The notes beneath the pieces were generated by a model, which saw only the letters and a list, made by a program, of their open reading frames with translations, ran no database searches and had not been told where the DNA came from. Positions 1-64,000 of a stretch of 64,000 nucleotides of DNA are shown here, piece by piece. Position 1 is the stretch's first letter. Each line of letters starts with the position of its first letter. The position numbers and the translations under genes were made by a program. Origin of the DNA: Polyangium sp. 15x6 (GTDB taxonomy: Bacteria > Myxococcota_A > Polyangia > Polyangiales > Polyangiaceae); assembly GCF_029960785.1 (NCBI RefSeq), contig NZ_JASBQE010000060.1:1-64000 (forward strand), read 5' to 3'.

Positions 1-398
1 CGGCCACCGCGGAGACGGCGCCGGCGCCGTCGGACAGCGCCCTGGCCGCTCCGCCCGCGAGCGCGTCGGCCGCGCCCGCGGGCAGCGCTTCGGCCGCGCC
101 CGCGACGAGCGCCAGCGCCGCGCCGACGGCGGAAGCCCCGCCGGCGAAGGATCCGGCGACGCTGCCGGCGACGCGCGGGATCCTGACCGTGACGTCGAAC
201 AAGCAGTCGCTCGTGTTCCTGACCGGCAAGCTGGTCGGTAACACCGGCGAGGCGCTCGAGGTCGACTGCGGTCCGAAGTTCATCCGGCTCGCCGATCTCG
301 GCGAGACGAACCCGACGAAGGCCAAGTGGCTCACGCCGGGTCAGTCGGCCGTGATCAACTGCCAGAAGGCGAACACCGTCACCATCAACGTGCCGTGA
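1..398 (+). CDS. C-terminal end of an unknown protein with an Ala/Pro/Ser linker (partial)
   Basis: The frame is open from the left edge to the TGA at 396-398, so the start lies outside the window. The first ~60 visible residues are an Ala/Pro/Ser/Thr linker. They are followed by a compact ~75-residue tail (GILTVTSNKQ, VDCGPKFIRL, ending ITINVP) with beta-rich character and two Cys. Long Ala/Pro linkers before a small C-terminal domain are common in myxobacterial Ser/Thr kinases and surface proteins, but the N-terminal part is not visible, so no function is assigned. An internal ATG-like start at 189 is unlikely because the linker upstream stays in frame with the same composition. A strong terminator follows at 429-469. 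Confidence 0.7.
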   Translation, partial: ATAETAPAPSDSALAAPPASASAAPAGSASAAPATSASAAPTAEAPPAKDPATLPATRGILTVTSNKQSLVFLTGKLVGNTGEALEVDCGPKFIRLADLGETNPTKAKWLTPGQSAVINCQKANTVTINVP

Positions 399-428
399 AG
401 GTCGCCGCGAGAGCGGCGCACCATCGAG

Positions 429-469
429 GAAGCCTCGAGGTCCCCACGCCTCGGGGCTTCTTCGTTTCG
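429..469 (+). terminator. Rho-independent-type terminator after the first gene
   Basis: A 12-bp stem (429-440 with 449-460; one G-T wobble, otherwise perfect) encloses an 8-nt loop. It is followed by the T-rich run ttcgtttcg. It sits 30 bases after the stop codon at 398 and before the next gene at 518, which is the expected place for an intrinsic terminator. Confidence 0.75.
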
Positions 470-517
470 AACGCGGGTGGCGCAGAGCCCGAGGTGGAAT
501 GGTAGGCTCCGCGCCGC

Positions 518-2161
518 ATGGACGTGCAGCAAGATGGGCAAGCGGCCGAGGCGCAGGGCGACGCCCCGGAGACGAACGAGACGAACGAGACGAGCGCGCC
601 GAGCGCGCCGCGAGCGACGCCGGCGACGGACGGGGCGAGCGGCCCCTTCCCCACGCAAAGCCCGCTCGATGGATCCGCCCTGCCGGCCGTGACGGCCACG
701 TCGCCGAGCGAGGTCCCGGCGCTCGCGCGCAAGGCGCGCGAGGCGCAAAAGGCGTGGGCCGCGAAGACGGCGCGCGAGCGGGCGAGCGTGATCGCGCCCG
801 TGAAGCAGCGCATCCTCGCGCGCGCCGAGGAGATCGCGAACCTCGTGCATCGCGAGTGCGGCAAGCCCGTCGAGGAGGCGGCGCTCGCGGAGGTGCTGCC
901 GAACGCGGACCTCGTCGAGTACTGGACCGACGCGATCGAAGAGTTGCTCGAAGGCACGACGGTCGAGTTCGATCCGCTCGCGTATCCCGGCAAGCTCGGC
1001 CGGATCCACAAGGCGCCGCGTGGGCTCGTCGGGCTCATCACGCCATGGAATTACCCCGTGGCGATCCCGCTGCGGACGATCGTGCCGGCGCTGCTCGCGG
1101 GCAACGCGGTGCTGTTCAAGCCGAGCGAGATCACGCCGCGGGCCGGCGCGCTCGTGGCATCGCTGTTCGAAGGGCTCCTGCCGGACGGGCTGCTCGCGCT
1201 CGTGCAGGGCGGTGGGGACGTGGGCGCGGCGGTCGTCGACGAAGCGGACATCGTGGTGTTCACGGGCAGCGTGGCGACGGGCAGGCGCGTGGCGGTGCGC
1301 TGCGCGGAGCGGCTGATCCCGTGCTCGCTCGAGCTCGGCGGCAAGGACGCGGCCATCGTGCTCGCGGACGCGCCGATCGAGCGGACGGCGAACGGCATCG
1401 TGTGGGGCGCGTTCACGAACGCCGGGCAGAACTGCGCGTCGATCGAGCGCGTGTACGTGGATCGGAAGATCGCGGACAAGCTCGTGCCGCGCCTCGTGGA
1501 GCTGACGAAGAAGCTCGAGCCGGGCCGCGACACGGCCGTGCTGACGACGTCGCGGCAATGCGACATCGTGCGGCGTCACCTCGCCGAGGCCGAGGCCGCC
1601 GGCGCCGAGGTGCTCGCGGGCGGCGCGCCCGAGGCGGGATCGCTCGCGTTCGCGCCTACGGTCGTGAAGCTCGATCGCGAGGACACGCCGCTGCTCAGGG
1701 AAGAGACGTTCGGGCCGATCCTGCCGATCGTGCTCGTGGACGGCGCCGAGGACGCGATCACGCGGGTGAACGCGTCGAGTTTCGGCCTGACGACGAGCGT
1801 ATGGACGCGGCGCGTGGGCGCGGCGCACGAGCTCGCGCGGCGCCTCAAGACGGGCGTGGTGACGATCAACAACCACGGGTTCACGGCGGCCGTGGCCGCG
1901 GCGCCCTGGACGGGCACGGGCGAGAGCGGGTACGGCATCACGAACAGCCCGCACGCCCTCGGCGAGCTCACGCGCCCGCAGTTCGTCCTCGAGGATCGCA
2001 ACAAGGCCGCGCGCGAGCTCTGGTGGTACCCGTACACGCCGGTGCTGCGCAAGATTGCCTTCGCGATGGCGCGCGCCCGGGGCGGGGCGGGCTTGTTCGG
2101 CCGCATCGCCGCGGTCTTCGAGCTCGCCCTCGCCTTGCCGAAGCGCCTGCTCGGAGGATGA
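518..2161 (+). CDS. NAD(P)-dependent aldehyde dehydrogenase family protein
   Basis: 547 residues. The first ~45 residues are low-complexity (Glu/Thr/Ala-rich), after which a full aldehyde dehydrogenase fold follows. Visible family marks are the WNYPVAIPL segment (cofactor/oxyanion region), FTGSVATGR (NAD-binding), catalytic Glu272 in LELGGKD, catalytic Cys306 in NAGQNCAS, and EETFGPILP near the C-terminus. The ~60-residue end after the core (WWYPYTPVLRK) resembles membrane-associated long-chain/terpenoid-type ALDHs, but the substrate cannot be read from sequence. It oxidises an aldehyde to a carboxylate with NAD(P)+. Three bases separate it from surE, so surE and possibly apt are co-transcribed. 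The start at 518 is the first ATG in frame after the terminator; the acidic N-terminal extension makes a later start possible. Confidence 0.92.
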   Translation: MDVQQDGQAAEAQGDAPETNETNETSAPSAPRATPATDGASGPFPTQSPLDGSALPAVTATSPSEVPALARKAREAQKAWAAKTARERASVIAPVKQRILARAEEIANLVHRECGKPVEEAALAEVLPNADLVEYWTDAIEELLEGTTVEFDPLAYPGKLGRIHKAPRGLVGLITPWNYPVAIPLRTIVPALLAGNAVLFKPSEITPRAGALVASLFEGLLPDGLLALVQGGGDVGAAVVDEADIVVFTGSVATGRRVAVRCAERLIPCSLELGGKDAAIVLADAPIERTANGIVWGAFTNAGQNCASIERVYVDRKIADKLVPRLVELTKKLEPGRDTAVLTTSRQCDIVRRHLAEAEAAGAEVLAGGAPEAGSLAFAPTVVKLDREDTPLLREETFGPILPIVLVDGAEDAITRVNASSFGLTTSVWTRRVGAAHELARRLKTGVVTINNHGFTAAVAAAPWTGTGESGYGITNSPHALGELTRPQFVLEDRNKAARELWWYPYTPVLRKIAFAMARARGGAGLFGRIAAVFELALALPKRLLGG

Positions 2162-2164
2162 CCC

Positions 2165-2953
2165 GTGGAGGACTCTCGCCCGCTGATCCTGCTCTCGAAC
2201 GACGACGGCTACGCCGCGGAGAACCTGCGCGCGATGCACGCGGCGCTCGCCCCGTACGGCCGCGTGATCGTGTGCGCGCCCGAGGTGAACCAGAGCGCCA
2301 CGAGCCACTCGCTCAGCCTGCACAGGATCCTACGGCTTCGTAAGGTCTCGGAGGACGTGTTCGCGATCGACGGGACGCCGGCCGACTGCGTGTACGTGGC
2401 GATGCACTCGAGCGGCCGGGTCTTGCCGCGGAAGCCCGATCTCGTGGTGTCGGGGATGAACCACGGGCTCAACCTGGGCGTCGACGTGTTCTACTCGGGC
2501 ACGGTCGCGGCCGCGCGCGAGGCAGCGATGCGCGGGGTGCCGGCAGTCGCAGTGTCAGCCGACGCGAAGGCCGATCGCGCCGCGGCGGCCGCGATCGGAG
2601 CGCGGATCGCGATGGAGGCGCTCACGGCCTTCCGGCGTACGCCGACGCCTCGCGCGCCGCTCTTCAACGTGAACGTGCCGCCGGGCGATGCGTGGTCCGT
2701 TCGTCCCACGAAGCTCGGCGCGCGGCTCTACACGGAGAGCGTGATCTTCCGGGAGGATCCGCGCGGGCAGGAGTACCTGTGGATCGGCGGCGGCGGGGTG
2801 CGGCACGATCACGTGCACGGCTCGGACACCGAGGCCTTCGACGAGGGCGCAGTGGGAGTCACACCGCTCACGCTGGATCTCACCTCGCCGGAGCACCGCG
2901 ACCTCTGCGTGGCGACGTGCGCGGCCGTTTCCCTCGGAGAACACGAGGGCTAG
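2165..2953 (+). CDS. surE: 5'/3'-nucleotidase SurE
   Basis: 262 residues with a GTG start three bases after the dehydrogenase stop. The N-terminal SNDDGY motif (Asp13, Asp14) is the SurE metal site, and SGMNHGLNLG, YSGTVAAAREA and NVNVPPG are the other conserved SurE segments. The family dephosphorylates nucleoside 5'- and 3'-monophosphates and short polyphosphates with a divalent metal, and is linked to stationary-phase survival. Its neighbour apt, 11 bases downstream, also handles adenine nucleotides, which suggests a small purine salvage unit. Confidence 0.95.
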   Translation: MEDSRPLILLSNDDGYAAENLRAMHAALAPYGRVIVCAPEVNQSATSHSLSLHRILRLRKVSEDVFAIDGTPADCVYVAMHSSGRVLPRKPDLVVSGMNHGLNLGVDVFYSGTVAAAREAAMRGVPAVAVSADAKADRAAAAAIGARIAMEALTAFRRTPTPRAPLFNVNVPPGDAWSVRPTKLGARLYTESVIFREDPRGQEYLWIGGGGVRHDHVHGSDTEAFDEGAVGVTPLTLDLTSPEHRDLCVATCAAVSLGEHEG

Positions 2954-2964
2954 TCTTCTCCGCG

Positions 2965-3543
2965 ATGACGACCACGTTCGATCCCGACAAGCTGCCCGGG
3001 GCGCATGCGCTCGCGTACCTGCAATCGAAGCTGCGGGACGTGCCCGACTTCCCGAAGCCCGGCATCCTGTTCAAGGACATCACGCCGCTGCTCGCAGATC
3101 CGCGGGCGCTGCACATCACGATCGATCTGCTCGCAGAGCGGTTCATCGGCGAGCGTATCGACGTCGTGGTGGGCATCGAGTCACGCGGGTTCATCTTCGG
3201 CGGCGCCGTCGCGACGCGTCTCAACGCAGGCTTCGTTCCCGTGCGCAAGCTCGGCAAGCTGCCCTGGAAGACGGATCGGCTGACCTACGCGCTCGAATAC
3301 GGCGAGGCCGAGCTCGAGATGCACATGGACTCGATCCCGAAAGGCGCGCGTGTGCTCGTGGTCGACGACGTACTCGCCACAGGCGGCACCGCGAGCGCAG
3401 CAGCCGAGCTCGCCCGCAGGCAAGGCGGGATCGTCGCAGCATTCGCATTCGTCGTGGAGCTCGATTTCCTGGCAGGACGATCGCGCCTCGACAGCGAAAA
3501 CACGCAGCCGGCCGTGTACTCACTCGTGCACGTCGGCGGCTAG
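2965..3543 (+). CDS. apt: adenine phosphoribosyltransferase
   Basis: 192 residues. It converts adenine and PRPP to AMP and PPi in purine salvage. The PRPP-binding loop VLVVDDVLATGGTA is complete, and DFPKPGILFKDITPLL and GIESRGFIFG are typical Apt segments. The open frame extends far upstream (to 2692) inside surE, but the ATG at 2965, 11 bases after the surE stop, gives the usual Apt N-terminus with a short extra extension. It is the last gene before the convergent dapE and is followed by an inverted-repeat array that may end transcription. Confidence 0.95.
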   Translation: MTTTFDPDKLPGAHALAYLQSKLRDVPDFPKPGILFKDITPLLADPRALHITIDLLAERFIGERIDVVVGIESRGFIFGGAVATRLNAGFVPVRKLGKLPWKTDRLTYALEYGEAELEMHMDSIPKGARVLVVDDVLATGGTASAAAELARRQGGIVAAFAFVVELDFLAGRSRLDSENTQPAVYSLVHVGG

Positions 3544-3663
3544 GCCGAGGCCGCCGCGCCGGGGCGCTGCCCTGAAGGCGCCGCCGCGCCGGGGCGCTGC
3601 CCCGGACCCCGCGGGGGCTATCCGCCCCTCGACCCGGACCAGGGCAAGCCCTGGACTCGGGAT

Positions 3664-3692
3664 GGAAGAACCGCGCGATGCGCGGTTCTTCC
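3664..3692. terminator. 12-bp hairpin, possible bidirectional terminator
   Basis: GGAAGAACCGCG pairs perfectly with CGCGGTTCTTCC around a 5-base loop. It lies 120 bases after the apt stop and about 210 bases before the dapE stop on the other strand. There is no T-run on the plus-strand side, so termination is inferred from position and stem only; the hairpin may simply be part of the repeat element. Confidence 0.4.
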
Positions 3693-3771
3693 ACCGGGCC
3701 CGTGAGACAGCGTTGCCAGTTGAAATGGCAGTGCGGCTGTCTCGGTTGGCAGGGCTCATTCCTCGGCCTGT

Positions 3772-3802
3772 TCGATGAACTGCGCGGAGCGCAGTTCATC
3801 GA
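3772..3802. terminator. 14-bp hairpin, possible terminator for dapE
   Basis: TCGATGAACTGCGC (3772-3785) pairs perfectly with 3789-3802 around a 3-base loop. Its structure parallels the hairpin at 3664-3692 (same stem length, both ending in a CGCG/GCGC core), as if the two were mirrored parts of the same element. Confidence 0.4.
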
Positions 3803-3899
3803 CCCCGGGTCCAGCGCTTGCGCTGGTCCGGGTCCAGGGGCGGACAGCCCCTGGTGGGGCCTGGGGCAACGCCCCAGCGAGGCGCCCCAAGAACAAACG

Positions 3900-4982
3900 C
3901 TACCGCCGCCCGAGCGCCTCGAAGAACCGACCGAGGATTGCGCGACCTTCCACGAGCAGTGGGATCGACGTCCACTCGTTCCGTTGATGCGCTTGCGCGT
4001 TCACGCCGGGGCCCCAGTTCACGGCGGGCACGGAGAGCGCGGCGAAGCGCGCCACGTCGGTCCATGCTTGCTTTGCCTCCACGCCGGCCACGCCTGCGTC
4101 CTTCAGTGCGACGACGAGTGGGTGTGAGGCGTGTGGGGGTGCGGATGGGGAGAGATCGGTCCACTCGATCTTTGCGCGGCCTGCGACCAGTGCTTCGATC
4201 TCGCGTTGTGCTTCGGCGATCGAGGTGTCGGGCGAGAAGCGGTGGTTCAGGTTCAGCGTGAATGCGTCGGGGATGACGTTCCGACCGCGGCCGCCCTCGG
4301 CGAGGGTTGCGGACGTGACTGTGCGGTAGATGAGACCATCGAGAACCACCGTGCGCGGCTCGCGCGCGCCGAGCTCGGTGAGGAAGGGGCCGGCCTTGTG
4401 GATTGCGTTCTCGCCTTGCCATGGCCGCGCGCTGTGCGCGGTGCGGCCCTCGAACATCAGACGCGCGTGGATCGAGCCTGACGCGCCGAGGCTCAGCTTG
4501 TTGTCCGACGGCTCCATGCAGACGGCGAGATCCACGGCCGTCGCCTCGGAATCGTCTGCCAGCACCCGGCCGAGCTCGTTCTCCGCGTAGGGACCTTCTT
4601 CACGCGCGTAGAAGATCAACGTGAGATCGGTGCCCGCGAACTCGCGCGCCCCGTGCTCCAGGAGATCGAGCATCAGCGCGAGGCCCGACTTCATGTCCGA
4701 GGCGCCGGGGCCGTAGAGCTTGTCACCCTCCACGCGCGGCGGACCATCGTGCGAGGTCCGCACGACGTCGAGATGCCCCGCGAGCGCGACACGTGGCCCG
4801 CCTGTGCCTCGCGTGACGGGCACGACGATCGAATCTCCGTGGCGACGCGGCGGCGCGGCGAGCGACGCGCGGGAGACGCGCGCCATGACCGCATCGGCGA
4901 TCATGCGCTCCTCTCCGATCGGCGAGGGAATGTTGCAGAGCCAAAGAAGCGTCTCGACGAGCCGCGCTTCGCCCCCGCTCAT
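3900..4982 (-). CDS. dapE: succinyl-diaminopimelate desuccinylase (M20 peptidase family)
   Basis: 360 residues. It removes succinate from N-succinyl-LL-diaminopimelate in lysine/peptidoglycan precursor synthesis. M20 metal-site marks are visible in order: AGHLDVV (His, Asp), GASDMKSG (bridging Asp), AREEGPYAENELG (catalytic and metal Glu pair), the MEPSDN segment, and a late His in NAQAHQRNEW. The start ATG at 4982 overlaps the dapD stop by 4 bases (ATGA), so the two are translationally coupled. A longer frame running back to 5636 is a shadow of dapD and is not used. The family includes related deacylases, but the dapD neighbour makes DapE the likely identity. Confidence 0.93.
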   Translation of the reverse strand: MSGGEARLVETLLWLCNIPSPIGEERMIADAVMARVSRASLAAPPRRHGDSIVVPVTRGTGGPRVALAGHLDVVRTSHDGPPRVEGDKLYGPGASDMKSGLALMLDLLEHGAREFAGTDLTLIFYAREEGPYAENELGRVLADDSEATAVDLAVCMEPSDNKLSLGASGSIHARLMFEGRTAHSARPWQGENAIHKAGPFLTELGAREPRTVVLDGLIYRTVTSATLAEGGRGRNVIPDAFTLNLNHRFSPDTSIAEAQREIEALVAGRAKIEWTDLSPSAPPHASHPLVVALKDAGVAGVEAKQAWTDVARFAALSVPAVNWGPGVNAQAHQRNEWTSIPLLVEGRAILGRFFEALGRR

Positions 4983-5809
4983 ACGGCCACCGCGAAGTCC
5001 CGCAGCGCCGCGTTGAGCGACACCTTGCGATCGGTCGACTCGCTCCGCTTTCCGATGATGAGCGCGCAGGGCACGCCGAACTCGCCCGCTGGAAAACGCT
5101 TCGGCCGCATGCCGGGGATGACGACGCTGCGCGCCGGGACGCGGCCGCGGTGCTCCACGACCTCGGACCCCGTCACGTCGAGGATCGCCGTCGACGCCGT
5201 CAGCACGACGCCCGCGCCGAGTACCGCCTCGCGCTCCACGATCACGCCTTCGACCACGATCACGCGCGACCCGACGAACACCCCGTCCTCGATGATCACG
5301 GGCTGCGCGCTCGGCGGCTCGAGCACCCCGCCGATCCCGACGCCGCCTGCGAGGTGGCAATCGCGACCGATCTGCGCGCACGATCCCACGGTCGCCCACG
5401 TATCGACCATCGTCCCCGCGCCCACGCGCGCCCCGATGTTCACGTAGCCCGGCATCAGGATCGCCCCCGGCTCGAGGAACGCGCCGTAGCGCACCGTGCC
5501 CGGCGGCACCACGCGCACGCCCGCGGCTTCGAGACCACGCTTGAGCGGGATCTTGTCGTGGAACTCCAGCGGCCCCGCCTCCATCACCGACATCTTCTGC
5601 ACGGCGAAGTAGAGCAGGATGGCCTGCTTCACCCACGCGTGCGTCACCCAGTTGCCCTCGGAGACGGGCTCGGCGACGCGGAGAACGCCACGATCGAGCG
5701 CGTCGATCGTCTGCAGCACGGCGCGCTCGTGCTCGGGATCCTTCAGCAGGGAACGATCGGCGAATGTGGCCGAGACGAGCGGCGCGAGGGAGTCGGCGAG
5801 GTTCGTCAT
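4979..5809 (-). CDS. dapD: tetrahydrodipicolinate N-succinyltransferase
   Basis: 276 residues. It transfers succinyl from succinyl-CoA to tetrahydrodipicolinate, the step that commits to the succinylase branch of diaminopimelate/lysine synthesis. The central half shows left-handed beta-helix hexapeptide repeats (AILMPGYVNIGARVGAGTMV, GVGIGGVLEP, VIIEDGVFVGSRVIVVEGV). The N-terminal helical part (DRSLLKDPE... WVTHAWVKQAILLYF) and the FGVPCALIIGKR segment are typical of trimeric DapD. It overlaps dapE by 4 bases and lies 22 bases after the preceding minus-strand gene, consistent with one operon. Confidence 0.95.
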   Translation of the reverse strand: MTNLADSLAPLVSATFADRSLLKDPEHERAVLQTIDALDRGVLRVAEPVSEGNWVTHAWVKQAILLYFAVQKMSVMEAGPLEFHDKIPLKRGLEAAGVRVVPPGTVRYGAFLEPGAILMPGYVNIGARVGAGTMVDTWATVGSCAQIGRDCHLAGGVGIGGVLEPPSAQPVIIEDGVFVGSRVIVVEGVIVEREAVLGAGVVLTASTAILDVTGSEVVEHRGRVPARSVVIPGMRPKRFPAGEFGVPCALIIGKRSESTDRKVSLNAALRDFAVAV

Positions 5810-5831
5810 CCCGGCCGAGATAGCACGGATT

Positions 5832-6671
5832 TCAGGGCGCCTCGCGCTCGCTCTCCATCGACACGATCCCCGCCGCCACGTCGATCGTGAGCCCGAGCTT
5901 CGCGCGACGCGCAGCCACGCGGGCGACCCCGAGCGAACCCGGCACCTCGCCCCGCGCCGTCACGGACAGCACGAGCCGCGTCGCTGCGGCGTTCCGCGGC
6001 GCCGGGCTCAAGCGAACGAGCAGCCCACCCCCGGACGAACGCGCCACGCCGAGCCGCGCCGTCACCGTCCCGCGCCGCGAGGCGATCGGCGCGGCGAGCT
6101 CCACGAGCCCGCCGAGCACGTGCCGATCCGCCACGAGCCACGAAGGCCGCGGCGCATCCACCGCGATCCGAACCACCCCCTCCTCGGCGGATCGATTCGC
6201 GCCGAACCGTTGCTCCAGCACGTCCACGAGATCGAGCTCCGTGCGTGTGGGCGCGACGGACGCGGCGAAGAGCTCCGCGACCGCGAACGCGTCCCGGAGC
6301 TCCGCTCCATGCTTGCGCACGGCGGCTTCCAGCGCGAGCCGCCGCCGCGCATCGGAGAGCGAGCCCCCGTCGGAGAGAGCGGACGAGAGAGCAGTGACAC
6401 ACGCGCCTGCGTGTGCGCCGAGGGTACGGGCTTGCTCTTGGGCCTCCTCATCGGAGGAGAACGCCGCGACGAACGCTTGTTCGAGCTCGGAAAGGGACGC
6501 GCGGAGCGCCTCGCAGGCCGGGACCATCTCGCTCCTCGCTTGCGCGAGCGCGCGTGGCCCGATGCGGCGCGAGCCGAGCAAATCGGAAAAACCTTCGAGC
6601 GCGGCGAGGCCCTCACGGACCGCGCCGCGCGCGATGGCGAGCGGTGTTTCTCCGCGCTCCGATCCGGTCAC
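5832..6671 (-). CDS. Histidine-kinase-like ATPase protein without a clear His box
   Basis: 279 residues, not confidently recognised. The first ~150 residues are helical and Ala/Arg/Glu-rich. The second part resembles the ATPase region of sensor kinases in a worn form: [13 protein letters not shown], then [20 protein letters not shown] (compare the 'D...L.qvl.NLl.NA' N-box), and a last [16 protein letters not shown] strand. I cannot find an 'HE(L/I)R' phosphoacceptor, an Asn at the N-box position, or a GxGLGL G-box, so it is unlikely to be an active kinase. Its start overlaps the ndk stop by 4 bases. It sits between ndk and dapD in the same operon, so it may be a scaffold or sensor for that unit. 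Confidence 0.7.
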
Positions 6672-7096
6672 GCGCGAGGAGAAACCTCGTAGCCGGCGAA
6701 GAAGTAGGCGATCTCGCGCGCCGCGGACTCGGGCTTGTCCGAGCCGTGCACCGCGTTCTCGCCGACGCTCGCGGCGTACAGCTTGCGGATCGTGCCCTCG
6801 GCGGCGTTCGCGGGGTTCGTCGCGCCGATGACCTCGCGGTACTTCGCGATCGCGTCCTCGCGCTCGAGCGCCATGATGACGATCGGGCTGCGGGACATGA
6901 ACGTGACGAGCTCGTCGAAGAAGCCGCGTCCACGGTGCTCCGCGTAGAAGCCTTCGGCCTCGGCGCGGCTGAGGTGGACCCGCTTCATCGCGCGAACGAT
7001 GAAGCCCTCCTGTTCGAGGCGGGCGATGATCGCGCCCGTGTGGTTCTTCTCGACCGCATCGGGCTTGACGATGGAAAGAGTGCGCTCCAGAGCCAT
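6668..7096 (-). CDS. ndk: nucleoside diphosphate kinase
   Basis: 142 residues, the normal length for bacterial Ndk. It moves the gamma-phosphate between NTPs and NDPs through a phospho-histidine. The catalytic His lies in NAVHGSD. The N-terminal [12 protein letters not shown] and the segments [18 protein letters not shown] and [14 protein letters not shown] are all conserved. It is the first gene of a minus-strand run (ndk, ATPase-like protein, dapD, dapE) with 4-base or short gaps. Confidence 0.97.
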
Positions 7097-7219
7097 GAGG
7101 CGCCCCTACTAGAAGAAAGAGGGCGTGCGCGCAAGGAAAGCTCGCGCCGGACTGTCGTTATTGCCTTCGCGGCAGGGCCGCGGGCCCCCATGGCTCGGCT
7201 CGCCCACATGCTGGACCGC

Positions 7220-7237
7220 GCGCCACGCGCCTGTCAC
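7220..7237 (+). promoter_or_regulatory. Possible degenerate Pho box upstream of phoB
   Basis: One perfect half-site CTGTCAC lies at 7231-7237. Eleven bases upstream is a weak half GCGCCAC (4 of 7 matches). The spacing agrees with PhoB direct-repeat sites, and autoregulation of phoB is usual, but only one half is convincing. The site ends 28 bases before the phoB ATG. Confidence 0.3.
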
Positions 7238-7265
7238 ACAAGGCTGCTAGAGGTGGGGCCCACGC

Positions 7266-7979
7266 ATGCCGACGAACGTTCTCATCGTCGAGGACGAGCG
7301 CGACCTTCAGCGCGTCCTGTCCTACAACTTCAAGCAGGCGGGGTTCGACGTCGTCTCCGCGATGAACGGCGAGACTGCGCTCCGCGCGGTCAAAGAAGAG
7401 CCGTTCGACCTCGTGATCCTCGATCTCATGCTCCCCGACATGCCGGGCACCGAGGTGTGCAAGCGCCTCAAGCAGAGCCCGGAGACGGCCAGCATCCCCG
7501 TCATCATGGTCACGGCCAAAGGCGAAGAGGTGGACCGCGTGGTCGGCTTCGAGCTCGGCGCCGACGACTACGTGGTCAAACCCTTCTCGGTCCGCGAGCT
7601 CATCCTGCGGGCTCGCGCGATCCTGCGCCGCGCCGAGGGCACGCCGACGGACGGCGCGAAGATCGATTTCGGCGTCCTGCGCGTCGATCGCGCCGCGCAC
7701 CGCGCCTGGGTGAATGGCGAGGAGATCTCCTTCACCGCGCTCGAGTTCAAGCTGCTCGTCGTGCTCTTCGACCGCCGCGGCCGCGTCATGACCCGCGACG
7801 TCCTGCTCGACGAGGTCTGGGGCTCGCACGTCGACGTCACGGCCCGCAACGTCGACACGCACGTCAAGCGCGTGCGCGAAAAGCTCGGCCTCGCCGGTGA
7901 CTACGTCGAGACCGTGCGCGGCGTCGGCTACCGCTTCCGCGCCGAGCCCGGCGAGCTCTCCACGCCCTCGGACGAATGA
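7266..7979 (+). CDS. phoB: Phosphate-regulon-type response regulator (OmpR/PhoB family)
   Basis: 237 residues. It has a receiver domain (residues ~4-120) with acidic pair Glu9/Asp10, phosphoacceptor Asp53 in VILDLMLPD, Thr/Lys switch residues, and KPF at its end. A C-terminal winged-helix DNA-binding domain follows (ISFTALEFKLLVVLF, VDVTARNVDTHVKRVREKLG, VRGVGYRF). It overlaps the sensor kinase gene by 4 bases, and a PhoD phosphatase follows. With the Pho-box-preceded pst-phoU genes further on, PhoB is the most likely identity. It would bind tandem CTGTCAC sites such as that at 22155-22172. Confidence 0.93.
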   Translation: MPTNVLIVEDERDLQRVLSYNFKQAGFDVVSAMNGETALRAVKEEPFDLVILDLMLPDMPGTEVCKRLKQSPETASIPVIMVTAKGEEVDRVVGFELGADDYVVKPFSVRELILRARAILRRAEGTPTDGAKIDFGVLRVDRAAHRAWVNGEEISFTALEFKLLVVLFDRRGRVMTRDVLLDEVWGSHVDVTARNVDTHVKRVREKLGLAGDYVETVRGVGYRFRAEPGELSTPSDE

Positions 7980-9811
7980 TCGGCCGCCTCGGCATCCGCG
8001 CGAAGCTCATCATCGCGTCGGTCGTCCTCATGCTCGTCGCGGGCTTCGCGATCGAGCGCTTCGGCACCCGCTCGCTCGAAGCGCTCATGATCGAGCGCAC
8101 GATGGTGCAGCTCACGGGCGAGCTTCGCCTCTGCGAGGACATCGTCCGCCGCCGCTGCGAGGCCGCCCCGTGCGCCGAGGGCGCCACGCTCGACGCGCTC
8201 GCCGACGAGCTCGGCGCGCTCTCCGGCGGACGCGTCACGCTCATCGTCCCGGGCGGCGCCGTGCTCGGCGACTCCGAGCTCACGCCGGACGAAGTCTCGC
8301 GGACCGAGAACCACGCCTCGCGTGAGGAGATCGCTTCCGCGCTCGCGACCGGCACGGGCAGCGCGTTCCGCTACAGCGGCACCCTCGGCCAGCGCATGAT
8401 CTACGCCGCGCGCCGCTACCCGAGGCCCGAGCATGGCGTCTCCGTCGTGCGCATCGCCGTACCGCTCACGGGCGTCGACGCCGCCATCGGGAGCGCGCGC
8501 CTCTTCTTGCTCGTGGGCATCGCCGTCGCGATCGCCGCGGCCGTGGCGATGAGCGCGTTCGGCACGTACCTGCTCACGCGCCCCGTCCGCAGCTTGACCG
8601 AGGCCGCGCTGGCGATGGCCGGCGGCAACCTCGCGATCCACGCGCCCGCGCAGGGCACCGACGAGACCGCGCAGCTCGGCCGCGCCTTGAACCGCCTCTC
8701 GAGCGAGCTCCTCGCGGCGATCGAAGAGCTCCGCGACGAGCGTGATCTCCTCGCCTCGATCCTCGACGGCATGAACGAGGGCGTGCTCGTCACCGACGGC
8801 GACGCGCGGATCGTCCTCGCGAACCGCGCGCTGCGCGGCATGACACTCGTCGGCGAAGGCACGATCGGCAAGAGCGTGATCGAGGTCATCCGCAACGCCT
8901 CGCTCCAGGAGGCGCTCGATCGCGCCGCCGCGAGCAGCGAGGCCGTCGTGCGCGAGGTCGAGCTCTCGGGCTTGCTCCCGCGCAAGCTCCTCGTGCGCGT
9001 CTCCAAGCTCCCGAGCCGCAAGGATCGTGATCGTCAGACCACCAACGATCGCGGCCTCATCGCCGTCTTCCACGACGTCACGGACCTCCGGCGCCTGGAG
9101 ACGATCCGCACCGACTTCGTGGCGAACGTCTCGCACGAGCTCCGCACCCCGGTCACGGCCATCAGCACCGCGGCCGAGACCCTCCTCGCCGGCGCGCTCG
9201 CCGAGCCCGAGGAAGCCGCCGAGTTCGTCGACGTCATCGATCGTCACGCCAAGCGCCTGCGGCAGCTCGTCGACGACTTGCTCGATCTCTCGAAGATCGA
9301 GAGCAAGAACTACCGCTTGAAGCTCGTCGAGCAGGACGTGACTCCCGCCGTCACGCACGTCGCGCGGCTGCTCGACGAGGCTGCGCGGCGCCGCAAGGTC
9401 GAGCTTCGCATCGAGCGGCCCGAGGGCCCGCTGCCCGCGCGCATCGATCGCCGCGCCATGGAGCAGGTCCTCATGAACCTGTGCGACAACGCCACGAAGT
9501 ACGCCGGCGAGGGCGCGCACGTCGTCGTCGCTGCGCGCCCGAAGGCCGGCGGCGGCGTCGAGATCAGCGTCAAGGACGACGGCCCCGGCATCCCGCCGGC
9601 GCACCTCGGCCGCATTTTCGAGCGCTTCTACCGCGTCGACGCGGGCCGCTCGCGCGACCTCGGAGGCACGGGCCTCGGCCTCAGTATCGTCAAGCACCTC
9701 GTGGAGCTGATGAACGGCACGATCGACGTCGAGAGCCAGCTCGGAAAAGGCTCGACGTTCACCGTGCGGCTCCCGCCCACGGGTGAACGGGCGTCGCGCG
9801 ACCGCATCTAG
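7976..9811 (+). CDS. phoR: Phosphate sensor histidine kinase
   Basis: 611 residues. Order of parts: membrane helix at about residues 12-30; extracytoplasmic region ~30-165; second membrane helix ~168-195; HAMP-like linker to ~245; PAS domain ~250-365 ([20 protein letters not shown]); HisKA with phosphoacceptor His387 in [11 protein letters not shown]; then HATPase with N-box Asn505 in [10 protein letters not shown] and G-boxes DDGPGIPP and [10 protein letters not shown]. It starts 4 bases inside phoB, so the pair is translationally coupled. The extracytoplasmic segment is larger than in E. coli PhoR and more like PhoR of Bacillus type. The stimulus is inferred from the neighbours. Confidence 0.92.
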
Positions 9812-9824
9812 CTTTCACGCAGAA

Positions 9825-9849
9825 CAAAAAGCATCCGTTCGGGCTTTTG
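9825..9849. terminator. Weak hairpin between phoR and phoD
   Basis: CAAAAAGC (9825-9832) can pair with GCTTTTG (9843-9849), with one bulged A and a ~10-base loop. It is AT-rich for this genome and stands in the 69-base gap after phoR. It might attenuate read-through or end phoBR transcription, but the stem is weak. Confidence 0.3.
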
Positions 9850-9880
9850 CTGCGCCCCCCGGCTCTGGCACATTTCGATC

Positions 9881-12061
9881 ATGCTGAGCCGTAGAAGCTT
9901 CCTTCGCGCAACCGTCGTCACCGTCGGCGCCGCCTTCGTTCCTGGATGCGGCGGCGATGACTCGAACCCCGCGGGCAATCGCGAGCTCGTGGACGGGAAG
10001 GCATATTTCCCGCAATCCGTCGCCTCGGGGGATCCGCGCCCCGAGAGCGTCGTCGTCTGGACGCGCGTCGTCGACGGCGAAAAGGCGGGCTGGGACCTCG
10101 ACATCGAGCTCGAGGTCGCGCTCGACGCCGCATTCACGAAGCCCGTCTCCGGGCCCACCAAGCTCCGCGCCCTCGCCGCCTACGACAACTGCGTCAAGGC
10201 GCGCATCGTCGGCGACCCCGGCAAGACCTACTACTATCGATTCGTCTACGAGCGCGGCGGGATCCATTACGTCTCCCGCGTCGGCCGCACGAAGACGGCG
10301 CCCGCGGAGGACGCGGACGTGCCGGTGCGCTTCGCCTTCGTCTCCTGCCAGGACTTTGTCGGACGGTATTACAACACCCTCCTCGCGCTGGGGAACGAGG
10401 AGCTCGATTTCGTGGTGCACCTCGGCGATTACATTTACGAGACCACGGGCGACCCCTCGTTCCAGACGCCGGACGACGCGCGCAAGGTCGTCTTCCACGA
10501 CCCCGCCTCGGCGATCGAGCTCGGGGCGAACGGCGAAGAGAAATTCTACGCGGCGAAATCGCTCGACAACTACCGCGATCTCTACCGCACCTATCGCTCC
10601 GACCCTGCGCTCCAGGCCATTCACGAAAAGTTCCCGATGATCCCGACCTGGGACGATCACGAGTTCTCGAACGACTGCTGGGGCGCGAACGGCAATTACC
10701 TGAGCGGCCGCGCGAGCGAGCTCGACGTCGCGCGCCGGAAGGCCGCGAACCAGGCCTGGTTCGAGTACCAGCCCGTCGATTATGCCGACGACCCCGACTT
10801 CAAGTACGACCCGGCCGCCGATTACCCGAACGACATCCGCATCTATCGTGATTTCACGTTCGGCAAGCACATCCACCTGGTCGTGACCGACCTCCGGAGC
10901 TACCGGCCCGATCACCTGATCGCCGAGGACGCCTTCCCCGGCGCGGTCATCTTCGACCAGGCCACGCTCACGGCCTCGCCCGGCGGCTTGCCCGGCCCCA
11001 CGATCGCCACGCCCTACGTCGACATCGAGACGTACGCGGGCGGCCTTTACAAGGACGTCCTCTCGCAAGCCGCAATGGCCGCGGAGTACGACGCCACGAA
11101 GGTCACGGGCAACGTGAGCGTCGATTACATCAACGCCGTCGTCGCGCAGATCAACGGCGGCGCGAATCCGCCCGAGCCGCCCATCCCGACCATCGACCCG
11201 ACGGGCCTATCGCGGGGCCTCTCGTATTTCGACCTCAACAAGGTCAGCTTCTACGCGCAGATCGGCACGCGTTATTTCGTCCACAAGGACGCGTTCGACG
11301 TCTTCAGCACGCTCCGCTACGCCGCGGATCCCAAGACCCAGGACGTCATGGGCGAGGCGCAGGAGGCCTGGTTCCTCGAGACGCTCACGGGCTCCACGAA
11401 GACGTGGAAGGTATGGGCGAACGAGTTCAACATCGTCCCGGTCCAGGTCGATCTGCGGCAGGTCGTGGGCATTCCGGCGAACGTGCAGCGCCGCTTCTAC
11501 ATGGGCGTCGAGGGCTGGGACGGTTTCCGCGACAAACGCAACGAGCTGCTCGGCAAGATCGGCGGGCTCGGCAACGTCGTCGCATTGACCGGCGATTTGC
11601 ACACGTTCATGGTCGGCACGCCCTGGGCCGAGCAGGATCCCGCGAAAAAGATCGTCGAATTCATGACGGGCGCCGTCTCCTCGACGCCCTTCCGCGACGA
11701 GCTGAGCTCGCAGGTGAAGTCCGATCCGGTCCTGAGCCAGATCCCCGCGGCCCCGCTGCTCGCGCTCCAGATCGACGACCTCGTGCTCGACACCGAGACG
11801 AAGGTGAACCCGCACCTCGCCCATTCGGAGAGCAACACGCACGGTTATGCAATCGCCGAGGTGAGCGCCGAGGAGATCGTCGTGACCCTGCACTCGGTCT
11901 CCGGGAAGGAAGTCACCACGAGTTACGCCGGCAAGGCGGCCGATTTCGTGGCCAAGATGCAAAAGGCGCGCTTCAAGACGGTGGCTGGAGGGAATGACCT
12001 CTTCAAGGAGATCGACGGCGCGTGGAAGCGCTGGGATCCGGAAACGCTCATGTGGACCTGA
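9881..12061 (+). CDS. phoD: Tat-exported PhoD-family alkaline phosphatase/phosphodiesterase
   Basis: 726 residues. The N-terminus has a twin-arginine motif (SRRSFLRA) followed by a lipobox-like VPGC with Cys23, so it is likely a Tat-dependent lipoprotein or periplasmic enzyme. An N-terminal Ig-like domain (FPQSVASGDPRPESVVVWTR) precedes the metallophosphatase core, with conserved VHLGDYIYE, TWDDHEFSND and TGDLHTFMVG. PhoD releases phosphate from organic esters using Fe/Ca. Location after phoBR fits control by phosphate starvation, although no Pho box is visible in the 69-base gap. The protein is longer than many PhoD (about 500-580 residues) because of insertions between residues ~330 and 480. 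Confidence 0.93.
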   Translation: MLSRRSFLRATVVTVGAAFVPGCGGDDSNPAGNRELVDGKAYFPQSVASGDPRPESVVVWTRVVDGEKAGWDLDIELEVALDAAFTKPVSGPTKLRALAAYDNCVKARIVGDPGKTYYYRFVYERGGIHYVSRVGRTKTAPAEDADVPVRFAFVSCQDFVGRYYNTLLALGNEELDFVVHLGDYIYETTGDPSFQTPDDARKVVFHDPASAIELGANGEEKFYAAKSLDNYRDLYRTYRSDPALQAIHEKFPMIPTWDDHEFSNDCWGANGNYLSGRASELDVARRKAANQAWFEYQPVDYADDPDFKYDPAADYPNDIRIYRDFTFGKHIHLVVTDLRSYRPDHLIAEDAFPGAVIFDQATLTASPGGLPGPTIATPYVDIETYAGGLYKDVLSQAAMAAEYDATKVTGNVSVDYINAVVAQINGGANPPEPPIPTIDPTGLSRGLSYFDLNKVSFYAQIGTRYFVHKDAFDVFSTLRYAADPKTQDVMGEAQEAWFLETLTGSTKTWKVWANEFNIVPVQVDLRQVVGIPANVQRRFYMGVEGWDGFRDKRNELLGKIGGLGNVVALTGDLHTFMVGTPWAEQDPAKKIVEFMTGAVSSTPFRDELSSQVKSDPVLSQIPAAPLLALQIDDLVLDTETKVNPHLAHSESNTHGYAIAEVSAEEIVVTLHSVSGKEVTTSYAGKAADFVAKMQKARFKTVAGGNDLFKEIDGAWKRWDPETLMWT

Positions 12062-12072
12062 TCCCGCTCCCG

Positions 12073-13080
12073 TCAGCCGCCGCCGCTGACCCCGGACCCG
12101 GCCTCGAAGCACGCCGACTCGACGCTCGCGTGCCAGGGGTGCTCCGGCCGGAGCTTCTCGCATCGTTCGCGCGTGGGGAAGCAGAAGTACGATCGGTACG
12201 ACTGCCATGCTCCCAGGTTCGAGTAATCCTTCTTCATCGCGTAACAGTGGACCCGAGGGGCCGCTGAGCAAGTCCCGATCTCTTCCGGGCGGCCCCCCCG
12301 AAAGCGGACCTCGTCCATCAGCTCCTCGCGGCCGGAGGCGCAGGCCTTCTCGCTCGGGTAGCACTCGTTGGGGCTCAGCTCCTTGGGGTCGGACGGCCCG
12401 GCGAGGCAGTGCCACGGCCCTGTGTGCGTGCTCGGATGCGGCTTGTCTTTGGGCCGGCACGAGACGGACGCGTCCAGCCAGTCCGGGGGGTCGGACATCG
12501 ACGACCAGATGTTGACCTTCAGCGCCGGCCATTCCCCCGCGGCTCGCTTGATCTCCGCCCTGGCCTGCGTCGCGGACGGAGCCCGCAAGAGGAGCCGGAA
12601 GCGCGCGCTCTCCTCCTCCCGCGGCGCGGACGCGGTCGCCGTGCGCGCCTCTCCGCTGCCCACGGTGAGCAGCTCGACCTCGTCGCGGCCCCAGCGGCCC
12701 CAGAGAGCTCTGGCCAGGTTGTCCCACCCGTTCCCCTCATGACGCACGGTGGACACCTCCCCATCGTGACGCACCACCAGGCAGGTGCCGCCCGGCTCGC
12801 TGATGCAGCCATGAACAGGCCGTCCGGCTGAGATCCGGCGAGCCAGCCCGGCACGCGCACGCGCCTCGCAGGAGGCTGCATCGTCGCCCTCGCGGCAACG
12901 GCTGCTGGCTTTGGAGCCGTGCCAGTGCCGCAGGAGGACGGTGTCGCCCTGGAGGCTCTCCCAGAAGCCGCGCACCGTCTGATCATTGCAGTCCGCCACC
13001 GAGCGCGGGCTCGGCGTCGCGCAGGCGCACAGCGCGAGAACCATGGTGAACGGAGCGGCACGGGCGCCGATGGGGCTCAT
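12073..13080 (-). CDS. Cys-containing lipoprotein of unknown function
   Basis: 335 residues. A short signal peptide ends in a lipobox LCAC (acylated Cys20). The mature part is rich in Cys and Trp and has no fold I recognise; segments include HDGEVSTVRHEG and WIRS-like Trp-rich pieces (WPALKVNIWSS, PPDWLDASVSC). The C-terminus (CYAMKKDYSNLGAWQSYRSY, CEKLRPEHPWHASVESACF) recalls small Cys-rich repeats seen in secreted myxobacterial proteins. It converges on phoD with an 11-base gap and begins the accessory stretch that separates phoBRD from pst-phoU. No function proposed. Confidence 0.8.
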   Translation of the reverse strand: MSPIGARAAPFTMVLALCACATPSPRSVADCNDQTVRGFWESLQGDTVLLRHWHGSKASSRCREGDDAASCEARARAGLARRISAGRPVHGCISEPGGTCLVVRHDGEVSTVRHEGNGWDNLARALWGRWGRDEVELLTVGSGEARTATASAPREEESARFRLLLRAPSATQARAEIKRAAGEWPALKVNIWSSMSDPPDWLDASVSCRPKDKPHPSTHTGPWHCLAGPSDPKELSPNECYPSEKACASGREELMDEVRFRGGRPEEIGTCSAAPRVHCYAMKKDYSNLGAWQSYRSYFCFPTRERCEKLRPEHPWHASVESACFEAGSGVSGGG

Positions 13081-13676
13081 GCAGCCTTCCCGATCCGCCA
13101 GGCATCACGCATCTGCCAGCCAACGAAAGCACCTCCGCGCAGTGGCGTCAAAGGCCTCGGTGTGCTGGCGTCTCACGGGATGTCATGGGGTCTGCCGCGA
13201 TATCTGTCCTCGGAGATGAGCCCGGACACGCGGCCTCCTCGGTCGACGCCGCGTGTTCCGCCGCCGGACAGGTGACATCGCCGGGCGAGGGCGCGTGGGA
13301 GGACGCCCGAAAGGCGACGCTCGCCCGGATGCGGGTCGGTCCTGGGGCGGAACACGGTCCGTCGACGGTCGACGGCCCGTGTTCGGCAGCTCGACAAGCT
13401 CGGTCCACAGCCCCTCAGCGAACTTCGCGGCGTGAACTTCCTCCGGGAACGCGCGATGGCCACTGTTTCCCTGCAAGGCGTCTCCCGGGCAGGGCGGCGC
13501 CTCCTGTTTGGGCACGCTCCGAGCATCCGTCGCCGCGGAGACTTGTCCTCCCGGGGGGAAACATGCGCGGGGGAGACCACTCCGTGCATGTCGCGCGCAT
13601 GAGAGCGCTGGCCCCAGCAGATCTGCTTCTATGCCGTCGAAGTTTGCACGCCTGGACGTGACAGGAGACGGCTCGG
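13081..13676. other. 596-base gap without a supported gene
   Basis: Several reading frames cross it but show no start with a ribosome binding site or protein-like composition. It contains a near-perfect 35-base palindrome at 13350-13384, a partial copy of one of its arms at 13241-13262, and the AGGAG ribosome binding site (13663-13667) of the next gene. This is probably the regulatory region of the large defence-like gene. Confidence 0.6.
13350..13384. promoter_or_regulatory. 35-base palindrome upstream of the STAND gene
   Basis: GAACACGG-T-CCGTCGAC and GTCGACGG-C-CCGTGTTC are inverted copies around a single central G; 16 of 17 positions pair. A similar half (GGTCGACGcCgCGTGTTC) recurs at 13241-13258. 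The one-base centre makes an RNA hairpin poor but a dimeric-protein operator plausible. It lies about 300 bases before the start at 13677. Function inferred only from symmetry and location. Confidence 0.4.
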
Positions 13677-16600
13677 ATGGTTTGTTTGGGCTGGAACGAC
13701 GAGCTCGGGGGTGCGCTCATGGACGGCGGCATTCATGCTCTGAAAGGCTTCATCTACCAGGCGACCGTCATCCTCGACGTGCTCCTGCCGCACTTCGCGG
13801 CACACCCGGGTGCGCGGGCGCGCCCCGAGGGGGCGGACGATCTGGTGCTCGAGTGGAGCGAGAACGGCCGCCAGCGATGCGAGTACATCCAGATCAAGAA
13901 GCCGAGCGAGGACGACAGCGGCCACCTCAAGCTCGAGCCCTGGAACCTCAGGAAGGTCACGCAGACGCTGCTACCAGACGCGATCGTGCATCTGCGCGGC
14001 AACGAGCACGTGCAGCGCTGGATCTTGGGAGACGACGTCGAGCCCGAGGTACGGGCGCTCGTGGACGCAGGGCTCGATGCACCGACCCTCGCGCTGCACG
14101 CGTACCTCCACACGGTCCATCTCCTTGCGCGCGAGGACTCCAGCGTGACGGCGGAGCTTTCGCCGAAGGGCCGACAATCCGTCGGCCAGTGGCGGTTTGA
14201 TCCAGAGCCCGGCGCCACTCCGGAGGACGCGCTCGGGAAGATGGTAGCGGCCTTCGGCGCACGCGTGGGCCCGCTCGGTGCGACAGCGGAGAAAATCCAG
14301 CGCTACGAGGAACTCGTCCGCGAGCATCACCGCGACCTCCCCGAGTTGCTCTCTCGGATCCGCACACGGAGCACGTTCGGGCGTGACGACGAGGTGCGCG
14401 CTCGCGTGTGTGTTGAGCTCGCGCAGACCTATCCGATCTCCCGGGAGCGCATCGTCGACACGGTCTTCGGCAACATGCGGATGTTCGTCGACGATGTGGC
14501 CGTGCGCCGCGGGACCTGGATCGACCGTGACGCACTCGATGCGCTGGTGGCGCGGGTGTGGCCGGAGATGATGCCCCTGCGCGAACCGCCGCCGTTGCCG
14601 GTTCCGTACATCGAGCGGCAAGAGCTGGTCGACAAGATCCTGAGCGCGATGCCTTGCCGGGCGCTGGAGGTCGTGGGCGTGGCGGGCTCGGGAAAGACGA
14701 GCCTGGCGCGGGCCGTGTACGATCACGTGAAGCGCTCGGCCGCGGACGTGGACGTGGTTTATGCCGAGGTGCGACGGGATCGAACGCTGCGTGAAGTGCT
14801 CACGGGGTTATCGTTTCACCTGCGAAAGCGCGGGGGGGCGGGCCCGCGAGATGCGGCGATGCGATCGGGCATCACCGAGGAAGAGCGCGTGCGCGAGGTC
14901 GCGCGCGCTCTCGGCGAAGTTCAAGAAAATACGTTGGTCCTCGTGGACCTGGCGCAAGGCGACTGTGACGATGAGTTCGCGCGGCTCCTCTCGATTTTCT
15001 TGCAGGCCGGGCCGCTGGAACGCTGCACGTTCGTGATCTTCGGACAGGAGAGCGCGCTGCGAGGTCTCACCTCGCTCGAGCGAGAGCTGGCCGGCATCCC
15101 GGTGAGGATCGAGCAGATCGGGTTCCAGTTCGAAGAGTTCGCGAAGCTGGTGGACCACTTCCACGGGAACATGGCCCGCGAGCGGCTGTGGAACGTGTAC
15201 CAGCGCGCAGCCGCTGGGCGCGTGGCTGGCCTCTTCGCGCGGCTCGCGTACGACCTCGCGCGGGCGACCTCGATCGAGAGCATGGAGCGGATCGTCGCAG
15301 CGCCACCGGAGCAGATGGTCCCGCGTGCGCAGCGAGAGCGCATCGATCGCCTCGCGCCCGCGCTACGCCCCGCGGCCGACAAGCTCGCCTGCCTGTTCCT
15401 GCCGTTTCGCCCGACGGAGGCGATGGACGTCTTTCCGGAGGATCGAATCAAGGCCGCGATCGACAAGCTCCTCGACCTCGGGCTGCTGCATCATCACGAC
15501 GCCGAGCGGCTGGAGATGCACGAGACGGTGCGTCGCAGCGTAGAGGACGACATGCCGGTGACGCGCCGCCGGGAGGCCCATGGAGCGCTGGCGGCCTGGT
15601 ATGGGCAACAGGGGAAGCAGCTGGCGGAGATTCACCATCTGGACTGCGCCGGGCGGCAGGAGGAGGCGCACCGCAAGGCACGCGAGGCGTTCCTAGCGGG
15701 ACAGCACGCGTATGCGCTGATGGACTACGTGGCCGAGCGCCGGCTCGTCACGGGCGCGGAGCTTGCGGACGCGCTGCTTCAGGGGACGCTGCCGGAGCAT
15801 GCGTACCTGATCCCGCGTCTCCTGCGGCGCTTGGGAGACGCAGGCACGGGAGAGATGCTGATGGCCGGGCTTCGTGCGCAGGCGGGCCGGTTCGATACGG
15901 AGTATCAGTGGGCGTGGTGGATGGTGGAGTCCATCCTGGCCTGCGATCCGGGGCGTCTGCACGACCTTACGGTTTTCGGTCTCAAGGCACCGCGAAGAGA
16001 AGACGGGCGCCCGTCAACCCGGCGATTCAAGTACATCACGCAAGGCGCGCAGCGGGGCGAGGCGCGGGTCGATGCGCGAATGCTTGCGATCTTCGATGCA
16101 CAGGACGACGTGATGAAATGGGAGTTGCTTGAACTCCTGGTGCTCGATCCGCGGCGAGAGGTGCTGCAGAAGGTGCTCCCGTTCGTAGAGACGCATAAGC
16201 GCCCGCGGGAGGACCGGGGGAGCTATGTGGCCAGGAAGGGGCCGCCAATTTTACTGCCGCTACGCAACCGGGAGGAGATTATTGCGTTTTTGGGAGCGAT
16301 TCCCCTACCGGATACGAACGCCATGCTGGCCGCTCGTTCTCCGTTACTTGGAAGCTTAGCCGCGCTCGTTTGGGCGCGACGTGGCGACCTACGGAAAGCA
16401 TGTGTCGAAGTCCTCGAAGGTGATCAGGACGATGACATCACCAAGGAAAATGCTTTACGCGTCCTGACATTTCTGGCTGAACCACGCGTCGCCGAATTCG
16501 CAGATCGGTATAGAGACCACACCTCACGGATTCGATTTGCAATCCAGTTCATAGCCGCTGCATGTCCCTTCTTCTTCGACTCGAAGGTCTTCGAGCATCG

Positions 16601-18788
16601 CTTCCTCGACGTGCGCTGTGATGTAGAAAAGCGAGAATTGGCCCTTGCGGTTCTTCGGTGGCTTGACGTCGACTCGGGGCGTCTTTTGCAGTGTGTCCTG
16701 GAATCGGAGCCGCACCTCGGCGATTTTTGGAAGTTCAGATTCCTAATGGAATGTGTCTTTCGACCATTCGAGGAAGCTGTACCTCTGCTCGAAGAGGCGC
16801 TGAATAACTGCATGGACGAGCGTCGCTCGATGCTCTTTGCTCCGCTCGTCATGCGGCTCGGTGAGCTTCCCGGCGAACCAGCCATGAGCATGCTACTCCG
16901 TGCGCTCGCGCATCCATCTGCTCACGTGCGGAGCTTCGCGTGCATGGCACTTCAGGCCCGTCGCTCAAGGCGGGCGGCGGCACCGCTGAAGACGATGCTC
17001 GAGAAGGAGAAGAATTCGACGATTCTTCAGTCCGGAATGGTGGCCCTCGTCGCGAGCAGCCCTGCCACCCTGGATGACGCGTCCTCCTGGCCGCACTCCC
17101 AGAACGCCTCTCTCTGGCGCTGCATCTTGGCGGGACGCTTGCGTGCCGAGTCCGAGGCCTCTCTGCTGGTCGCCGCTGCGACCGAGCCTGGCAACCCCTG
17201 GCAGCTCCGTCGCGCCGCCATTCTTGCCGCAAATCAACTGCCGTTCGACCTGGCGCTCGCGCACATCGTCGAACCTGTGATGCGCGAGCGGTCGCCCTTC
17301 ACGATGGACAAGAGCCACGCACTGCTCGGACATCACGCCCTGTGCGCCATCTTGGAGCTCGAACCTGACCAAGAGCAGTTACGAATTCTCACAGCCTTCG
17401 GAGCCGCAAGAGTCTGGAGCGTATGGTTCGACCAGTTCGTCGAGGACGCCTTGTCCCGTCATGGGACACCTGACGGTACGTCGACCGCGCAATGGGCAGT
17501 GGACAGGCTGCTCCGTCGGAACGCCCCTCCTAAGCCTGAGGCTCTTCAGCGCTTGATCGACGAGTTGCATGTCCCCATCCTCCATGCTGCCGTGCTTCGC
17601 GGACTCCGGCTGAACGGGCGCTACGAGCGCATCGAGGAGATCATTCGTGCCGCGGACACCGAGTGGCTCCTTGTACGGGCTTGCAGCGAGTATGCAAAGG
17701 GACATGTCGTCACGGACGATATTACCGAGCGGCTACGAACCCTCATCGCCCAGAGCCGCTTTCCCGACAGCCCCTTCGCGGCCAACGCGGTGAAGAACTT
17801 CCAGAAGCGCGCGGATCGCCCGATCGTGCTCCCCCGAGACGCGCCTAAGCCGCTGCCTACCACGCTGACCGCTGCGGATGTGGTGACGACGCTCGGCACC
17901 GGCAAACTCTCGGGCGATCCGCCCTTCGTTCTATCGTGTCAGGATGCGACCGAGCTGCAGCATCTCGTCAATTTGCTCGATCCCATAAACGATTACATCA
18001 CGGAGAGTGTATCCGTCGAGCCAGACATTTCTTTCGTCGCTGGTGCAGTTACGGTAGGCGGCGTCGAGCACCGCCGGCGCGACAATCATGCCCAGCTTCG
18101 ATCGAGCTTACGGCCCGCCGTCGCAGCAGCCAATCGCTTCGATGTCGCCATTCCCTGGCACGCGCGCCTCCTTTCGGAGGGCGGCCAGTACCTCACGTCA
18201 TTCCTGGAGCACCTCGGGGCAGCAGGCGACCCCGATCGTTTCTACCGGGAACTTGCCGAGCACGGGGACGTGATCATCCCCCAGTTCGACGATTCTTTTC
18301 GGATCGATCCGATCCGGAAGCTCGTGGACACCCGCCTCGTTCCCTACCTGAGCCGCTACGCCAGCGTGGGTACGGACGGCTTGCTCGAGTGCTTGTGTTC
18401 CCTGGCGGGGCGGATCGACGATCCTGTAATCGATCCCGTGCTCGGGGTGCTGTTCCAGCGCTGGCACGGCCGCTTCGATCGGAAGAGCAAGCATCCCCAG
18501 CACGACGATAACATCCCACTCTGGCGCGCCTTCGGGAGCCTGCGCGCGCACCCGCGCTTTCGGCAGATACGCGACTACGACCTCAGGCTCATGGAGTTGC
18601 TCCTCATTCCGATGCGATGGTTCAACAAGGATGACCTTGTGCGCATCTTGCTCGACTGTCCCCGCAGTTACGCCCGGCTGGAGACCATGCTCTTCAAATC
18701 CGCCTCCTTCGAGCACTGGTATGAAGACGAAGTCGACCGCCTCGACGCCGCAGCCGACGCCCTCTTCACACAGGTACAGGACGTCTAA
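13677..18788 (+). CDS. Nuclease-STAND NTPase-repeat protein, candidate NLR/Avs-like antiphage defence gene
   Basis: 1,703 residues. Residues ~15-230 look like a Cap4/DUF4297-type PD-(D/E)xK nuclease: ALKGFIYQA near residue 21, Asp54/Asp55 in GADDLVLEW, and IQIKK (Gln72, Lys74). Residues ~310-640 form a P-loop STAND module: Walker A GVAGSGKT (334-341), Walker B LVLVD (Asp424), then a winged-helix-like part (LACLFLPFRPTEAMDVFPED). From ~650 to ~1400 the protein is alpha-helical HEAT/TPR-like repeats (e.g. HPSAHVRSFACMALQARRSR). The last ~300 residues are unassigned. Effector-switch-sensor order is that of antiviral STAND proteins, which recognise phage proteins and then cut DNA. The start at 13677 has AGGAG nine bases upstream; ATG 13719 is the alternative. 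The middle (about 16200-16850) is less GC-rich than its neighbours, suggesting transfer. Confidence 0.85.
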   Translation: MVCLGWNDELGGALMDGGIHALKGFIYQATVILDVLLPHFAAHPGARARPEGADDLVLEWSENGRQRCEYIQIKKPSEDDSGHLKLEPWNLRKVTQTLLPDAIVHLRGNEHVQRWILGDDVEPEVRALVDAGLDAPTLALHAYLHTVHLLAREDSSVTAELSPKGRQSVGQWRFDPEPGATPEDALGKMVAAFGARVGPLGATAEKIQRYEELVREHHRDLPELLSRIRTRSTFGRDDEVRARVCVELAQTYPISRERIVDTVFGNMRMFVDDVAVRRGTWIDRDALDALVARVWPEMMPLREPPPLPVPYIERQELVDKILSAMPCRALEVVGVAGSGKTSLARAVYDHVKRSAADVDVVYAEVRRDRTLREVLTGLSFHLRKRGGAGPRDAAMRSGITEEERVREVARALGEVQENTLVLVDLAQGDCDDEFARLLSIFLQAGPLERCTFVIFGQESALRGLTSLERELAGIPVRIEQIGFQFEEFAKLVDHFHGNMARERLWNVYQRAAAGRVAGLFARLAYDLARATSIESMERIVAAPPEQMVPRAQRERIDRLAPALRPAADKLACLFLPFRPTEAMDVFPEDRIKAAIDKLLDLGLLHHHDAERLEMHETVRRSVEDDMPVTRRREAHGALAAWYGQQGKQLAEIHHLDCAGRQEEAHRKAREAFLAGQHAYALMDYVAERRLVTGAELADALLQGTLPEHAYLIPRLLRRLGDAGTGEMLMAGLRAQAGRFDTEYQWAWWMVESILACDPGRLHDLTVFGLKAPRREDGRPSTRRFKYITQGAQRGEARVDARMLAIFDAQDDVMKWELLELLVLDPRREVLQKVLPFVETHKRPREDRGSYVARKGPPILLPLRNREEIIAFLGAIPLPDTNAMLAARSPLLGSLAALVWARRGDLRKACVEVLEGDQDDDITKENALRVLTFLAEPRVAEFADRYRDHTSRIRFAIQFIAAACPFFFDSKVFEHRFLDVRCDVEKRELALAVLRWLDVDSGRLLQCVLESEPHLGDFWKFRFLMECVFRPFEEAVPLLEEALNNCMDERRSMLFAPLVMRLGELPGEPAMSMLLRALAHPSAHVRSFACMALQARRSRRAAAPLKTMLEKEKNSTILQSGMVALVASSPATLDDASSWPHSQNASLWRCILAGRLRAESEASLLVAAATEPGNPWQLRRAAILAANQLPFDLALAHIVEPVMRERSPFTMDKSHALLGHHALCAILELEPDQEQLRILTAFGAARVWSVWFDQFVEDALSRHGTPDGTSTAQWAVDRLLRRNAPPKPEALQRLIDELHVPILHAAVLRGLRLNGRYERIEEIIRAADTEWLLVRACSEYAKGHVVTDDITERLRTLIAQSRFPDSPFAANAVKNFQKRADRPIVLPRDAPKPLPTTLTAADVVTTLGTGKLSGDPPFVLSCQDATELQHLVNLLDPINDYITESVSVEPDISFVAGAVTVGGVEHRRRDNHAQLRSSLRPAVAAANRFDVAIPWHARLLSEGGQYLTSFLEHLGAAGDPDRFYRELAEHGDVIIPQFDDSFRIDPIRKLVDTRLVPYLSRYASVGTDGLLECLCSLAGRIDDPVIDPVLGVLFQRWHGRFDRKSKHPQHDDNIPLWRAFGSLRAHPRFRQIRDYDLRLMELLLIPMRWFNKDDLVRILLDCPRSYARLETMLFKSASFEHWYEDEVDRLDAAADALFTQVQDV

Positions 18789-19053
18789 CCCGCCCAGTCC
18801 GCGCCCCCTGCTTCTGGGCTTAAAGGCTGCGCGCCTCTCGCGCCCCAACGCCGGCGAGCCTTGTTCGGCCTCGTGCCTGACGCCCCGCGCCGGGGACGTG
18901 GCGTGTCGAGATCGCCTGCGGATCGAACGCAGTCCTCGAATACGTCTTCCGTTGCCACGATGCTCTCCTCGGATGGTTTTCGTGAAACTGCCGGTCGCCC
19001 CTGCGGTTGGCACAGCGGACGACCGGCGCGAGAGCCCGACGATGCGTCGAGGC

Positions 19054-19584
19054 TCAGTCTACGCGCTTTCCAAACGCGTCTTCGAGCTGCCCACCACCGG
19101 CATCGAGCCACGCTTGTGCATCTTTGCCGATGTACTCGACATGCTTCGAATCACGCCGCTTCAACGATTTTTTGATCGTCGTGTGCACCATCCGGGCCCA
19201 TTTCCTGAATTCGTCGCTCTTCTTCACCCACGTGTGGTCGGGTCCTAGAAAGTGGTCGACGTAGTGCACGCGTCCCTCCCGCAGCCTCTTCCCATCGAAG
19301 GAGCAGCGAGTGAACTCGACCACGGGCGAAGGAGAGCCCTCCACGGTCCAGTACCCCTGCGTCTTCACGTAGTCCATGACGACCGAGTTCAGGTCCTCGG
19401 GCCGTGCGAGGTACAGGTCGTACCACGGCTCCCCATTCTCGTAGAAGTTGAGCGAGTCGACGACCCGTGGCGACGCAGTGGGTGACCGCCAGAGGAGGAT
19501 GACCAGGTCCGTCCGTTCCCGAAGCCGCTGCTCGAGCTCCGCCATATCCTTGGGCGTGATGAAGAAGGATGTCTGATGTCCCAT
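19054..19584 (-). CDS. Candidate immunity protein partner of the upstream lipoprotein toxin
   Basis: 176 residues, soluble, no signal peptide, not assigned to a named family. It begins MGHQTSFFITPKDMAELE and contains WYDLYLARPEDL, VEFTRCSFDGKRLREGRVHY and a basic DEFRKWARMVHTTIKKSLKR stretch. The ATG at 19584 is chosen because AGGAG, which overlaps the stop codon of the upstream gene, precedes it by five bases; a GTG at 19596 overlapping that stop is the alternative. Such tight coupling behind a gene with a toxin-like C-terminus is the classic layout of toxin and immunity genes. The role as immunity protein is an inference from context. Confidence 0.75.
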   Translation of the reverse strand: MGHQTSFFITPKDMAELEQRLRERTDLVILLWRSPTASPRVVDSLNFYENGEPWYDLYLARPEDLNSVVMDYVKTQGYWTVEGSPSPVVEFTRCSFDGKRLREGRVHYVDHFLGPDHTWVKKSDEFRKWARMVHTTIKKSLKRRDSKHVEYIGKDAQAWLDAGGGQLEDAFGKRVD

Positions 19585-19592
19585 GGCTCTCC

Positions 19593-20927
19593 TCACTTGT
19601 TGATGGGATGGAACGTTGGCCGCTGGCCGGTCGCGCGCTCCACGTCGTCGAGCGCCTTCCGTTCGCGTGACACGGGCTGACCTCCCTTGGTTTGCCTTCC
19701 GACCTGATGCATCTCGACAACCTCGTCCCCACGCTTTCCGGCGACATCCACGTAGCGGTTTTCCTTCTGGCCGCCCGGGGTGCGGACGCGCTGCTCCGTC
19801 TTCGGCTTGAGTCCGCGCTCCTTGATGTCGGCCTCGATTTCCCTCACCTTCGCTTGATGCGCTTCCCCGCCCTTCTTGCCGTTTGGATTCGGCACGCGCC
19901 TTCCGTTCGTCGCCGCGGCTGCATCGGGGCTCCCCGCCGCTGACGCCTGCCCCGCCGCCGCGCCGTTCGGCTTCGCACCATTCGGCTTCGCGCCGTTTGG
20001 CTTCCCGAGGGTCCGCGTGTTGGTCTTGACCGTCGTCTTCGGCGCGGGCGGCGGCGAGCCACGGCCCGTTGACAACGACTGCCCGTTATGCGTCTCGGCG
20101 GGCTTCTTCTTGGACTTCGGAACGAAGTTCGGATGCCGGGCATGGCAAAGCCCCTGGAGGCACTCCCTGGCTCGATCTTCCGCGAGCGCGGAGGTGTCCG
20201 CCGGGCTGAGCCCCCAGTCTTCGTACTCCTGCGCCACACGCTCGGGCAACTCCATCCGCTCGGGCGGCTCGATCTCGCGCGGGCTCTGCGCGACGACGGG
20301 CTCCGTGCGGGCCCGGTGGACGAGGATCCTCGTGCAGGTCCGCGCGCCCGTGCCGCCGCGTTTCCTCCTCTGCCCCGGCTCCTCGTATGCCGTGCACCTG
20401 TGCGCCTCGACGCGCCCCTCCACCGCGGACGTTTCGCGCGGAATCGGCTGCGGCAGCGGCTTCGGCCGCTCGGCCTCCTCGGTCTCGGCCTTCTTGCTCT
20501 CCTCCTCCTTCTCGGCCTCGACCTTCGCCGCGGCCACGCGGGGCTTCGGCGGCGCCGGGCATTCGAGCCGATGATACGGAATCGGCAGGAGCCCGGCGCT
20601 CTCGCGAGGCGCCACTTCGTCCCAGATATACACACCCAGACCGGCACGCCTCGCGAAGTCCACCTCCCGGGCCTCGAAAACGGGCGCGCCGGAGGTGTCG
20701 AGCGCCCACATTCGCTTGTCTTTCGGCACGTTCGGCGGGCGCACGCAGACGTGGATGACGTTCGGCGCCTCGAAGATACGGGCCATGGTGGGATCGCGCG
20801 AGGAGGCGCACCCGAACAGAACGAGCGAAAGGGCGATACCGATCACCGCAAGACGACGCGTGGCCCAACGCCAAAGACGATGTGCCCCATCGTTGATCCA
20901 GCGGATCAGACAGGTGAACGAGTGCAT
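19593..20927 (-). CDS. Lipoprotein with a nuclease-toxin-like C-terminal domain (SitA-like layout)
   Basis: 444 residues. The N-terminus has an unusually long n-region, a hydrophobic segment (LAVIGIALSLVLFGC) and a lipobox with Cys40. Residues ~45-115 form a small domain, ~115-150 a Lys/Glu-rich stretch, and ~285-320 an Ala/Pro/Asn linker with KPNGA repeated three times. The last ~60 residues (RYVDVAGKRGDEVVEMHQVG, RQTKGGQPVSRERKALDDVE) resemble restriction-endonuclease-fold domains at the ends of polymorphic toxins. Lipoprotein signal, variable linker, C-terminal toxin and a coupled small gene match SitA/SitI of Myxococcus, which are passed between cells by outer-membrane exchange. The family assignment is inference; no traA/traB is visible here. 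GGAG precedes the ATG at 20927. Confidence 0.75.
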   Translation of the reverse strand: MHSFTCLIRWINDGAHRLWRWATRRLAVIGIALSLVLFGCASSRDPTMARIFEAPNVIHVCVRPPNVPKDKRMWALDTSGAPVFEAREVDFARRAGLGVYIWDEVAPRESAGLLPIPYHRLECPAPPKPRVAAAKVEAEKEEESKKAETEEAERPKPLPQPIPRETSAVEGRVEAHRCTAYEEPGQRRKRGGTGARTCTRILVHRARTEPVVAQSPREIEPPERMELPERVAQEYEDWGLSPADTSALAEDRARECLQGLCHARHPNFVPKSKKKPAETHNGQSLSTGRGSPPPAPKTTVKTNTRTLGKPNGAKPNGAKPNGAAAGQASAAGSPDAAAATNGRRVPNPNGKKGGEAHQAKVREIEADIKERGLKPKTEQRVRTPGGQKENRYVDVAGKRGDEVVEMHQVGRQTKGGQPVSRERKALDDVERATGQRPTFHPINK

Positions 20928-21213
20928 GTCCTGCTCCCGTGCCCCGGAATGGTCCGGCCCTCACCCCCATCAGCGGGGCGGCCATTCGGGAATGGGACGA
21001 CGGTGCAAAGGCGTTCCGCCGCCGTCAACGACAGGAGAGCGGCGATCCCTCTCCGAGCGCCGAGGCGCCCTCGGCTCCCCGCCACGTCCCAAACGTGCTG
21101 GACGTGCCAGGCCTCCCTTGCCCAGCGCAGGCAGCGGGCCAACGTTGGCGCCTCCTCGGATCCCAATCCCAGGCACACGAACCCCACACCCCGAAAGCGG
21201 AGGTAGTCACATC

Positions 21214-22095
21214 ATGGCCATACGCACCATCCAGCCCCGAACGTCGCTCAGCTCCGTGCTCCCCGAAATCACCTACACGCGCGGTCGGCTCAAGGCGCAC
21301 CCCCTCGGCGCGCCCCACATCGCCGCATTCGACGCGCTACGCGCCGAGTGGACGACGGTGCACGACAAGGAGCTCGTGCTACGCGATGCCATCACGGACG
21401 CGCAAGCGTTCATCGAGCACGTCGACGATCTCCTCGACACCCTCGCAAACGCTATCATCCATGCAATCCTGACGATCACGAACGGCGACCGGACGCACGC
21501 GCTGTACAAGCATTACCTCGGAAACAAAACGCCGACCGATTTCAAGCGGCCGGTCCTCGGGGGGCAACTGGAAGCGATGAAGGCCTGGCAGCCCTCCCTC
21601 GCCGCCAGCGAGCATGCCGCCCTCAAAGCATTCGCGCCGACGCTCGGCGAGCTCGTCGTGCAGGCGAACGACGCCATCGCCGCCAAAGCAGCGGCCGAGA
21701 CGGCGCGTGACCAGTTCCGCGATTTCGGAGAACGAAAGAAGTTCATCGACAAGCTGAACGGGACCCGCAAAGAGACCCACGGCGCGCTCGCCAAGCTCCC
21801 GCACGAGCATTCGAACCTCCCCGCGAACTTCGCCGACAGGTTCTTCCGCCGGGAGGCTCGAACGGAGCAAGGCGACGAGGAGGTGACGATCGCATCCGTG
21901 AAGACGAGCATCGTCGAGCTCCAGAAGGAGCTCGCAGCGCGGCAAAAGCTGCTCGCAGACCTGGAAGCCGAGGAGGCGAAGGCAGCCGAAGCCGTCGTCA
22001 ACGCCGACAAAGAGGCTCTCGCCGCGCTCGAAGCGCAGATGGCGGAGGCGCAAGCGAAGGCCACAGCGCTGCGCGCGAAGATCGAAGCCAAGTGA
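21214..22095 (+). CDS. Coiled-coil protein of unknown function
   Basis: 293 residues, largely alpha-helical. The first ~110 residues include LKAHPLGAPHIAAFDALRAE and a helical hairpin ending ILTITNGDRTHALYKHYLG. The last ~70 residues (VKTSIVELQKELAARQKLLA, ADKEALAALEAQMAEAQAKA) form a strong coiled coil. There is no signal peptide or membrane segment. GGAGGT eight bases upstream supports the ATG at 21214; the longer frame from 20695 is a shadow of the divergent toxin gene. Expression would run divergently from the toxin-immunity pair. It is the last accessory gene before the Pho box. No function proposed. Confidence 0.75.
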   Translation: MAIRTIQPRTSLSSVLPEITYTRGRLKAHPLGAPHIAAFDALRAEWTTVHDKELVLRDAITDAQAFIEHVDDLLDTLANAIIHAILTITNGDRTHALYKHYLGNKTPTDFKRPVLGGQLEAMKAWQPSLAASEHAALKAFAPTLGELVVQANDAIAAKAAAETARDQFRDFGERKKFIDKLNGTRKETHGALAKLPHEHSNLPANFADRFFRREARTEQGDEEVTIASVKTSIVELQKELAARQKLLADLEAEEAKAAEAVVNADKEALAALEAQMAEAQAKATALRAKIEAK

Positions 22096-22103
22096 GCCGG
22101 AGG

Positions 22104-22139
22104 TAGGCCCCCTCGGCCCAGCTTCCCCCTTCTTTTTTT
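22104..22139 (+). terminator. Possible weak terminator before the Pho box
   Basis: A short GC hairpin (GGCCCCCTCGGCC) lies just after the stop codon at 22095 and a run of seven T begins ~15 bases further on (ctttttttc). The stem is only four to five pairs, so this is tentative, but the T-run is striking in this GC-rich sequence and would insulate the pst promoter. Confidence 0.3.
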
Positions 22140-22154
22140 CGCCGCTCCACCCCT

Positions 22155-22172
22155 CTGTCACAGTCCTGTCAC
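22155..22172 (+). promoter_or_regulatory. Pho box (PhoB binding site)
   Basis: Two perfect CTGTCAC heptamers start at 22155 and 22166, exactly 11 bases apart, separated by AGTC. This is the standard PhoB direct-repeat arrangement (CTGTCAT-4 bases-CTGTCAC). It ends 23 bases before the GTG of the permease gene, so transcription would begin very near the start codon. It links the pst-phoU genes to the phoBR pair at 7266-9811. Confidence 0.8.
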
Positions 22173-22195
22173 ACAGCACGGGTACGACGGCCTAT

Positions 22196-23404
22196 GTGGG
22201 CACCCGCGTCACGCGTTCGCTCGCGGACGCCGTCGTCCCGAGGCTCCTCTTCCTCTGCGCGCTCTCGAGCGTCCTCGCCACGCTCGCGATCGCCGGCTTG
22301 TTCGCCGCCGAAGCCCTCGCGTTCGTCCGGAGGCTCGGCACGTCCGCGGCCGGCGCGGGCGGCCTCGCGTCGCTCCTCGCGGGCACCGTCCTCGCCACGC
22401 TCGTCGCCGTCCTCGTCGCGCTCCCGATCGGCCTCGTCGCCGCGATTTACCTGAGCGAGTTCGCCGGACCGCGCGCGCGCCGCCTCCTCGCGCCGGGCCT
22501 CGACGCCCTCGCCAGCCTGCCCACGGTCGTCCTCGGTTACCTCGCGATCGCCCTGCTCGGACCCGCGCTCGCCGAGCACCACGTGCTCCTCTCGGGCGTC
22601 GCCCTCGGCGTGATGATGCTCCCGTACTTCGCGTCGCAGAGCGAACGCGCCATCTCCGCCGTCCCGCACAACCTGCGCGAGGGCGCGTACGCGCTCGGCG
22701 CAGGCAAGATCGCCACGGTGAACCGCATCGTCCTGAAAGCCGCGCTCGGCGGGATCGGCGCCGCGCTGCTCTTCGCCGTCGCGCGCGCGCTCGGCGAGGT
22801 GATGATCCTGATGATCGTCACGGGTCACGCATCGCAGGGCGGGTGGAACGAGTGGATCCTCGAAGCGTCGAGCCAGCCGGCCCGCGTGTCGCTCTCCGCC
22901 ACGATCGAGGGCGCCCTCTCGCTCGTCGCCCTGGCCCTCGTGATCGCCGTGCCCGCCTCGGTCGGCGCCGCGTCGTGGCTCGAAGAGTACGCGCCTCGCG
23001 GCCGGCTCATGTCGCGCGTCGAGAGGCTCGCCCGCACGCTCGCCGCGGCCCCGCCGATCGTCTACGGCCTGCTCGGGCTCGTGATCTTCGTGCACGTGCT
23101 CGGCCAGGGCGAGAGCACGCTCGCGGGCGCGGCGATGCTCGCGCTGCTCCTCTTGCCGCGGATGACCACGGCCTTCCGCGAGGCGCTCCGCGCCGTGCCC
23201 GCGTCGCTCCGGGAAGCTTGCCTCGCGCTCGGCGCCGATCGGCTGCACACGCTGCGCGAGGTCGTCTTGCCGGCGGCGATGCCCGGGATTTTCCGCGGCG
23301 CCCTCGGCTCGCTCGCCCGCGCCGCCGTCGAAACGGCCCCGCTCGCGTGGATCGGCGCGGCTTCCCTCTCGGCGCTACCCTGGAAGCTCCTCGGCGCGGC
23401 CTAG
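22196..23404 (+). CDS. pstCA: Fused PstC-PstA phosphate ABC transporter permease
   Basis: 402 residues holding two ABC permease domains in one chain. The first half carries membrane helices and the coupling (EAA-type) loop REGAYALGAGKIATVNRIVL; the second carries more helices and a second loop REACLALGADRLHTLREVVL followed by VETAPLAWIGAASL, typical of PstA. Separate PstC and PstA are each about 290-330 residues, so each half is shortened, losing terminal helices and the extracytoplasmic part. The GTG at 22196 is 23 bases from the Pho box and has no clear Shine-Dalgarno, suggesting a leaderless or near-leaderless message; a later start is possible. pstB follows after 28 bases. No pstS is present. 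Confidence 0.85.
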   Translation: MGTRVTRSLADAVVPRLLFLCALSSVLATLAIAGLFAAEALAFVRRLGTSAAGAGGLASLLAGTVLATLVAVLVALPIGLVAAIYLSEFAGPRARRLLAPGLDALASLPTVVLGYLAIALLGPALAEHHVLLSGVALGVMMLPYFASQSERAISAVPHNLREGAYALGAGKIATVNRIVLKAALGGIGAALLFAVARALGEVMILMIVTGHASQGGWNEWILEASSQPARVSLSATIEGALSLVALALVIAVPASVGAASWLEEYAPRGRLMSRVERLARTLAAAPPIVYGLLGLVIFVHVLGQGESTLAGAAMLALLLLPRMTTAFREALRAVPASLREACLALGADRLHTLREVVLPAAMPGIFRGALGSLARAAVETAPLAWIGAASLSALPWKLLGAA

Positions 23405-23432
23405 CGCCCGCGACACATCGACGGAAACCCGT

Positions 23433-24218
23433 ATGACCTCCGACCCCCCGCACGACAGCGAGCCCCCGGTGAAGATGAAAGCCGAGGATCTTCGCGCGTG
23501 GACTGATCGCGAGGAGGTCATCCGCGGGATCACCCTGCGCATCGCGGACAAGCGCGTCACGGCGCTGATGGGCCCCTCCGGCTGCGGCAAATCACCGCTG
23601 CTCCGGTGCTTGAACCGCATGCACGAGATCACGCCGGGCAACCGCGTCGAGGGCCGCGTGCTGCTCGACGGCGTCGACATCTACGCCCCCGGCACGAGCC
23701 CCACGGACGTCCGCCGCCGCGTCGGCATGATCTTCAAGAAGCCGAACCCGTTCCCGCACATGTCCGTGCGGGACAACATCCTCGCCGGCCTCCGCTTGAA
23801 CGGCCTGCGCGCCGAAAGGCCCGACGAGCTCGTCGAGCGCTCCCTGCGCCAGGCTGCGCTCTGGGACGAGGTCGCGGACGATCTCGCCCGCCCCGGCACG
23901 AGCCTCTCGCGTGGCCAGCAGCAGCGCCTCTGCATCGCGCGCGCGCTCGCGCTCGGCCCGGAGGTCCTGCTCATGGACGAGCCGACGAGCACGCTCGACC
24001 CCGTGGCCACGAGCCGCATCGAGGACCTCCTTCACGAATTGCGCGAGCACGTCGCCGTGGTCATCGTGACGCACAACATGCAGCAGGCCGCGCGGGTCAG
24101 CGACTACACGGCCTTCATCCACGAGGGAGATCTGGTAGAGTTCGATCGAACGGATCGAATCTTCACGAACCCGAGGGAGAAACGAACCGAGGACTACGTC
24201 ACAGGGAAGTTCGGTTGA
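23433..24218 (+). CDS. pstB: Phosphate ABC transporter ATPase PstB with unusual catalytic motifs
   Basis: 261 residues, normal PstB length and overall sequence (CLNRMHEITPGNRVEGRVLL, NPFPHMSVRDNI, IVTHNMQQAARVSD). Three ABC ATPase positions differ from the near-invariant PstB pattern: Walker A reads GPSGCGKSPLL instead of KSTLL; the Q-loop reads GMIFKKPNPFP, so Gln is Lys; and the signature reads LSRGQQQR, so the second residue of SGG is Arg. Walker B (VLLMDEP), D-loop region and H-loop His are intact. Replacement of the Q-loop Gln and signature Gly should weaken ATP hydrolysis and NBD dimer closure. It may serve in signalling to PhoR/PhoU more than in transport; this is inference. Confidence 0.9.
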   Translation: MTSDPPHDSEPPVKMKAEDLRAWTDREEVIRGITLRIADKRVTALMGPSGCGKSPLLRCLNRMHEITPGNRVEGRVLLDGVDIYAPGTSPTDVRRRVGMIFKKPNPFPHMSVRDNILAGLRLNGLRAERPDELVERSLRQAALWDEVADDLARPGTSLSRGQQQRLCIARALALGPEVLLMDEPTSTLDPVATSRIEDLLHELREHVAVVIVTHNMQQAARVSDYTAFIHEGDLVEFDRTDRIFTNPREKRTEDYVTGKFG

Positions 24219-24241
24219 GCTGAAAGGATTTTCCGAGGTCG

Positions 24242-24961
24242 ATGCCCCAGCACACGAGCCGCGTCTACGAGAACGAGTTGCGCACGCTGCGCGATCGGCT
24301 GCTCCTCATGGGCAGCCTCGTCGAGGAGATGATCGGCAAGGCGATGCAGGCCCTCGCCACGCGGGACACGGCCCTCGCGCGCTCGACCATGAAGATGGAC
24401 CGGCGCATCAACCGGCTGGAGTGCGAGATCGACGAGCTCTGCATGCGCATCCTCGCCATGCGCCAGCCCGTCGCCTCGGACCTGCGCTTCGTCACGAAGG
24501 CGCTGAAGATCGTCACCGACCTCGAGCGCATCGGCGACCTCGGCGTGAACATCTGCGACCGCGTGGCCGAGCTGAACGAAGAGCCGCCGCTCGGCGCCAC
24601 GTTCGATCTCGTGGCCCTCGCCGACGAGGCGACGCTCGTGGTCCACGAGGCGCTCGACGCCCTCGTCGAGCGTGACGTCGACCGCGCGACCGAGCTCCTC
24701 ACGCGGGACGATGCGATCGACGAGCACTACAGCGAGATCTGGAAGCGCCTGCTCGAGCTCATGACCTCGGACCCGACCACGATTTACCGGGCCACGCGCA
24801 TCCAATCGATCGCGAAGTATCTCGAACGTATCGGCGATCATGCGATGAACATCGCCGAGACGGTGGTTTTCCTGGTCACCGGCAAGGACATCCGGCACCA
24901 CAATCGCCGCTACGAGACCGGAGCACCGCCACCCGACGTGGAGGGCTCAGGCCGGCCCTGA
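24242..24961 (+). CDS. phoU: Phosphate-signalling regulator PhoU
   Basis: 239 residues with two PhoU three-helix repeats. Each has the metal-binding acidic pattern: MDRRINRLECEIDELCMRIL with RQPVASDLRFVTKALKIVTD and LERIGDLGVNICDR in the first, and a similar IYRATRIQSIAKYLERIGDH with AMNIAE in the second. PhoU sits between the Pst transporter and PhoR and turns the regulon off when phosphate is plentiful. It lies 23 bases after pstB and is the last gene of the Pho-box-driven unit. Confidence 0.95.
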   Translation: MPQHTSRVYENELRTLRDRLLLMGSLVEEMIGKAMQALATRDTALARSTMKMDRRINRLECEIDELCMRILAMRQPVASDLRFVTKALKIVTDLERIGDLGVNICDRVAELNEEPPLGATFDLVALADEATLVVHEALDALVERDVDRATELLTRDDAIDEHYSEIWKRLLELMTSDPTTIYRATRIQSIAKYLERIGDHAMNIAETVVFLVTGKDIRHHNRRYETGAPPPDVEGSGRP

Positions 24962-24994
24962 GACGTTCATCCCTCCTTGGCACCATGAGTGCTC

Positions 24995-25891
24995 ATGCGC
25001 CTTGCAATCAGCTTTGCCCTTGGATTCAGCGCCGTCGTGTTCACCACCGCGGCCTCGGCCGACGTCGTGCCCAACGTGCCGCTCGACTGCCCGAAGGGCA
25101 CCCACAAGGAGCGCGGCCACGGCGGGCCCTATTGCGCTCCGCCGATGCGCGCGGATTGCCCGCCGGGGTACGAGCCGCAGGTCCACCGCTCGACGTCCTA
25201 TTGCGAGCCGCCTCCCCCCGCGCCTTGCCCCGACGGCATGCACTGGAAATCGAACGGGCCGGACGAGGCTTCGTGCTCGCTGAACGAGACCTGCGCGCCT
25301 GCCGGCGGAAAATGCGAAAACGGCCTCTGCAAGGAGCTCTCGTTTTGCATCGAACAGGTGCTGTTGCAGCGCTACCTTTACACCGTCGGCCGCGGCACGT
25401 GCATGACCCAGTCGGATTGCGCGGCCTTCCCGAGGAGCAAGTGCGAGAAGCGCGTGACGTGCACCGACGAGGACGCTCGAAGACGCGAGGCCGAGCGGAT
25501 CGCCGCCGCCAAAGCCGTGCGGGCGAGCGCCGTCCCGGCACCTTATGTGGCGATCGCGGGCGGAGCCCCGCCACGTTATCCCATCCGGAAGGACGACCCA
25601 GAGCCCCCGCCCATCCCCGAAGTCCCCGCGTCCAGCGAGCCCCCCGACGCGTCGCTCCCGCCGGACGCGTCGCTCCCGCCGGACGCGTCGCTTCCGCCGG
25701 ACGCCGGCGAGGCCAAACCGCCGCGCCCTGGGGGCTGCGCCGGATGTGAGGTCGGCGCGTCGGATCGGGATACGGCGGGCTGGGCGGCGCTCGTGACCCT
25801 GCTCGGGCTCGGTATCGCCATGCGGCGAAAAGGTTACGAAAACTCGGCGTTGAGTCGGATCGCGCGGAGCTCTGCGCGATTCACGTCGTAG
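24995..25891 (+). CDS. Cys-rich exported protein with a MYXO-CTERM-like tail
   Basis: 298 residues from the ATG at 24995 (a GTG at 24989 would add two). A signal peptide ends near AASAD. The mature part has many Cys-Pro-rich small repeats (PLDCPKGTHKERGHGGPYC, DCPPGYEPQVHRSTSYC, PCPDGMHWKS). It is followed by a Pro-rich linker with PPDASL three times and the end GGCAGCEVGASD, a hydrophobic helix (WAALVTLLGLGIA) and MRRK. That is the MYXO-CTERM pattern for surface anchoring by the myxosortase/type II secretion route. About 20 extra residues follow the RRK and overlap the convergent gene by 58 bases, which is unusual because such tails normally end just after the Arg cluster. Ligand unknown. 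Confidence 0.82.
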   Translation: MRLAISFALGFSAVVFTTAASADVVPNVPLDCPKGTHKERGHGGPYCAPPMRADCPPGYEPQVHRSTSYCEPPPPAPCPDGMHWKSNGPDEASCSLNETCAPAGGKCENGLCKELSFCIEQVLLQRYLYTVGRGTCMTQSDCAAFPRSKCEKRVTCTDEDARRREAERIAAAKAVRASAVPAPYVAIAGGAPPRYPIRKDDPEPPPIPEVPASSEPPDASLPPDASLPPDASLPPDAGEAKPPRPGGCAGCEVGASDRDTAGWAALVTLLGLGIAMRRKGYENSALSRIARSSARFTS

Positions 25892-26187
25892 ACGGGCTTC
25901 GCGCCGGGCTTTGCCTTCACCTTGATCGGGTAGGCGAAGCGGTGGCCTGGCGACAGCTCGACGTCGACCGGAACCACGAAAAACCTCGCGGGAGTGAGAC
26001 AGGCGGCAAACCCGTATTGCATCCCATACTCGATCTTACTCGTGAGCCCCAAGAGGACTGGGAGCTCTCCCCTTTTCAAAAATCCGCGCACCGCCTCCTG
26101 GAGCGCGCGATCGTTGTCGTTGGCGATGACCATCGCGGGGGGCGCGTCCGCGTGTCCCGCAGCCGCTCTCTCTAGGTTTGCCGCCAT
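25834..26187 (-). CDS. Small protein of unknown function
   Basis: 117 residues. It starts at the ATG at 26187, 16 bases inside the end of the upstream minus-strand frame, and ends inside the tail of the convergent MYXO-CTERM gene. Its middle (KRGELPVLLGLTSKIEYGMQ, TPARFFVVPVDVELSPGHRF) has alternating hydrophobic residues as in a beta-rich domain, and it has no signal peptide. The long frame up to 26928 that contains it is not a single gene because the part between is not protein-like. It may form one unit with the upstream frame, or be the C-terminal half of a frameshifted gene. Confidence 0.55.
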   Translation of the reverse strand: MAANLERAAAGHADAPPAMVIANDNDRALQEAVRGFLKRGELPVLLGLTSKIEYGMQYGFAACLTPARFFVVPVDVELSPGHRFAYPIKVKAKPGAKPVYDVNRAELRAIRLNAEFS

Positions 26188-26459
26188 CCCTCGAGCACCA
26201 TGACGCCGCCGAGCGCGTCGACGAGTGCCTTTCCCACGGCAAACGCGATATCGGAGCCCTTGTGCACGAACACGCGCGACAGCGGAACCCACCGATCGCT
26301 GGCGGTCGACTTCGCCGTGCCTCTGCGAGACTTCGGAGGCTTCTCGTTTCCTCCATTCCTCCCGCTCCCTTGCCGCAGCGCATCGCGTAGCCTCGTTGTG
26401 GACAACTCGCGCACGGGCTCGTCCGACAGCCCGACGAGAACACCATAGCCCCCGCGCAC
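26172..26459 (-). CDS. Small protein of unknown function, possible first half of a split gene
   Basis: 95 residues from a GTG at 26459. The last third (SDIAFAVGKALVDALGGVMV) reads as a regular amphipathic helix and looks genuine; the first part is rich in Arg/Ser and less convincing, so the true start may be later. Its stop at 26172-26174 lies 13-15 bases inside the start of the next minus-strand gene. The overlap allows either translational coupling of two small proteins or a single ancestral gene broken by a frameshift near 26180. Confidence 0.45.
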   Translation of the reverse strand: MRGGYGVLVGLSDEPVRELSTTRLRDALRQGSGRNGGNEKPPKSRRGTAKSTASDRWVPLSRVFVHKGSDIAFAVGKALVDALGGVMVLEGWRQT

Positions 26460-26529
26460 GCTCGGGTCCTGGGATCATCCCATGTCGCGCGGAGCCGAAG
26501 GCCGGGCGGGAACGGCTGGCGGGTGAGCA

Positions 26530-26928
26530 TAGGCCCGCGAAGAGCGTCGGACCGTGGCCGGCTAGCCTGGGCTGCACAATAAACTCGTACTCGTCGATCA
26601 AGCCCAGCTCCGCCAGGGCCAGCGGGAGCGTCACGCCGCCCACGTAGAGGCTCTTGCCCGGCTGCTGCTTTAGCTCTTGAACGGCCGTGGCCAGATCCCC
26701 GCGCAGGAGCTCCGCGTTCCAATCCACCCGGTCCAGGGTGCTCGACACGACGTACTTCTTTGCCGCGTCGATCGTCCGGGCGAACGGCTCCGTCCATTGG
26801 GGCATCCCGTCAGGCCTCTGACCCGTCTGCGCCATCGACCGCCACCCGGCCTCCATCATTTCGTAGGTTGTGCGGCCAAAGATGAGGGCATCGGCCTGCG
26901 CGAGGGTTTCGGCCGCGTGGCGATGCAA
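26530..26928 (-). pseudogene. Decayed RibD-C/dihydrofolate-reductase-like protein fragment
   Basis: About 133 residues match the RibD C-terminal/YyaP dihydrofolate-reductase-like family: HAAETLAQADALIFGRTTYE, KYVVSSTLDRVDWNAELL, SLYVGGVTLPLALAELGLID and LAGHGPTLFAGL. The usual N-terminal ~40 residues (starting strand and the LDG motif) are absent: the frame upstream of 26928 stays open to about 27070 but reads as Gly/Arg-rich noise. The C-terminal ~25 residues after LFAGL are replaced by an unrelated Arg/Ser-rich sequence. A gene that has lost both ends is best called a pseudogene; the TTG at 26928 is only a frame boundary. Confidence 0.65.
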
Positions 26929-27296
26929 CTCTAACGCACCTCGCCCCGCGCCGCGCCCCTCGATGCACTCGCCCCCCCACGTCGGGCTCGCGGATGTACG
27001 CGGTCGAGCGCGATCACGGCCGCGCGGGGCGAAGGATCGGCCACCGCGGGGCGAACGATCGCTCCCGGGGATGCGGAGGGTCGAGGGAGGAAAGCTCGTA
27101 GCTCGTCCGTGTTACATCGTCGTGACAGGTGTCACGCGCGCGTGTCGCGCAGGTGTAATGCCGGCGTTCCACTCGGGTATCGGTTTCGGAGCGCCGCCCT
27201 TCGCGCGCACATGGCACGGCGATTGCGAATGGTCGGGGAAGTCATGCGCGCCGCCGATGGGGGGCGAGTCGCGCCCTGCGCAGGAGCCAGAGAACC
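26929..27296. other. 368-base gap without a supported gene
   Basis: Follows the decayed reductase gene on the minus strand and precedes the lipoprotein gene on the plus strand. Frames here are open but have no protein-like composition. A ribosome binding site AGGAG (27282-27286) belongs to the next gene. Nothing else is evident; it may hold remnants of the 5' part of the pseudogene. Confidence 0.5.
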
Positions 27297-28172
27297 ATGC
27301 GAATGGCCTCCCTTACCGCCTGTCGATTGCTCGCATCGAGCCTCCTCGTCGCCTCCGTCGCCCTCGCTGGCTGCGCCACACCCGCCGAGGATGGAGTCCT
27401 CGCTGAGGACAGCCATGCGGACCTCTCCGCGACCGACCTCGCGCTCCCCGACGGCGAGCTCGCGGTCGTCCTGCCCCTCCCCGACGGGGCTGAGGTGCGC
27501 TTGTACGCGCACGACGACGGCAGCTTCAGCGTCATCGAGGAGGGGGACGCCAATCACCGCGCGATCATGCAGCGCCCGGAGTTCACCGACGCGACCGCCT
27601 TCGACCTGTTCCATGCCCTCGCAGCCCCGGAGCAGGAGGTCCCCCGAGCTCTGGCCGCCTACCATGAAACGATGCGCGCCGAAGCGACGCGGGCGCCGAC
27701 CATCGACAGCACGTTCCGGCCGCAGGGCTGGCTCCTTCAGGAGCTCCAGGCGACGCCACAGTCGACGAACCTCCTCTCGGCCTGCGACGAGAGCATCCAG
27801 ACCTTCGTGTGCGACGAAGGAGGGGCTTCTTATCCCAGCGGCCCGGGCTGCTTCGCTTCCGTGACGGGCGTCCTGGCCTGGAACGACAACGAAATGCCCA
27901 TGCGTCGCTATCGCACGGGGTTCTGCACCACCGGCACCGTCGAGGCGGACATCATCTACACGTACGCCGGCCCTGACGGCTGCGAGATCTTCGAGCCGCT
28001 GTTTTTCCTTCGAGATGGCCTCTACACCAACATCAACTGGCACTATTGGTGGAGCGGTCCCAGCGGGGCCACCCCTCGGGCTCACACCAACCGCGTCGAG
28101 TACGTGTCGGGCGCCGGCTTCGCGTGGGGCGTGAGGGAGGAGCAACACACGTCGTCGTCATGCTCGATCTGA
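27297..28172 (+). CDS. Lipoprotein of unknown function
   Basis: 291 residues with a signal peptide and lipobox LAGC (Cys26), so it is likely anchored in the outer or inner membrane. The mature protein has an acidic first half (LPDGELAVVLPLPDGAEVRL, YAHDDGSFSVIEEGD) and a C-terminal half with several Cys (LLSACDESIQTFVCDEGG, FCTTGTVEADIIYTYAGPDG) and aromatic residues (NWHYWWSGPSG), suggesting a disulphide-bonded beta-sandwich. AGGAG ten bases upstream supports the ATG at 27297. I do not recognise the family. Confidence 0.82.
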   Translation: MRMASLTACRLLASSLLVASVALAGCATPAEDGVLAEDSHADLSATDLALPDGELAVVLPLPDGAEVRLYAHDDGSFSVIEEGDANHRAIMQRPEFTDATAFDLFHALAAPEQEVPRALAAYHETMRAEATRAPTIDSTFRPQGWLLQELQATPQSTNLLSACDESIQTFVCDEGGASYPSGPGCFASVTGVLAWNDNEMPMRRYRTGFCTTGTVEADIIYTYAGPDGCEIFEPLFFLRDGLYTNINWHYWWSGPSGATPRAHTNRVEYVSGAGFAWGVREEQHTSSSCSI

Positions 28173-28475
28173 GGCGCGCGGCCCGCGACCGCGTCGCCGC
28201 CGAATGAAGGCGACGGCGGGGCTGAGGAGCGACCAGAGCGGGTGGGAAGATTTCGGCGGGAGCCGCCCGCCGCAGGCCTCGTATTCGACTTGCAACAATT
28301 CCCCTATGGTGGCCCGCCCACCGCGAATTCGCGCCGCATATCGTGCGGTTCATCCGTGTGGGAACCCGACGGAATGTACTCTCGGGCCGGTCGAGAATGC
28401 CGTTGACGCAATCAATTGTACCAGAGTCAGCCAAAACTGTCTGCGAACCGACGCGTGGCGTCCGGGAGTGTTGAG
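28173..28475. other. 303-base gap with a possible stem-loop
   Basis: CGTCGCC at 28192-28198 pairs with GGCGACG at 28209-28215 around a 10-base loop, 19 bases after the lipoprotein stop; it could terminate transcription, but there is no T-run. The rest is less GC-rich than the flanking genes (for example 28275-28330 and 28380-28440) and probably holds the promoter for the next gene. No gene seen. Confidence 0.45.
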
Positions 28476-30569
28476 ATGCATCGTTGTTTGACGTATATTC
28501 CATCCGTAGCGGCTTTCCTCCTGCTCGTGGGTCAGGTGTCACCCGCGCAAGCCGACAGCTCCTTGCGCGTGGCGGCGATCACCGCCTCCGGGACCTTTCC
28601 GCCCGCCGGCGCGACGACGACGTGGCCGGCCGACCCCGCCGGGTGGTCGTTCGCCCGCAGCTACACGTCCGGCGGAAACACCTATCTCGTATTGCTGCGA
28701 CAGCACACCGGCGACCTCGAGATCTACAACCTCTCGATCGGCACGCTCGGCTCGCTGGTGAACACCTACAATTTGCGCTCCTGGTGGACGAGCGCCGAGG
28801 TGATTTCGCCGAGCGGTGTCCCGACATTGGTGCTCCACGACGCCGACACCGGCTCGATCCGCACCTACGTGCTCAACTCGAACGGCACGCTCGGGACGCG
28901 CAACGACGCGTCGAACGCGTCGTGGGTCGGCAAGAACTTGTTCTCGACCTACGTGCGCGGCTCGACGTGGTACTTCTACGGCATCAACACCAGGACCGGC
29001 GCGACCGCGCTTTACACCAGCGCCCTGACGCCGGTGACGACGAGCGCGGTCACGGCGGGCTGGACGTCGATGGACTTTACGACCATCGGGGCCGACACCT
29101 ACCGCGTCCTCTACAAGGGCGGCGACTTCCCGGGCAACGAGGGCGGTCGCATGCGCATCGATCGCATCGACGCCAACGGCGAGTCGGATCTGCTGGTCGC
29201 GTCCGAGTCGGCCAGCGAGGCGCGCGAGGGCTGGACCTCGGTCAAGTTCTACAAGGCCAACGGCAACACCTACTTGATGTTCTACGGCGGATCGACGTCG
29301 ACCCCGACAAACCTCCGGCTCGAACAGTTCAACGGCAGCACACTCACCAACGTCGCGGGGGTATTGCCGCTGGCGAGCGGCTGGACCGACTTCGAACCGT
29401 ACGCGATCGGCTCCAACGCGTACATGGTCATGCTCAACGAGGAGGGTATCGAGCGCATCAACGGCAGCGAAATCGACACCATCGTCGAAAGCGTGCAGAG
29501 CCAGCTCGACGCCAACCTGTTCGCCGGGTACCAGTTCGCCATCGCCCAGTCGGGCCGCGTCCTCTACGAGCACGCGCAGGGCTGGCAGCAGGTGAACACG
29601 GTCCCCATGACCGTCGACGCGCCGATGGGCTTCGCCAGCCTGACCAAGATGTTCACGGCAATGTCGGTGCTCAAGCTGGCCGACATGGGCGAGCTCGACC
29701 TCGACACGCCGCAGCCCAACTACATGGATTACGACAGCGTCCCCGGGCTCTACGACACCTTCACCGTCGACCCCCAGTGGGCCGGCAACACGCCGCGCGA
29801 CTACCTGCTGCACACGACCGGCATCGATAACCTCGCCGGCATCGGCACGGGCACGTACACCGGCAATTGCAGCGCGCCGAACGAGTTCGGCCCGCTCGAC
29901 CTCACCGGCTGCCTCGGACCGGTCGTGGGCACACCCATCTGCACCGCGATCAACCCCGCGACCGGCAATTTGCGGTGCCCGCGCCGGTATTCGAACGAGA
30001 ACTACGACATCTCGCGCGGCATCATCGAGTACTGGTCGATGACCGAGGGAACCGCCGACTTCGTCGACTACCTGCGGAGCCTGTGGCTCGACCGCGTCGG
30101 CATGAACGAGGCCGATTGCATGGTGCCGCCCGGCTCGCAGCTCTTCCTCCACCCGTGCTCCACCTCGGCCAGTCCGTGCACGTCTTACAACGCCAACCCG
30201 CAGACGAACTCGAACAACTGCGGCTCGGGCGGATTCAAGGCCAACGCGCGCGTCACCCTGCGGTTCGCCCGGGCGATTCGGTACGAGCATATCCTCGGCC
30301 CCGAGCTGACGGCGGAGCTGATGAGCAACGACTACGTCGACAGCGCCGGCCTCTCCACCTGGATCGGATGGGACGGGACGCGCGACGACGACACGGCCCT
30401 CCCGGAGCGGTTCTTCTGCAAGAAAGGCGGAGCCAACGGCGCGATCACGGAGCTGTGCGTCGGCTCGAAGAGCGTCGACCTTTTTATCGCGCTCAATCAG
30501 GTCGACGGAGCGCCGCTCCCGACCATCAGCGGCACGTGGCTCGTCAATCGCTACGACACCGGAAACTGA
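28476..30569 (+). CDS. Secreted beta-propeller plus beta-lactamase-like serine hydrolase
   Basis: 697 residues from the ATG at 28476; the frame upstream adds 20 non-signal residues and is not used. A signal peptide ends at QAD. Residues ~30-335 have repeated blades (WSFARSYTSGGNTYLVLL, GWTSMDFTTIGADTYRVLY, GWTSVKFYKANGNTYLMFYG, GWTDFEPYAIGSNAYMVML), about 40-50 residues apart, like a propeller or sialidase-type sensor. The second half is a class C beta-lactamase/penicillin-binding fold: nucleophile in FASLTKMF (SxxK) and YSNENYDISRG (YxN). Such enzymes are esterases, D-aminopeptidases or peptidoglycan hydrolases. No KTG triad is obvious. The propeller-hydrolase fusion is uncommon. It is followed 51 bases later by an FG-GAP lipoprotein. 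Confidence 0.85.
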   Translation: MHRCLTYIPSVAAFLLLVGQVSPAQADSSLRVAAITASGTFPPAGATTTWPADPAGWSFARSYTSGGNTYLVLLRQHTGDLEIYNLSIGTLGSLVNTYNLRSWWTSAEVISPSGVPTLVLHDADTGSIRTYVLNSNGTLGTRNDASNASWVGKNLFSTYVRGSTWYFYGINTRTGATALYTSALTPVTTSAVTAGWTSMDFTTIGADTYRVLYKGGDFPGNEGGRMRIDRIDANGESDLLVASESASEAREGWTSVKFYKANGNTYLMFYGGSTSTPTNLRLEQFNGSTLTNVAGVLPLASGWTDFEPYAIGSNAYMVMLNEEGIERINGSEIDTIVESVQSQLDANLFAGYQFAIAQSGRVLYEHAQGWQQVNTVPMTVDAPMGFASLTKMFTAMSVLKLADMGELDLDTPQPNYMDYDSVPGLYDTFTVDPQWAGNTPRDYLLHTTGIDNLAGIGTGTYTGNCSAPNEFGPLDLTGCLGPVVGTPICTAINPATGNLRCPRRYSNENYDISRGIIEYWSMTEGTADFVDYLRSLWLDRVGMNEADCMVPPGSQLFLHPCSTSASPCTSYNANPQTNSNNCGSGGFKANARVTLRFARAIRYEHILGPELTAELMSNDYVDSAGLSTWIGWDGTRDDDTALPERFFCKKGGANGAITELCVGSKSVDLFIALNQVDGAPLPTISGTWLVNRYDTGN

Positions 30570-30620
30570 CGCCCAGCCGGACCAGCACCCATGTCTCTTT
30601 CATCGCCAGCGGAGTCTACC

Positions 30621-32339
30621 ATGTCTCGGAAGATGCTTTCTCACTCCCTCGTGCTCGTGTCCATGCTCGCCGGCTGCCTCGTCGGCCCGGAGGACGACGC
30701 GCCCGTCGACCGCTCGGAAGAACGCGCCCCCGCGAGCGACGCGGCGCGACCCGAGGCTCCCGCCACCCCAGTCGCCGCCGCCGAGCCGGGCGCGATGGTC
30801 TGGCGCGAGTCTCCGCCGGAGCGGCCCGTCGACGACGAATCGCCGGCGCGCTTCCGCTTGGCCGCGCCGGCCGGCCCCGAGCCCGCGCCGACCCCGGCCG
30901 AGACCACGCGCTTCTCGTCCGCGGCCGACCCGCGCGGGCTCGATACGCTCGTCGCCCCCGGCGCGCAGGAGCTGGTGAGCACATTCACCGCCGCCAACGA
31001 GTACCACGATCGCTTCGGGTACAGCCTCGCCGTCGGCGACTTCAACAACGACAACCTCGATGATCTGGCGATCGGCGCGCCGTTCGAGGACTACGGCGCC
31101 GAGAGCACGGGCCTCGTATTCCTGTTCAAGGGCACGTCGAGCGGCCTCACCCCATGGGCGTTGATCAGTCAGATCGGCAGCAACGAGGCGTTCGACCGCT
31201 TCGGCTGGGCGCTGACGACCGGCGACTTCAACGGCGACGGCATCGACGACCTGGCCGCGAGCGCCCTCAACGAAGGTCCCGGCGGCGACCCGAACGCGGG
31301 CACCGTGTTCATCTACACCGGCGGGACGGGCGGGCTCACCGACTGGGTCTATTATCATCAGGAGTCGCCGGGCCCCGGAACCAACGAGGATCGCGACCTG
31401 TTCGGCTACGCCCTGAGCTCCGGCGATTACAACGGCGACGGCTGGGACGACCTCGCGGTCGGCGCCCCCGGCGAGGCGCGCAACGGGGAGCGCCAGGGCG
31501 TCGTCTACGTGCTGGGCGGCGGCACCATGGGCATGAGCTTCATGGGCGAGGTGAATCAGGGCGCCCTCAGCGTCGGGCACATCGACGAGCGCTTCGGGTC
31601 GGCGCTCGCCAGCGGCGACTTCTTCGGCACGCCCGCCGACGAGCTGGTCGTCGGCGCGTATAACGATCTCATCGACGATTGGCGGGCCGGCAGCATCTTC
31701 GTCTATCAGGGTTCGGTCAGCGGCCCGACACCGTGGGGTCGCCTCGACGAATGGACGCTCGAGGAGAACGACGACGACTTCGGCCGCGCGCTGGCCGTGG
31801 GCGACTTCGACGGCGACAACCGCGACGACCTCGCGGTCGGAGCGCCGGGCGAGAACCGCGACACCGGCATCGTCTTCCTCTATCGCGGCACCGGCACCAC
31901 CTTGTCGCCGTGGGACACGCTGGCCCGGGTCGGCGCGCAGCCCGGCGATCGCTTCGGCGCCGCCCTGGCGGCCGGTCGCATCGACTCCGACAGCAAGCAC
32001 GATTTGATCGTCGGTTCGCCGCGCGCCTACCCCAGCGGCAGCTTCGAGCGCGCCGGCGTCGCCAACGCGTACTTCGGCCATGCGACCAGCATGGTCGCGT
32101 ACTTGACCGAGATGAAGCAGTCGGCCTTCACCGGCGGCACCAACCTCACCAACGAGAACTTCGGGCTCACCGCCGCGATCGGCCGCTTCCGCAATACCAC
32201 GTACGGCGACGTCGCCATCGCCGCGCCGGACGACGGCCTCAGCGGCCTCATCCGCGTCGGTTCGGTCTACGTGTACAAGGGCACCGGCGTGAGCCCGTCG
32301 TTCACGTTCTCGACGTCGCAGCGGCTGGTACAGAACTGA
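30621..32339 (+). CDS. FG-GAP (integrin-alpha-like) beta-propeller lipoprotein
   Basis: 572 residues from the ATG at 30621, chosen because GGAG lies seven bases upstream and the lipoprotein signal starts there (lipobox LAGC, Cys19); an ATG at 30591 is the alternative. After a Pro/Ala-rich linker come seven FG-GAP repeats: FGYSLAVGDFNNDNLDDLAI, FGWALTTGDFNGDGIDDLAA, FGYALSSGDYNGDGWDDLAV, FGSALASGDF, FGRALAVGDFDGDNRDDLAV, FGAALAAGRIDSD and FGLTAAIGRF. The first five carry or resemble the Ca-binding DxDxDG-type loop; the last two are degenerate. Seven repeats make a closed seven-bladed propeller on the cell surface. Binding partner unknown; the adjacent hydrolase is a natural candidate for joint function. 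Confidence 0.93.
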   Translation: MSRKMLSHSLVLVSMLAGCLVGPEDDAPVDRSEERAPASDAARPEAPATPVAAAEPGAMVWRESPPERPVDDESPARFRLAAPAGPEPAPTPAETTRFSSAADPRGLDTLVAPGAQELVSTFTAANEYHDRFGYSLAVGDFNNDNLDDLAIGAPFEDYGAESTGLVFLFKGTSSGLTPWALISQIGSNEAFDRFGWALTTGDFNGDGIDDLAASALNEGPGGDPNAGTVFIYTGGTGGLTDWVYYHQESPGPGTNEDRDLFGYALSSGDYNGDGWDDLAVGAPGEARNGERQGVVYVLGGGTMGMSFMGEVNQGALSVGHIDERFGSALASGDFFGTPADELVVGAYNDLIDDWRAGSIFVYQGSVSGPTPWGRLDEWTLEENDDDFGRALAVGDFDGDNRDDLAVGAPGENRDTGIVFLYRGTGTTLSPWDTLARVGAQPGDRFGAALAAGRIDSDSKHDLIVGSPRAYPSGSFERAGVANAYFGHATSMVAYLTEMKQSAFTGGTNLTNENFGLTAAIGRFRNTTYGDVAIAAPDDGLSGLIRVGSVYVYKGTGVSPSFTFSTSQRLVQN

Positions 32340-32772
32340 GCCGCGACGCGAACATGCGCGGTTCATAACAAGAGCGCCGCCGTACGGCTGCCGAGCGGGC
32401 CTACCAAGATGGCCCGGATGGGCCCACTCCTCGGCTACACCGGGCCGACGGCGCTCTGGCTCTGCGCCGGCCGTGTCATCGCCCCGGTCGCCGGCTGCGC
32501 CAACGGGCCCTCCGCCAACTGCTGGCCGAAACCCGAGATCTACGCCTCCTGGACGACGTCTACTTCGCCGCACAGCGAAATCCCCGGATTTTCGCTAGTC
32601 AGCTCGATCCGATTCCTCTGCCCCCATCCCCCCCGCCGTTCGCCTTCCCTTCGCGGAGCTCCGTTACGGCTCGCGTTCGAGCTGGAAGGGGGAGCTTGGA
32701 AGGGGCGTTCCGCGCCCCGTGCCTCGCGCAAAACTTGCTGAGAGCCCGGGAACTTGTGCTACGGCACGGCCC
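32340..32772. other. 433-base gap without a supported gene
   Basis: A long-range complementarity (GAGCGCCGCCG near 32371 with CGACGGCGCTC near 32444) encloses ~60 bases. A reading frame at 32409-32741 has no ribosome binding site and loses protein-like composition half-way. One frame reads LLAETRDLRLLDDVYFAAQR, which is more protein-like than the rest and could be a remnant. I cannot support any gene. The last ~100 bases are the promoter region of the SH3b gene. Confidence 0.5.
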
Positions 32773-33681
32773 ATGGCGAAGTCAACGCGCCCCGTCACGA
32801 TCGAGAGGCCCTCGCCGGCCGACGAAAGGCCCGCGTGGTCCCGCGTCGGGATCGTCGCCGCGGTGGGCTTCGTGCTGGGCATCGCGTGGCCCAAGCTCGC
32901 GGGCGTGAAGGTCGGCCCCAACGTCCCGGGGGATCTCAAGGCCCAGGCCGAGGTCACCGCGCCCCCGACGGCGTCCGCCCAGGCCGCGCCCGCCGCGCCT
33001 CCTCCGACGGGGGCCCCCACGGCCGAGCCCGCCGCCGCGCCCCCGCCGAACAAGCAGACCGTCGTCGTCGGCCCGGGCAAGATCAGCCGTTGCTGGGACA
33101 AGAAGAACAAGAAGGTCACCGATTGCGGGGCCCTCCAGCTCGACCCGGTCGCGGTCCCCAAGCTCCAGGGCCTCGCCGAGTGCCCCTCGGCGGTCGGCCT
33201 CGCGGGCAAGCTCACGCTCGGCCTGGAGATCGATTTCGAGAAAAAAGAGGTCCACGTCGTCAAGAACAAGAAAGACAAGACGACGATCCCGACCTCGACC
33301 GTCACCGGCATCGTGCAGTGCGCCTCGCGCGCCTTCGCGAACCTCCCGCTCGAGGACGTCCCCAACAAGTACCGCCATTACACGGTGCAATACGGCCTCA
33401 CGTTCTACCCGCCCGGAAAGGCGCCCGAGGAAGCCGAGGCCCCGGCCACGGGCGAAGGCGAAGACGCCGCCGGCAGCACCACGAGCGAGGCCGAGGCCAA
33501 TGGCACGGGCACCGTGAGTTGGGATACGGCCCTCGTGCGCAAGGATCCGAAGGACGGCGAGGTCGTGGTGCGGCTCGTGCGCGGGACGAAGGTCAAGATC
33601 GTCGGCCGCCGGAACGATTGGTACAAGATCGAGACCAACGGCAAGACCGGCTGGATCTACCGCGGCGCCATCGGACTCTGA
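32773..33681 (+). CDS. Membrane-anchored protein with a C-terminal SH3b domain
   Basis: 302 residues from the ATG at 32773; an in-frame ATG at 32719 would add 18 Ala/Arg-rich residues. A single membrane helix (WSRVGIVAAVGFVLGIAW) is followed by a Pro/Ala linker and a domain at ~95-215 with a lone Cys pair and VKNKKDKTTIPTSTVTGIVQ, similar to energy-transducing AgmX/TonB-like C-terminal pieces of myxobacteria. The last ~70 residues are a bacterial SH3 domain (DTALVRKDPKDGEVVVRLVR, GTKVKIVGRRNDWYKIETNG, WIYRGAIGL), which usually binds peptidoglycan peptides. Likely anchored in the inner membrane and reaching the cell wall. Confidence 0.82.
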   Translation: MAKSTRPVTIERPSPADERPAWSRVGIVAAVGFVLGIAWPKLAGVKVGPNVPGDLKAQAEVTAPPTASAQAAPAAPPPTGAPTAEPAAAPPPNKQTVVVGPGKISRCWDKKNKKVTDCGALQLDPVAVPKLQGLAECPSAVGLAGKLTLGLEIDFEKKEVHVVKNKKDKTTIPTSTVTGIVQCASRAFANLPLEDVPNKYRHYTVQYGLTFYPPGKAPEEAEAPATGEGEDAAGSTTSEAEANGTGTVSWDTALVRKDPKDGEVVVRLVRGTKVKIVGRRNDWYKIETNGKTGWIYRGAIGL

Positions 33682-33750
33682 TTTTCCACGCGGATCTGGA
33701 AATCGCGCCGCCTGGAACGATAAGCTCGGGCCCGAGGCGTTCTCGGGCCG

Positions 33751-35181
33751 ATGTCACACGCAAGCGCGCTCCCCTCGTCCACCACGCGGCGTTCCCGCCG
33801 GAACTTTCTCGTTCGCGGCGTTCTCGCATCGCTCGTCGTCTCTGCCGCCGCGCTGTCGGCCTCCGCCGCGTGTAAAAACCTCCTGCCCGCTGAAAACGCC
33901 GTCGCGAAGGGCGTGCGCATCGGCGGCGCCGAGGCCGGTCCGGGGTCGCCGCGCGAGGTCGCCGAGAGGCAGGCGCGTGCGCTGCTCGATCGGCGCGTCA
34001 CGCTCGTCATGGGCGAAGAGGTCGCCCTCGAGACCTCGCTCGCCGAGCTCGGCGCGACCGTCGACGAGGAGCGGCTCGCGGCGCGGCTTTCGTCCGTGGG
34101 CCGCGAAGGAGACCTCTTCACGCGCCTCGCCGACGCGCTCTCCGCGCGGCGCGGCGACGTCTCGGTCCCCGTCTTCGTGACGCTCCCGATCGAGCCCCTC
34201 GCCGCCGCGCTGGAGCGCCGCAAGGACGAGACCGACACGCCGCCGCGTGGCGCGCGCCTCGACTTCGCCACGGGAAAACCCACGCCGCACGTCGCCGGGA
34301 AGTACCTCGACCTTTACGCGGCCGCCTCCGCGATCGAGCGGGCCGCGCAGAGCGGCGAGACCCGCGTGCCCGTGCCGACCTTCGAGATCCTGCCCGACGC
34401 GTCGAGCGAGGTCGTCGCGTCGATCGACGTCACCCGGGTCGTCACGAAATACGAGACCCGCTTCGGGTACCTCGGCGGCCAGGCGAACCGCGCGCAGAAC
34501 GTCGCGCGCGCCGCGGCCGGCATCGACGGCATCGTGCTGCTCCCGGGCGAGATCAAGAGCTTCAACACCGAGGTCGGCGCCCGCACGAAGGAGAATGGCT
34601 TCACCACCGCGCCGGAGATCTTCAAGGGCGAGATGCGCGAAGGCATCGGCGGCGGCACCTGCCAGGTCGCGAGCACGCTGCACGCCGCGGCGTATCTCGG
34701 CGGATTCGAGATCACCGAGCGGATCAACCATTCCCGGCCGAGCGGCTACATCCCGATGGGGCTCGACGCCACGGTCGTTTATCCGCACGTCGACCTCAAG
34801 CTCAAGAACCCCTACACGTTCCCCGTCGTCGTGCATGCCGTCGCGGACAAGGGCATTCTCACGGTCGAGATCCGCGGCAGCGGCGCGCCCGACGATGTCG
34901 AGTGGTCGAGCGCGACGATCGGCGTCTCCCCCTACAAACGCAAGATCGAGGAGAGCGCGTATCTGACCGAGGGGCACGTCGTCCTGAAACAAAAGGGCAT
35001 TCGCGGCTACCAGATCAAGAAGACCCGCGTCGTGAAATCGGACGACGGCCGGGCGCGCGTCGAGGAGAAGACCGACGTCTATCCGCCGACCTTCGAGATC
35101 CTGATCGTCCCGCCCGGCCTCGATCCCGCGACGTTACCTCCGTTGCCCGGCGAAGAGGCCGAGCGGCAATCGAGCGGATAA
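33751..35181 (+). CDS. VanW-family exported protein
   Basis: 476 residues. The N-terminus (RRSRRNFLVRG, a hydrophobic stretch, then SAAC with Cys41) looks like a Tat or Sec lipoprotein signal. Residues ~55-215 resemble the peptidoglycan-binding-like domain found ahead of VanW. Residues ~225-370 are the VanW domain: GEIKSFNTEVGARTKENGF, GIGGGTCQVASTLHAAAYLG, ERINHSRPSGYIPMGLDATV. The end resembles a G5-type beta domain (KGIRGYQIKKTRVVKSDDG). VanW domains occur near glycopeptide-resistance genes and in cell-wall proteins, but no enzymatic role is proven. Its last 48 bases overlap the convergent phosphoesterase gene. Confidence 0.9.
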   Translation: MSHASALPSSTTRRSRRNFLVRGVLASLVVSAAALSASAACKNLLPAENAVAKGVRIGGAEAGPGSPREVAERQARALLDRRVTLVMGEEVALETSLAELGATVDEERLAARLSSVGREGDLFTRLADALSARRGDVSVPVFVTLPIEPLAAALERRKDETDTPPRGARLDFATGKPTPHVAGKYLDLYAAASAIERAAQSGETRVPVPTFEILPDASSEVVASIDVTRVVTKYETRFGYLGGQANRAQNVARAAAGIDGIVLLPGEIKSFNTEVGARTKENGFTTAPEIFKGEMREGIGGGTCQVASTLHAAAYLGGFEITERINHSRPSGYIPMGLDATVVYPHVDLKLKNPYTFPVVVHAVADKGILTVEIRGSGAPDDVEWSSATIGVSPYKRKIEESAYLTEGHVVLKQKGIRGYQIKKTRVVKSDDGRARVEEKTDVYPPTFEILIVPPGLDPATLPPLPGEEAERQSSG

Positions 35182-35916
35182 CCACGCCGCGATCCCGCCC
35201 CGCTCTTTCGCTTCCAGCGCCGCCACCTTCGCCATCGAGAGCGTCGTATCGTACGCGACGCGCCGGAACCACACGACGCCCTGATCCATGTCGAGGATCG
35301 CGAACGCCGCGCGTGGATCGTCGTCCCGCGATTGCCCCACGCTCCCCGGGTTGATCAGGTAATGCGCCCCGTCGTCGAGCTTCACCATCTCGCCCGGCGC
35401 CGGCCCGAACGCGCCGCCCCGCGCGCGCCACGCCCCCGCGTGGTGCGTGTGCCCGAAGAGCCCGATCCGCGTGCCGTACCCGCCGTCCTCGAGCGCGCGC
35501 AGGCTCTTCTCCAGCCGCGACAAGCTCGACAGATGCAGCTCGTCGTTCGGCACCGGATGCAGCGCCGCGTGAAACAGCAAGAGCTCGGGAGACGTCTTCC
35601 GGACGAGCGGCAGCGACGCGAGCCAGTCGCGCGCCGCCCCGCCGAGCATCCGCCTCGTCCATCGCATCGCCTGCCGCGCCTTGCGGCCGAAATGCGCCGT
35701 GTCCCGGAGCCCGAGCGCGGCGCGATCGTGGTTGCCCACGACGCACTTCGCCCCGGCCGAAGCGAGCATCCGCGCACATTCGTTCGGGTTCGCCCCGTAT
35801 CCCACGACGTCGCCGAGGCACAGGATCGTATCGACCCGCTCCACGTCGATCGCCGCGAGCACCGCGGAGAGCGCCTCGAGGTTCGCGTGTACGTCCGAGA
35901 GGACCGCGTATTTCAC
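35134..35916 (-). CDS. Calcineurin-like metallophosphoesterase (YfcE/MJ0936-type)
   Basis: 260 residues. It starts at a GTG at 35916 that overlaps the stop of the ATP-grasp gene by 4 bases. The metal-binding motifs are complete: SDVHANLEAL (D, H), CLGDVVGYG (GD), VGNHDRA (GNHD), FHAAL (H) and FGHTHHAG (GHxH), and LINPGSVGQSRDDD closes the fold. Members hydrolyse phosphodiesters or phosphomonoesters with Mn/Fe/Ni; the true substrate is unknown. It is the third gene of a minus-strand operon and its 3' end overlaps the vanW-like gene. Confidence 0.9.
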   Translation of the reverse strand: MKYAVLSDVHANLEALSAVLAAIDVERVDTILCLGDVVGYGANPNECARMLASAGAKCVVGNHDRAALGLRDTAHFGRKARQAMRWTRRMLGGAARDWLASLPLVRKTSPELLLFHAALHPVPNDELHLSSLSRLEKSLRALEDGGYGTRIGLFGHTHHAGAWRARGGAFGPAPGEMVKLDDGAHYLINPGSVGQSRDDDPRAAFAILDMDQGVVWFRRVAYDTTLSMAKVAALEAKERGGIAAWLSARLPLGLFAGQRR

Positions 35917-37160
35917 GGCCGACCTGCCTTCCCCACCCCGCGCAGGGCCCGCCGCCCCACGCGCTTGGCCAGCGTCAACACGAGCGGCCACGGGTCGTCC
36001 CAGGCGAACACGTCGAAGACCTTCGGCCCGCGGTACGAGGCCATGAAATCGCGCAACGACACGGCGCCGGAGGGCCCGTAATCGAGGAGAAACGCCCGCA
36101 GATCACCCTCGACCGAGGCCCAGCGCAATCCCGGACGAACCGGCCCCGAGCTCGGCAGGGGCAGCCCCGCGAGCTCGGCATACGCGAAGAGCGGCAGGTT
36201 CACGCCCGACGCCGCGCCGAGCCGGTTCCACAAATTGAACCGCGGATTCGCCTCCAGCAAGAAGAGCTCCCCCGTCTCCGCGTCCCGCTTGAAATCGAGC
36301 TTCACCACGCCCACGAGCCCGAGCGCCCGCACGACCTCGAGCCCGATCCGCGTCACCTCGGGATCCTCGACGATCTCGATGAACGTGCTCTCCCCCGAGC
36401 CCGAAGGGTACGTCCGGATCTTCTTGCCCACGTGATGCGCGACCGGCTCGCCGCGCGCATTCATCCACGCGTGAAAGCTCGTGATGTGATCGTCGCCGCC
36501 GCGCACGTATCGCTGCACGACGAACGCCGTCCCCGACCGCTGCATCTGTTCGAGCCGTTTGTCGAGCTCCTCCGGCGTCCGCGCGAAGAGCGCTTTCCGG
36601 GGCAAACCGCCCTCCTCCCGGACGGCCGCGGATTTACGGAACGACGTGTGGTTCACGGGCTTCAGGGCGCACGGCAGGGAGACGCGCGAGAGCACCGCGC
36701 CGCGCGTCTTCGCCTCCTCGGACGTCACCGTCGCGGGCACGGGCAGGCCGAGCCGCCGCGCGAGCTTGGCGAAGCGCGCCTTGTCGACGAGGTCCTCGAT
36801 GCGCTCGGCCGGCGGCATCAAAAATCGGTAATGGTGCGCCAGCATCTCCCGGTGCCGCGAGACGCAGAGCAGCATGGAGTCCGTCCCGTAAAACAGCACG
36901 GGCTTTTCGCCCGTCCGTTCGGCCACGATCCGGAGATCCTCGGCCGTCTGGCGCGGGTTCGTCGCGGGATCCGAGATCACGGCCGTCCGCTCCACGTGCC
37001 GCGATCCGAACGTCGGATCCCCGGCGCGCGTCGAGGCCACGACGAAGGGGATCCGACGCACGGGCAGGCCCGCCTCGGCCGGCGCGCTCCCGGAAAAACA
37101 CCGGACCATGTTGAGATCCCCGCAAAGCACGGCCGGGACAAGCGATTCTTCGGGCATCAT
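35913..37160 (-). CDS. ATP-grasp ligase
   Basis: 415 residues from the ATG at 37160, just after a purine-rich ribosome binding site (GGGGGGAGGG). The longer frame to 37391 lies inside the acyltransferase gene and is rejected. The ATP-grasp core shows ALKPVNHTSF (ATP Lys), VVQRYVRGGDDHITSFHAWM (adenine/ribose region) and FLLEANPRFNLWNRLG (metal Glu-x-Asn). Related proteins join carboxylates to amines and often occur beside FemAB-like acyltransferases in exopolysaccharide or surface-polymer clusters, as here. Substrates are not deducible. Confidence 0.88.
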   Translation of the reverse strand: MMPEESLVPAVLCGDLNMVRCFSGSAPAEAGLPVRRIPFVVASTRAGDPTFGSRHVERTAVISDPATNPRQTAEDLRIVAERTGEKPVLFYGTDSMLLCVSRHREMLAHHYRFLMPPAERIEDLVDKARFAKLARRLGLPVPATVTSEEAKTRGAVLSRVSLPCALKPVNHTSFRKSAAVREEGGLPRKALFARTPEELDKRLEQMQRSGTAFVVQRYVRGGDDHITSFHAWMNARGEPVAHHVGKKIRTYPSGSGESTFIEIVEDPEVTRIGLEVVRALGLVGVVKLDFKRDAETGELFLLEANPRFNLWNRLGAASGVNLPLFAYAELAGLPLPSSGPVRPGLRWASVEGDLRAFLLDYGPSGAVSLRDFMASYRGPKVFDVFAWDDPWPLVLTLAKRVGRRALRGVGKAGRP

Positions 37161-37179
37161 TCCCTCCCCCCTTTTCGAA

Positions 37180-38364
37180 TCAAGGTTCTTCTTCGGCGAA
37201 CGCCTCCGCCGGACGCCGCTTCGTGTCCGGAAGCCCGCGCAGCCGCGCGATCTCGCGCGCGGCGCGCTCGGCGTGGTCGCGCAAGGCCTCCCGCAGTGTC
37301 CGCCGCGCCGCCCGGATCTCCACGATCGGACGCGAATCGAGCGCCATGTCCAGCTTGTAACGCACGTCCCCGCCGAGGAAATCGTATTCACGCCGGCCCG
37401 CGTCGATCGCCATTCGAATGGCGAGCGCGTGCGCGGCGATCCCCGGGCGGAGCTTCGGCGGCAAATCGGCGCGCCGGCCGCTCTGATAGAAATACACCTT
37501 GTCGTTCCAGACCACGTTGTACAGGGCCGCCACCGGCTCGCCGCCGGCCCGCAGCACCGAGAGCTCGAGCGCGCCCCGCTCGAGCAGCGCGGGCATCACG
37601 GCGTCGTGGAAGGCCGTGAATTTCGCCGAGGAAAACACCCCGCTCCGCTCGTCCTTCTGCCAGCGCGCCTCGTGCAAGGAGACGAGCGTCGCGCGGGCCT
37701 CCGCGAGCTCCTCGTTCGTCCGCGCGACCGAGAGGACGAGCTCGCCCCGCCCGAAGCTCTCCAGATCCCGCATCGATCGCCGCACGAGGTATCGCCGCGA
37801 CGAAGGCAGCGCCGCGAGATACGCCTCGAACGATCCTGGCAACGTCACGTACGGGCTCCGGCCGCGCTCCGTCAGGGTCACCATCAGATCCCTGCGCCCG
37901 AGGGCGTCCGCGAATGCGAAGGGCGCGCGCTTGCTGCCATCCATCGCCGGGAGCACGACCTCGTCCCAGCCCCCCAGGAGGCCCCCCGCGAGCGCCCGCG
38001 CGGCCGCCTCCGCGACGGCCTCCTCCGCGCCCCGCTCGACCACGATCCCGATGTATTCGGAGACGATTTCGTCCGCCTCGTCCTCCCCCGACGGCAGCGC
38101 TTCGAGCCGCCGGAACGGAAACCCCCGGTGCCACACGCGCCGCGCGACGAGCGGCAAGAGGCCCACGAGCCGCTCCCCTTGCATGATCCGTAGCGCACGG
38201 AGGCATCGCCCGTCCGTCCCGCCGAACACGCGCCACCAGGCGAGGATCCACAAAGGGGAAAGCGTGGGCTCGTTGCAATCGCTGCGATCGAGCAGCGCCT
38301 TCCAGTCACCCTGCATTGCCTCGAGCTCGGCAATATCGGAGACGACGGTGCAGCAGAGTTCCAT
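37180..38364 (-). CDS. FemAB/BioF2-like GNAT acyltransferase
   Basis: 394 residues from the ATG at 38364, preceded by GGGAGGGG. Open frame to 38886 upstream is not used because it crosses the divergent promoter region and lacks domain sequence. The fold is the Acetyltransf_6/FemAB type: YVTLPGSFEAYLAALPSSRR, LVRRSMRDLESFGRGELVLS, FHDAVMPALLERGALELSVL, YFYQSGRRADLPPKLRPGIA and EYDFLGGDVRYKLDM. Such enzymes transfer acyl groups to amino groups of sugars or to cell-surface peptides and polysaccharides. Together with the ATP-grasp ligase and phosphoesterase downstream (19-base gap and 4-base overlap) it forms an operon likely to modify an envelope polymer. Confidence 0.85.
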   Translation of the reverse strand: MELCCTVVSDIAELEAMQGDWKALLDRSDCNEPTLSPLWILAWWRVFGGTDGRCLRALRIMQGERLVGLLPLVARRVWHRGFPFRRLEALPSGEDEADEIVSEYIGIVVERGAEEAVAEAAARALAGGLLGGWDEVVLPAMDGSKRAPFAFADALGRRDLMVTLTERGRSPYVTLPGSFEAYLAALPSSRRYLVRRSMRDLESFGRGELVLSVARTNEELAEARATLVSLHEARWQKDERSGVFSSAKFTAFHDAVMPALLERGALELSVLRAGGEPVAALYNVVWNDKVYFYQSGRRADLPPKLRPGIAAHALAIRMAIDAGRREYDFLGGDVRYKLDMALDSRPIVEIRAARRTLREALRDHAERAAREIARLRGLPDTKRRPAEAFAEEEP

Positions 38365-38821
38365 GGCAGCCCCTCCCGAGGCCGCGCGGCCATTTCGAGC
38401 ATCCCCCGAAAAACCGCGCCCTTCGCCGTATGGAGATCTCGCGCGCGCCCCACGCGCGCCGCGCGAGCCACATGTAGGCACGGACTGCGCCCCACCCTGC
38501 CTTCCGCCCGCACCGATGTACCCCGCCCGCTCGCTCGACCCGGGACGGCCCCCACGTACCTGCCGGACACTCGCCTCCGTCCGCCTTCCCAACGGCCCGG
38601 AAAATCCGCCGCGGCGCTCGCCCGAGAGCGTGTCCGTCCGCGGCGACGAGGGCCCGACAAACTGCACGCTGCCGTGCGCCGCGAGCACATCGCCGCGCAC
38701 AGGAGCGGTCTCGGCGAACGCGGGGGTTGTCCCGAAGAGCCCCGGCGCGTGCACTCGCCCCTTGACGCGGGCAGCACTTCCTTGTCCCATCGGGCCCCCC
38801 CGTAACCGGTCCGAGAGAGCC
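38365..38821. other. 457-base divergent intergenic region
   Basis: Separates the acyltransferase gene (minus) from the adenylate cyclase gene (plus). Frames run through it but read as Pro/Arg-rich low complexity, and no ribosome-bound start is seen. It presumably holds the two divergent promoters, but no clear -35/-10 pair or palindrome stands out. Confidence 0.6.
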
Positions 38822-40213
38822 GTGCTCGACAACCTGAAGAAGCGAATATTCTCGCGTGATCGGCTCCCGGACGACATCCGGCTCATCCTCCAGAATCAGG
38901 AGATGCGGGGCGAGCGGCTCGTCAACTACGTGAGGGGTGTCTTCTCCGCATTCTCCCTCGGCATGATGTTCGTGTCGTCGGAGGCGCAGGCTCCCGCGGC
39001 GCTGCGCACCTTCCGGCTCGTATTGGGCGCCTGGTTCGCCTACTCGGTGATCGTGTGGCTGCTCTTGAGGCGGCGAGATCGCTACTTCCAGTGGCTCACG
39101 TACCTCAGCATTACGGTCGACATCTCGGCGGTTTGCCTCGGGATGATCGGCAGCCTGCAGAACCATTCGGGGGTCTACGAGGTCTACCGAGCCCCCACGG
39201 CGTGGCTCGTCCTCGCCGCCTTCAACGTGATGGCGGGGCTGCGCTACAGCGTCTTCGCGGGCCTCTACTCGTCGTTCCTCGGCGTGCTCTACGCCGCCGC
39301 GATGCTCGTCTACGTACGCCTGCAGCTCGACGTCTCCTGGGTGGACAAGGCCGTCTACCTCGGCCCGGGCCTGAACATCGACGAGTGTGTCATGGCCCTC
39401 GTGTTCAGCGCGACGAACGGCGTCTTCGCGGCCGTCATCGCCTGGAACTCGCGCAGGCTCATCCTGCAGGCGGCCACCGACTCGCTCGCGCGCGAGCGGG
39501 TCGAGCAAGACAAAGACCGGCTCGCCAAGTACTTCTCGAAGGACGTCGTCGACCTCGTGCTGAACAACCCCGAGAGCCTGGCCATCGGGGGACAGCGGAT
39601 GACGGCCACGGTGCTCTTCGCCGACATCCGCAATTTCACGCAGCTCTCCACGATGATGCAGCCCGAGGAGATCGTGGAGCTTTTGAACCGCTACTTCTCG
39701 ACGATGGTCGACATCGTCTTCAAGAACGGCGGCACCCTCGACAAGTTCCTCGGCGACGGCTTGATGGCCCTCTTCGGGGTCCCCTACCCGATCGACCACC
39801 CGGAAGAGAGCGCCGTCCGGACCGCGCTGGAGATGCTCGACGCCCTGCAGGTCATGAACCGCGAGCTCGAAGCCAAAGGCATGCTCCGCCTCGACATCGG
39901 CGTCGGCATCAATGCAGGCCCCGTCGTCGCCGGCAACATCGGCTCCTCGCAGCGCCACGAGTACACCGTCATCGGCGACACGGTGAACCTCGCCGCGCGC
40001 CTCGAAGCGCTCAACAAAGAAACACGCACGCAGATCCTCGTGTCCGCCACCGTGCACCACGCCGTCGAAAAAATCTTCCGCACGCGGCAGCTCGGGCCGC
40101 TGCGCATCCGCGGCAAACCCGAGCCCGTCGAGGTCTTCGCCATCATGCCCTCCGACGTCGTGCCCGAGCCGACGCGCATCTCGCTCCTCCCGCCCTCGAC
40201 CACCTACCCGTGA
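38822..40213 (+). CDS. Membrane-bound class III adenylate cyclase
   Basis: 463 residues from a GTG at 38822 with GAGAG upstream; the 904-residue frame starting at 37499 is a shadow of the acyltransferase. The N-terminal half has about six membrane helices (SAFSLGMMFVSSEA, LGAWFAYSVIVWLLL, WLVLAAFNVMAGL, GVLYAAAMLVYV and others). The cyclase domain has metal Asp268 in FADIRNFT, Lys308 and Asp312 in DKFLGDGLMALFG, and the Asn/Arg transition-state region (VNLAARLEALNKETRT). The Lys is the ATP-specifying residue, so the product should be cAMP. Its stop overlaps the start of the isoprenoid synthase gene (GTGA). Confidence 0.9.
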   Translation: MLDNLKKRIFSRDRLPDDIRLILQNQEMRGERLVNYVRGVFSAFSLGMMFVSSEAQAPAALRTFRLVLGAWFAYSVIVWLLLRRRDRYFQWLTYLSITVDISAVCLGMIGSLQNHSGVYEVYRAPTAWLVLAAFNVMAGLRYSVFAGLYSSFLGVLYAAAMLVYVRLQLDVSWVDKAVYLGPGLNIDECVMALVFSATNGVFAAVIAWNSRRLILQAATDSLARERVEQDKDRLAKYFSKDVVDLVLNNPESLAIGGQRMTATVLFADIRNFTQLSTMMQPEEIVELLNRYFSTMVDIVFKNGGTLDKFLGDGLMALFGVPYPIDHPEESAVRTALEMLDALQVMNRELEAKGMLRLDIGVGINAGPVVAGNIGSSQRHEYTVIGDTVNLAARLEALNKETRTQILVSATVHHAVEKIFRTRQLGPLRIRGKPEPVEVFAIMPSDVVPEPTRISLLPPSTTYP

Positions 40214-41247
40214 ACCTCCTCGACACCGCCTTCCCGAGTTACCTCGCGAAGCAGGCGGAGATCGACGCGGCCTGGGATCTCTGCGAGAAACGCCTCGCCG
40301 GGCTCCCGTCCCCGCTCGACGCGCTCGCCACGCGATTCCTGCGCGCCATCGCGGAAGGAACCACCTCCCACCGCAGCTACTTCTCCGGCCCGCTCGCGCC
40401 GCCGCTGCTCTACATGCCGCTCTGGCTCGCCGATCGCCTCGCCTCCGAGGGCGCGCTCCCCGCGCGCGCGGAGGCCTCGATCGTGCCCATCCTCGCGGCC
40501 ACCATGCAGGGCTACTTCTACGTGCGCATCCAGGACGATCTGCTCGACGATCCCGCGCGCGCGGATCCCGAGCTCCTGCTCCTCGGCAACGCCTGTTTCG
40601 CCGGCATGGCCCTCGCCTACACGGAGGCCCTCGGCCCGCGCGCCCCGGCCTTCTTCCAGGCCTTCGATCGAGCCTTCGCCGCCTTCTCCCGCCTCACGCT
40701 CGCCGAGCTGCGCGTCGTTCGCGGCGACGCGCCCTACGCCGAGGCGCTCTTCGAAGAACACGCCGGCAAGGTCGCCTTCGCGCGCGTGCCCCTGCTCGCC
40801 GTCGCTGCGCTCGCGGACGCGCTTCACCTCGAGGCCGCGATCACGACCCTCGTGGATCGCCTCGGCGTCACCTACGGCCTCGCGAACGACGTGCTCGGCT
40901 GGCCCCGCGATCTGCGCGCAGGTCACCGCACCCACCTGCTCGCCCAGGCGCACCTCTCACGCGCCGACCTGGATCACCTCGCCACGCTCACGGACGAACA
41001 CGCGAGGGGCGAGGCCCACGAGGCCCTCGCCGAGCGGCTCCGCGTGACGCTTTACGAGGGGATGCTCCTGCACCGTACGATCGAGCGGGCCATCGCGGAG
41101 CAGGCGCGCGCCGCCGAGGACGCCCGAGAGCTCGGCCTCCGCGGGTTCGAAGTGTACACCGCGGACCGCCTCGCGTGGCTCGGCGCGCTCGACCGGGAGA
41201 TCCTCGCGATGTCGATGAAGCGCGCGCTCGGGGCGCGATCCCGCTGA
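40210..41247 (+). CDS. Class I isoprenoid/terpene synthase-like enzyme
   Basis: 345 residues starting at a GTG that overlaps the cyclase stop by 4 bases. The fold is all-alpha, with Asp-rich DDLLDD at residues 109-114 and NDVLGWPRD at 226-234. Together these match the first metal motif (DDxxDD) and the second (NDxxGxxxD, a form of the NSE/DTE motif) of class I terpene synthases; prenyl diphosphate synthases would normally carry a second DDxxD. It binds three Mg and ionises a prenyl diphosphate. It lacks the usual chain-elongating FARM/SARM spacing, so a cyclase or prenyltransferase is more likely than a chain elongator. The convergent neighbour is a class II cyclase-like enzyme, suggesting a two-step diterpenoid-type pathway. 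Product unknown. Confidence 0.78.
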   Translation: MNLLDTAFPSYLAKQAEIDAAWDLCEKRLAGLPSPLDALATRFLRAIAEGTTSHRSYFSGPLAPPLLYMPLWLADRLASEGALPARAEASIVPILAATMQGYFYVRIQDDLLDDPARADPELLLLGNACFAGMALAYTEALGPRAPAFFQAFDRAFAAFSRLTLAELRVVRGDAPYAEALFEEHAGKVAFARVPLLAVAALADALHLEAAITTLVDRLGVTYGLANDVLGWPRDLRAGHRTHLLAQAHLSRADLDHLATLTDEHARGEAHEALAERLRVTLYEGMLLHRTIERAIAEQARAAEDARELGLRGFEVYTADRLAWLGALDREILAMSMKRALGARSR

Positions 41248-43101
41248 TCAGCCACGCGCGAGGCGCGCCCTCGTCCGGACGAGGGCATCGAGGCAAAGCG
41301 CGGCCGTGATCGAGCGTGCCCCGTGCGCCGCGAGCGCGAAGTCCTTACCCGGCGTGCGGTAAAACGGTTCACGCGGAAACAGCCCGTCGTAGTCCTGACG
41401 CGACGCGAGAAACGTCACGGCGGGCCAGGGATCGAAGGGCTCCGCTCGCCCACACGCGAGCGCGCCGAGCTGGCACGCGGTCGCCATCACGCCCCCGAAG
41501 CCGCCGTCGGCCCGCCGCGAGGCCAAGATCCGCCGCTCGATGTCGGTCACGAGCGCGCGCAGATGGGCGCGCGGCGCCGACTCGCCCGGCGTTTCCTCGG
41601 CGACGTTCGCGAGCCGCGCGAGCAAGTACCGCGCGAACGGAGCCGGGTAGAAATGCACGGCCTTCGCCCCCTCCGCCTCCCAGACCCGCGCGATCCAGGC
41701 GAGCGTGCGATCGAAGTACCCCTCCGGCAGCGGCGCGTGGGCCTCCGCGAGCCCGATCAGCGCGTTCGCCGCCACCGCGACGCACCGCGATCCGAGCCAC
41801 TTCGGCGCTCCCTCGGGCATGGGCTCGTGCAGGTGCCGCTCGAGCCACACCGCGATCGCCCCGTCCTCGGCCGTGTTGCGCACGAGCACCTCGATCGGCC
41901 AGGCGAGCGCCTGCGTCCGCGCGGCCCCGTCCACCGAGCGCGCGACGAGCTGGAGCGCGAGCCCGAGATCGTCTGCGTCCGGCGGGATGCCCGCGAAACC
42001 TTCGAAGTAGCGGAACCCGTCGACCCCGCGCCGCGCCACGAGCGCCTCGACGCGCGGCGTGATGTCCTCTCCCGCCCCCGAGAGCGCGAGCAGGCAAAGC
42101 CCCACCGGGAACAGCCGCGCCACGTACGTCGCGTCGAACGGCCCTCCCCAGCGCTGGATCTCCCACGACTCGCGCAGCTCGGGGTCGGCGGCGAGGGCAT
42201 CCCGGGCGAGCGTGATGGCCCGGTCGAGCGCCTCGGCGGGGGCGGGCCCTCGGGGCGTGAACCCGAACAGGCGGGCGGCCCGCGACGCACGTGTGATCTG
42301 CGTGGTCGTCAACTCCACGAGGGCCCGCGTGTCCTCTCCGTCGAGCCCCTCGTGCACCTCGTTTGCCCAGGCGGCGCACATCGCTTCGAGCGGCGCCGCG
42401 AGCCTCGGGTCTCCGACGAGCCGAAGCAGCGGCGTCCGGTCCGGCGCGGGTTTGGCAGCCTCGGCGATCGCCCGATCGAATTCGGGGCCGAGCTCCCCTC
42501 TGCCCCGCGCGATCGAGCCGAGGAGCTGCGGCCGGGGCGCGCTCGCGCCGGCGAAGGTGAGCGAGCGGGCTTCGAGCGCGAGGCGAACGAGCCTCCCGAG
42601 GGCGCCCGCCGCGCGGGAGAGGCCGGGCTCGTCCGGACGACCGACCAGGGCGGGCAGGAGGTGGGACAAACCGTAGTCCGCGAGCGGCGAGGACGGCAGG
42701 ATCACGGCCGCGTCGCCGGCCTCCGCGAGGGCATCCCCCACGGCGACGATCACGGAATCGATGACCTCACCCATCGAGGCATCGATCGAGCGGCGAGCCC
42801 CCTCGCGTGATGCGAGCAGGAGCCATGCGGAAGGGGAAAACGATGCCTCGGCGTCCTCGGCCGGCATGGGATCGTGCGGCGCGGACAAACGGGTTGCGGC
42901 GTGGATGGCTGCGGCGAGGAGCAGGAAGGTACGAACGAGGGGAGCGCGCGCTCCGGGCCGATGTTCGTCGGCGATGCGGCCGATGAGCGTCGCCGCTGCG
43001 CGAAGCGCGGCTTCCTCGTGGCCGAGCGTCTGCAGAGAGGCCTTGGCCCGCTGGGCCTCGGCGCGAGGCAAACCCTCCCAGACGGGGTTCAGCGCATCCA
43101 C
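41248..43101 (-). CDS. Class II (DxDD) terpene-cyclase-like enzyme
   Basis: 617 residues from a GTG at 43101; a TTG at 43194 with CGGAG upstream would add 31 residues, so the start is uncertain. The frame to 43266 overlaps the peptide gene and is not used. The acidic motif PPDADDLGLA (Asp375, Asp377, Asp378) is the DxDD proton-donor motif of class II cyclases, preceded by GFRYFEGFAG as in diterpene cyclases and squalene-hopene cyclases. Beta/gamma domain-like helical repeats follow (ASRRADGGFGG, SRQDYDGLFPREPFY resembling QW motifs). Class II enzymes protonate a prenyl diphosphate or squalene to form rings. Its stop abuts the stop of the class I gene with no gap. Confidence 0.75.
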   Translation of the reverse strand: MDALNPVWEGLPRAEAQRAKASLQTLGHEEAALRAAATLIGRIADEHRPGARAPLVRTFLLLAAAIHAATRLSAPHDPMPAEDAEASFSPSAWLLLASREGARRSIDASMGEVIDSVIVAVGDALAEAGDAAVILPSSPLADYGLSHLLPALVGRPDEPGLSRAAGALGRLVRLALEARSLTFAGASAPRPQLLGSIARGRGELGPEFDRAIAEAAKPAPDRTPLLRLVGDPRLAAPLEAMCAAWANEVHEGLDGEDTRALVELTTTQITRASRAARLFGFTPRGPAPAEALDRAITLARDALAADPELRESWEIQRWGGPFDATYVARLFPVGLCLLALSGAGEDITPRVEALVARRGVDGFRYFEGFAGIPPDADDLGLALQLVARSVDGAARTQALAWPIEVLVRNTAEDGAIAVWLERHLHEPMPEGAPKWLGSRCVAVAANALIGLAEAHAPLPEGYFDRTLAWIARVWEAEGAKAVHFYPAPFARYLLARLANVAEETPGESAPRAHLRALVTDIERRILASRRADGGFGGVMATACQLGALACGRAEPFDPWPAVTFLASRQDYDGLFPREPFYRTPGKDFALAAHGARSITAALCLDALVRTRARLARG

Positions 43102-43210
43102 GAAGCAAGGATCCGAAGGAGAACGTTGATGCGCGTGGGGTCCGATGGACCGCCTCGCGTGCGGATCTGCGCGACGTCGCGCGTCTCCGCGCAACCGCTC
43201 CGGGAGCTCT

Positions 43211-43429
43211 TCAGCTCGCGGCCTTGCGGTTGGCCATCTGGCTTTCGAGGCCCTGCGCCATCGCATTCACCTCATCGGGATTGGCGTTCTTGATGGCTTC
43301 GATCACTTCGGGAACGGCATCGTATCCCTCGGCCGTCAGCGTGGCTTCGGGTGCCGCGAGCAACTTCTTCCGGAACTCCACGTCCGTCAGCGCACGACCG
43401 ATGAGCTCTTCAACGCTCTTCTTCGACAT
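43211..43429 (-). CDS. Os1348/NHLP-type small leader-like peptide (possible RiPP precursor)
   Basis: 72 residues with GAGGTG six bases upstream of its ATG. MSKKSVEELIGRALTD, followed by FRKKLLAAPEATLTAEGYD, matches the nitrile-hydratase-leader-like/Os1348 family found as leader regions of ribosomal peptides and as free small proteins. The region after the leader-like part (IEAIKNANPDEVNAMAQG, ending ANRKAAS) has no Cys and only one Ser at the very end, so no obvious core for thioether or heterocycle formation. It is transcribed toward the class II cyclase gene, about 110 bases away (17 if the TTG start is used), and divergent from an M50 protease with a PqqD-like domain. A precursor role is inference from family and neighbours. 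Confidence 0.72.
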   Translation of the reverse strand: MSKKSVEELIGRALTDVEFRKKLLAAPEATLTAEGYDAVPEVIEAIKNANPDEVNAMAQGLESQMANRKAAS

Positions 43430-43601
43430 GACAACACCTCACGTTTGCTCCGCGGCCCGAACCAATGCTGGACGCTGGAGATCGAATGTACAATCGGATA
43501 CAGCGTGATCGCCCCTGCTGTCAAGGCGTGGCGGGCGCGGATCTTTGCCCGGCAGGGCCTCCATGGTAGTCTGGGGCTTACGGGCCGTTGTGCCGGAGCT
43601 C

Positions 43602-44849
43602 ATGAGCGACAAGTCGAAGCCCGAGCTCGAGCTCCTCATTCGGTCCCGACCCGGCGGCTCTGGATCCACCTCTGGATCCGGCGGTTCGAGCGGCGGCTTC
43701 GTCACGCGACGCTACGTCGCGAACCAGGTCGCGCTCACCGTGAGGCCTCGCCGGATCCCGGAGGAGAGCTACGAAATCCAGGCGCAGTCGAGGAAGGATC
43801 GCAAGCTCTTTTACGTCATCCGGCAGCTCGAGGCCGACAAATACCTCTTCCTGAACGAAGAAGAGTATTTTCTCTGGCAGAAGATGGACGGTCTCCACAC
43901 GCTGCGCGACGTCGCGACGGCGTACTTCCTCAAGTTCGGCTCGTTCGACTTCCGCGTCATCCAACGATTCCTCGCTCGCGCCCGCGAGAACAAGCTCATC
44001 GTCATTCCGCAGACCGATCTCGTCCGGCGCTCGCTCGCGGACGAGCCCGTGTCGATGCGCTCGCAGTTCCTCACGAAGCTCCGCGGGCTCGACCTGCGTT
44101 TGCCGAACGTCGATCAAAAGCTCGCGGTCCTTTACCAGCGGATGCGTGTCCTCTTCACGCGCCCCGCGTTCGCGTGTTACGCGCTGCTGCTCGTCCTCGG
44201 CGGCGTGGCGTTCGTAAAACAGTCGGGCCGCGGGTCGGGCGCCGAGATCCTGCACGCGGGGCACGCGCTGCTCGTGCCCGTCTTCTTGCTCTTCCACGTC
44301 ATGTCCGTCGTGGTGCACGAGCTCGCGCACGCGCTCGCGTGCAAGCACTTCGGCCGCGAAGTGAAGGCGTTTGGCTTCACGTTCATGAACCGGCTCATGC
44401 CGAGCGTGTATGCGGACGTGACGGACATGTGGATGTCGACCCGCAAGGCGCGCATGGCCGTGAGCTTCGCCGGCCCCCTCTCGGGGCTGCTCCTCGGCAG
44501 CGCGAGCGCGATCCTCGCGTGGATCCTGCCTGCCGGCATCCCCTCGTCGTTCTTCTGGTTCGTCGGGATCACGATCGTCGCGTTCTCGCTCGGCAGCCTC
44601 TACCCTTGCCTCTTCATCGAGTCCGACGGCTACCACATCCTGAGCGATTGGCTCCGCATGCCTGCCCTGCGCGAGCACAGCCGCCGTGTCCTGCGCGACA
44701 AGCTCCGCGATATCGTACGCGCCCGTAGAACGCGGCCCATGACGAGCGACGAACGCACGTACTTCCTGTATGGATTGGCTTCGGTCGTCAGTCTCACCGC
44801 CGTCGCCACCACGATCGTGGTGATCGCCGCGCACCGCCTGACGCGCTAA
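43602..44849 (+). CDS. PqqD-like domain plus M50 membrane zinc protease
   Basis: 415 residues from the ATG at 43602 (CGGAG four bases upstream); the TTG at 43545 adds 19 residues and is less likely. After a Gly/Ser linker, residues ~50-150 look like a PqqD-type winged helix (EEEYFLWQKMDGLHTLRDVA, FRVIQRFLARARENKLIVI). Membrane helices follow with the zinc motif HELAH (239-243) in VVVHELAHALACKHFG, a site-2-protease-type YADVTDMWMSTRKARMAVSF and FIESDGYHILSDWLRM. Proteins of this design accompany ribosomal-peptide genes (for example YydH-type loci), where the PqqD-like part can recognise the leader. Here the leader-like peptide gene is divergent, 172 bases away. Confidence 0.85.
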   Translation: MSDKSKPELELLIRSRPGGSGSTSGSGGSSGGFVTRRYVANQVALTVRPRRIPEESYEIQAQSRKDRKLFYVIRQLEADKYLFLNEEEYFLWQKMDGLHTLRDVATAYFLKFGSFDFRVIQRFLARARENKLIVIPQTDLVRRSLADEPVSMRSQFLTKLRGLDLRLPNVDQKLAVLYQRMRVLFTRPAFACYALLLVLGGVAFVKQSGRGSGAEILHAGHALLVPVFLLFHVMSVVVHELAHALACKHFGREVKAFGFTFMNRLMPSVYADVTDMWMSTRKARMAVSFAGPLSGLLLGSASAILAWILPAGIPSSFFWFVGITIVAFSLGSLYPCLFIESDGYHILSDWLRMPALREHSRRVLRDKLRDIVRARRTRPMTSDERTYFLYGLASVVSLTAVATTIVVIAAHRLTR

Positions 44850-44865
44850 TCCGAGGCCAGACCTG

Positions 44866-45387
44866 ATGAAGTTCACCCCGCGACCGCTCCGCAAGGACCA
44901 AATCAAGGACTGCGCCCGCATGCTCCGGCGCGTCACCTTGTTCTCCGCCTGGTCCCCCGACGAGATCGAGGAGTTCGCCGCGCACGTCCAGCTCTTGCCC
45001 TTCCCCTCGCAGGAGGTCGTGCTCTGGGAAGGCGACGCCGGCGACGTGCTCTACATCATCGCCGAGGGCAGCGTCGTCGTGTCGCGCCGCCTGAAGGGCG
45101 ACGTCGAGACCGTCATCTGTCGCTTGCACGCGGGCGACTTCTTCGGCGAGCTCGACGTCATCGACGATCAGTCGGCCTCGGCGAACGTGCAGACCGAGAC
45201 GCAGTGCCTCTTCTACACGATCGATCGCGACACGCTCTACCGCGAGCTCGAGGCGAACCCGCGCGTCTATTCGAAGTTCCTGCTCGCCCTCCTCAAGGAG
45301 GTCGCCAAGCGCCTGCGCACGACGAACCAGCGGCTCATCGACGCGATCCTCTGGGGCATCGACGCGACGTCGCTCGACACGGGCTGA
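44866..45387 (+). CDS. Cyclic-nucleotide-binding domain protein without a DNA-binding domain
   Basis: 173 residues, 16 bases downstream of the M50 protease. The cNMP-binding roll is complete: VTLFSAWSPDEIEEFAAHV, EVVLWEGDAGDVLYIIAEGS, the phosphate-binding cassette (HAGDFFGELDVIDDQSASAN, near FGEL...SASA) and a C-terminal helix (EVAKRLRTTNQRLIDAILWG). No helix-turn-helix follows, so it is not a CRP regulator. It probably senses cAMP and acts on a partner, perhaps the co-transcribed protease; the cyclase gene at 38822 could supply the ligand. The Glu/Arg pair of the cassette is partly altered (no Arg after the Ser-Ala), so ligand binding should be tested. Confidence 0.85.
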   Translation: MKFTPRPLRKDQIKDCARMLRRVTLFSAWSPDEIEEFAAHVQLLPFPSQEVVLWEGDAGDVLYIIAEGSVVVSRRLKGDVETVICRLHAGDFFGELDVIDDQSASANVQTETQCLFYTIDRDTLYRELEANPRVYSKFLLALLKEVAKRLRTTNQRLIDAILWGIDATSLDTG

Positions 45388-45391
45388 TCGT

Positions 45392-46270
45392 TCAGAGACG
45401 AACGGTCCCGAGCGCGGACGAACGGCTGCTCGGCGCGCCCTCCTGCCCACGCCGAAAGCGCAAGAGGAGGAACGTGATGAGCACGGTCGAGGCCGCGACC
45501 AGCACGCCCCCTTCGCTCGCCCAGAGCGGCGCGTGTTCGCCCGTGGTCGAGGCGCCGAAGAACGAGACCACGATTGCGTTCCACGCCGCGTGCATCACCA
45601 CGGGTGGCCAGACGCTCCCCGTGTCGAGCCGGAGCCTCGCCGCGTAATAACTCTGCCCGCAGAGGGACACGACGAAGAGCAGAAGCGAAAGGAGCGGCGA
45701 CGGGCTCGGGTTGTAGTGCCCGCTCAGGATGAGCGGCGCGTGCCAGAATCCCCACACGACGCCGGTCACGAGCGCCGGATGCGGCACGCCCGCGTCGATG
45801 AGGCGCGGCAGGAGGTAGCCACGCCAGCCGATCTCCTCGCCGATCGCAAGCAGGGCCATCGCGGCCGGGCCGATCGTGAGCGCGATGATGCACCCCGCGA
45901 CGAAGCGCTCGCCGGGTGTGCCCCCGGGGATCGGGAACCCGAGCGGGTGCACCGCCGCAGGCTCGAACGCGGCGATGCCCGTGCCCCACGCGAGCCCATA
46001 CGCGGGCAAGGCGATCACCACCGGATAGATCAGCGCCGGCACCAGGGACCACGCCACGCGTCGGTCGAAGCGGAACGATACGTCGCCAAACCCCTCGCGC
46101 AGGACGAACCGCGCGACAACGGACGCGAGGCAGGGGACCCATACGAATGGGAGGAACCTGCTCACCGCGAGGCCGTGCAGCGCAATGTCCACCTGGAACG
46201 GCGCGCTCGCGAGGAGGAGAACCCCGAAGTAGATCGCGAGCCCTCTGCGCGCGCGCCGAACCTTGTCCAT
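45392..46270 (-). CDS. CPBP-family intramembrane metalloprotease
   Basis: 292 residues from the ATG at 46270. The CAAX-protease/bacteriocin-processing (CPBP) motifs are visible: EEIGWRGYLLPRL (EExxxR), FWHAPLILSGHYNP (FxxxH) and HAAWNAI. About eight membrane helices are predicted from the hydrophobic stretches. Family roles include processing of prenylated or bacteriocin peptides and self-immunity. It converges on the cNMP-binding gene with a 4-base gap, close to the peptide, PqqD-M50 and terpene genes, so it may belong to that locus. The longer frame to 46603 reads as charged, non-membrane sequence and is rejected. Confidence 0.88.
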   Translation of the reverse strand: MDKVRRARRGLAIYFGVLLLASAPFQVDIALHGLAVSRFLPFVWVPCLASVVARFVLREGFGDVSFRFDRRVAWSLVPALIYPVVIALPAYGLAWGTGIAAFEPAAVHPLGFPIPGGTPGERFVAGCIIALTIGPAAMALLAIGEEIGWRGYLLPRLIDAGVPHPALVTGVVWGFWHAPLILSGHYNPSPSPLLSLLLFVVSLCGQSYYAARLRLDTGSVWPPVVMHAAWNAIVVSFFGASTTGEHAPLWASEGGVLVAASTVLITFLLLRFRRGQEGAPSSRSSALGTVRL

Positions 46271-46439
46271 CGCCTCGTGCACCGACGGCGAGCTTATACG
46301 GGGTCGAGCCGCGCGGATAGGGACAAGGCAGGCCTCGCGCGGCGTTCCCTCGCGGGCTGGGGCGTCGGCGTCCCGACAAGTCTGTGGTATCGCGTGTTTG
46401 TCCGGCGCATCCGAGCCGACGGCCCGAGGAAGCGTCGGC

Positions 46440-47228
46440 CTAGGGAATCGGGCCAAACCCGTACGAGGCGAGGATCCTCTGCCCCTCGGGCCCCGCGATG
46501 AAATCGAGCAGCGCCTCGGCATCTGCCCGTGCCCGCGCACGGGTCTTCGTGGTGACGGCAGCCCAGACTTCGGGCCTCGGCGCCCATTCTCCCTTTCCGC
46601 CATCGAGCACCTCGATCCCCGCCGCGCCGGGGACCTCCGTACGATAAACGATCGCCGCCGCGACCTCGCCCCGCTCGACGTAGGCGAGCACGGCCGCGAC
46701 GTTCCCCCCGAGCACCACGCGCCCCTCGAGCGCCTTCCACGCCCCGAGCTTCTCCAGCGCCTCGCGCGCGTAACGACCCGCCGGCACCGCGCCCGGCTCC
46801 CCGATCGCGATCTTCTCGCCCGACGGTAAGGCCGTCCCGAGCGTCTGGAACGTGAGCTTCGGCCCGCCCTTCGGCCCGATGAGCACGAGCTCGTTCGTCG
46901 CCACCACGCGCGCTCGTTTGGCGTCCACGTGCCCGCCGGCCGCGAGCCTATCGATCGGATCGCGGGCCGCGACGATCACCAGATCGACCCCGGCGCCGCC
47001 CTCGATCTGCCGCGCGAGCTCGCCCGAGGCCCCGTACGTCGCGCTCACGCGGACGCCTGGATGCGCCGCGGCATACCCCTCGCTCAGCTTGGGGAACACC
47101 TTCCGCAGGCTCGTCGCCGCGGCGACCGTCACCTCCCCGCCCTCCGCGACCTCGCGCTTGCAGCCTGCGGCGACGAACGCGGCGAGGGCGAACCCGAGGA
47201 CGAACGCCCTCCGGCCTAGGGCTCGCAA
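46440..47228 (-). CDS. modA: Molybdate-binding lipoprotein ModA-like
   Basis: 262 residues from a TTG at 47228 (the start gives RAFVLGFALAAFVAAGC with lipobox VAAGC); a GTG at 47243 is the alternative. The mature part is a periplasmic binding protein of the ModA type: VTVAAATSLRKVF, YGASGELARQIEGGAGVDLV, NELVLIGPKGG, AIGEPGAVPAGRYAREALE and GGNVAAVLAYVERGEVAAAI. ModA captures molybdate or tungstate for the ModBC transporter, but no modB/modC is in the window, so the partner must lie elsewhere. The start overlaps the stop of the upstream lipoprotein gene by about 13 bases, implying translational coupling. Confidence 0.85.
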   Translation of the reverse strand: MRALGRRAFVLGFALAAFVAAGCKREVAEGGEVTVAAATSLRKVFPKLSEGYAAAHPGVRVSATYGASGELARQIEGGAGVDLVIVAARDPIDRLAAGGHVDAKRARVVATNELVLIGPKGGPKLTFQTLGTALPSGEKIAIGEPGAVPAGRYAREALEKLGAWKALEGRVVLGGNVAAVLAYVERGEVAAAIVYRTEVPGAAGIEVLDGGKGEWAPRPEVWAAVTTKTRARARADAEALLDFIAGPEGQRILASYGFGPIP

Positions 47229-48148
47229 AGCCCCTGCTTCCACCGCGCGTAGGACAGCAAAAAGAAGTTTTCGACCGCGGTCTCCATCTCCGGCGACAGC
47301 AAGAACGGCGGATGGCAGGGCTCCTGGTCGCACATCTGGCTCTCCTTGCCCTTGTCGATGTGGCGCCGCGCGGGCACGAGATCCAGGAACGCGCCGGTCT
47401 CGTCGACGGTGCCGACGGCGATTTTCAGAATGTACGGAAAGAGCCGGTTTTTCTCGAACGTCACGGCGGAGTCGCCGGAGAGCCAATTGCCGCCCATCCC
47501 CGCGAAATGGCACGCCTTGCAGGCGCCGGCCGCCGTCGGCTGATTGGGCAGGTCGACCATTCCAGTGGACTCCCAGTCCTTCCACTGCATGCACGCGCCG
47601 AACGCTTCGAGCGCTTCGAGCAGCGTCGTGTCGCTCACCGGCCCGCCGCCGCCGCCGCCCGCGCCTCCCGCCCCGCCTTCGCCGCCCCCGCCGCCCACGC
47701 CCGGATCTGGCTCGAACGTGGGATCGCCGAAGAGCCCGCGCTCGTCGACCTCCTTGAGGAGCCATTCCGTGACGAGGGTATCGTCCTCGACCGCGAGGGG
47801 CGGGCCGGTATGCTCGCCTTTCAGGCGGAGCAGGCTGTTGTCGGGGTGGGCGATGAGCGGCTTCGGGTACCCCTCGATCTTCGCGTACGACGAGCTCTCC
47901 TCGGCGCCGAGCCAGATGGGCGCGCTGTTCGCGCCTTGGGTGTGGCACGGCGTGCATTTGGTGGCGAAGATCGGGTAGACGTTCAGGTCGAAGAGCTCCT
48001 TCGCCGTGAAGTAATCGTCCGGCGGCCCACCCGCGGCGCCGGCGCCGCCATTGCCGGCGGGCGTGGGCCCGAGGGTGCCGCTCGGCGGCGCGACGCAGCC
48101 ATACGCCAGGATCAGGGCGAGGACGAACCATGCGGTCGCTTGTCTCAT
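47216..48148 (-). CDS. Lipoprotein with two c-type haem motifs
   Basis: 310 residues from the ATG at 48148 (an ATG at 48169 adds seven residues without altering the signal). A signal peptide ends in AYGC (Cys18). Two CxxCH haem motifs appear: KCTPCHTQG (~residue 64) and ACKACHFAG (~220). They are separated by a domain (APIWLGAEESSSYAKIEG, PDNSLLRLKGEHTGPPLA), like planctomycete-type cytochrome or 'repeat of DUF1585-like' proteins, and a Gly-rich linker. The end (QMCDQEPCHPPFLLS) has two more Cys. It is a likely outer-membrane electron carrier. It follows the copper monooxygenase-like gene (42 bases) and overlaps modA. Confidence 0.85.
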   Translation of the reverse strand: MRQATAWFVLALILAYGCVAPPSGTLGPTPAGNGGAGAAGGPPDDYFTAKELFDLNVYPIFATKCTPCHTQGANSAPIWLGAEESSSYAKIEGYPKPLIAHPDNSLLRLKGEHTGPPLAVEDDTLVTEWLLKEVDERGLFGDPTFEPDPGVGGGGGEGGAGGAGGGGGGPVSDTTLLEALEAFGACMQWKDWESTGMVDLPNQPTAAGACKACHFAGMGGNWLSGDSAVTFEKNRLFPYILKIAVGTVDETGAFLDLVPARRHIDKGKESQMCDQEPCHPPFLLSPEMETAVENFFLLSYARWKQGLCEP

Positions 48149-48190
48149 GTCGCTCCCGCCGGGGATCATGGCCCGATCCCCGCGCGGGGG

Positions 48191-49282
48191 TCAACGAAAG
48201 AGGCCGAGCTGCAGCGACGAGCAGGCCGCGCCGTCCTGCGCGACGACGCCGGCGAACTGCTTCACGGGCGGATAAATGTACCCGAACAGGATGCACATTT
48301 CGTTGAGCCCGAGGCCGTAGTGGACCTCGATGTCCCGCGTGTTGTCGAACAGGCACGCGTGGCGGATCGCGGAAGCGCCATCGAGATCGAGCGGCGGATC
48401 GTAGCTCCGGATGTCACTCGCCAGATCGTAGGCGCCGTCCTCGTAGACGCGACGCGCGGCGCCGTCTTCCGTCACGAAGTCCACCGTGAACCCCTGCGCG
48501 AGGTCGTGCGTGTGGGGCATGAGCGAGACGACGTGCCCGCCGAACACGGTGCACGTCGCGCTGACGGTCTCGGTCGTGTGCGGCGGGATCGAGAAGTCCG
48601 CGACCTGCACGACGAACGGCGCGACCTCCTGCGCGAGCTCGCCCGCGGGCATCGTGAAGAAATCGTAGGCGAGCTCGATCCGCTGCGGCTCGGTTTTCGT
48701 GTTCAGGAAATGGATGCTCGTCGAGATCTCGCGCGTGGTGTCGAGCACGTAGCCCATTCCCTCGGGAAACTGGATGGACTCCTCGCCGACCACCTGCGTC
48801 GAGTTCGCGAAGAGCACGTCGGGGATGCCGGCGCCCAGGTTCGAGAAGGGATCGCCGGCGCCGGGGTGGCAGCCGGGATAGGGGTTCGGGCCGAGCTCGG
48901 CGTCGAGGGGCTTGGCGACCATGTTGGAGTGGTGCAAACCCGGCGTCGTGTAAAGGCGGCCGCCGTGCACGACCTTGTGCGTAATTTCGGGGATGGGCCA
49001 CGACAGGCAAAACGAGACCTCCTCGCCGGGCGCGAGCGTGCGCGGCGGGGCGACGATACGAAAGCCGCTCTTCGGCGGCGGCGGGAGGTCGAGATCCTGA
49101 AGCGGTTCGCCGTAGGCGACGACGTTGTCCGCGTCGAGCTCGGCGGCCGGCTCGTAACGGCGAACGGGATCGACACAGGCGCCGCGGAAGAGGACCTCGT
49201 TGCCGAGACAGAGAGGCTCTCCTCCGCATCCGGACGAGAGCGCGGCGAGGGCGACGAGGGGAGCGATGATTCGGGTACCCAT
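48191..49282 (-). CDS. Copper type II monooxygenase-fold lipoprotein (PHM-like)
   Basis: 363 residues with lipobox SSGC (Cys19). The body resembles the two-domain copper type II, ascorbate-dependent monooxygenase fold of peptidylglycine hydroxylating enzymes: THKVVHGGRLYTTPGLHHSN in the first half, HVVSLMPHTHDLA (His-x-His copper site) and GLNEMCILFGYIYP (Met ligand in NEMC) in the second. Such bacterial proteins are poorly characterised; hydroxylation of a small substrate or a role in haem-linked electron flow is possible. It lies 42 bases upstream of the two-haem lipoprotein in the same direction, supporting a joint redox role. Confidence 0.82.
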   Translation of the reverse strand: MGTRIIAPLVALAALSSGCGGEPLCLGNEVLFRGACVDPVRRYEPAAELDADNVVAYGEPLQDLDLPPPPKSGFRIVAPPRTLAPGEEVSFCLSWPIPEITHKVVHGGRLYTTPGLHHSNMVAKPLDAELGPNPYPGCHPGAGDPFSNLGAGIPDVLFANSTQVVGEESIQFPEGMGYVLDTTREISTSIHFLNTKTEPQRIELAYDFFTMPAGELAQEVAPFVVQVADFSIPPHTTETVSATCTVFGGHVVSLMPHTHDLAQGFTVDFVTEDGAARRVYEDGAYDLASDIRSYDPPLDLDGASAIRHACLFDNTRDIEVHYGLGLNEMCILFGYIYPPVKQFAGVVAQDGAACSSLQLGLFR

Positions 49283-49372
49283 GATCGCGCATGATCCCGC
49301 GGCTCCCCGAATCGATCCACTATTTCTGGATGAACAGAACGTTCGTCCGGGCCGTACAAAACGACGGGCGGG

Positions 49373-50857
49373 TCAGTAGCCGGCGTCGTGCATGGCGGCC
49401 GCGTTGATCTCGAGGGCGCGAGCGCGGCGGGCGGCGGGCGGCGCCGCGGGCGCGGCGGCGGCGGTGTCGGAACTCTTGCGCGCTGCGCTCACATTGCGCG
49501 CGGCGGCGAGGACGCGCTGTTTTTCTTTCTCGTCGCGGACGGTGGCGGCGACCGCGTTGAGCCGCTGTTCGGCCTGGGCGAGGGCCTTCGAGGCATCCTC
49601 GAAGCGGCCCGCGTTCACGTCCTGCGCGGCGGCGATGGAGATCTCCGCGGCCTCGTGCACCGCAGCGATCGTGCGGGCGCGAGCGTTCTCGCTGCGCGCC
49701 ACGGCCGCGGGATCGTCGGTCAGATCGAAGCGGGCCACGACCTCCTGCACCCGCGGCAAACCCTGCTCCACGGGGTCGCGGAAGTGCAGGCGCACGCTCG
49801 CGAGGGGGCGCGCGCCGGTCGCGCTCGCGTCGTCCACGCGCACGCGCACGGCCATTTCGCGGTGCTGGCCGCCGAACATGGCGCCGAGGGGCACGCGCAT
49901 CCCGCCGCCCGCGACGGGCGTGGCGCGGGCGCCGGCGACGGAGAGGATCGTGACGCCCGGCGCGGGGACGATCTCCACGAAGGCGTCGGTGGCGCGCGTG
50001 CCGGCGAAGAGGCGCGTCTCCTCGGCGAGCACGTTCGCCATGTCCTCGGGCGAGGCGAGATGATGCATGCGACCGCTCGATCGCATGGCGAGCGTGTTCA
50101 AGGTGCGCTCGTCGTAGTCGAGGCCGACGCCGAGCGCCGTGACCTGGATGCCGCGCTCGGCGCCGGTCTCCGCGATCGCGCCGAGCAATTCGGGCGAGGT
50201 GGGGCCGACGGTGGCGACGCCGTCGGAGATGAGGACGACGCGCCGAACGGGGTGCGAAGACGGCGCGGAGGCGACGCGCAGCTCGGCGAGGCGCAGGCCG
50301 TCGAAGAGGTTCGTCCCGCCCGCCGGGCTGAGGTGATCGATCACGGCGTGCATGGTCCTGCGCGTGTCGGGATCGAGGGGGAAGGGCGCGATGCGGTCCT
50401 CGGCGGTGTCCGAGAAGGCCTGGATCGAGACGATGTCGCCGTCGGGCAGGCTGTCGACCATGCGATGCGCGGCGGCGCGCGCGTGCTGGATCTTGGGGCC
50501 GGACATGGAGCCGGACGTGTCGATGACGAGCGCGAGCGCGCTCTTCGCGCGGGCGATCTTGGCGGCCGTGGGGACGTCGACCCACACGCCGAGCAGGGTC
50601 TCGCGCTGGCTGCGCAGGATGAAATCACTCGCGGGCGCGGCGCCGATCCAAGAGGCATTTTCGCGAGGCGCGTCGCTCGCGGCGCCCTCTGCGGCGTCGC
50701 CTCCGGAGGCCACGACGAGCGTCGTCGGCTCGGACTTCTTCGGCGCGGATGCGGCGACGTTCTCGTGCGTCGGGCTCGCGGCGGGGGCTTGCGGGGCGGC
50801 GGCGGCGCACCCGGCGAGCAGGGTGGCCGTGAACAAAGCAATCACCTTCGGTAGCAT
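49373..50857 (-). CDS. VWA-domain lipoprotein (YfbK-like)
   Basis: 494 residues with lipobox LLAGC (Cys17) and an Ala/Pro linker. The von Willebrand A domain spans ~105-280 with a complete MIDAS site: DTSGSMSGPKIQ (DxSxS), the Thr in GGTNLFDGL and Asp in LISDGVATVG. The second part is a beta-rich region (HREMAVRVRVDDASATGARP) and an Ala-rich helical C-terminus (SIAAAQDVNAGRFEDASKAL) with an Arg-rich tail. MIDAS domains bind metal-bridged acidic ligands, and similar proteins in myxobacteria are secreted surface proteins with unknown partners. Confidence 0.9.
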   Translation of the reverse strand: MLPKVIALFTATLLAGCAAAAPQAPAASPTHENVAASAPKKSEPTTLVVASGGDAAEGAASDAPRENASWIGAAPASDFILRSQRETLLGVWVDVPTAAKIARAKSALALVIDTSGSMSGPKIQHARAAAHRMVDSLPDGDIVSIQAFSDTAEDRIAPFPLDPDTRRTMHAVIDHLSPAGGTNLFDGLRLAELRVASAPSSHPVRRVVLISDGVATVGPTSPELLGAIAETGAERGIQVTALGVGLDYDERTLNTLAMRSSGRMHHLASPEDMANVLAEETRLFAGTRATDAFVEIVPAPGVTILSVAGARATPVAGGGMRVPLGAMFGGQHREMAVRVRVDDASATGARPLASVRLHFRDPVEQGLPRVQEVVARFDLTDDPAAVARSENARARTIAAVHEAAEISIAAAQDVNAGRFEDASKALAQAEQRLNAVAATVRDEKEKQRVLAAARNVSAARKSSDTAAAAPAAPPAARRARALEINAAAMHDAGY

Positions 50858-50968
50858 CGTCGGCTCCTCGTTGGGGGCGCGCCTCGCGGGAGTGGCCAGC
50901 TCCCGGGCGCGGCGGCCCGACCTCTTACGGACGAGAGGGGCGAACGATCTTCCGGACGAGAAGAAGTT

Positions 50969-52765
50969 TCAGACGGGGCCCGGACGGCCGGCTTGGGTGG
51001 GTTGGATCGTCTCAGCCGAACGGCCGCGCGTGGGCCGCGACCGCGCGGAGATCGCAAAGAGGAGCACGAGAAAGCCGAGGGCCGGCAGGGTGGTCGAGGC
51101 GCTGGTTTGTCCAGGCAGACGACAGGAGCATCCCTCCCCTGCCCCGGGATCGCGTCCGCCTCCGCCGCCGCCTCCGCCTCCGCCGCCGCTTCCGCTTCCG
51201 CCTCCGAAATCGATCACGACCTCGGCCTTCGAGACGACGAACGGCGGTGATGCGCCCACCGATTCATAGATGGCGAGTAGCTCCTGCCCGTTCGAATCCG
51301 TGATGTTGGCCTCCGCCAGATGCTCGACGTATTTCCGCGTGATCGGTTGATACAGCACCCGCGCGGACAGCTTCCTCTCTCCCGTCATTCCCGCCGGCGC
51401 CGCCACCGTGAACGTCGCCTCGTCCCAGGAGCGCACGCCTCCCGCGCCGTCGCCATAATCGATCTCCCCGGTCGGCCGCGTCGTGATCGTCGGAACGAAC
51501 CCTTTCGGCGGAATGCGTGTATCCGAGAGGATCATGTCGTGCCGCGCGAGATCCTCCGCCGGCTCGGCCGCCGATCCATTCCAGCGCCCATGCTGCGCGC
51601 GGTACACCCGCGTCGGCGGCGACGCCTCGATCTCCCCGTTCGCCGCGTCGTACCCGCCCAGGAGAGACGTCTCGTCCCCCGTCGAATCGACGAGCGCGAG
51701 CGCAATCCACGCGCGGCGGCCCTCCGCATACCCCGTCGGGAACTTGTGCCCGCAAAGGTTCTCCACGCGCACCGTGACCACGAAAGGCTCGCCGGGCGCG
51801 GCCGTGGCGGGCGCGCTCGTGATGTCGATCTTTGCGGCCGCGGCGAGCGTCTCCTCCGTGCGCGCGAGGGCCAGCGCGAAGGCGTCCGGGAACGCCGCGG
51901 CGCGCGCGGGGTCCTTGGCCATGACGGCGCGAATGCCGAAGAGGTTTCCGCCGGCAAACACGTGATCCCGCGGATCCGTACGAAGCGGCGCGACGGGGAC
52001 GGTCGCGACGGGAAAGGGGCCCGACTTGCGGCGGGTATGGCAATCGACGCAGCTTTGCCCGCCCGGCTGGGCATGAGCGCTCTGCGCCCATTCTTCATAG
52101 GTGGTATCCAGCGGAAACGCGAGGTCGGTCTCCACGCCGTCCACGTCACGCAATCGCCGCCCGGGGTTCGTCACCTGGTGGCATTGTCCGCAAAACGCCG
52201 AGCTCGAGAGCGCGCCATCCTCGGCCGTTCCGTGCACCTGCGCCACGCTGTCGGCATAGGGGCCCCGTTTGTCGAGGTCATTGTCGTACACGATCTGCGC
52301 ATCGCCGCGATGATACGGCGCCTCGGGCGGGCCCGAGGGCACGGCGCGGTGGCAGGTGTCGCAGCCGACGCCTTGCATGTCCACGGCGTCGAACGCGCTC
52401 CCGTCCGGCGGGGTCGCGTGTCCCCGGACGAACGCGATCGGGGAATGGCAACGCAGGCAAAACGTGCCCACGCCGGGTTCGTCCTGGTTCGCGATCGAAA
52501 GCGCCGCGCGAAAGACGGGATCTCGCGCAGCATTTCCCATCATGGTGCCGGCCCACCCGTCGTGCGGGAGGTACGTGCGGTCGCCGCCGTGACCACCGCC
52601 ATGGCATAACGCGCAGCCGTCGGCCCCCTCGAACAGGCTGCCCTGGCCGAGCTCTCCGGGTTTCGTGCCTGCGAGGTCTTCGAAGCCAGCGGACGCGGAG
52701 GCGGGGAGCACGAGCGGGAGGAGGGCGGCGAGCGCGACGCGAGCGAGCCCTCGGAGGTCCGGCAT
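50969..52765 (-). CDS. Pentahaem c-type cytochrome with a MYXO-CTERM anchor
   Basis: 598 residues from the ATG at 52765; the 1,032-residue frame reaching 54067 is rejected because its first part is a shadow of the Cys-rich gene. A signal peptide ends at ASA. Five CxxCH haem motifs: GCALCHGGG, CLRCHSP, GCDTCHRA, CGQCHQV and CVDCHTR. This is followed by a beta domain (VTVRVENLCGHKFPTGYAEG). The end has a Gly/Ser run, then EGCSCRLPGQ, a hydrophobic helix (LPALGFLVLLFAI) and Arg-rich tail, the MYXO-CTERM sorting signal. It should be displayed at the cell surface and carry electrons outward. It looks like the 'CxxCH-rich multihaem' group with octahaem-type helices. Confidence 0.88.
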   Translation of the reverse strand: MPDLRGLARVALAALLPLVLPASASAGFEDLAGTKPGELGQGSLFEGADGCALCHGGGHGGDRTYLPHDGWAGTMMGNAARDPVFRAALSIANQDEPGVGTFCLRCHSPIAFVRGHATPPDGSAFDAVDMQGVGCDTCHRAVPSGPPEAPYHRGDAQIVYDNDLDKRGPYADSVAQVHGTAEDGALSSSAFCGQCHQVTNPGRRLRDVDGVETDLAFPLDTTYEEWAQSAHAQPGGQSCVDCHTRRKSGPFPVATVPVAPLRTDPRDHVFAGGNLFGIRAVMAKDPARAAAFPDAFALALARTEETLAAAAKIDITSAPATAAPGEPFVVTVRVENLCGHKFPTGYAEGRRAWIALALVDSTGDETSLLGGYDAANGEIEASPPTRVYRAQHGRWNGSAAEPAEDLARHDMILSDTRIPPKGFVPTITTRPTGEIDYGDGAGGVRSWDEATFTVAAPAGMTGERKLSARVLYQPITRKYVEHLAEANITDSNGQELLAIYESVGASPPFVVSKAEVVIDFGGGSGSGGGGGGGGGGGRDPGAGEGCSCRLPGQTSASTTLPALGFLVLLFAISARSRPTRGRSAETIQPTQAGRPGPV

Positions 52766-52810
52766 GCCTGCTTTGTAGCACGGGCTCGGCTTGTGATAGC
52801 GTCGGCGATC

Positions 52811-54208
52811 ATGCGTCACGCCCGGACGACCTCGTTTGCCCTCCTGTCCATCGTCACGCTCGCCGCTTCGATCTTCGGGGTCGCGACCACGGAGTCCGGG
52901 TGCGCCAGCGCGACGCCTTGCGAGATCAACAGCGACTGCATCGAGGGCGCGTGCATCGACGGCGCATGCACGCGCGAGTGCGCCGACTCCGAGCGCGACT
53001 GCGAGCCCGGATTCCGGTGTCATGCCGGCCAGTGTTTGCCCGACGAGGGCCAGGGCGGCGCCGGGCCCGGCTCCGGCGGTATGGGCGGCATAGGCGGCAT
53101 GGGCGGCGCCGGCGGAATGGGCGGCGCGACGAGCTCGAGCGCTTCGTCGAGCTCGAGCTCGTCCTCGAGCAGCAGCGCATCTTCGAGCAGCGCTTCGAGC
53201 GGCTCCGGCGGCGGGGGCGGCGGGCCGACGAAGGTCGAGCTCGATCTTTGCGCGGCCGACGGGGAATGCGAGGCGGGGCTCACGTGCGAGCCGATGTGGA
53301 AGCAGGGGCCGAAGCGCTGCACGCGCGCCTGCATCTCGGACGGCGGATGCGCGAGCGGGATGCGTTGCAGCGCGGTGGGCGCCGCGAAGTATTGCACGAT
53401 GAGCGATGTCGGGAAGGCGTGCGCGAATGCCTCGACCTGCAATTTCGGCTGCCTCGAGGGTCCAGGGTATTGCACGGTGGCCTGCGCCACGGGATCGGAT
53501 TGCCCGAATGGATACGGATGCATGCCCGTCGGCAACCCGCCCACGAAGGTCTGCGTGAAGGCCGAGGCATACTGCGAATCCGGAAACACGTCCGCGTGCA
53601 TCGTGCCCGCCGCGTGTGATACGAACTCGCTGCTCGTCGGGGCTTGCACGCTCGCGTGCACGACGAACGCCGATTGCCCGCAGCGGGCCTCGCTGCTCGC
53701 GCCCTGGACCTGCTCGAACGGCCTCTGCACGCGGCCGCCGGACGTGTATGGTCCGATGCCCGGCGGGAGCGTGCCCACGGAATGGCATTGTGATCCGTTC
53801 GGCAACCCCGTGAACCTCTGCAACGACGCCCAGCACATGAACTTCCAGACGTTCACGATCCCGCCCGCGCCGGCCGTGAACTGCGCCTCGTCCGTCACGT
53901 TCCAGGGCCAGGCCGGCGACGCGTGCGTGAATTCGTGCCGGTATCAGGGCGCCTGCGCCTTTGGTTATTCCTGCACGGCCGTGGGGAACATCCAGGGCGG
54001 GCGCATTGGCCTCTGTTTGCCCACGGGCGCGGGCGAGGTGGGCGCGGCCTGCGCGAACGACACGCAATGCGTGTTCGGGTACTGCAATGGCGGCAAATGC
54101 AGCCGCGATTGCACGGCCGACGGTGTCTGTCCCAGTGGAACGACGTGCACCGCCGCCGGAGGAGCCTCGCCGAACGTGGAGGGGATGCCGTTCCGGAAAT
54201 GCCTTTGA
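52811..54208 (+). CDS. Secreted Cys-rich protein with Ser-rich linker
   Basis: 465 residues from the ATG at 52811 (an ATG at 52793 adds six). A signal peptide ends near SGCAS, a possible lipobox. It has about 44 Cys in repeats such as CEINSDCIEGACIDGACTREC, CAADGECEAGLTCEPM, CTLACTTNADC and CRYQGACAFGYSC, plus a long Gly/Met then Ser linker (GGMGGIGGMGGAGG, SSSASSSSSS). The Cys-repeat style resembles myxobacterial secreted proteins with Dickkopf- or EGF-like small domains. No enzyme motif seen; probable adhesion or matrix role. It is divergent from the pentahaem cytochrome by 45 bases. Confidence 0.82.
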   Translation: MRHARTTSFALLSIVTLAASIFGVATTESGCASATPCEINSDCIEGACIDGACTRECADSERDCEPGFRCHAGQCLPDEGQGGAGPGSGGMGGIGGMGGAGGMGGATSSSASSSSSSSSSSSASSSSASSGSGGGGGGPTKVELDLCAADGECEAGLTCEPMWKQGPKRCTRACISDGGCASGMRCSAVGAAKYCTMSDVGKACANASTCNFGCLEGPGYCTVACATGSDCPNGYGCMPVGNPPTKVCVKAEAYCESGNTSACIVPAACDTNSLLVGACTLACTTNADCPQRASLLAPWTCSNGLCTRPPDVYGPMPGGSVPTEWHCDPFGNPVNLCNDAQHMNFQTFTIPPAPAVNCASSVTFQGQAGDACVNSCRYQGACAFGYSCTAVGNIQGGRIGLCLPTGAGEVGAACANDTQCVFGYCNGGKCSRDCTADGVCPSGTTCTAAGGASPNVEGMPFRKCL

Positions 54209-54227
54209 GGGAATGGGGCCCAGGGCG

Positions 54228-54731
54228 TCAGAGCGTGTCGCGCGCGTCCGGATCGATCCTGCGGATCGCGTCGCGCATCACGTCCGGGATGGGAGCGGGC
54301 CGGTTCGTGCTCGTGGCAACCAGCACCACGACGGCGCTCCCGGTCGCCACGATGGCCTGCTGGGACGTCGAGGTCACGCGATAATCCATGGTCAAACTCG
54401 TGCGGCCGAGGCGGGCCGTCTTGCCCTCGACGCGCACCGTGTCGGGCCAGAAGACAGGGCGGAGGAAGTCGGCGGTGGTCGAGGCGAGCACGGGCTTCTG
54501 CAGCGCCTCGCTCGACATGTCGACGCCGATCATGCGCAGGTAAGCGAGCCGCGCCTCCTCGAACCAGGCGAAGTAGCGCGTGTTGTTGACGTGCCCGATC
54601 ACGTCGAGATCACCCCAGAGCACGGAGATCTCCTGACAAACGGAGAACCGCGTGCCCGCCGCGGGAGCGGGGGGTGCGAAGGTCGTGGAGCTGCGCCCGG
54701 TGGGCCTCTCGAAGCGATCGGAAGAAGACAA
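54228..54731 (-). CDS. 4HBT/YbgC-type hotdog thioesterase
   Basis: 167 residues. The central hotdog helix contains WGDLDVIGHVNNTRYFAWFE, with the Asp and His-Val-Asn-Asn pattern of 4-hydroxybenzoyl-CoA thioesterase/YbgC enzymes. LRPVFWPDTVRVEGKTARLG and LTMDYRVTSTSQQAIVATGS are the two beta strands of the fold. The catalytic Asp is WGDLDV. It hydrolyses an acyl-CoA; the substrate is unknown. It sits next to the LivJ-like gene, which reads divergently after 113 bases. Confidence 0.85.
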   Translation of the reverse strand: MSSSDRFERPTGRSSTTFAPPAPAAGTRFSVCQEISVLWGDLDVIGHVNNTRYFAWFEEARLAYLRMIGVDMSSEALQKPVLASTTADFLRPVFWPDTVRVEGKTARLGRTSLTMDYRVTSTSQQAIVATGSAVVVLVATSTNRPAPIPDVMRDAIRRIDPDARDTL

Positions 54732-54844
54732 GGCGACCTCGTGCCGGGTCGCCTGTCATCGGCGCCCCCGTGAGAGAGCGTGGCTGCGTAGTTTCCGCGG
54801 CGTCAAGCCTGTGGCATGCTCCGCCGCAGGGAGTAGCGAGGACA

Positions 54845-56020
54845 ATGCTCGGACGACGTCGTTGGATCGGGACCGTGGCCGGCCTTTGTTTGCTGTCGGC
54901 GCTCGGGGTGGGATGCGGCAAGAAGGATAACGGTGGCGTGGGCCCGGAGCCTGCCTCGAACGAGTGGAAGGTGGGCGCCTACCTCAGCCTCTCCGGCGCC
55001 GAGACGCAGTTCGGCAAGGACACGCAAGAAGGCACCGAGCTCGCGGTCGAGGAGATCAACGCGAAGGGCGGCGTGAAGGGCAAGAAGGTCCGCATCCTCT
55101 TCGAGGACGACAAGTCGAACCCGCAGGAGGCCTCGAACAAGGTCCTGCAGCTCATCAACCGCGACAAGGTCGTCGCGCTGCTCGGCGAGGTCGCGTCGTC
55201 GCGCTCGAAGGCCGCCGGCATCGTGGCGAACAAGAACAAGATCCCGATGATCTCGCCCTCGTCGACGAACCCGGACGTGACGAAGGTCGGTCCGTTCGTC
55301 TTCCGCGTCTGCTTCACGGACGACGTGCAGGGCCAGATGGGCGCGCGGTTCGTCAAGAACAAGCTCAACAAGAACAAGATCGCGCTGCTCTACGCCTCCG
55401 ACGACCTCTACTCCTCGGGGCTCGCGAACGAGTTCAAGAACGAGGCGAAGAAGCTCGGCATGACCATCGTGGCCGAGAAGAGCTTCCTCAAGAACGAGAC
55501 GAACTTCACGACGTACCTGAACGAGATCAAGAGCGCCGAGCCCGAGGCGATCTACGCGCCGGTCTACTACAACGCGATGGTGCCGGTGGCGCGGCAGGCG
55601 AAGGCCGCGGGGATCCCGGGGAACATGTTCGTCGGCGGCGACGGCTGGCACTCGGACTCGCTGGTGAACGACGCGGGCGAGGAGATGGAGGGCGCGTACT
55701 TCACGAACCACTTCTCCCCGGACATGCCGTCGCCGAGCTCGCAGGCGTTCGTGAAGAGGTACGTGGAGAAGTACAAGCGCGAGCCGTCCGCGCTCGCGGC
55801 GCAAGGCTACGACTCGGCGATGCTGCTCTTCGACGCGATGGGCCGCGCGAAGGGCGACACGCCCGAGGCCATCCGCGACGCGATCGCCGAGACGAAGGAT
55901 TTCCCAGGCGCGACGGGCTCGATCACCATCAACGCCGAGCGCAACGCCGAGAAGCCCATCGTGATCGTGCAGATCAAGGGCAAGAAGTTCACGTACTTCG
56001 ACACGGTCTCCGCGAAGTAG
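54845..56020 (+). CDS. Leu/Ile/Val-type ABC transporter substrate-binding lipoprotein
   Basis: 391 residues from the ATG at 54845 with GAGG upstream; the 448-residue frame starts inside the divergent region and is rejected. A signal peptide ends at GVGC (Cys24). The fold is the type I periplasmic binding protein of LivJ/Amide-urea class: VGAYLSLSGAETQFGKDTQE, GTELAVEEINAKGG, VKGKKVRILFEDDKSNPQEA, GEVASSRSKAAG, PMISPSSTNPDVT, and GNMFVGGDGWHSDSLVNDAG. No permease or ATPase follows, so partners are elsewhere, or it feeds a receptor. Substrate likely a branched-chain amino acid or similar. Confidence 0.9.
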   Translation: MLGRRRWIGTVAGLCLLSALGVGCGKKDNGGVGPEPASNEWKVGAYLSLSGAETQFGKDTQEGTELAVEEINAKGGVKGKKVRILFEDDKSNPQEASNKVLQLINRDKVVALLGEVASSRSKAAGIVANKNKIPMISPSSTNPDVTKVGPFVFRVCFTDDVQGQMGARFVKNKLNKNKIALLYASDDLYSSGLANEFKNEAKKLGMTIVAEKSFLKNETNFTTYLNEIKSAEPEAIYAPVYYNAMVPVARQAKAAGIPGNMFVGGDGWHSDSLVNDAGEEMEGAYFTNHFSPDMPSPSSQAFVKRYVEKYKREPSALAAQGYDSAMLLFDAMGRAKGDTPEAIRDAIAETKDFPGATGSITINAERNAEKPIVIVQIKGKKFTYFDTVSAK

Positions 56021-56027
56021 CCCGATC

Positions 56028-57941
56028 TCAGCCCGACACGACGACGGGCCGCGAGGCGGCGCGCGCCGCCTCGGCTTCGGCGAGGGCCTCCTCCTCGGCG
56101 CGCGCGTCGGCGTCCTTCGGAGCATCGAGCGGCCTCTCCTCGGCCGTCCGGTCGAGCGCGGCGACCGCGTCCGGGGCGAAGGTCTCCATCCAGCGCCGGA
56201 GCGGGGCGTGGGTGCGGAGCTCGCGCTTGATGCGCGGGATCTCCCCAGCGCCGGCGGTCTCGGGGTTCGCCGCAGCGCGCACGGTATCGACGAGCAGCTC
56301 GTCGCGCCCGGAGAGCATCAGATCGAGGCCGGCCTGCGCGGCGATCTCCGCGGCGCCCTTCCGATCGGCCTGCCGGACGCACGAGAGCAGACGCACGCGG
56401 AAGAGGGAGCTGCTCCGGTAGGCGTACGTCGAAGGCAACGAGGCGAGCTCGGCTTCGGCTTCGGCGTGCCGATCCATCGCGGCGAGGAGGAAGGCGCGCT
56501 CGCTGATCAGGCCGGGAAGGAGGAGATCCGAGGCCGAGATGCGGAGGGTGTAGTTCGAGAGGAGCCCGAGGCCCCGATCGCAGTGCTCGAGGGCTTTGGC
56601 GGGATCGACGGCGCGCTCTGCAATGTACGCGAGCGTGAGGTGCGCTTGCGACGCGACGAGGGGAAAGCGGCTCTTCGTGAGGGGCCCGAGCAGCGCGACG
56701 GCCTCGTCGAACTTGCCCTGCGCGACCAGGCCGTTCGCGGCGACGAGCGCGCGCGACTGCTTGCGGCCCCTCACGAAGTTGATGGCGGCGAGCACGAACA
56801 CGAGGACCAGGAAGAGCACCGGCAAGGCGCCCAGCATCACCTCCAGGCCTTCACTCGGAGGCGGCGGGGGCACGGGACGTCCGCGGCGGGTTCGAGGCGC
56901 GGGCTCGAGCGTCCTCCAGATCACGACGAACAGGCCGATCAAGAGGGCCCAGAGCCCGAGGACCCTCCCGATCGCCCGGCCGGGACGCTGCCCCTCGGCC
57001 TGCTTGCGCGCAGCGGAGACGGCCTTCTTCGCCTCCTCGGTGGCCTCGGGGGTCGCGAGCTCGACGGTCTTGTCGGGCCGGGCGCCGCCCGCCTCGACGA
57101 ACGGCGCGGCCTCGGGGACGACCTGCGCGATCCAGTCGGCGAGCGGCGGCTCTTCGCTCTCCGCGTCGCGCTTGGCGCCTTTGCGGTACACGCTCGTCGC
57201 GTTCGTCTCCAGCATGCGCTGGAAGGCCCGGACGATCGCGCGCTCCCGGCGATCGATGACGTCGAAGAGTAGCTCGTGGTTCGTGACCAGGTGCTCGCGC
57301 AGCGCGTCGCGATGGCCGGCGCGCTCGAGCAAGATGGCCTCGGCCAGGGCGACACGGCCGAGGGCCTGCGGCAGGGCGTCGTCGCTCGCGCGCACGGCCT
57401 CGATGTCCTCGCGCGCGCCTTCTCGCTCGCCGCTCGCCGCGCGCAAAAAGGCGCGAATGCCGCGCGCGTTCAGGGCGTGCATCTTGATCTGATCGCGGTA
57501 GAGCAGGCCGCGCGGGGCCGTGAGGGCGCGATCGAGGTGCGCGAGCGCGGACGGGATCTCGCCGCGGCGCATGGCGATGAGGCCGCGCTGGACGGCGGCG
57601 ACGCACACGATGAGGGGGTGCGGCCGCCCCTGTTCGGCGAGGTCGAGGTGCGCCTCGGCGTCGGCGAGGCGGCCGCGGCTGAGGAGGTCGAACGCGGCGT
57701 TGACGATCTGCACGCCCGCGGCGATTCGAAGGCTCGCACCGCCGAGGAAAACGAAGAGCCCGCCGAGCACGGCGAGGACCGGCCCCGCGGTCAGGAGCAG
57801 CCCGCTCGACGCGCCGAACAGGAGGACGCTGGCGAAGCCGGCGACGCCGCTCAGGAGGAACAACGCGCCGATGACGACGAGGACCGTGTGGTACCGATGC
57901 GTCGCGTGGCGAGGCAGGTTTTTCGGGGCGGGTGCGCTCAT
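56028..57941 (-). CDS. TPR-containing membrane protein
   Basis: 637 residues from the ATG at 57941. Two membrane helices lie near residues 20-65 (VLVVIGALFLLSGVAGFASV, LLTAGPVLAVLGGLFVFLGG), then TPR-like repeats (RLADAEAHLDLAEQGRPHPL, SALAHLDRALTAPRG). Two more helices follow near 355-425 (LWALLIGLFVVIWRTL, LPVLFLVLVFVLAAINFV) and a second TPR-like section (GKFDEAVALLGPLTKSRFPL, DPAKALEHCDRGLGLLSN, HAEAEAELASLPSTYAYRSS). The C-terminus is acidic (DADARAEEEALAEAEAARAA). TPR domains on both sides of a membrane domain suggest a scaffold. It converges on the LivJ-like gene with a 7-base gap. Specific function unknown. Confidence 0.82.
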   Translation of the reverse strand: MSAPAPKNLPRHATHRYHTVLVVIGALFLLSGVAGFASVLLFGASSGLLLTAGPVLAVLGGLFVFLGGASLRIAAGVQIVNAAFDLLSRGRLADAEAHLDLAEQGRPHPLIVCVAAVQRGLIAMRRGEIPSALAHLDRALTAPRGLLYRDQIKMHALNARGIRAFLRAASGEREGAREDIEAVRASDDALPQALGRVALAEAILLERAGHRDALREHLVTNHELLFDVIDRRERAIVRAFQRMLETNATSVYRKGAKRDAESEEPPLADWIAQVVPEAAPFVEAGGARPDKTVELATPEATEEAKKAVSAARKQAEGQRPGRAIGRVLGLWALLIGLFVVIWRTLEPAPRTRRGRPVPPPPPSEGLEVMLGALPVLFLVLVFVLAAINFVRGRKQSRALVAANGLVAQGKFDEAVALLGPLTKSRFPLVASQAHLTLAYIAERAVDPAKALEHCDRGLGLLSNYTLRISASDLLLPGLISERAFLLAAMDRHAEAEAELASLPSTYAYRSSSLFRVRLLSCVRQADRKGAAEIAAQAGLDLMLSGRDELLVDTVRAAANPETAGAGEIPRIKRELRTHAPLRRWMETFAPDAVAALDRTAEERPLDAPKDADARAEEEALAEAEAARAASRPVVVSG

Positions 57942-58004
57942 CGTGGAGGTCGGTCGGGCCGCGGCACTCGCCGCGTCGCGCCTTCGGCTCCATCCTAAGC
58001 CGAG

Positions 58005-58835
58005 ATGCGCCCCGCGATGTGCACGATCCTCGACGGACCGATGGGAACGGAGCTCGCCGCGCGTGGCGTGCCCACGCCCGCGCCGCTCTGGAGCGCGCTC
58101 GCGCTCGATCGCGCGCCCGAGGTCGTTCGGGCGATCCATCGCGACTACGCGGCGGCGGGCGCGACGGTGCACACGGCGAACACGTTCCGGACCAAGCGGC
58201 GCAGCGCGGGCGAGCGCTGGGAGGAGCTCGCGCGGAGAGCGGTCGCGATCGCGCGGGAAGCCGTGCCGCCGGGGCATCGGATCGCGGGGAGCGTGGCGCC
58301 GCTCGAGGATTGTTACAGGCCGGATCTATCGCCGACGAACCCCGGGCCCGAGCACCACGAGCTCTGCGAGGTGCTCGCGGACGCGGGGGTGGATCTGATT
58401 CTTTGCGAGACGTTCCCGCACGTCGGCGAAGCGATCGTGGCGGTGGAGGAGGCGCTAAGGACGGGTTTGCCCGTGTGGGCGGCGTTCACCGCGGGCCCGG
58501 ATGCGGATTTGCTGACGCCGGCGGAGGTCCTCGCGGGCGCGCGGGAGGCGGCGGCGCGGGGGGCGAGCGCGGTTTTGATCAATTGCACGAAGGCGACGCG
58601 GACGCTTCCGTACGTGGAAAAACTCGCAGCGGTGGGGATTCCTTTCGGCGTGTATGCGAATGCGGGCGCTGTCGAGGAGGGAATCGGCTGGGGCGACGCC
58701 GCGCGCGGGGCGGAGCTTTATACAGAGCTCGCGGAAGCGTGGATCCAGGCAGGGGCGACGATCGTCGGCGGGTGCTGCGGGACGGGCCCGCAGCACGTGC
58801 GAGCGATCGCGGAGCGAATGCGCGGGAGAGGCTGA
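58005..58835 (+). CDS. Homocysteine S-methyltransferase
   Basis: 276 residues from ATG 58005 (ATG 58017 is a possible start). It matches the MmuM/BHMT barrel: DGPMGTELAARG near the N-terminus, HTANTFRTKRRSAGERW (the TNTF substrate motif), AGSVAPLEDCYRPDL and CETFPHVGEAI. The zinc ligands are Cys194 in LINCTKATR and the Cys257-Cys258 pair in GGCCGTGPQHVR. It methylates homocysteine to methionine from S-methylmethionine or a related donor. It stands alone on the plus strand and converges on the thiolase gene after 3 bases. Confidence 0.92.
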   Translation: MRPAMCTILDGPMGTELAARGVPTPAPLWSALALDRAPEVVRAIHRDYAAAGATVHTANTFRTKRRSAGERWEELARRAVAIAREAVPPGHRIAGSVAPLEDCYRPDLSPTNPGPEHHELCEVLADAGVDLILCETFPHVGEAIVAVEEALRTGLPVWAAFTAGPDADLLTPAEVLAGAREAAARGASAVLINCTKATRTLPYVEKLAAVGIPFGVYANAGAVEEGIGWGDAARGAELYTELAEAWIQAGATIVGGCCGTGPQHVRAIAERMRGRG

Positions 58836-58838
58836 ACC

Positions 58839-60074
<1,236 letters not shown>

Positions 60075-60091
60075 GTGGTCGCTCCCTTCGT

Positions 60092-60119
60092 ATGACGTTC
60101 ATCATATGATAATCATCAT
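60092..60119. promoter_or_regulatory. Operator copy 1 near the thiolase gene
   Basis: ATGAC-N5-TCATATGA-N5-ATCAT palindrome, 28 bases long, centred between 60105 and 60106. The outer four pairs and inner five pairs match on each side. It begins 18 bases upstream of the thiolase ATG on the minus strand, where a repressor would cover the promoter. It shares its core and spacing with the site at 60194-60221. Confidence 0.75.
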
Positions 60120-60188
60120 GTGAGCTGTCAAGGCGGCCTCTGGGGAAGCAAGGAGAGTCCGCCCCACGTCGCCGCCCTTGGCAGCGGG

Positions 60189-60217
60189 TTGACATGATGG
60201 CCGTCATATGACATCTA
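60189..60217 (+). promoter_or_regulatory. Candidate promoter of the TetR gene
   Basis: TTGACA at 60189-60194 is a perfect -35 box; 17 bases later is CATCTA at 60212-60217, a weak -10 box. The start ATG at 60224 is only a few bases further, implying a very short leader. The promoter overlaps operator copy 2 entirely, as expected for autoregulation. Confidence 0.5.
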
Positions 60218-60221
60218 TCAT
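60194..60221. promoter_or_regulatory. Operator copy 2 at the TetR gene
   Basis: ATGAT-N5-TCATATGA-N5-ATCAT palindrome centred between 60207 and 60208; 12 of 15 positions are symmetric if the flanking C and G are counted. It has the same core (TCATATGA) and arm spacing as the site at 60092-60119 and abuts the start codon at 60224. It is very likely a binding site of the adjacent TetR protein. Confidence 0.75.
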
Positions 60222-60223
60222 GC

Positions 60224-60841
60224 ATGAAGAAGGAGCCCCTCTCCAAGGCCGAGCGCTGGGAGCGCACGCACGAGACGCTGCGGCTCACGGCGGCGCGGCT
60301 CTTGCGCACGCGAGGCCTCAGGCTGCCCTCGGTGGCCGACGTCATGAAGGGCGCGAAGCTCACGGTCGGCGGCTTTTACGGGCACTGGGAGAGCAAGGAG
60401 GCGCTCTTCGAGGAAGCCCTGCGCGACGCGCTGCGGAACAACTGGTCCGAGCTCGTGCAGCAATCGCGCGGGGAGACGGCGAAGGAGCGGCTCACCTGGA
60501 TCCTGCGCCGTTACCTCTCCCGCTCGCACCGTGACAACCCCGAGGCCGGCTGCCCACTGCCCGCCTCGCTGAGCGACATCTCCATGCTCGGCGCGCCTTA
60601 TCAGAAGGCGTTCGCCGAGGAGGTCGAGTCGCTCGCCGCGGAGCTCGCCGAGGTGGCCGGGCCGATCGGCGGCAAGCAGCTCGTGCTCGGGCTCTTCGCC
60701 TTGATGGTCGGCGGCCTGAGCCTCGCCCGCGCCACGGAGGGGACGCCGCTCTCGGACGCCATTCTCACCGCGAGCCGCGCGCTCGCCTACGCCGCCCTCG
60801 ATCGCGCCGAGCAAAAGGCCTCGGAGAAGGACGAATCATGA
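60224..60841 (+). CDS. TetR-family transcriptional regulator
   Basis: 205 residues. The N-terminal helix-turn-helix is recognisable (ERTHETLRLTAARLLRTRGL, LPSVADVMKGAKLTVGGFYG, HWESKEALFEEAL), and the C-terminal ligand domain resembles those of acyl-CoA- or fatty-acid-responsive regulators (AGCPLPASLSDISML, GGKQLVLGLFALMVGGLSLA). It overlaps the thioesterase gene by 4 bases and is divergent from a thiolase gene with matched 28-base operators on both sides. It probably represses both directions and responds to an acyl-CoA; the effector is inferred. Confidence 0.92.
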   Translation: MKKEPLSKAERWERTHETLRLTAARLLRTRGLRLPSVADVMKGAKLTVGGFYGHWESKEALFEEALRDALRNNWSELVQQSRGETAKERLTWILRRYLSRSHRDNPEAGCPLPASLSDISMLGAPYQKAFAEEVESLAAELAEVAGPIGGKQLVLGLFALMVGGLSLARATEGTPLSDAILTASRALAYAALDRAEQKASEKDES

Positions 60842-61290
60842 CGACGACCGAAGAGACCCCCTGGATGAAGAAGATGCGGGCGATCCTGAAGGGCGCCGAG
60901 CCGCCGCCGATCGCCAAGCTGATCGGCTTCGAGCTCGTCGACGTGGGCCCAGGCTCGGCGATCTTCACGCTGGTCGGCGATCCGAGCAAGCACGCGAATC
61001 CGATGGGCACGATGCACGGCGGCGTGCTGGTCGATCTCGGCGACGCCGCGATGGGCTTCGCCATGGCGAGCACGCTCGGGGAGGGCGAGAGCTTCACGAC
61101 GGTGGAGCTCAAAGCGAATTATTTCAAGCCCGTATGGAAAGCGCGGCTGCGCGCCGAGGCGCGGATGGTGAAGCGGTCGCGGTCGCTCGGGTACATCGAA
61201 TGCGACATCGTCGACGAGGAGAAGGCGCTCGTCTGCCGGCTGGCCAGCACGTGCATGGTGCTGCGCGGCGAAGCGGCTCAGGGTCGCTGA
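60838..61290 (+). CDS. PaaI-type hotdog thioesterase
   Basis: 150 residues. The start overlaps the TetR stop by 4 bases. The hotdog pattern of PaaI enzymes is present: FELVDVGPGSAIFTLVGDPS, HANPMGTMHGGVLVDLGDAA (the HGG motif with the catalytic Asp in DLGDAA), TTVELKANYFKPVW and LGYIECDIVDEEKALVCRLA. It hydrolyses short or aromatic acyl-CoA thioesters. Co-transcription with the TetR gene and common operators with the thiolase suggest a role in the same acyl-CoA pathway. Confidence 0.9.
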   Translation: MTTTEETPWMKKMRAILKGAEPPPIAKLIGFELVDVGPGSAIFTLVGDPSKHANPMGTMHGGVLVDLGDAAMGFAMASTLGEGESFTTVELKANYFKPVWKARLRAEARMVKRSRSLGYIECDIVDEEKALVCRLASTCMVLRGEAAQGR

Positions 61291-61312
61291 TCCGATCCGC
61301 TCGCCGGGCCAC

Positions 61313-62257
61313 CTATTGGCATCCGATGCGGGTCGTGGCGAGGGCGACGTCGTCGAACCAGAGATTCATGTCCTGGCCGGCATAACTCTCCCATCCGAGC
61401 TTCAGGTCCGTGACCTTCGGCTTCCAGTTCGGCTTCTGCGTGAGCCATTGCTGGTCCACGTCGGGCGTCGGGGTCCCGTCGATCACGAGGCCCGGGACCT
61501 CGGCGCCGTCGACCCAGGTCCGGATCGCGCCCGCGGCGCCGTCGACCTGGAATTCGATGCAGCGCCATTGATCGGCCGTGAGCGCGACGCTCATTCCGAT
61601 GCCCGTGGGGCTGAGCGAGGGCAAGGTCGCGTCGTCGGATTCGCGGTTCCACATGAGGATCTTGCTCTGGCCGCCCATGCGGAGATCCTTGGGGCCGTCG
61701 TTCTCGTCGCGCATGGCCATGAACGTCGTGTGGCCGTCGCCCTGCGCGGCCGACATGCGCAGGTAGAAGCGGCCATAGACCACGTCGCCGAGCTCCGCGA
61801 ACGCCGCGGTATGCGCGATGAAGACGTGATTGCAATAACCGCCCTTGCCCGTCACGAGCACGGAGTTCTTGCCGCTGTGCGCCTGGGTCGCGTCGACGGC
61901 GGCCGTGCCGGTGCCCGTGCAGTTCGGCATGACGACCGCCCAGCGCGTCGGATCGGGCGCTTCGCCCGCCGTGGCGGCCTCGAAATCGTCGCAAAGAGGC
62001 AGATTCGAGCAATCGAACGACGCGCCGCCGGCGCCGCCGGCGCCGCCCGTGCCGCCCGATCCGCCGCTCGCGGAGCTCGAGCTCGACGCGGACATGCCGC
62101 CCGCCCCGCCCTGCCCTCCGCTGCCGCCCTGCCCGCCGCTGCCAGCCTGGCCACCGCCGCCCGCGCCGGTTCCACTTGCCCCTTCGTCGCAGGCGACGAC
62201 CGGGATGGAGAGGACGAGGAGCATGAATACGTGAGGAAGCATCGTTCGTAGGTTCAT
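61313..62257 (-). CDS. Lipoprotein with Gly-rich linker and concanavalin-like domain
   Basis: 314 residues with lipobox VVAC (Cys23) and a Gly/Gln/Ser linker (GGQAGSGGQGGSGG, SASSSSSASGG). The rest has one Cys near FDCSNLPLCDDFE and a beta-sandwich style sequence (AHSGKNSVLVTGKGGYCNHV, VYGRFYLRMSAAQGDGHTTF, MRDENDGPKDLRMGGQSKIL, QWRCIEFQVDGAAGAIRTWV) typical of the concanavalin A-like lectin/glucanase or polysaccharide-lyase-type proteins frequent in Polyangium relatives. The Trp residues would suit carbohydrate binding. No catalytic residues recognised. Confidence 0.85.
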   Translation of the reverse strand: MNLRTMLPHVFMLLVLSIPVVACDEGASGTGAGGGGQAGSGGQGGSGGQGGAGGMSASSSSSASGGSGGTGGAGGAGGASFDCSNLPLCDDFEAATAGEAPDPTRWAVVMPNCTGTGTAAVDATQAHSGKNSVLVTGKGGYCNHVFIAHTAAFAELGDVVYGRFYLRMSAAQGDGHTTFMAMRDENDGPKDLRMGGQSKILMWNRESDDATLPSLSPTGIGMSVALTADQWRCIEFQVDGAAGAIRTWVDGAEVPGLVIDGTPTPDVDQQWLTQKPNWKPKVTDLKLGWESYAGQDMNLWFDDVALATTRIGCQ

Positions 62258-62358
62258 CAGGGCTGCCTACCAGGGTTTCCCCGAGCAAGCGAGGCCGCCG
62301 GACGTACTGAACATTTGCTCATTGCCAACGGTAGGACCGTCGTTTACCTTGGCCCGGC

Positions 62359-63774
62359 TTGATCGGCGAAACCCTGGGCCAGAAGTACAAGCTCCTTTCC
62401 CTGCTCGGACGAGGGGGGATGGGCGCCGTTTACGAAGCCGCGCACACCGAGACGGGCGCGCGGGTCGCCGTGAAGGTGCTCCATCACCACCTCGCCGAAG
62501 GGGAAGGGCTGCGTCGCTTTCGTCGGGAAGCACAGGCGGTTTCGCGGATCCAGAGCCCGCACATCGTCCGCATCCTCGATACCGGGACCGACGAGCCGAG
62601 CAAAAACCTTTATTTCGTGACCGAGCTGCTCGAAGGCGAGGATCTGCAGCGGCTCATCGACCGGATCGGCACGCTTTCGCTGCGCGGCGCCCTCGGTATC
62701 GCGAGCCAGGTCCTCCGCGGGCTCGCCGCCGCCCACGCGGCGCGCGTGGTGCATCGCGACATCAAGCCGGCAAACCTCTTTCTCGCTCGCGAACCGAATG
62801 GCGCGCTGACGGTCAAGATCCTCGATTTCGGTATCGCGAAGGTCCGCGCCGAGCCGCTCGGCCTCGGGCAGACGACGGACCTGACGGCCACGGGAAACCT
62901 GCTCGGCTCGCCGCTCTACATGTCGCCCGAGCAGGTGCAAAACAGCCGCGATGTGGATCATCGGACGGATCTGTGGTCGCTCGGGTGCGTGCTGTATGCG
63001 GCGCTCGCCGGACGGGCGCCCCATCAGCATCTTTCGTCGATCGGGCAGCTGCTCGTGGCCATTTGCGTGACGCCGGCGAGGTCGCTCGTGGATGTCGCGC
63101 CGTGGGTGCCGGCCGATGTGGCCGCGGTCGTCGAGCGCGCGCTCGCGATTGCCGCGGAATCACGGCCCCAGAGCGCCGAGGAGATGCTGTCGGAGCTCGC
63201 GAGATTCGTTTCGCCCGGCGAGACGCTGCGGGAGGATTGGCTGGCGACGGGAGACCGAGCCCGCGGGGTCGTGGGTTCGAGCACGCCGCCGAGCCCGCCT
63301 TCGTCGATGTCGACGCCGCGGTTCGTCGTGCCGCCCTCGTCGGAGCGGCCGATTCGCGGGGACGAGCCGACGGCATGGGCGGGATCGTTCACGGAGACGG
63401 CGCCCTCGGAGGGGCCGCGGTCGGCCGCGCGATCGGCGGTGCCAAAACTCCCGACGCGCGTGGCCGGGCGGCACGTGACCGTGGATCCACGCCGATTCCT
63501 TGGAGAGCAAAGCGAGCTCTGGACGTTCTCGCTCGACGTGCACACGCACCTGTCGAGCCTGATCGCGCGGATCTGGAAGGCATTACGCCGCGCGGGCGCG
63601 AAGGTGCCTCCGATGACGTACGGGACCGAATGGATCCTGTTCGAGCCGCGGACGAAGCGGTTCGTCGAGGACGACCCATGCGAGGGCGGAGAACGTTTGT
63701 CCCTGGAGGCGGCGGGGATCCGGCCAGGGGCGGTGCTCTGGGTGATGATGCCCGCGGAGCGCGGGACGGCCTGA
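62359..63774 (+). CDS. Eukaryotic-type serine/threonine protein kinase
   Basis: 471 residues from a TTG at 62359. Catalytic landmarks: glycine loop LGRGGMGAVYEA, Lys39 in VAVKVL, HRD (132-134) in VVHRDIKPANLFL, DFG (Asp156) in ILDFGIAKV, SPLYMSPEQ (APE-type) and the later DHRTDLWSLGCVLY. No membrane helix or PASTA repeat is present, so it is cytoplasmic. Residues ~300-360 are a Ser/Pro/Arg linker and the last ~80 form a small domain (LWTFSLDVHTHLSSLIARIW, PRTKRFVEDDPCEGGERLSL) of unknown role. Myxobacteria have many such kinases that control development; the substrate is unknown. Confidence 0.93.
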   Translation: MIGETLGQKYKLLSLLGRGGMGAVYEAAHTETGARVAVKVLHHHLAEGEGLRRFRREAQAVSRIQSPHIVRILDTGTDEPSKNLYFVTELLEGEDLQRLIDRIGTLSLRGALGIASQVLRGLAAAHAARVVHRDIKPANLFLAREPNGALTVKILDFGIAKVRAEPLGLGQTTDLTATGNLLGSPLYMSPEQVQNSRDVDHRTDLWSLGCVLYAALAGRAPHQHLSSIGQLLVAICVTPARSLVDVAPWVPADVAAVVERALAIAAESRPQSAEEMLSELARFVSPGETLREDWLATGDRARGVVGSSTPPSPPSSMSTPRFVVPPSSERPIRGDEPTAWAGSFTETAPSEGPRSAARSAVPKLPTRVAGRHVTVDPRRFLGEQSELWTFSLDVHTHLSSLIARIWKALRRAGAKVPPMTYGTEWILFEPRTKRFVEDDPCEGGERLSLEAAGIRPGAVLWVMMPAERGTA

Positions 63775-63939
63775 TCAGAAAGCCCGCTCGTCCCGTGCTG
63801 TCCCCGGCGGGAGCACGGCCTCCTCGGCGAGCGCTCCCTGCTTGGTTCCTCGCTCCGAAGTCCCCATGCGTCGAGGCCACGAAAAAACGTCCGAGGCGCG
63901 CGGTGCTCGGTCGTGGGGGCCGTGCTACCGCTGTCCCGC

Positions 63940-64000
63940 GTGAGTAAGCCCCGCGATATCGTCGTCGCCACGCACGGCCACTGCTTCGACGGCATGGCGA
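63940..64000 (+). CDS. First codons of a probable DHH-family phosphoesterase (partial)
   Basis: A GTG at 63940 opens a frame reading MSKPRDIVVATHGHCFDGMA before the window ends. The HGHCFDGMA segment resembles the first metal motif of DHH-family phosphoesterases of the kind annotated in myxobacteria. Only 20 residues are visible, so the identity is tentative. The preceding ~160 bases after the kinase stop hold no gene I can support and would be its promoter region. Confidence 0.5.
   Translation, partial: MSKPRDIVVATHGHCFDGMA

Follow-up and report, generated by a model that had tools for sequence, protein, structure and literature searches.

A convergent pair of predicted class I and class II terpene enzymes in a conserved, peptide-containing gene cluster of Polyangium

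Two adjoining, convergent genes in a 64,000-nucleotide stretch of the Polyangium sp. 15x6 genome (the window) encode proteins with the predicted folds of isoprenoid enzymes, class I for P0001 and class II for P0002. They belong to a conserved six-gene cluster together with genes for a nucleotide cyclase, a small peptide, an M50 protease and a cyclic-nucleotide-binding (cNMP-binding) protein (Table 1). Because the cluster contains a peptide, a peptide protease and cyclic-nucleotide genes, it points to peptide-tied terpene chemistry rather than to an ordinary diterpene pathway. We tentatively favor, with slightly less than even confidence, a split prenyltransferase–cyclase (P–C) system in which the peptide is the substrate or a dependency.

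An earlier note on this DNA had assigned the coordinates and motifs (DDLLDD, NDVLGWPRD and PPDADD) of the pair correctly, and had placed it in a myxobacterium; both reading frames are real, their stop codons adjoin at 41247/41248 and the host is of the genus Polyangium. At 40210–40213 the sequence GTGA holds both the GTG of P0001 and the TGA that ends the preceding nucleotide-cyclase gene. The conserved neighbors of the pair (peptide, RiPP-type protease, nucleotide cyclase and cNMP-binding protein) are missing from that note.

Table 1 Features of the cluster in the window
Feature	Position	Strand	Details
Class III adenylate/guanylate cyclase	38882..40213	+	PF00211, 6.4e-29; start inferred, frame open from 37499
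P0001, class I trans-prenyl-synthase-like enzyme	40210..41247	+	345 aa; GTG 40210, TGA 41245-41247
First Asp-rich motif DDLLD	40534..40548	+	D109-D113, within RIQDDLLDDP
NDVLGWPRD	40885..40911	+	N226 at 40885; stands where a second DDxxD would be; D227, D234 invariant
P0002, class II terpene-cyclase-like protein	41248..43101	-	617 aa; GTG 43101, stop 41250-41248
DADD in PPDADD	41968..41979	-	D375-D378
P0002 N-terminal region	42250..43101	-	Residues 1-284; probable remnant of a class I domain
Os1348/Frankia_peptide (NHLP clan) small protein	43211..43429	-	72 aa, C-terminus RKAAS
Membrane M50 metalloprotease, RiPP type	43602..44849	+	PF02163, 7.9e-8, over cut-off; start inferred, frame open from 43545
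Cyclic-nucleotide-binding protein	44866..45387	+	173 aa; PF00027, 1.4e-18

Predicted folds and motifs of the two enzymes

The AlphaFold model of P0001 (pLDDT 89.3) matches trans-prenyl diphosphate synthases with VIA-align Z scores of up to 24.1. All 50 structure matches listed are prenyl synthases, one of which is a two-domain terpene synthase (variediene synthase). Single-sequence searches of the PDB, Pfam and NCBIfam gave no meaningful match for P0001, nor did a PDB search with one relative, L036; no Pfam or NCBIfam family, PF00348 included, scored above cut-off, and a sequence profile of P0001 matched prenyl synthases weakly (E 0.56–0.94). An alignment of 14 sequences, that of the window among them, shows no variation at P65, P70, Y102, R106, D109, D113, D227 or D234, so the motifs are beyond chance. 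The predicted fold and the retained DDxxD support a class I isoprenoid enzyme, and the model supports a trans-prenyl-synthase-like one.

The canonical second DDxxD is absent from the P0001 of the window, which has NDVLG instead. Loss of this motif across the whole family is ruled out by four relatives that carry it (L048, L049, L050 and L054), none of the six-gene cluster type. GGKxRP is also absent from P0001, and the counterpart position, placed by spacing, is without K or R in 22 of 26 aligned rows. In the same alignment, in which two genes were entered twice, the residue just before the second motif is Gln in 17 rows and Gly in 9, the window having Gly. P0001 thus differs from canonical trans-prenyl diphosphate synthases in having no PF00348 match, no GGKxRP and no second DDxxD. 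A plain chain-elongating synthase that feeds P0002 would agree with the fold, and with the second DDxxD of the four relatives, but the window protein lacks both motifs and five canonical PF00348 genes lie elsewhere in the genome; we regard this role as very improbable. A profile search of the host genome gave 5 matches to PF00348 and 37 to PF00067, none of them on the contig of the window. The earlier statement that no prenyl diphosphate synthase or P450 is adjacent therefore holds for the canonical families, but not for P0001 itself, which has a prenyl-synthase fold.

The model of P0002 is confident from about residue 285, and the N-terminus is poorly modelled. The C-terminal 330 residues are predicted to form a class II terpene cyclase domain similar to those of MstE and SHC, with 8pak, 8paj, 6ij1, drimenyl-PP synthase and MstE as the top fold matches (Z 28–30). 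The match to 8pak (Z 30.2, 309 residues aligned, rmsd 3.2) places the domain in the α/α-barrel class II fold. In the same search the best unrelated row has Z 23.0, and Tpn2, a true class II enzyme, lies lower at 22.6. Single-sequence searches of the PDB, Pfam and NCBIfam again gave no meaningful match. The family profile A5, from which L084 (24% identity) was left out, as it was from alignment A3, matched 8pak (8e-14) and MstE (1e-8) along the domain, and gave matches of 4e-22 (SHC) and 6e-21 over short repeated stretches. In fold and profile P0002 is thus like MstE (PDB 6sb*), 8pak and 8paj, the myxobacterial SHC-like cyclases, but it shares 16–18% identity with them, has an extra 284-residue N-terminal region and lies in another genomic setting. 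D375 and D377 of the DxDD motif are invariant in 19 rows and in 14 rows, the window included, and Asp377 is the proposed general acid. The last Asp is not conserved across relatives (D, L, S, C or T), and two of the six searched genomes of the genus have DSDL instead of DADD. Predicted fold and profile search together support a class II enzyme with DxDD, and the two structure predictions agree with the class I and class II assignment made earlier.

What stands of the earlier comparison with copalyl-type diterpene pathways is that two isoprenoid enzymes, by fold, lie side by side. P0002 would then make a cyclic diphosphate from GGPP and P0001 would ionize the product. Both DADD and DDxxD occur, the fold matches of P0002 include drimenyl-PP synthase (Z 28.5) and ent-CPS (Z 23.9), and its poorly modelled N-terminus could possibly hold a γ domain. 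However, P0002 is matched over one domain, with MstE- and SHC-like proteins as the best rows, the matches listed for P0001 are prenyl synthases, and P0001 occurs without P0002 in nine related clusters (f33, below). The comparison is therefore weak, and we consider a copalyl-type pair improbable.

Fused relatives and conservation of the cluster

Residues 1–284 of P0002 are probably an eroded class I domain. Relatives of P0002 at four Chloroflexota loci and at L130, in a genome of the Sorangium-type genus, carry a homologue of P0001 as their N-terminal domain (hhalign 99.8%, E 5e-29), and PF00348 is matched at the N-terminus of L040 (45.2 bits) and L042 (39.1 bits; cut-off 27), and under cut-off in L043. 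The fusion of such domains to P0002 relatives suggests that P belongs with C. In four of five rows of these P0001-like domains, one or both of the invariant DDxxD aspartates are lost; the N-terminus in the window has no Asp motifs by eye, and its class I profile scores are weak (0.1–42%).

The six-gene cluster is present in all six searched genomes of the genus, and variants occur in Sorangium, other Myxococcota and Chloroflexota, that is, in at least two phyla. Nine of ten f33 loci combine a class I gene with the peptide, nucleotide cyclase and M50 protease, P0002 being absent from the stretch read; in the tenth, L065, only the class I gene is present. Since these loci keep the peptide with the class I enzyme in the absence of P0002, the peptide appears to go with the class I enzyme. 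Among the matches listed from 282 Myxococcota, where counts of relatives are lower bounds, 15 of 25 P0001-type matches, counting the one in the window, have a match to the peptide family PF14407 no more than 3 kb away. The remaining 10, and 5 of 10 P0002-type matches, have none inside 3 kb. Of the PF14407 matches listed, 19 of 35 are near neither type, and 5 of 35 score above the curated cut-off. We place no weight on the p value for the co-occurrence of P0001-type genes and PF14407 (7e-15), since it takes no account of shared descent.

The peptide and the proposed pathway

The peptide matches PF14407 (60.4 bits, cut-off 48) and NF038399 (62 bits, cut-off 40), the latter being the family to which Os1348 from Pseudomonas sp. 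Os17 also belongs; the main text of the Os1348 paper (PMC7726476) mentions neither terpene nor squalene. Because PF14407 spans residues 6–66 of 72, a core could have six residues at most. The gene is on average under purifying selection, with pN/pS of 0.12, 0.47 and 0.29 against three relatives. Trp is absent from the peptide of the window, so ComX-like Trp prenylation was dropped. Two of 31 distinct peptides contain Trp, those of L064 (an f33 locus) and of the weak outlier L083; five contain Cys, and the peptides have hardly any core and no common nucleophile. A scan of the six genomes of the genus for small ORFs (18–140 aa) with little overlap with the six cluster genes gave no alternative precursor; those common to at least three genomes all lay on the Rce1-like gene, in frames other than its own. 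The M50 protease matches the daptide protease model NF041824 with 1.1e-34 over 340 aa (120 bits, cut-off 300).

There is precedent for such a system. ChrPC (Hubrich et al. 2024) is described in a review as a RiPP maturase in which a trans-IDS-like P domain is fused to a cyclase C domain; it and NctPC, whose cyclase domain is MstE-like, act on peptide Trp, as do all the characterized trans-IDS-like peptide prenyltransferases covered there (PMC13290415). Compared with ChrPC by description rather than by sequence, the window has the same P and C fold types and P–C pairing, with fused relatives (L040 and L042) in its family, but encodes P and C in two genes, has a peptide without Trp and attaches protease and cyclic-nucleotide genes. 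PalQ, as described in PMC10853753, is a trans-IDS-like enzyme adjoining a small NHLP-type precursor, PalX, whose core is 8 aa long. The window has the same kind of neighbors, but PalX has a conserved C-terminal Trp, and the trio of kinase, precursor and prenyltransferase named there includes no class II cyclase. P0001 shares the trans-prenyl-synthase fold and first Asp motif with ComQ, PalQ and the P domain of ChrPC, and the absence of a canonical second DDxxD with ComQ, for which it is stated; where these Trp prenyltransferases have the Gln linked to recognition of Trp, however, it has Gly.

The P–C proposal is built on the genes, motifs, predicted folds, conserved cluster and fused relatives. 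P0001 would bind an allylic diphosphate (C10–C20) through DDxxD and Mg2+, ionize it and pass the resulting cation on to a non-IPP acceptor, most likely the neighboring NHLP-clan peptide or something presented by it. Asp377 of P0002 would protonate the prenyl chain and close rings. Class I prenyl synthases are dimers, and the class I remnant of P0002 may therefore pair with P0001. The M50 membrane protease would then cut the peptide, and the nucleotide cyclase and cNMP-binding protein may control the process. Several pieces of evidence support the P–C reading: (i) both predicted folds, (ii) the absence of GGKxRP, (iii) the fused relatives, (iv) the conserved cluster, (v) the company that peptide and class I genes keep in nine f33 loci and in 15 of 25 P0001-type matches, and (vi) the ChrPC, NctPC and PalQ precedents. 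Against it stand the rarity of Trp in the peptides, the Gln-to-Gly change, the short core, the many P0001- and P0002-type genes without a nearby PF14407 match, the PF14407 matches that are near neither type or score under the curated cut-off, and the weak profile links of P0001 and of the P0002 N-terminus.

Alternatively, the product may be a free small-molecule terpenoid: P0001 would convert or transfer a prenyl diphosphate, P0002 would cyclize the free product, the Os1348-type protein would serve as a regulator or partner, and the pathway would be gated by cyclic nucleotides. The near absence of a core and of a common nucleophile, and the purifying selection on the peptide gene, agree with this, as does NDVLGWPRD, which we take to fit the class I NSE pattern. 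A SAM methyltransferase adjoins the P0001-type gene and peptide in L046, and its cluster, F10, is also found in L045 and L052. Enzymes for 2-methylisoborneol are accompanied by cNMP-binding proteins. Geosmin clusters are described as accompanied by encapsulins (PMC12766979). However, a free terpenoid leaves the RiPP-type protease beside the peptide and the P–C precedent unexplained, and we see it as the main rival, somewhat less likely than the P–C reading. An unlikely, more specific peptide pathway is a new, CaaX-like type, in which the separate class I enzyme would prenylate the NHLP-clan mini-protein at a non-Trp residue near a C-terminal -AAX, the separate class II enzyme would close rings, membrane proteases would trim the product and the cyclic-nucleotide genes would form an in-cluster switch.

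If the peptide is the acceptor, as in the P–C reading, terpenoid-modified RiPPs would extend beyond tryptophan; if it is not, the cluster would encode a terpenoid pathway linked to cyclic nucleotides, and its mini-protein would be left without an explanation. A full-text literature search, whose scope did not extend to Hubrich et al. 2024, found no description of the cluster. In a Pfam scan of four class I-type and eight class II-type proteins, only L040 and L042 reached cut-off (PF00348), and none of nine such proteins did in an NCBIfam scan. Because these models mostly score under cut-off, genome-mining tools built on them would probably miss the cluster, which spans at least two phyla. Among NCBIfam models the cNMP-binding protein scores best against CRP (3.2e-17), followed by the bacteriocin-type transport-associated model TIGR03896 (2.5e-12); neither score comes close to its cut-off. 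An encapsulin shell was considered and rejected, as the similarity of the cNMP proteins to the family 2B encapsulin model lies in the cNMP part and scores far under cut-off.

Cluster composition across genomes

Reading of the frames confirmed that both enzymes are encoded by open frames with abutting stop codons (see table) and carry the motifs DDLLDD and NDVLGWPRD (P0001) and PPDADD (P0002), from which an earlier note had proposed a pair of copalyl-type class II and class I terpene enzymes. The GTG start of the gene for P0001, the class I trans-prenyl-synthase-like protein, overlaps the stop of a plus-strand class III nucleotide cyclase gene (PF00211, 6.4e-29). As single sequences, neither P0001 nor P0002, the class II terpene-cyclase-like protein, gave a convincing match in Pfam, NCBIfam or the PDB.

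Among 282 Myxococcota genomes, window included, at least 22 contain a P0001 relative and at least 10 a P0002 relative. The two lie side by side in three more genomes (G151, G091 and G246; loci L036–L038); in a fourth (L047), a profile search detected a distant P0002 in the vicinity of P0001. Scanning named genomes by pattern with the P0002 alignment yielded at least 19 loci, including ones in Polyangium fumosum (best segment 47% identity), Sorangium cellulosum and Chloroflexota (Herpetosiphonaceae, Anaerolineales, Anaerolineae). At least 40 of the 108 genomes of the window genome's taxonomic family show some match to the P0002 profile, mostly short; long matches occur in at least 13, including 6/6 of the window's genus and 6/6 of g218, a Sorangium-type genus.

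The window and five other genomes of its genus share one order: nucleotide cyclase and P0001, then on the opposite strand P0002 and the Os1348-type peptide gene, followed by an M50 protease and a cNMP protein. P0001, peptide, P0002 and nucleotide cyclase are consecutive on one strand in five of six g218 genomes; the sixth locus, L130, has P0001, the peptide and a P0002 with a P0001-like N-terminus, and no nucleotide-cyclase match in the 16 kb examined. The g218 loci gave no M50 match. All four Chloroflexota loci contain P0001, the peptide, P0002 with a P0001-like N-terminus and a protein with HExxH and a cNMP domain, and three have a nucleotide-cyclase match (missing in L074). In the f33 group of relatives, nine of ten loci hold nucleotide cyclase, P0001, peptide and M50 protease, with no P0002 in the stretch examined; the tenth (L065) has P0001 only. 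A PF14407 match within 3 kb is missing for 10 of the 25 P0001-type genes listed from the 282 Myxococcota genomes and for five P0002-type genes (L039–L043). Based on these contents, the usual core comprises the class I enzyme, the peptide and the nucleotide cyclase, to which the class II enzyme is often added.

Genes of similar size to the GNAT/ATP-grasp pair occupy its position in P. fumosum (L066). In 6/6 genomes of the genus the Rce1-like gene and the cNMP gene stand tail to tail; none of the other loci scanned yielded the Rce1-like gene.

Features of the window and of related loci
Feature	Locus	Position	Strand	Remarks
P0001, class I enzyme	window	40210-41247	+	
P0002, class II enzyme	window	43101-41248	-	
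Os1348-type peptide	window	43211-43429	-	
GNAT and weak ATP-grasp gene pair	window	35913-38886	-	PF13480; PF15632 under cut-off; adjoins nucleotide cyclase
Rce1-like CAAX endopeptidase	window	45392-46603	-	PF02517, 3.1e-15
HExxH + cNMP protein	L068	4977-6635		HExxH at ~residue 100, C-terminal cNMP domain
HExxH + cNMP protein	L073	5008-6720		HExxH at ~residue 100, C-terminal cNMP domain
HExxH + cNMP protein	L074	4690-6414		HExxH at ~residue 100, C-terminal cNMP domain
HExxH + cNMP protein	L079	5020-6678		HExxH at ~residue 100, C-terminal cNMP domain
HExxH + cNMP protein	L046	14409-16082		HExxH at ~residue 100, C-terminal cNMP domain

The class I protein

An AlphaFold model of P0001 was built from 12 sequences (pLDDT 89.3), and prenyl synthases are present throughout the 50 rows listed by each of Foldseek and VIA. 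The best listed Foldseek E value is 1.2e-5, with the indole prenyltransferase Ord1 among the rows; the best listed VIA match has Z 24.1 (283 aligned, rmsd 2.8), with variediene synthase among the rows. The link to prenyl synthases in sequence is weak: the family profile reaches them at E 0.56–0.94, below an unrelated row, and hhalign of P0001 with one prenyl synthase of the same genome gave 14% over 73 columns.

Across 14 aligned P0001-type sequences, D109 and D113 (DDxxD), D227 and D234 are invariant. The GGKxRP motif is absent from window P0001. Its counterpart site, located by spacing, the profile alignment having stopped short of it, reads YFxxPxAxPxLxLPxW or similar; Lys and Arg are both missing there from 22 of the 26 aligned rows, in which two genes are each represented twice. 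The second motif, NDVLG in the window, is DDxxD in four relatives (L048, L049, L050 and L054) and in none of the other aligned rows. A Gln before this motif has been tied to tryptophan recognition (review, PMC13290415, section 2.4); Polyangium and f33 sequences have Gly at this site, and all other aligned rows have Gln.

The class II domain and its N-terminal extension

The AlphaFold model of P0002, built on 19 sequences, becomes confident at about residue 285, and the C-terminal part beyond this point matches class II cyclases: 8pak (Z 30.2), 8paj (30.1), MstE (28.5), drimenyl-PP synthase (28.5), SHC (28.1) and ent-CPS (23.9). The first unrelated row (23.0) ranks above Tpn2 (22.6), a true class II enzyme; thus, Z alone sets apart the nearest cyclases, not the remoter ones. 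The family profile reaches SHC (4e-22) and drimenyl-PP synthase (6e-21) through brief repeated segments that carry QxxDGxW-like motifs; its matches to 8pak (8e-14) and MstE (1e-8) run along the domain. In DxDD, D375 and D377 are invariant and the last Asp varies, even inside the window's genus. The middle Asp is the acid in SHC and oxidosqualene cyclases. Retention of D377 beside a variable last Asp would be expected if the middle Asp were the acid here too, making D377 the putative acid of P0002; none of the alignments displayed pairs it with a known catalytic Asp.

Ahead of the cyclase domain, PF00348 (cut-off 27) is present in L040 (45.2 bits) and L042 (39.1), and L043 scores 19.7, below the cut-off; the Pfam scan found no PF00348 in this part in L036, L067, L068, L074 or the window. 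In the four Chloroflexota loci and L130, hhalign shows the N-terminus to be a homologue of P0001 (99.8%, E 5e-29); at least one of the two invariant Asp is lost in four of these five rows, and L074 keeps both. Over the N-terminal part, the whole-family P0002 profile reaches polyprenyl synthetases (4lob, 1.3e-5; 3mzv, 1.8e-5). Profile comparison of the window N-terminus gave 3% with the f27 group of relatives alone, 0.2% with f31 alone, 0.1–0.2% with P0001 and 42% with the pooled set (E 3e-4, 107 columns). This part evolves faster than the cyclase part. We consider, with moderate confidence, that the window N-terminus is an eroded class I domain, the link being indirect.

Peptide, proteases and proposed chemistry

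The window peptide is a member of the Os1348/Frankia_peptide family (PF14407, NF038399). The PF14407 cut-off is passed by 5 of 35 matches listed in the phylum search, and the f33 peptides fall below it. Trp occurs in 2 of the 31 distinct peptides, Cys in 5 and Tyr in 19, the Tyr often within an EGY site that has F or I in others. The C-terminus of most P0002-linked peptides is [KRQ]AA followed by one or two residues (RKAAS, RKAAF, RKAAA, NKAAV, NRAAI); Sorangium peptides terminate in GGVGM, and most f33 peptides in RG[ED]Y with two further residues. The peptide copy in the window shares 94% identity with that of L122 (pN/pS 0.12); pN/pS is 0.47 against L121 and 0.29 against L123.

The model nearest to the adjacent M50 protein is a daptide protease (1.1e-34, under cut-off), which argues for cutting of the peptide. 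For the cNMP protein, CRP ranks first and a bacteriocin-type family second, neither reaching its cut-off. The HExxH + cNMP proteins (552–574 aa) are putative cyclic-nucleotide-gated proteases.

PalQ is described as a trans-IDS-like enzyme paired with an NHLP precursor (PMC10853753), and the window likewise has an NHLP-type peptide beside a trans-IDS-like enzyme. The window joins this theme with that of the fused prenyltransferase-cyclase RiPP maturases ChrPC and NctPC, here with the parts on separate genes and with cyclic-nucleotide genes in addition. With no tryptophan, Gly for Gln and the core nearly absent, the window system cannot be classed with Trp prenyltransferases; its enzymes may act in the same manner on a different residue, or the peptide may be the partner of a small-molecule pathway. 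We infer all chemistry proposed for the window cluster: a peptide-bound or peptide-dependent reaction has close to an even chance of being correct, and a free terpenoid product is somewhat less likely.

Relatives also occur in other settings. The P0002-type proteins of L040–L043 (644–658 aa) have a prenyl-synthase-like N-terminus (Pfam scan of L040, L042 and L043), and their genes have neither an Os1348-type nor a nucleotide-cyclase match nearby; a Band_7 (SPFH) gene lies upstream of that in L040. In two loci of the f23 group (L049, L051), without the peptide, a P0001-type gene is divergent from an rnpA-yidC region, in which YidC was assigned by Pfam (L049) and rnpA by eye. A methyltransferase gene (cluster F10; Pfam basis, L046) lies beside P0001-type genes in L045, L046 and L052.
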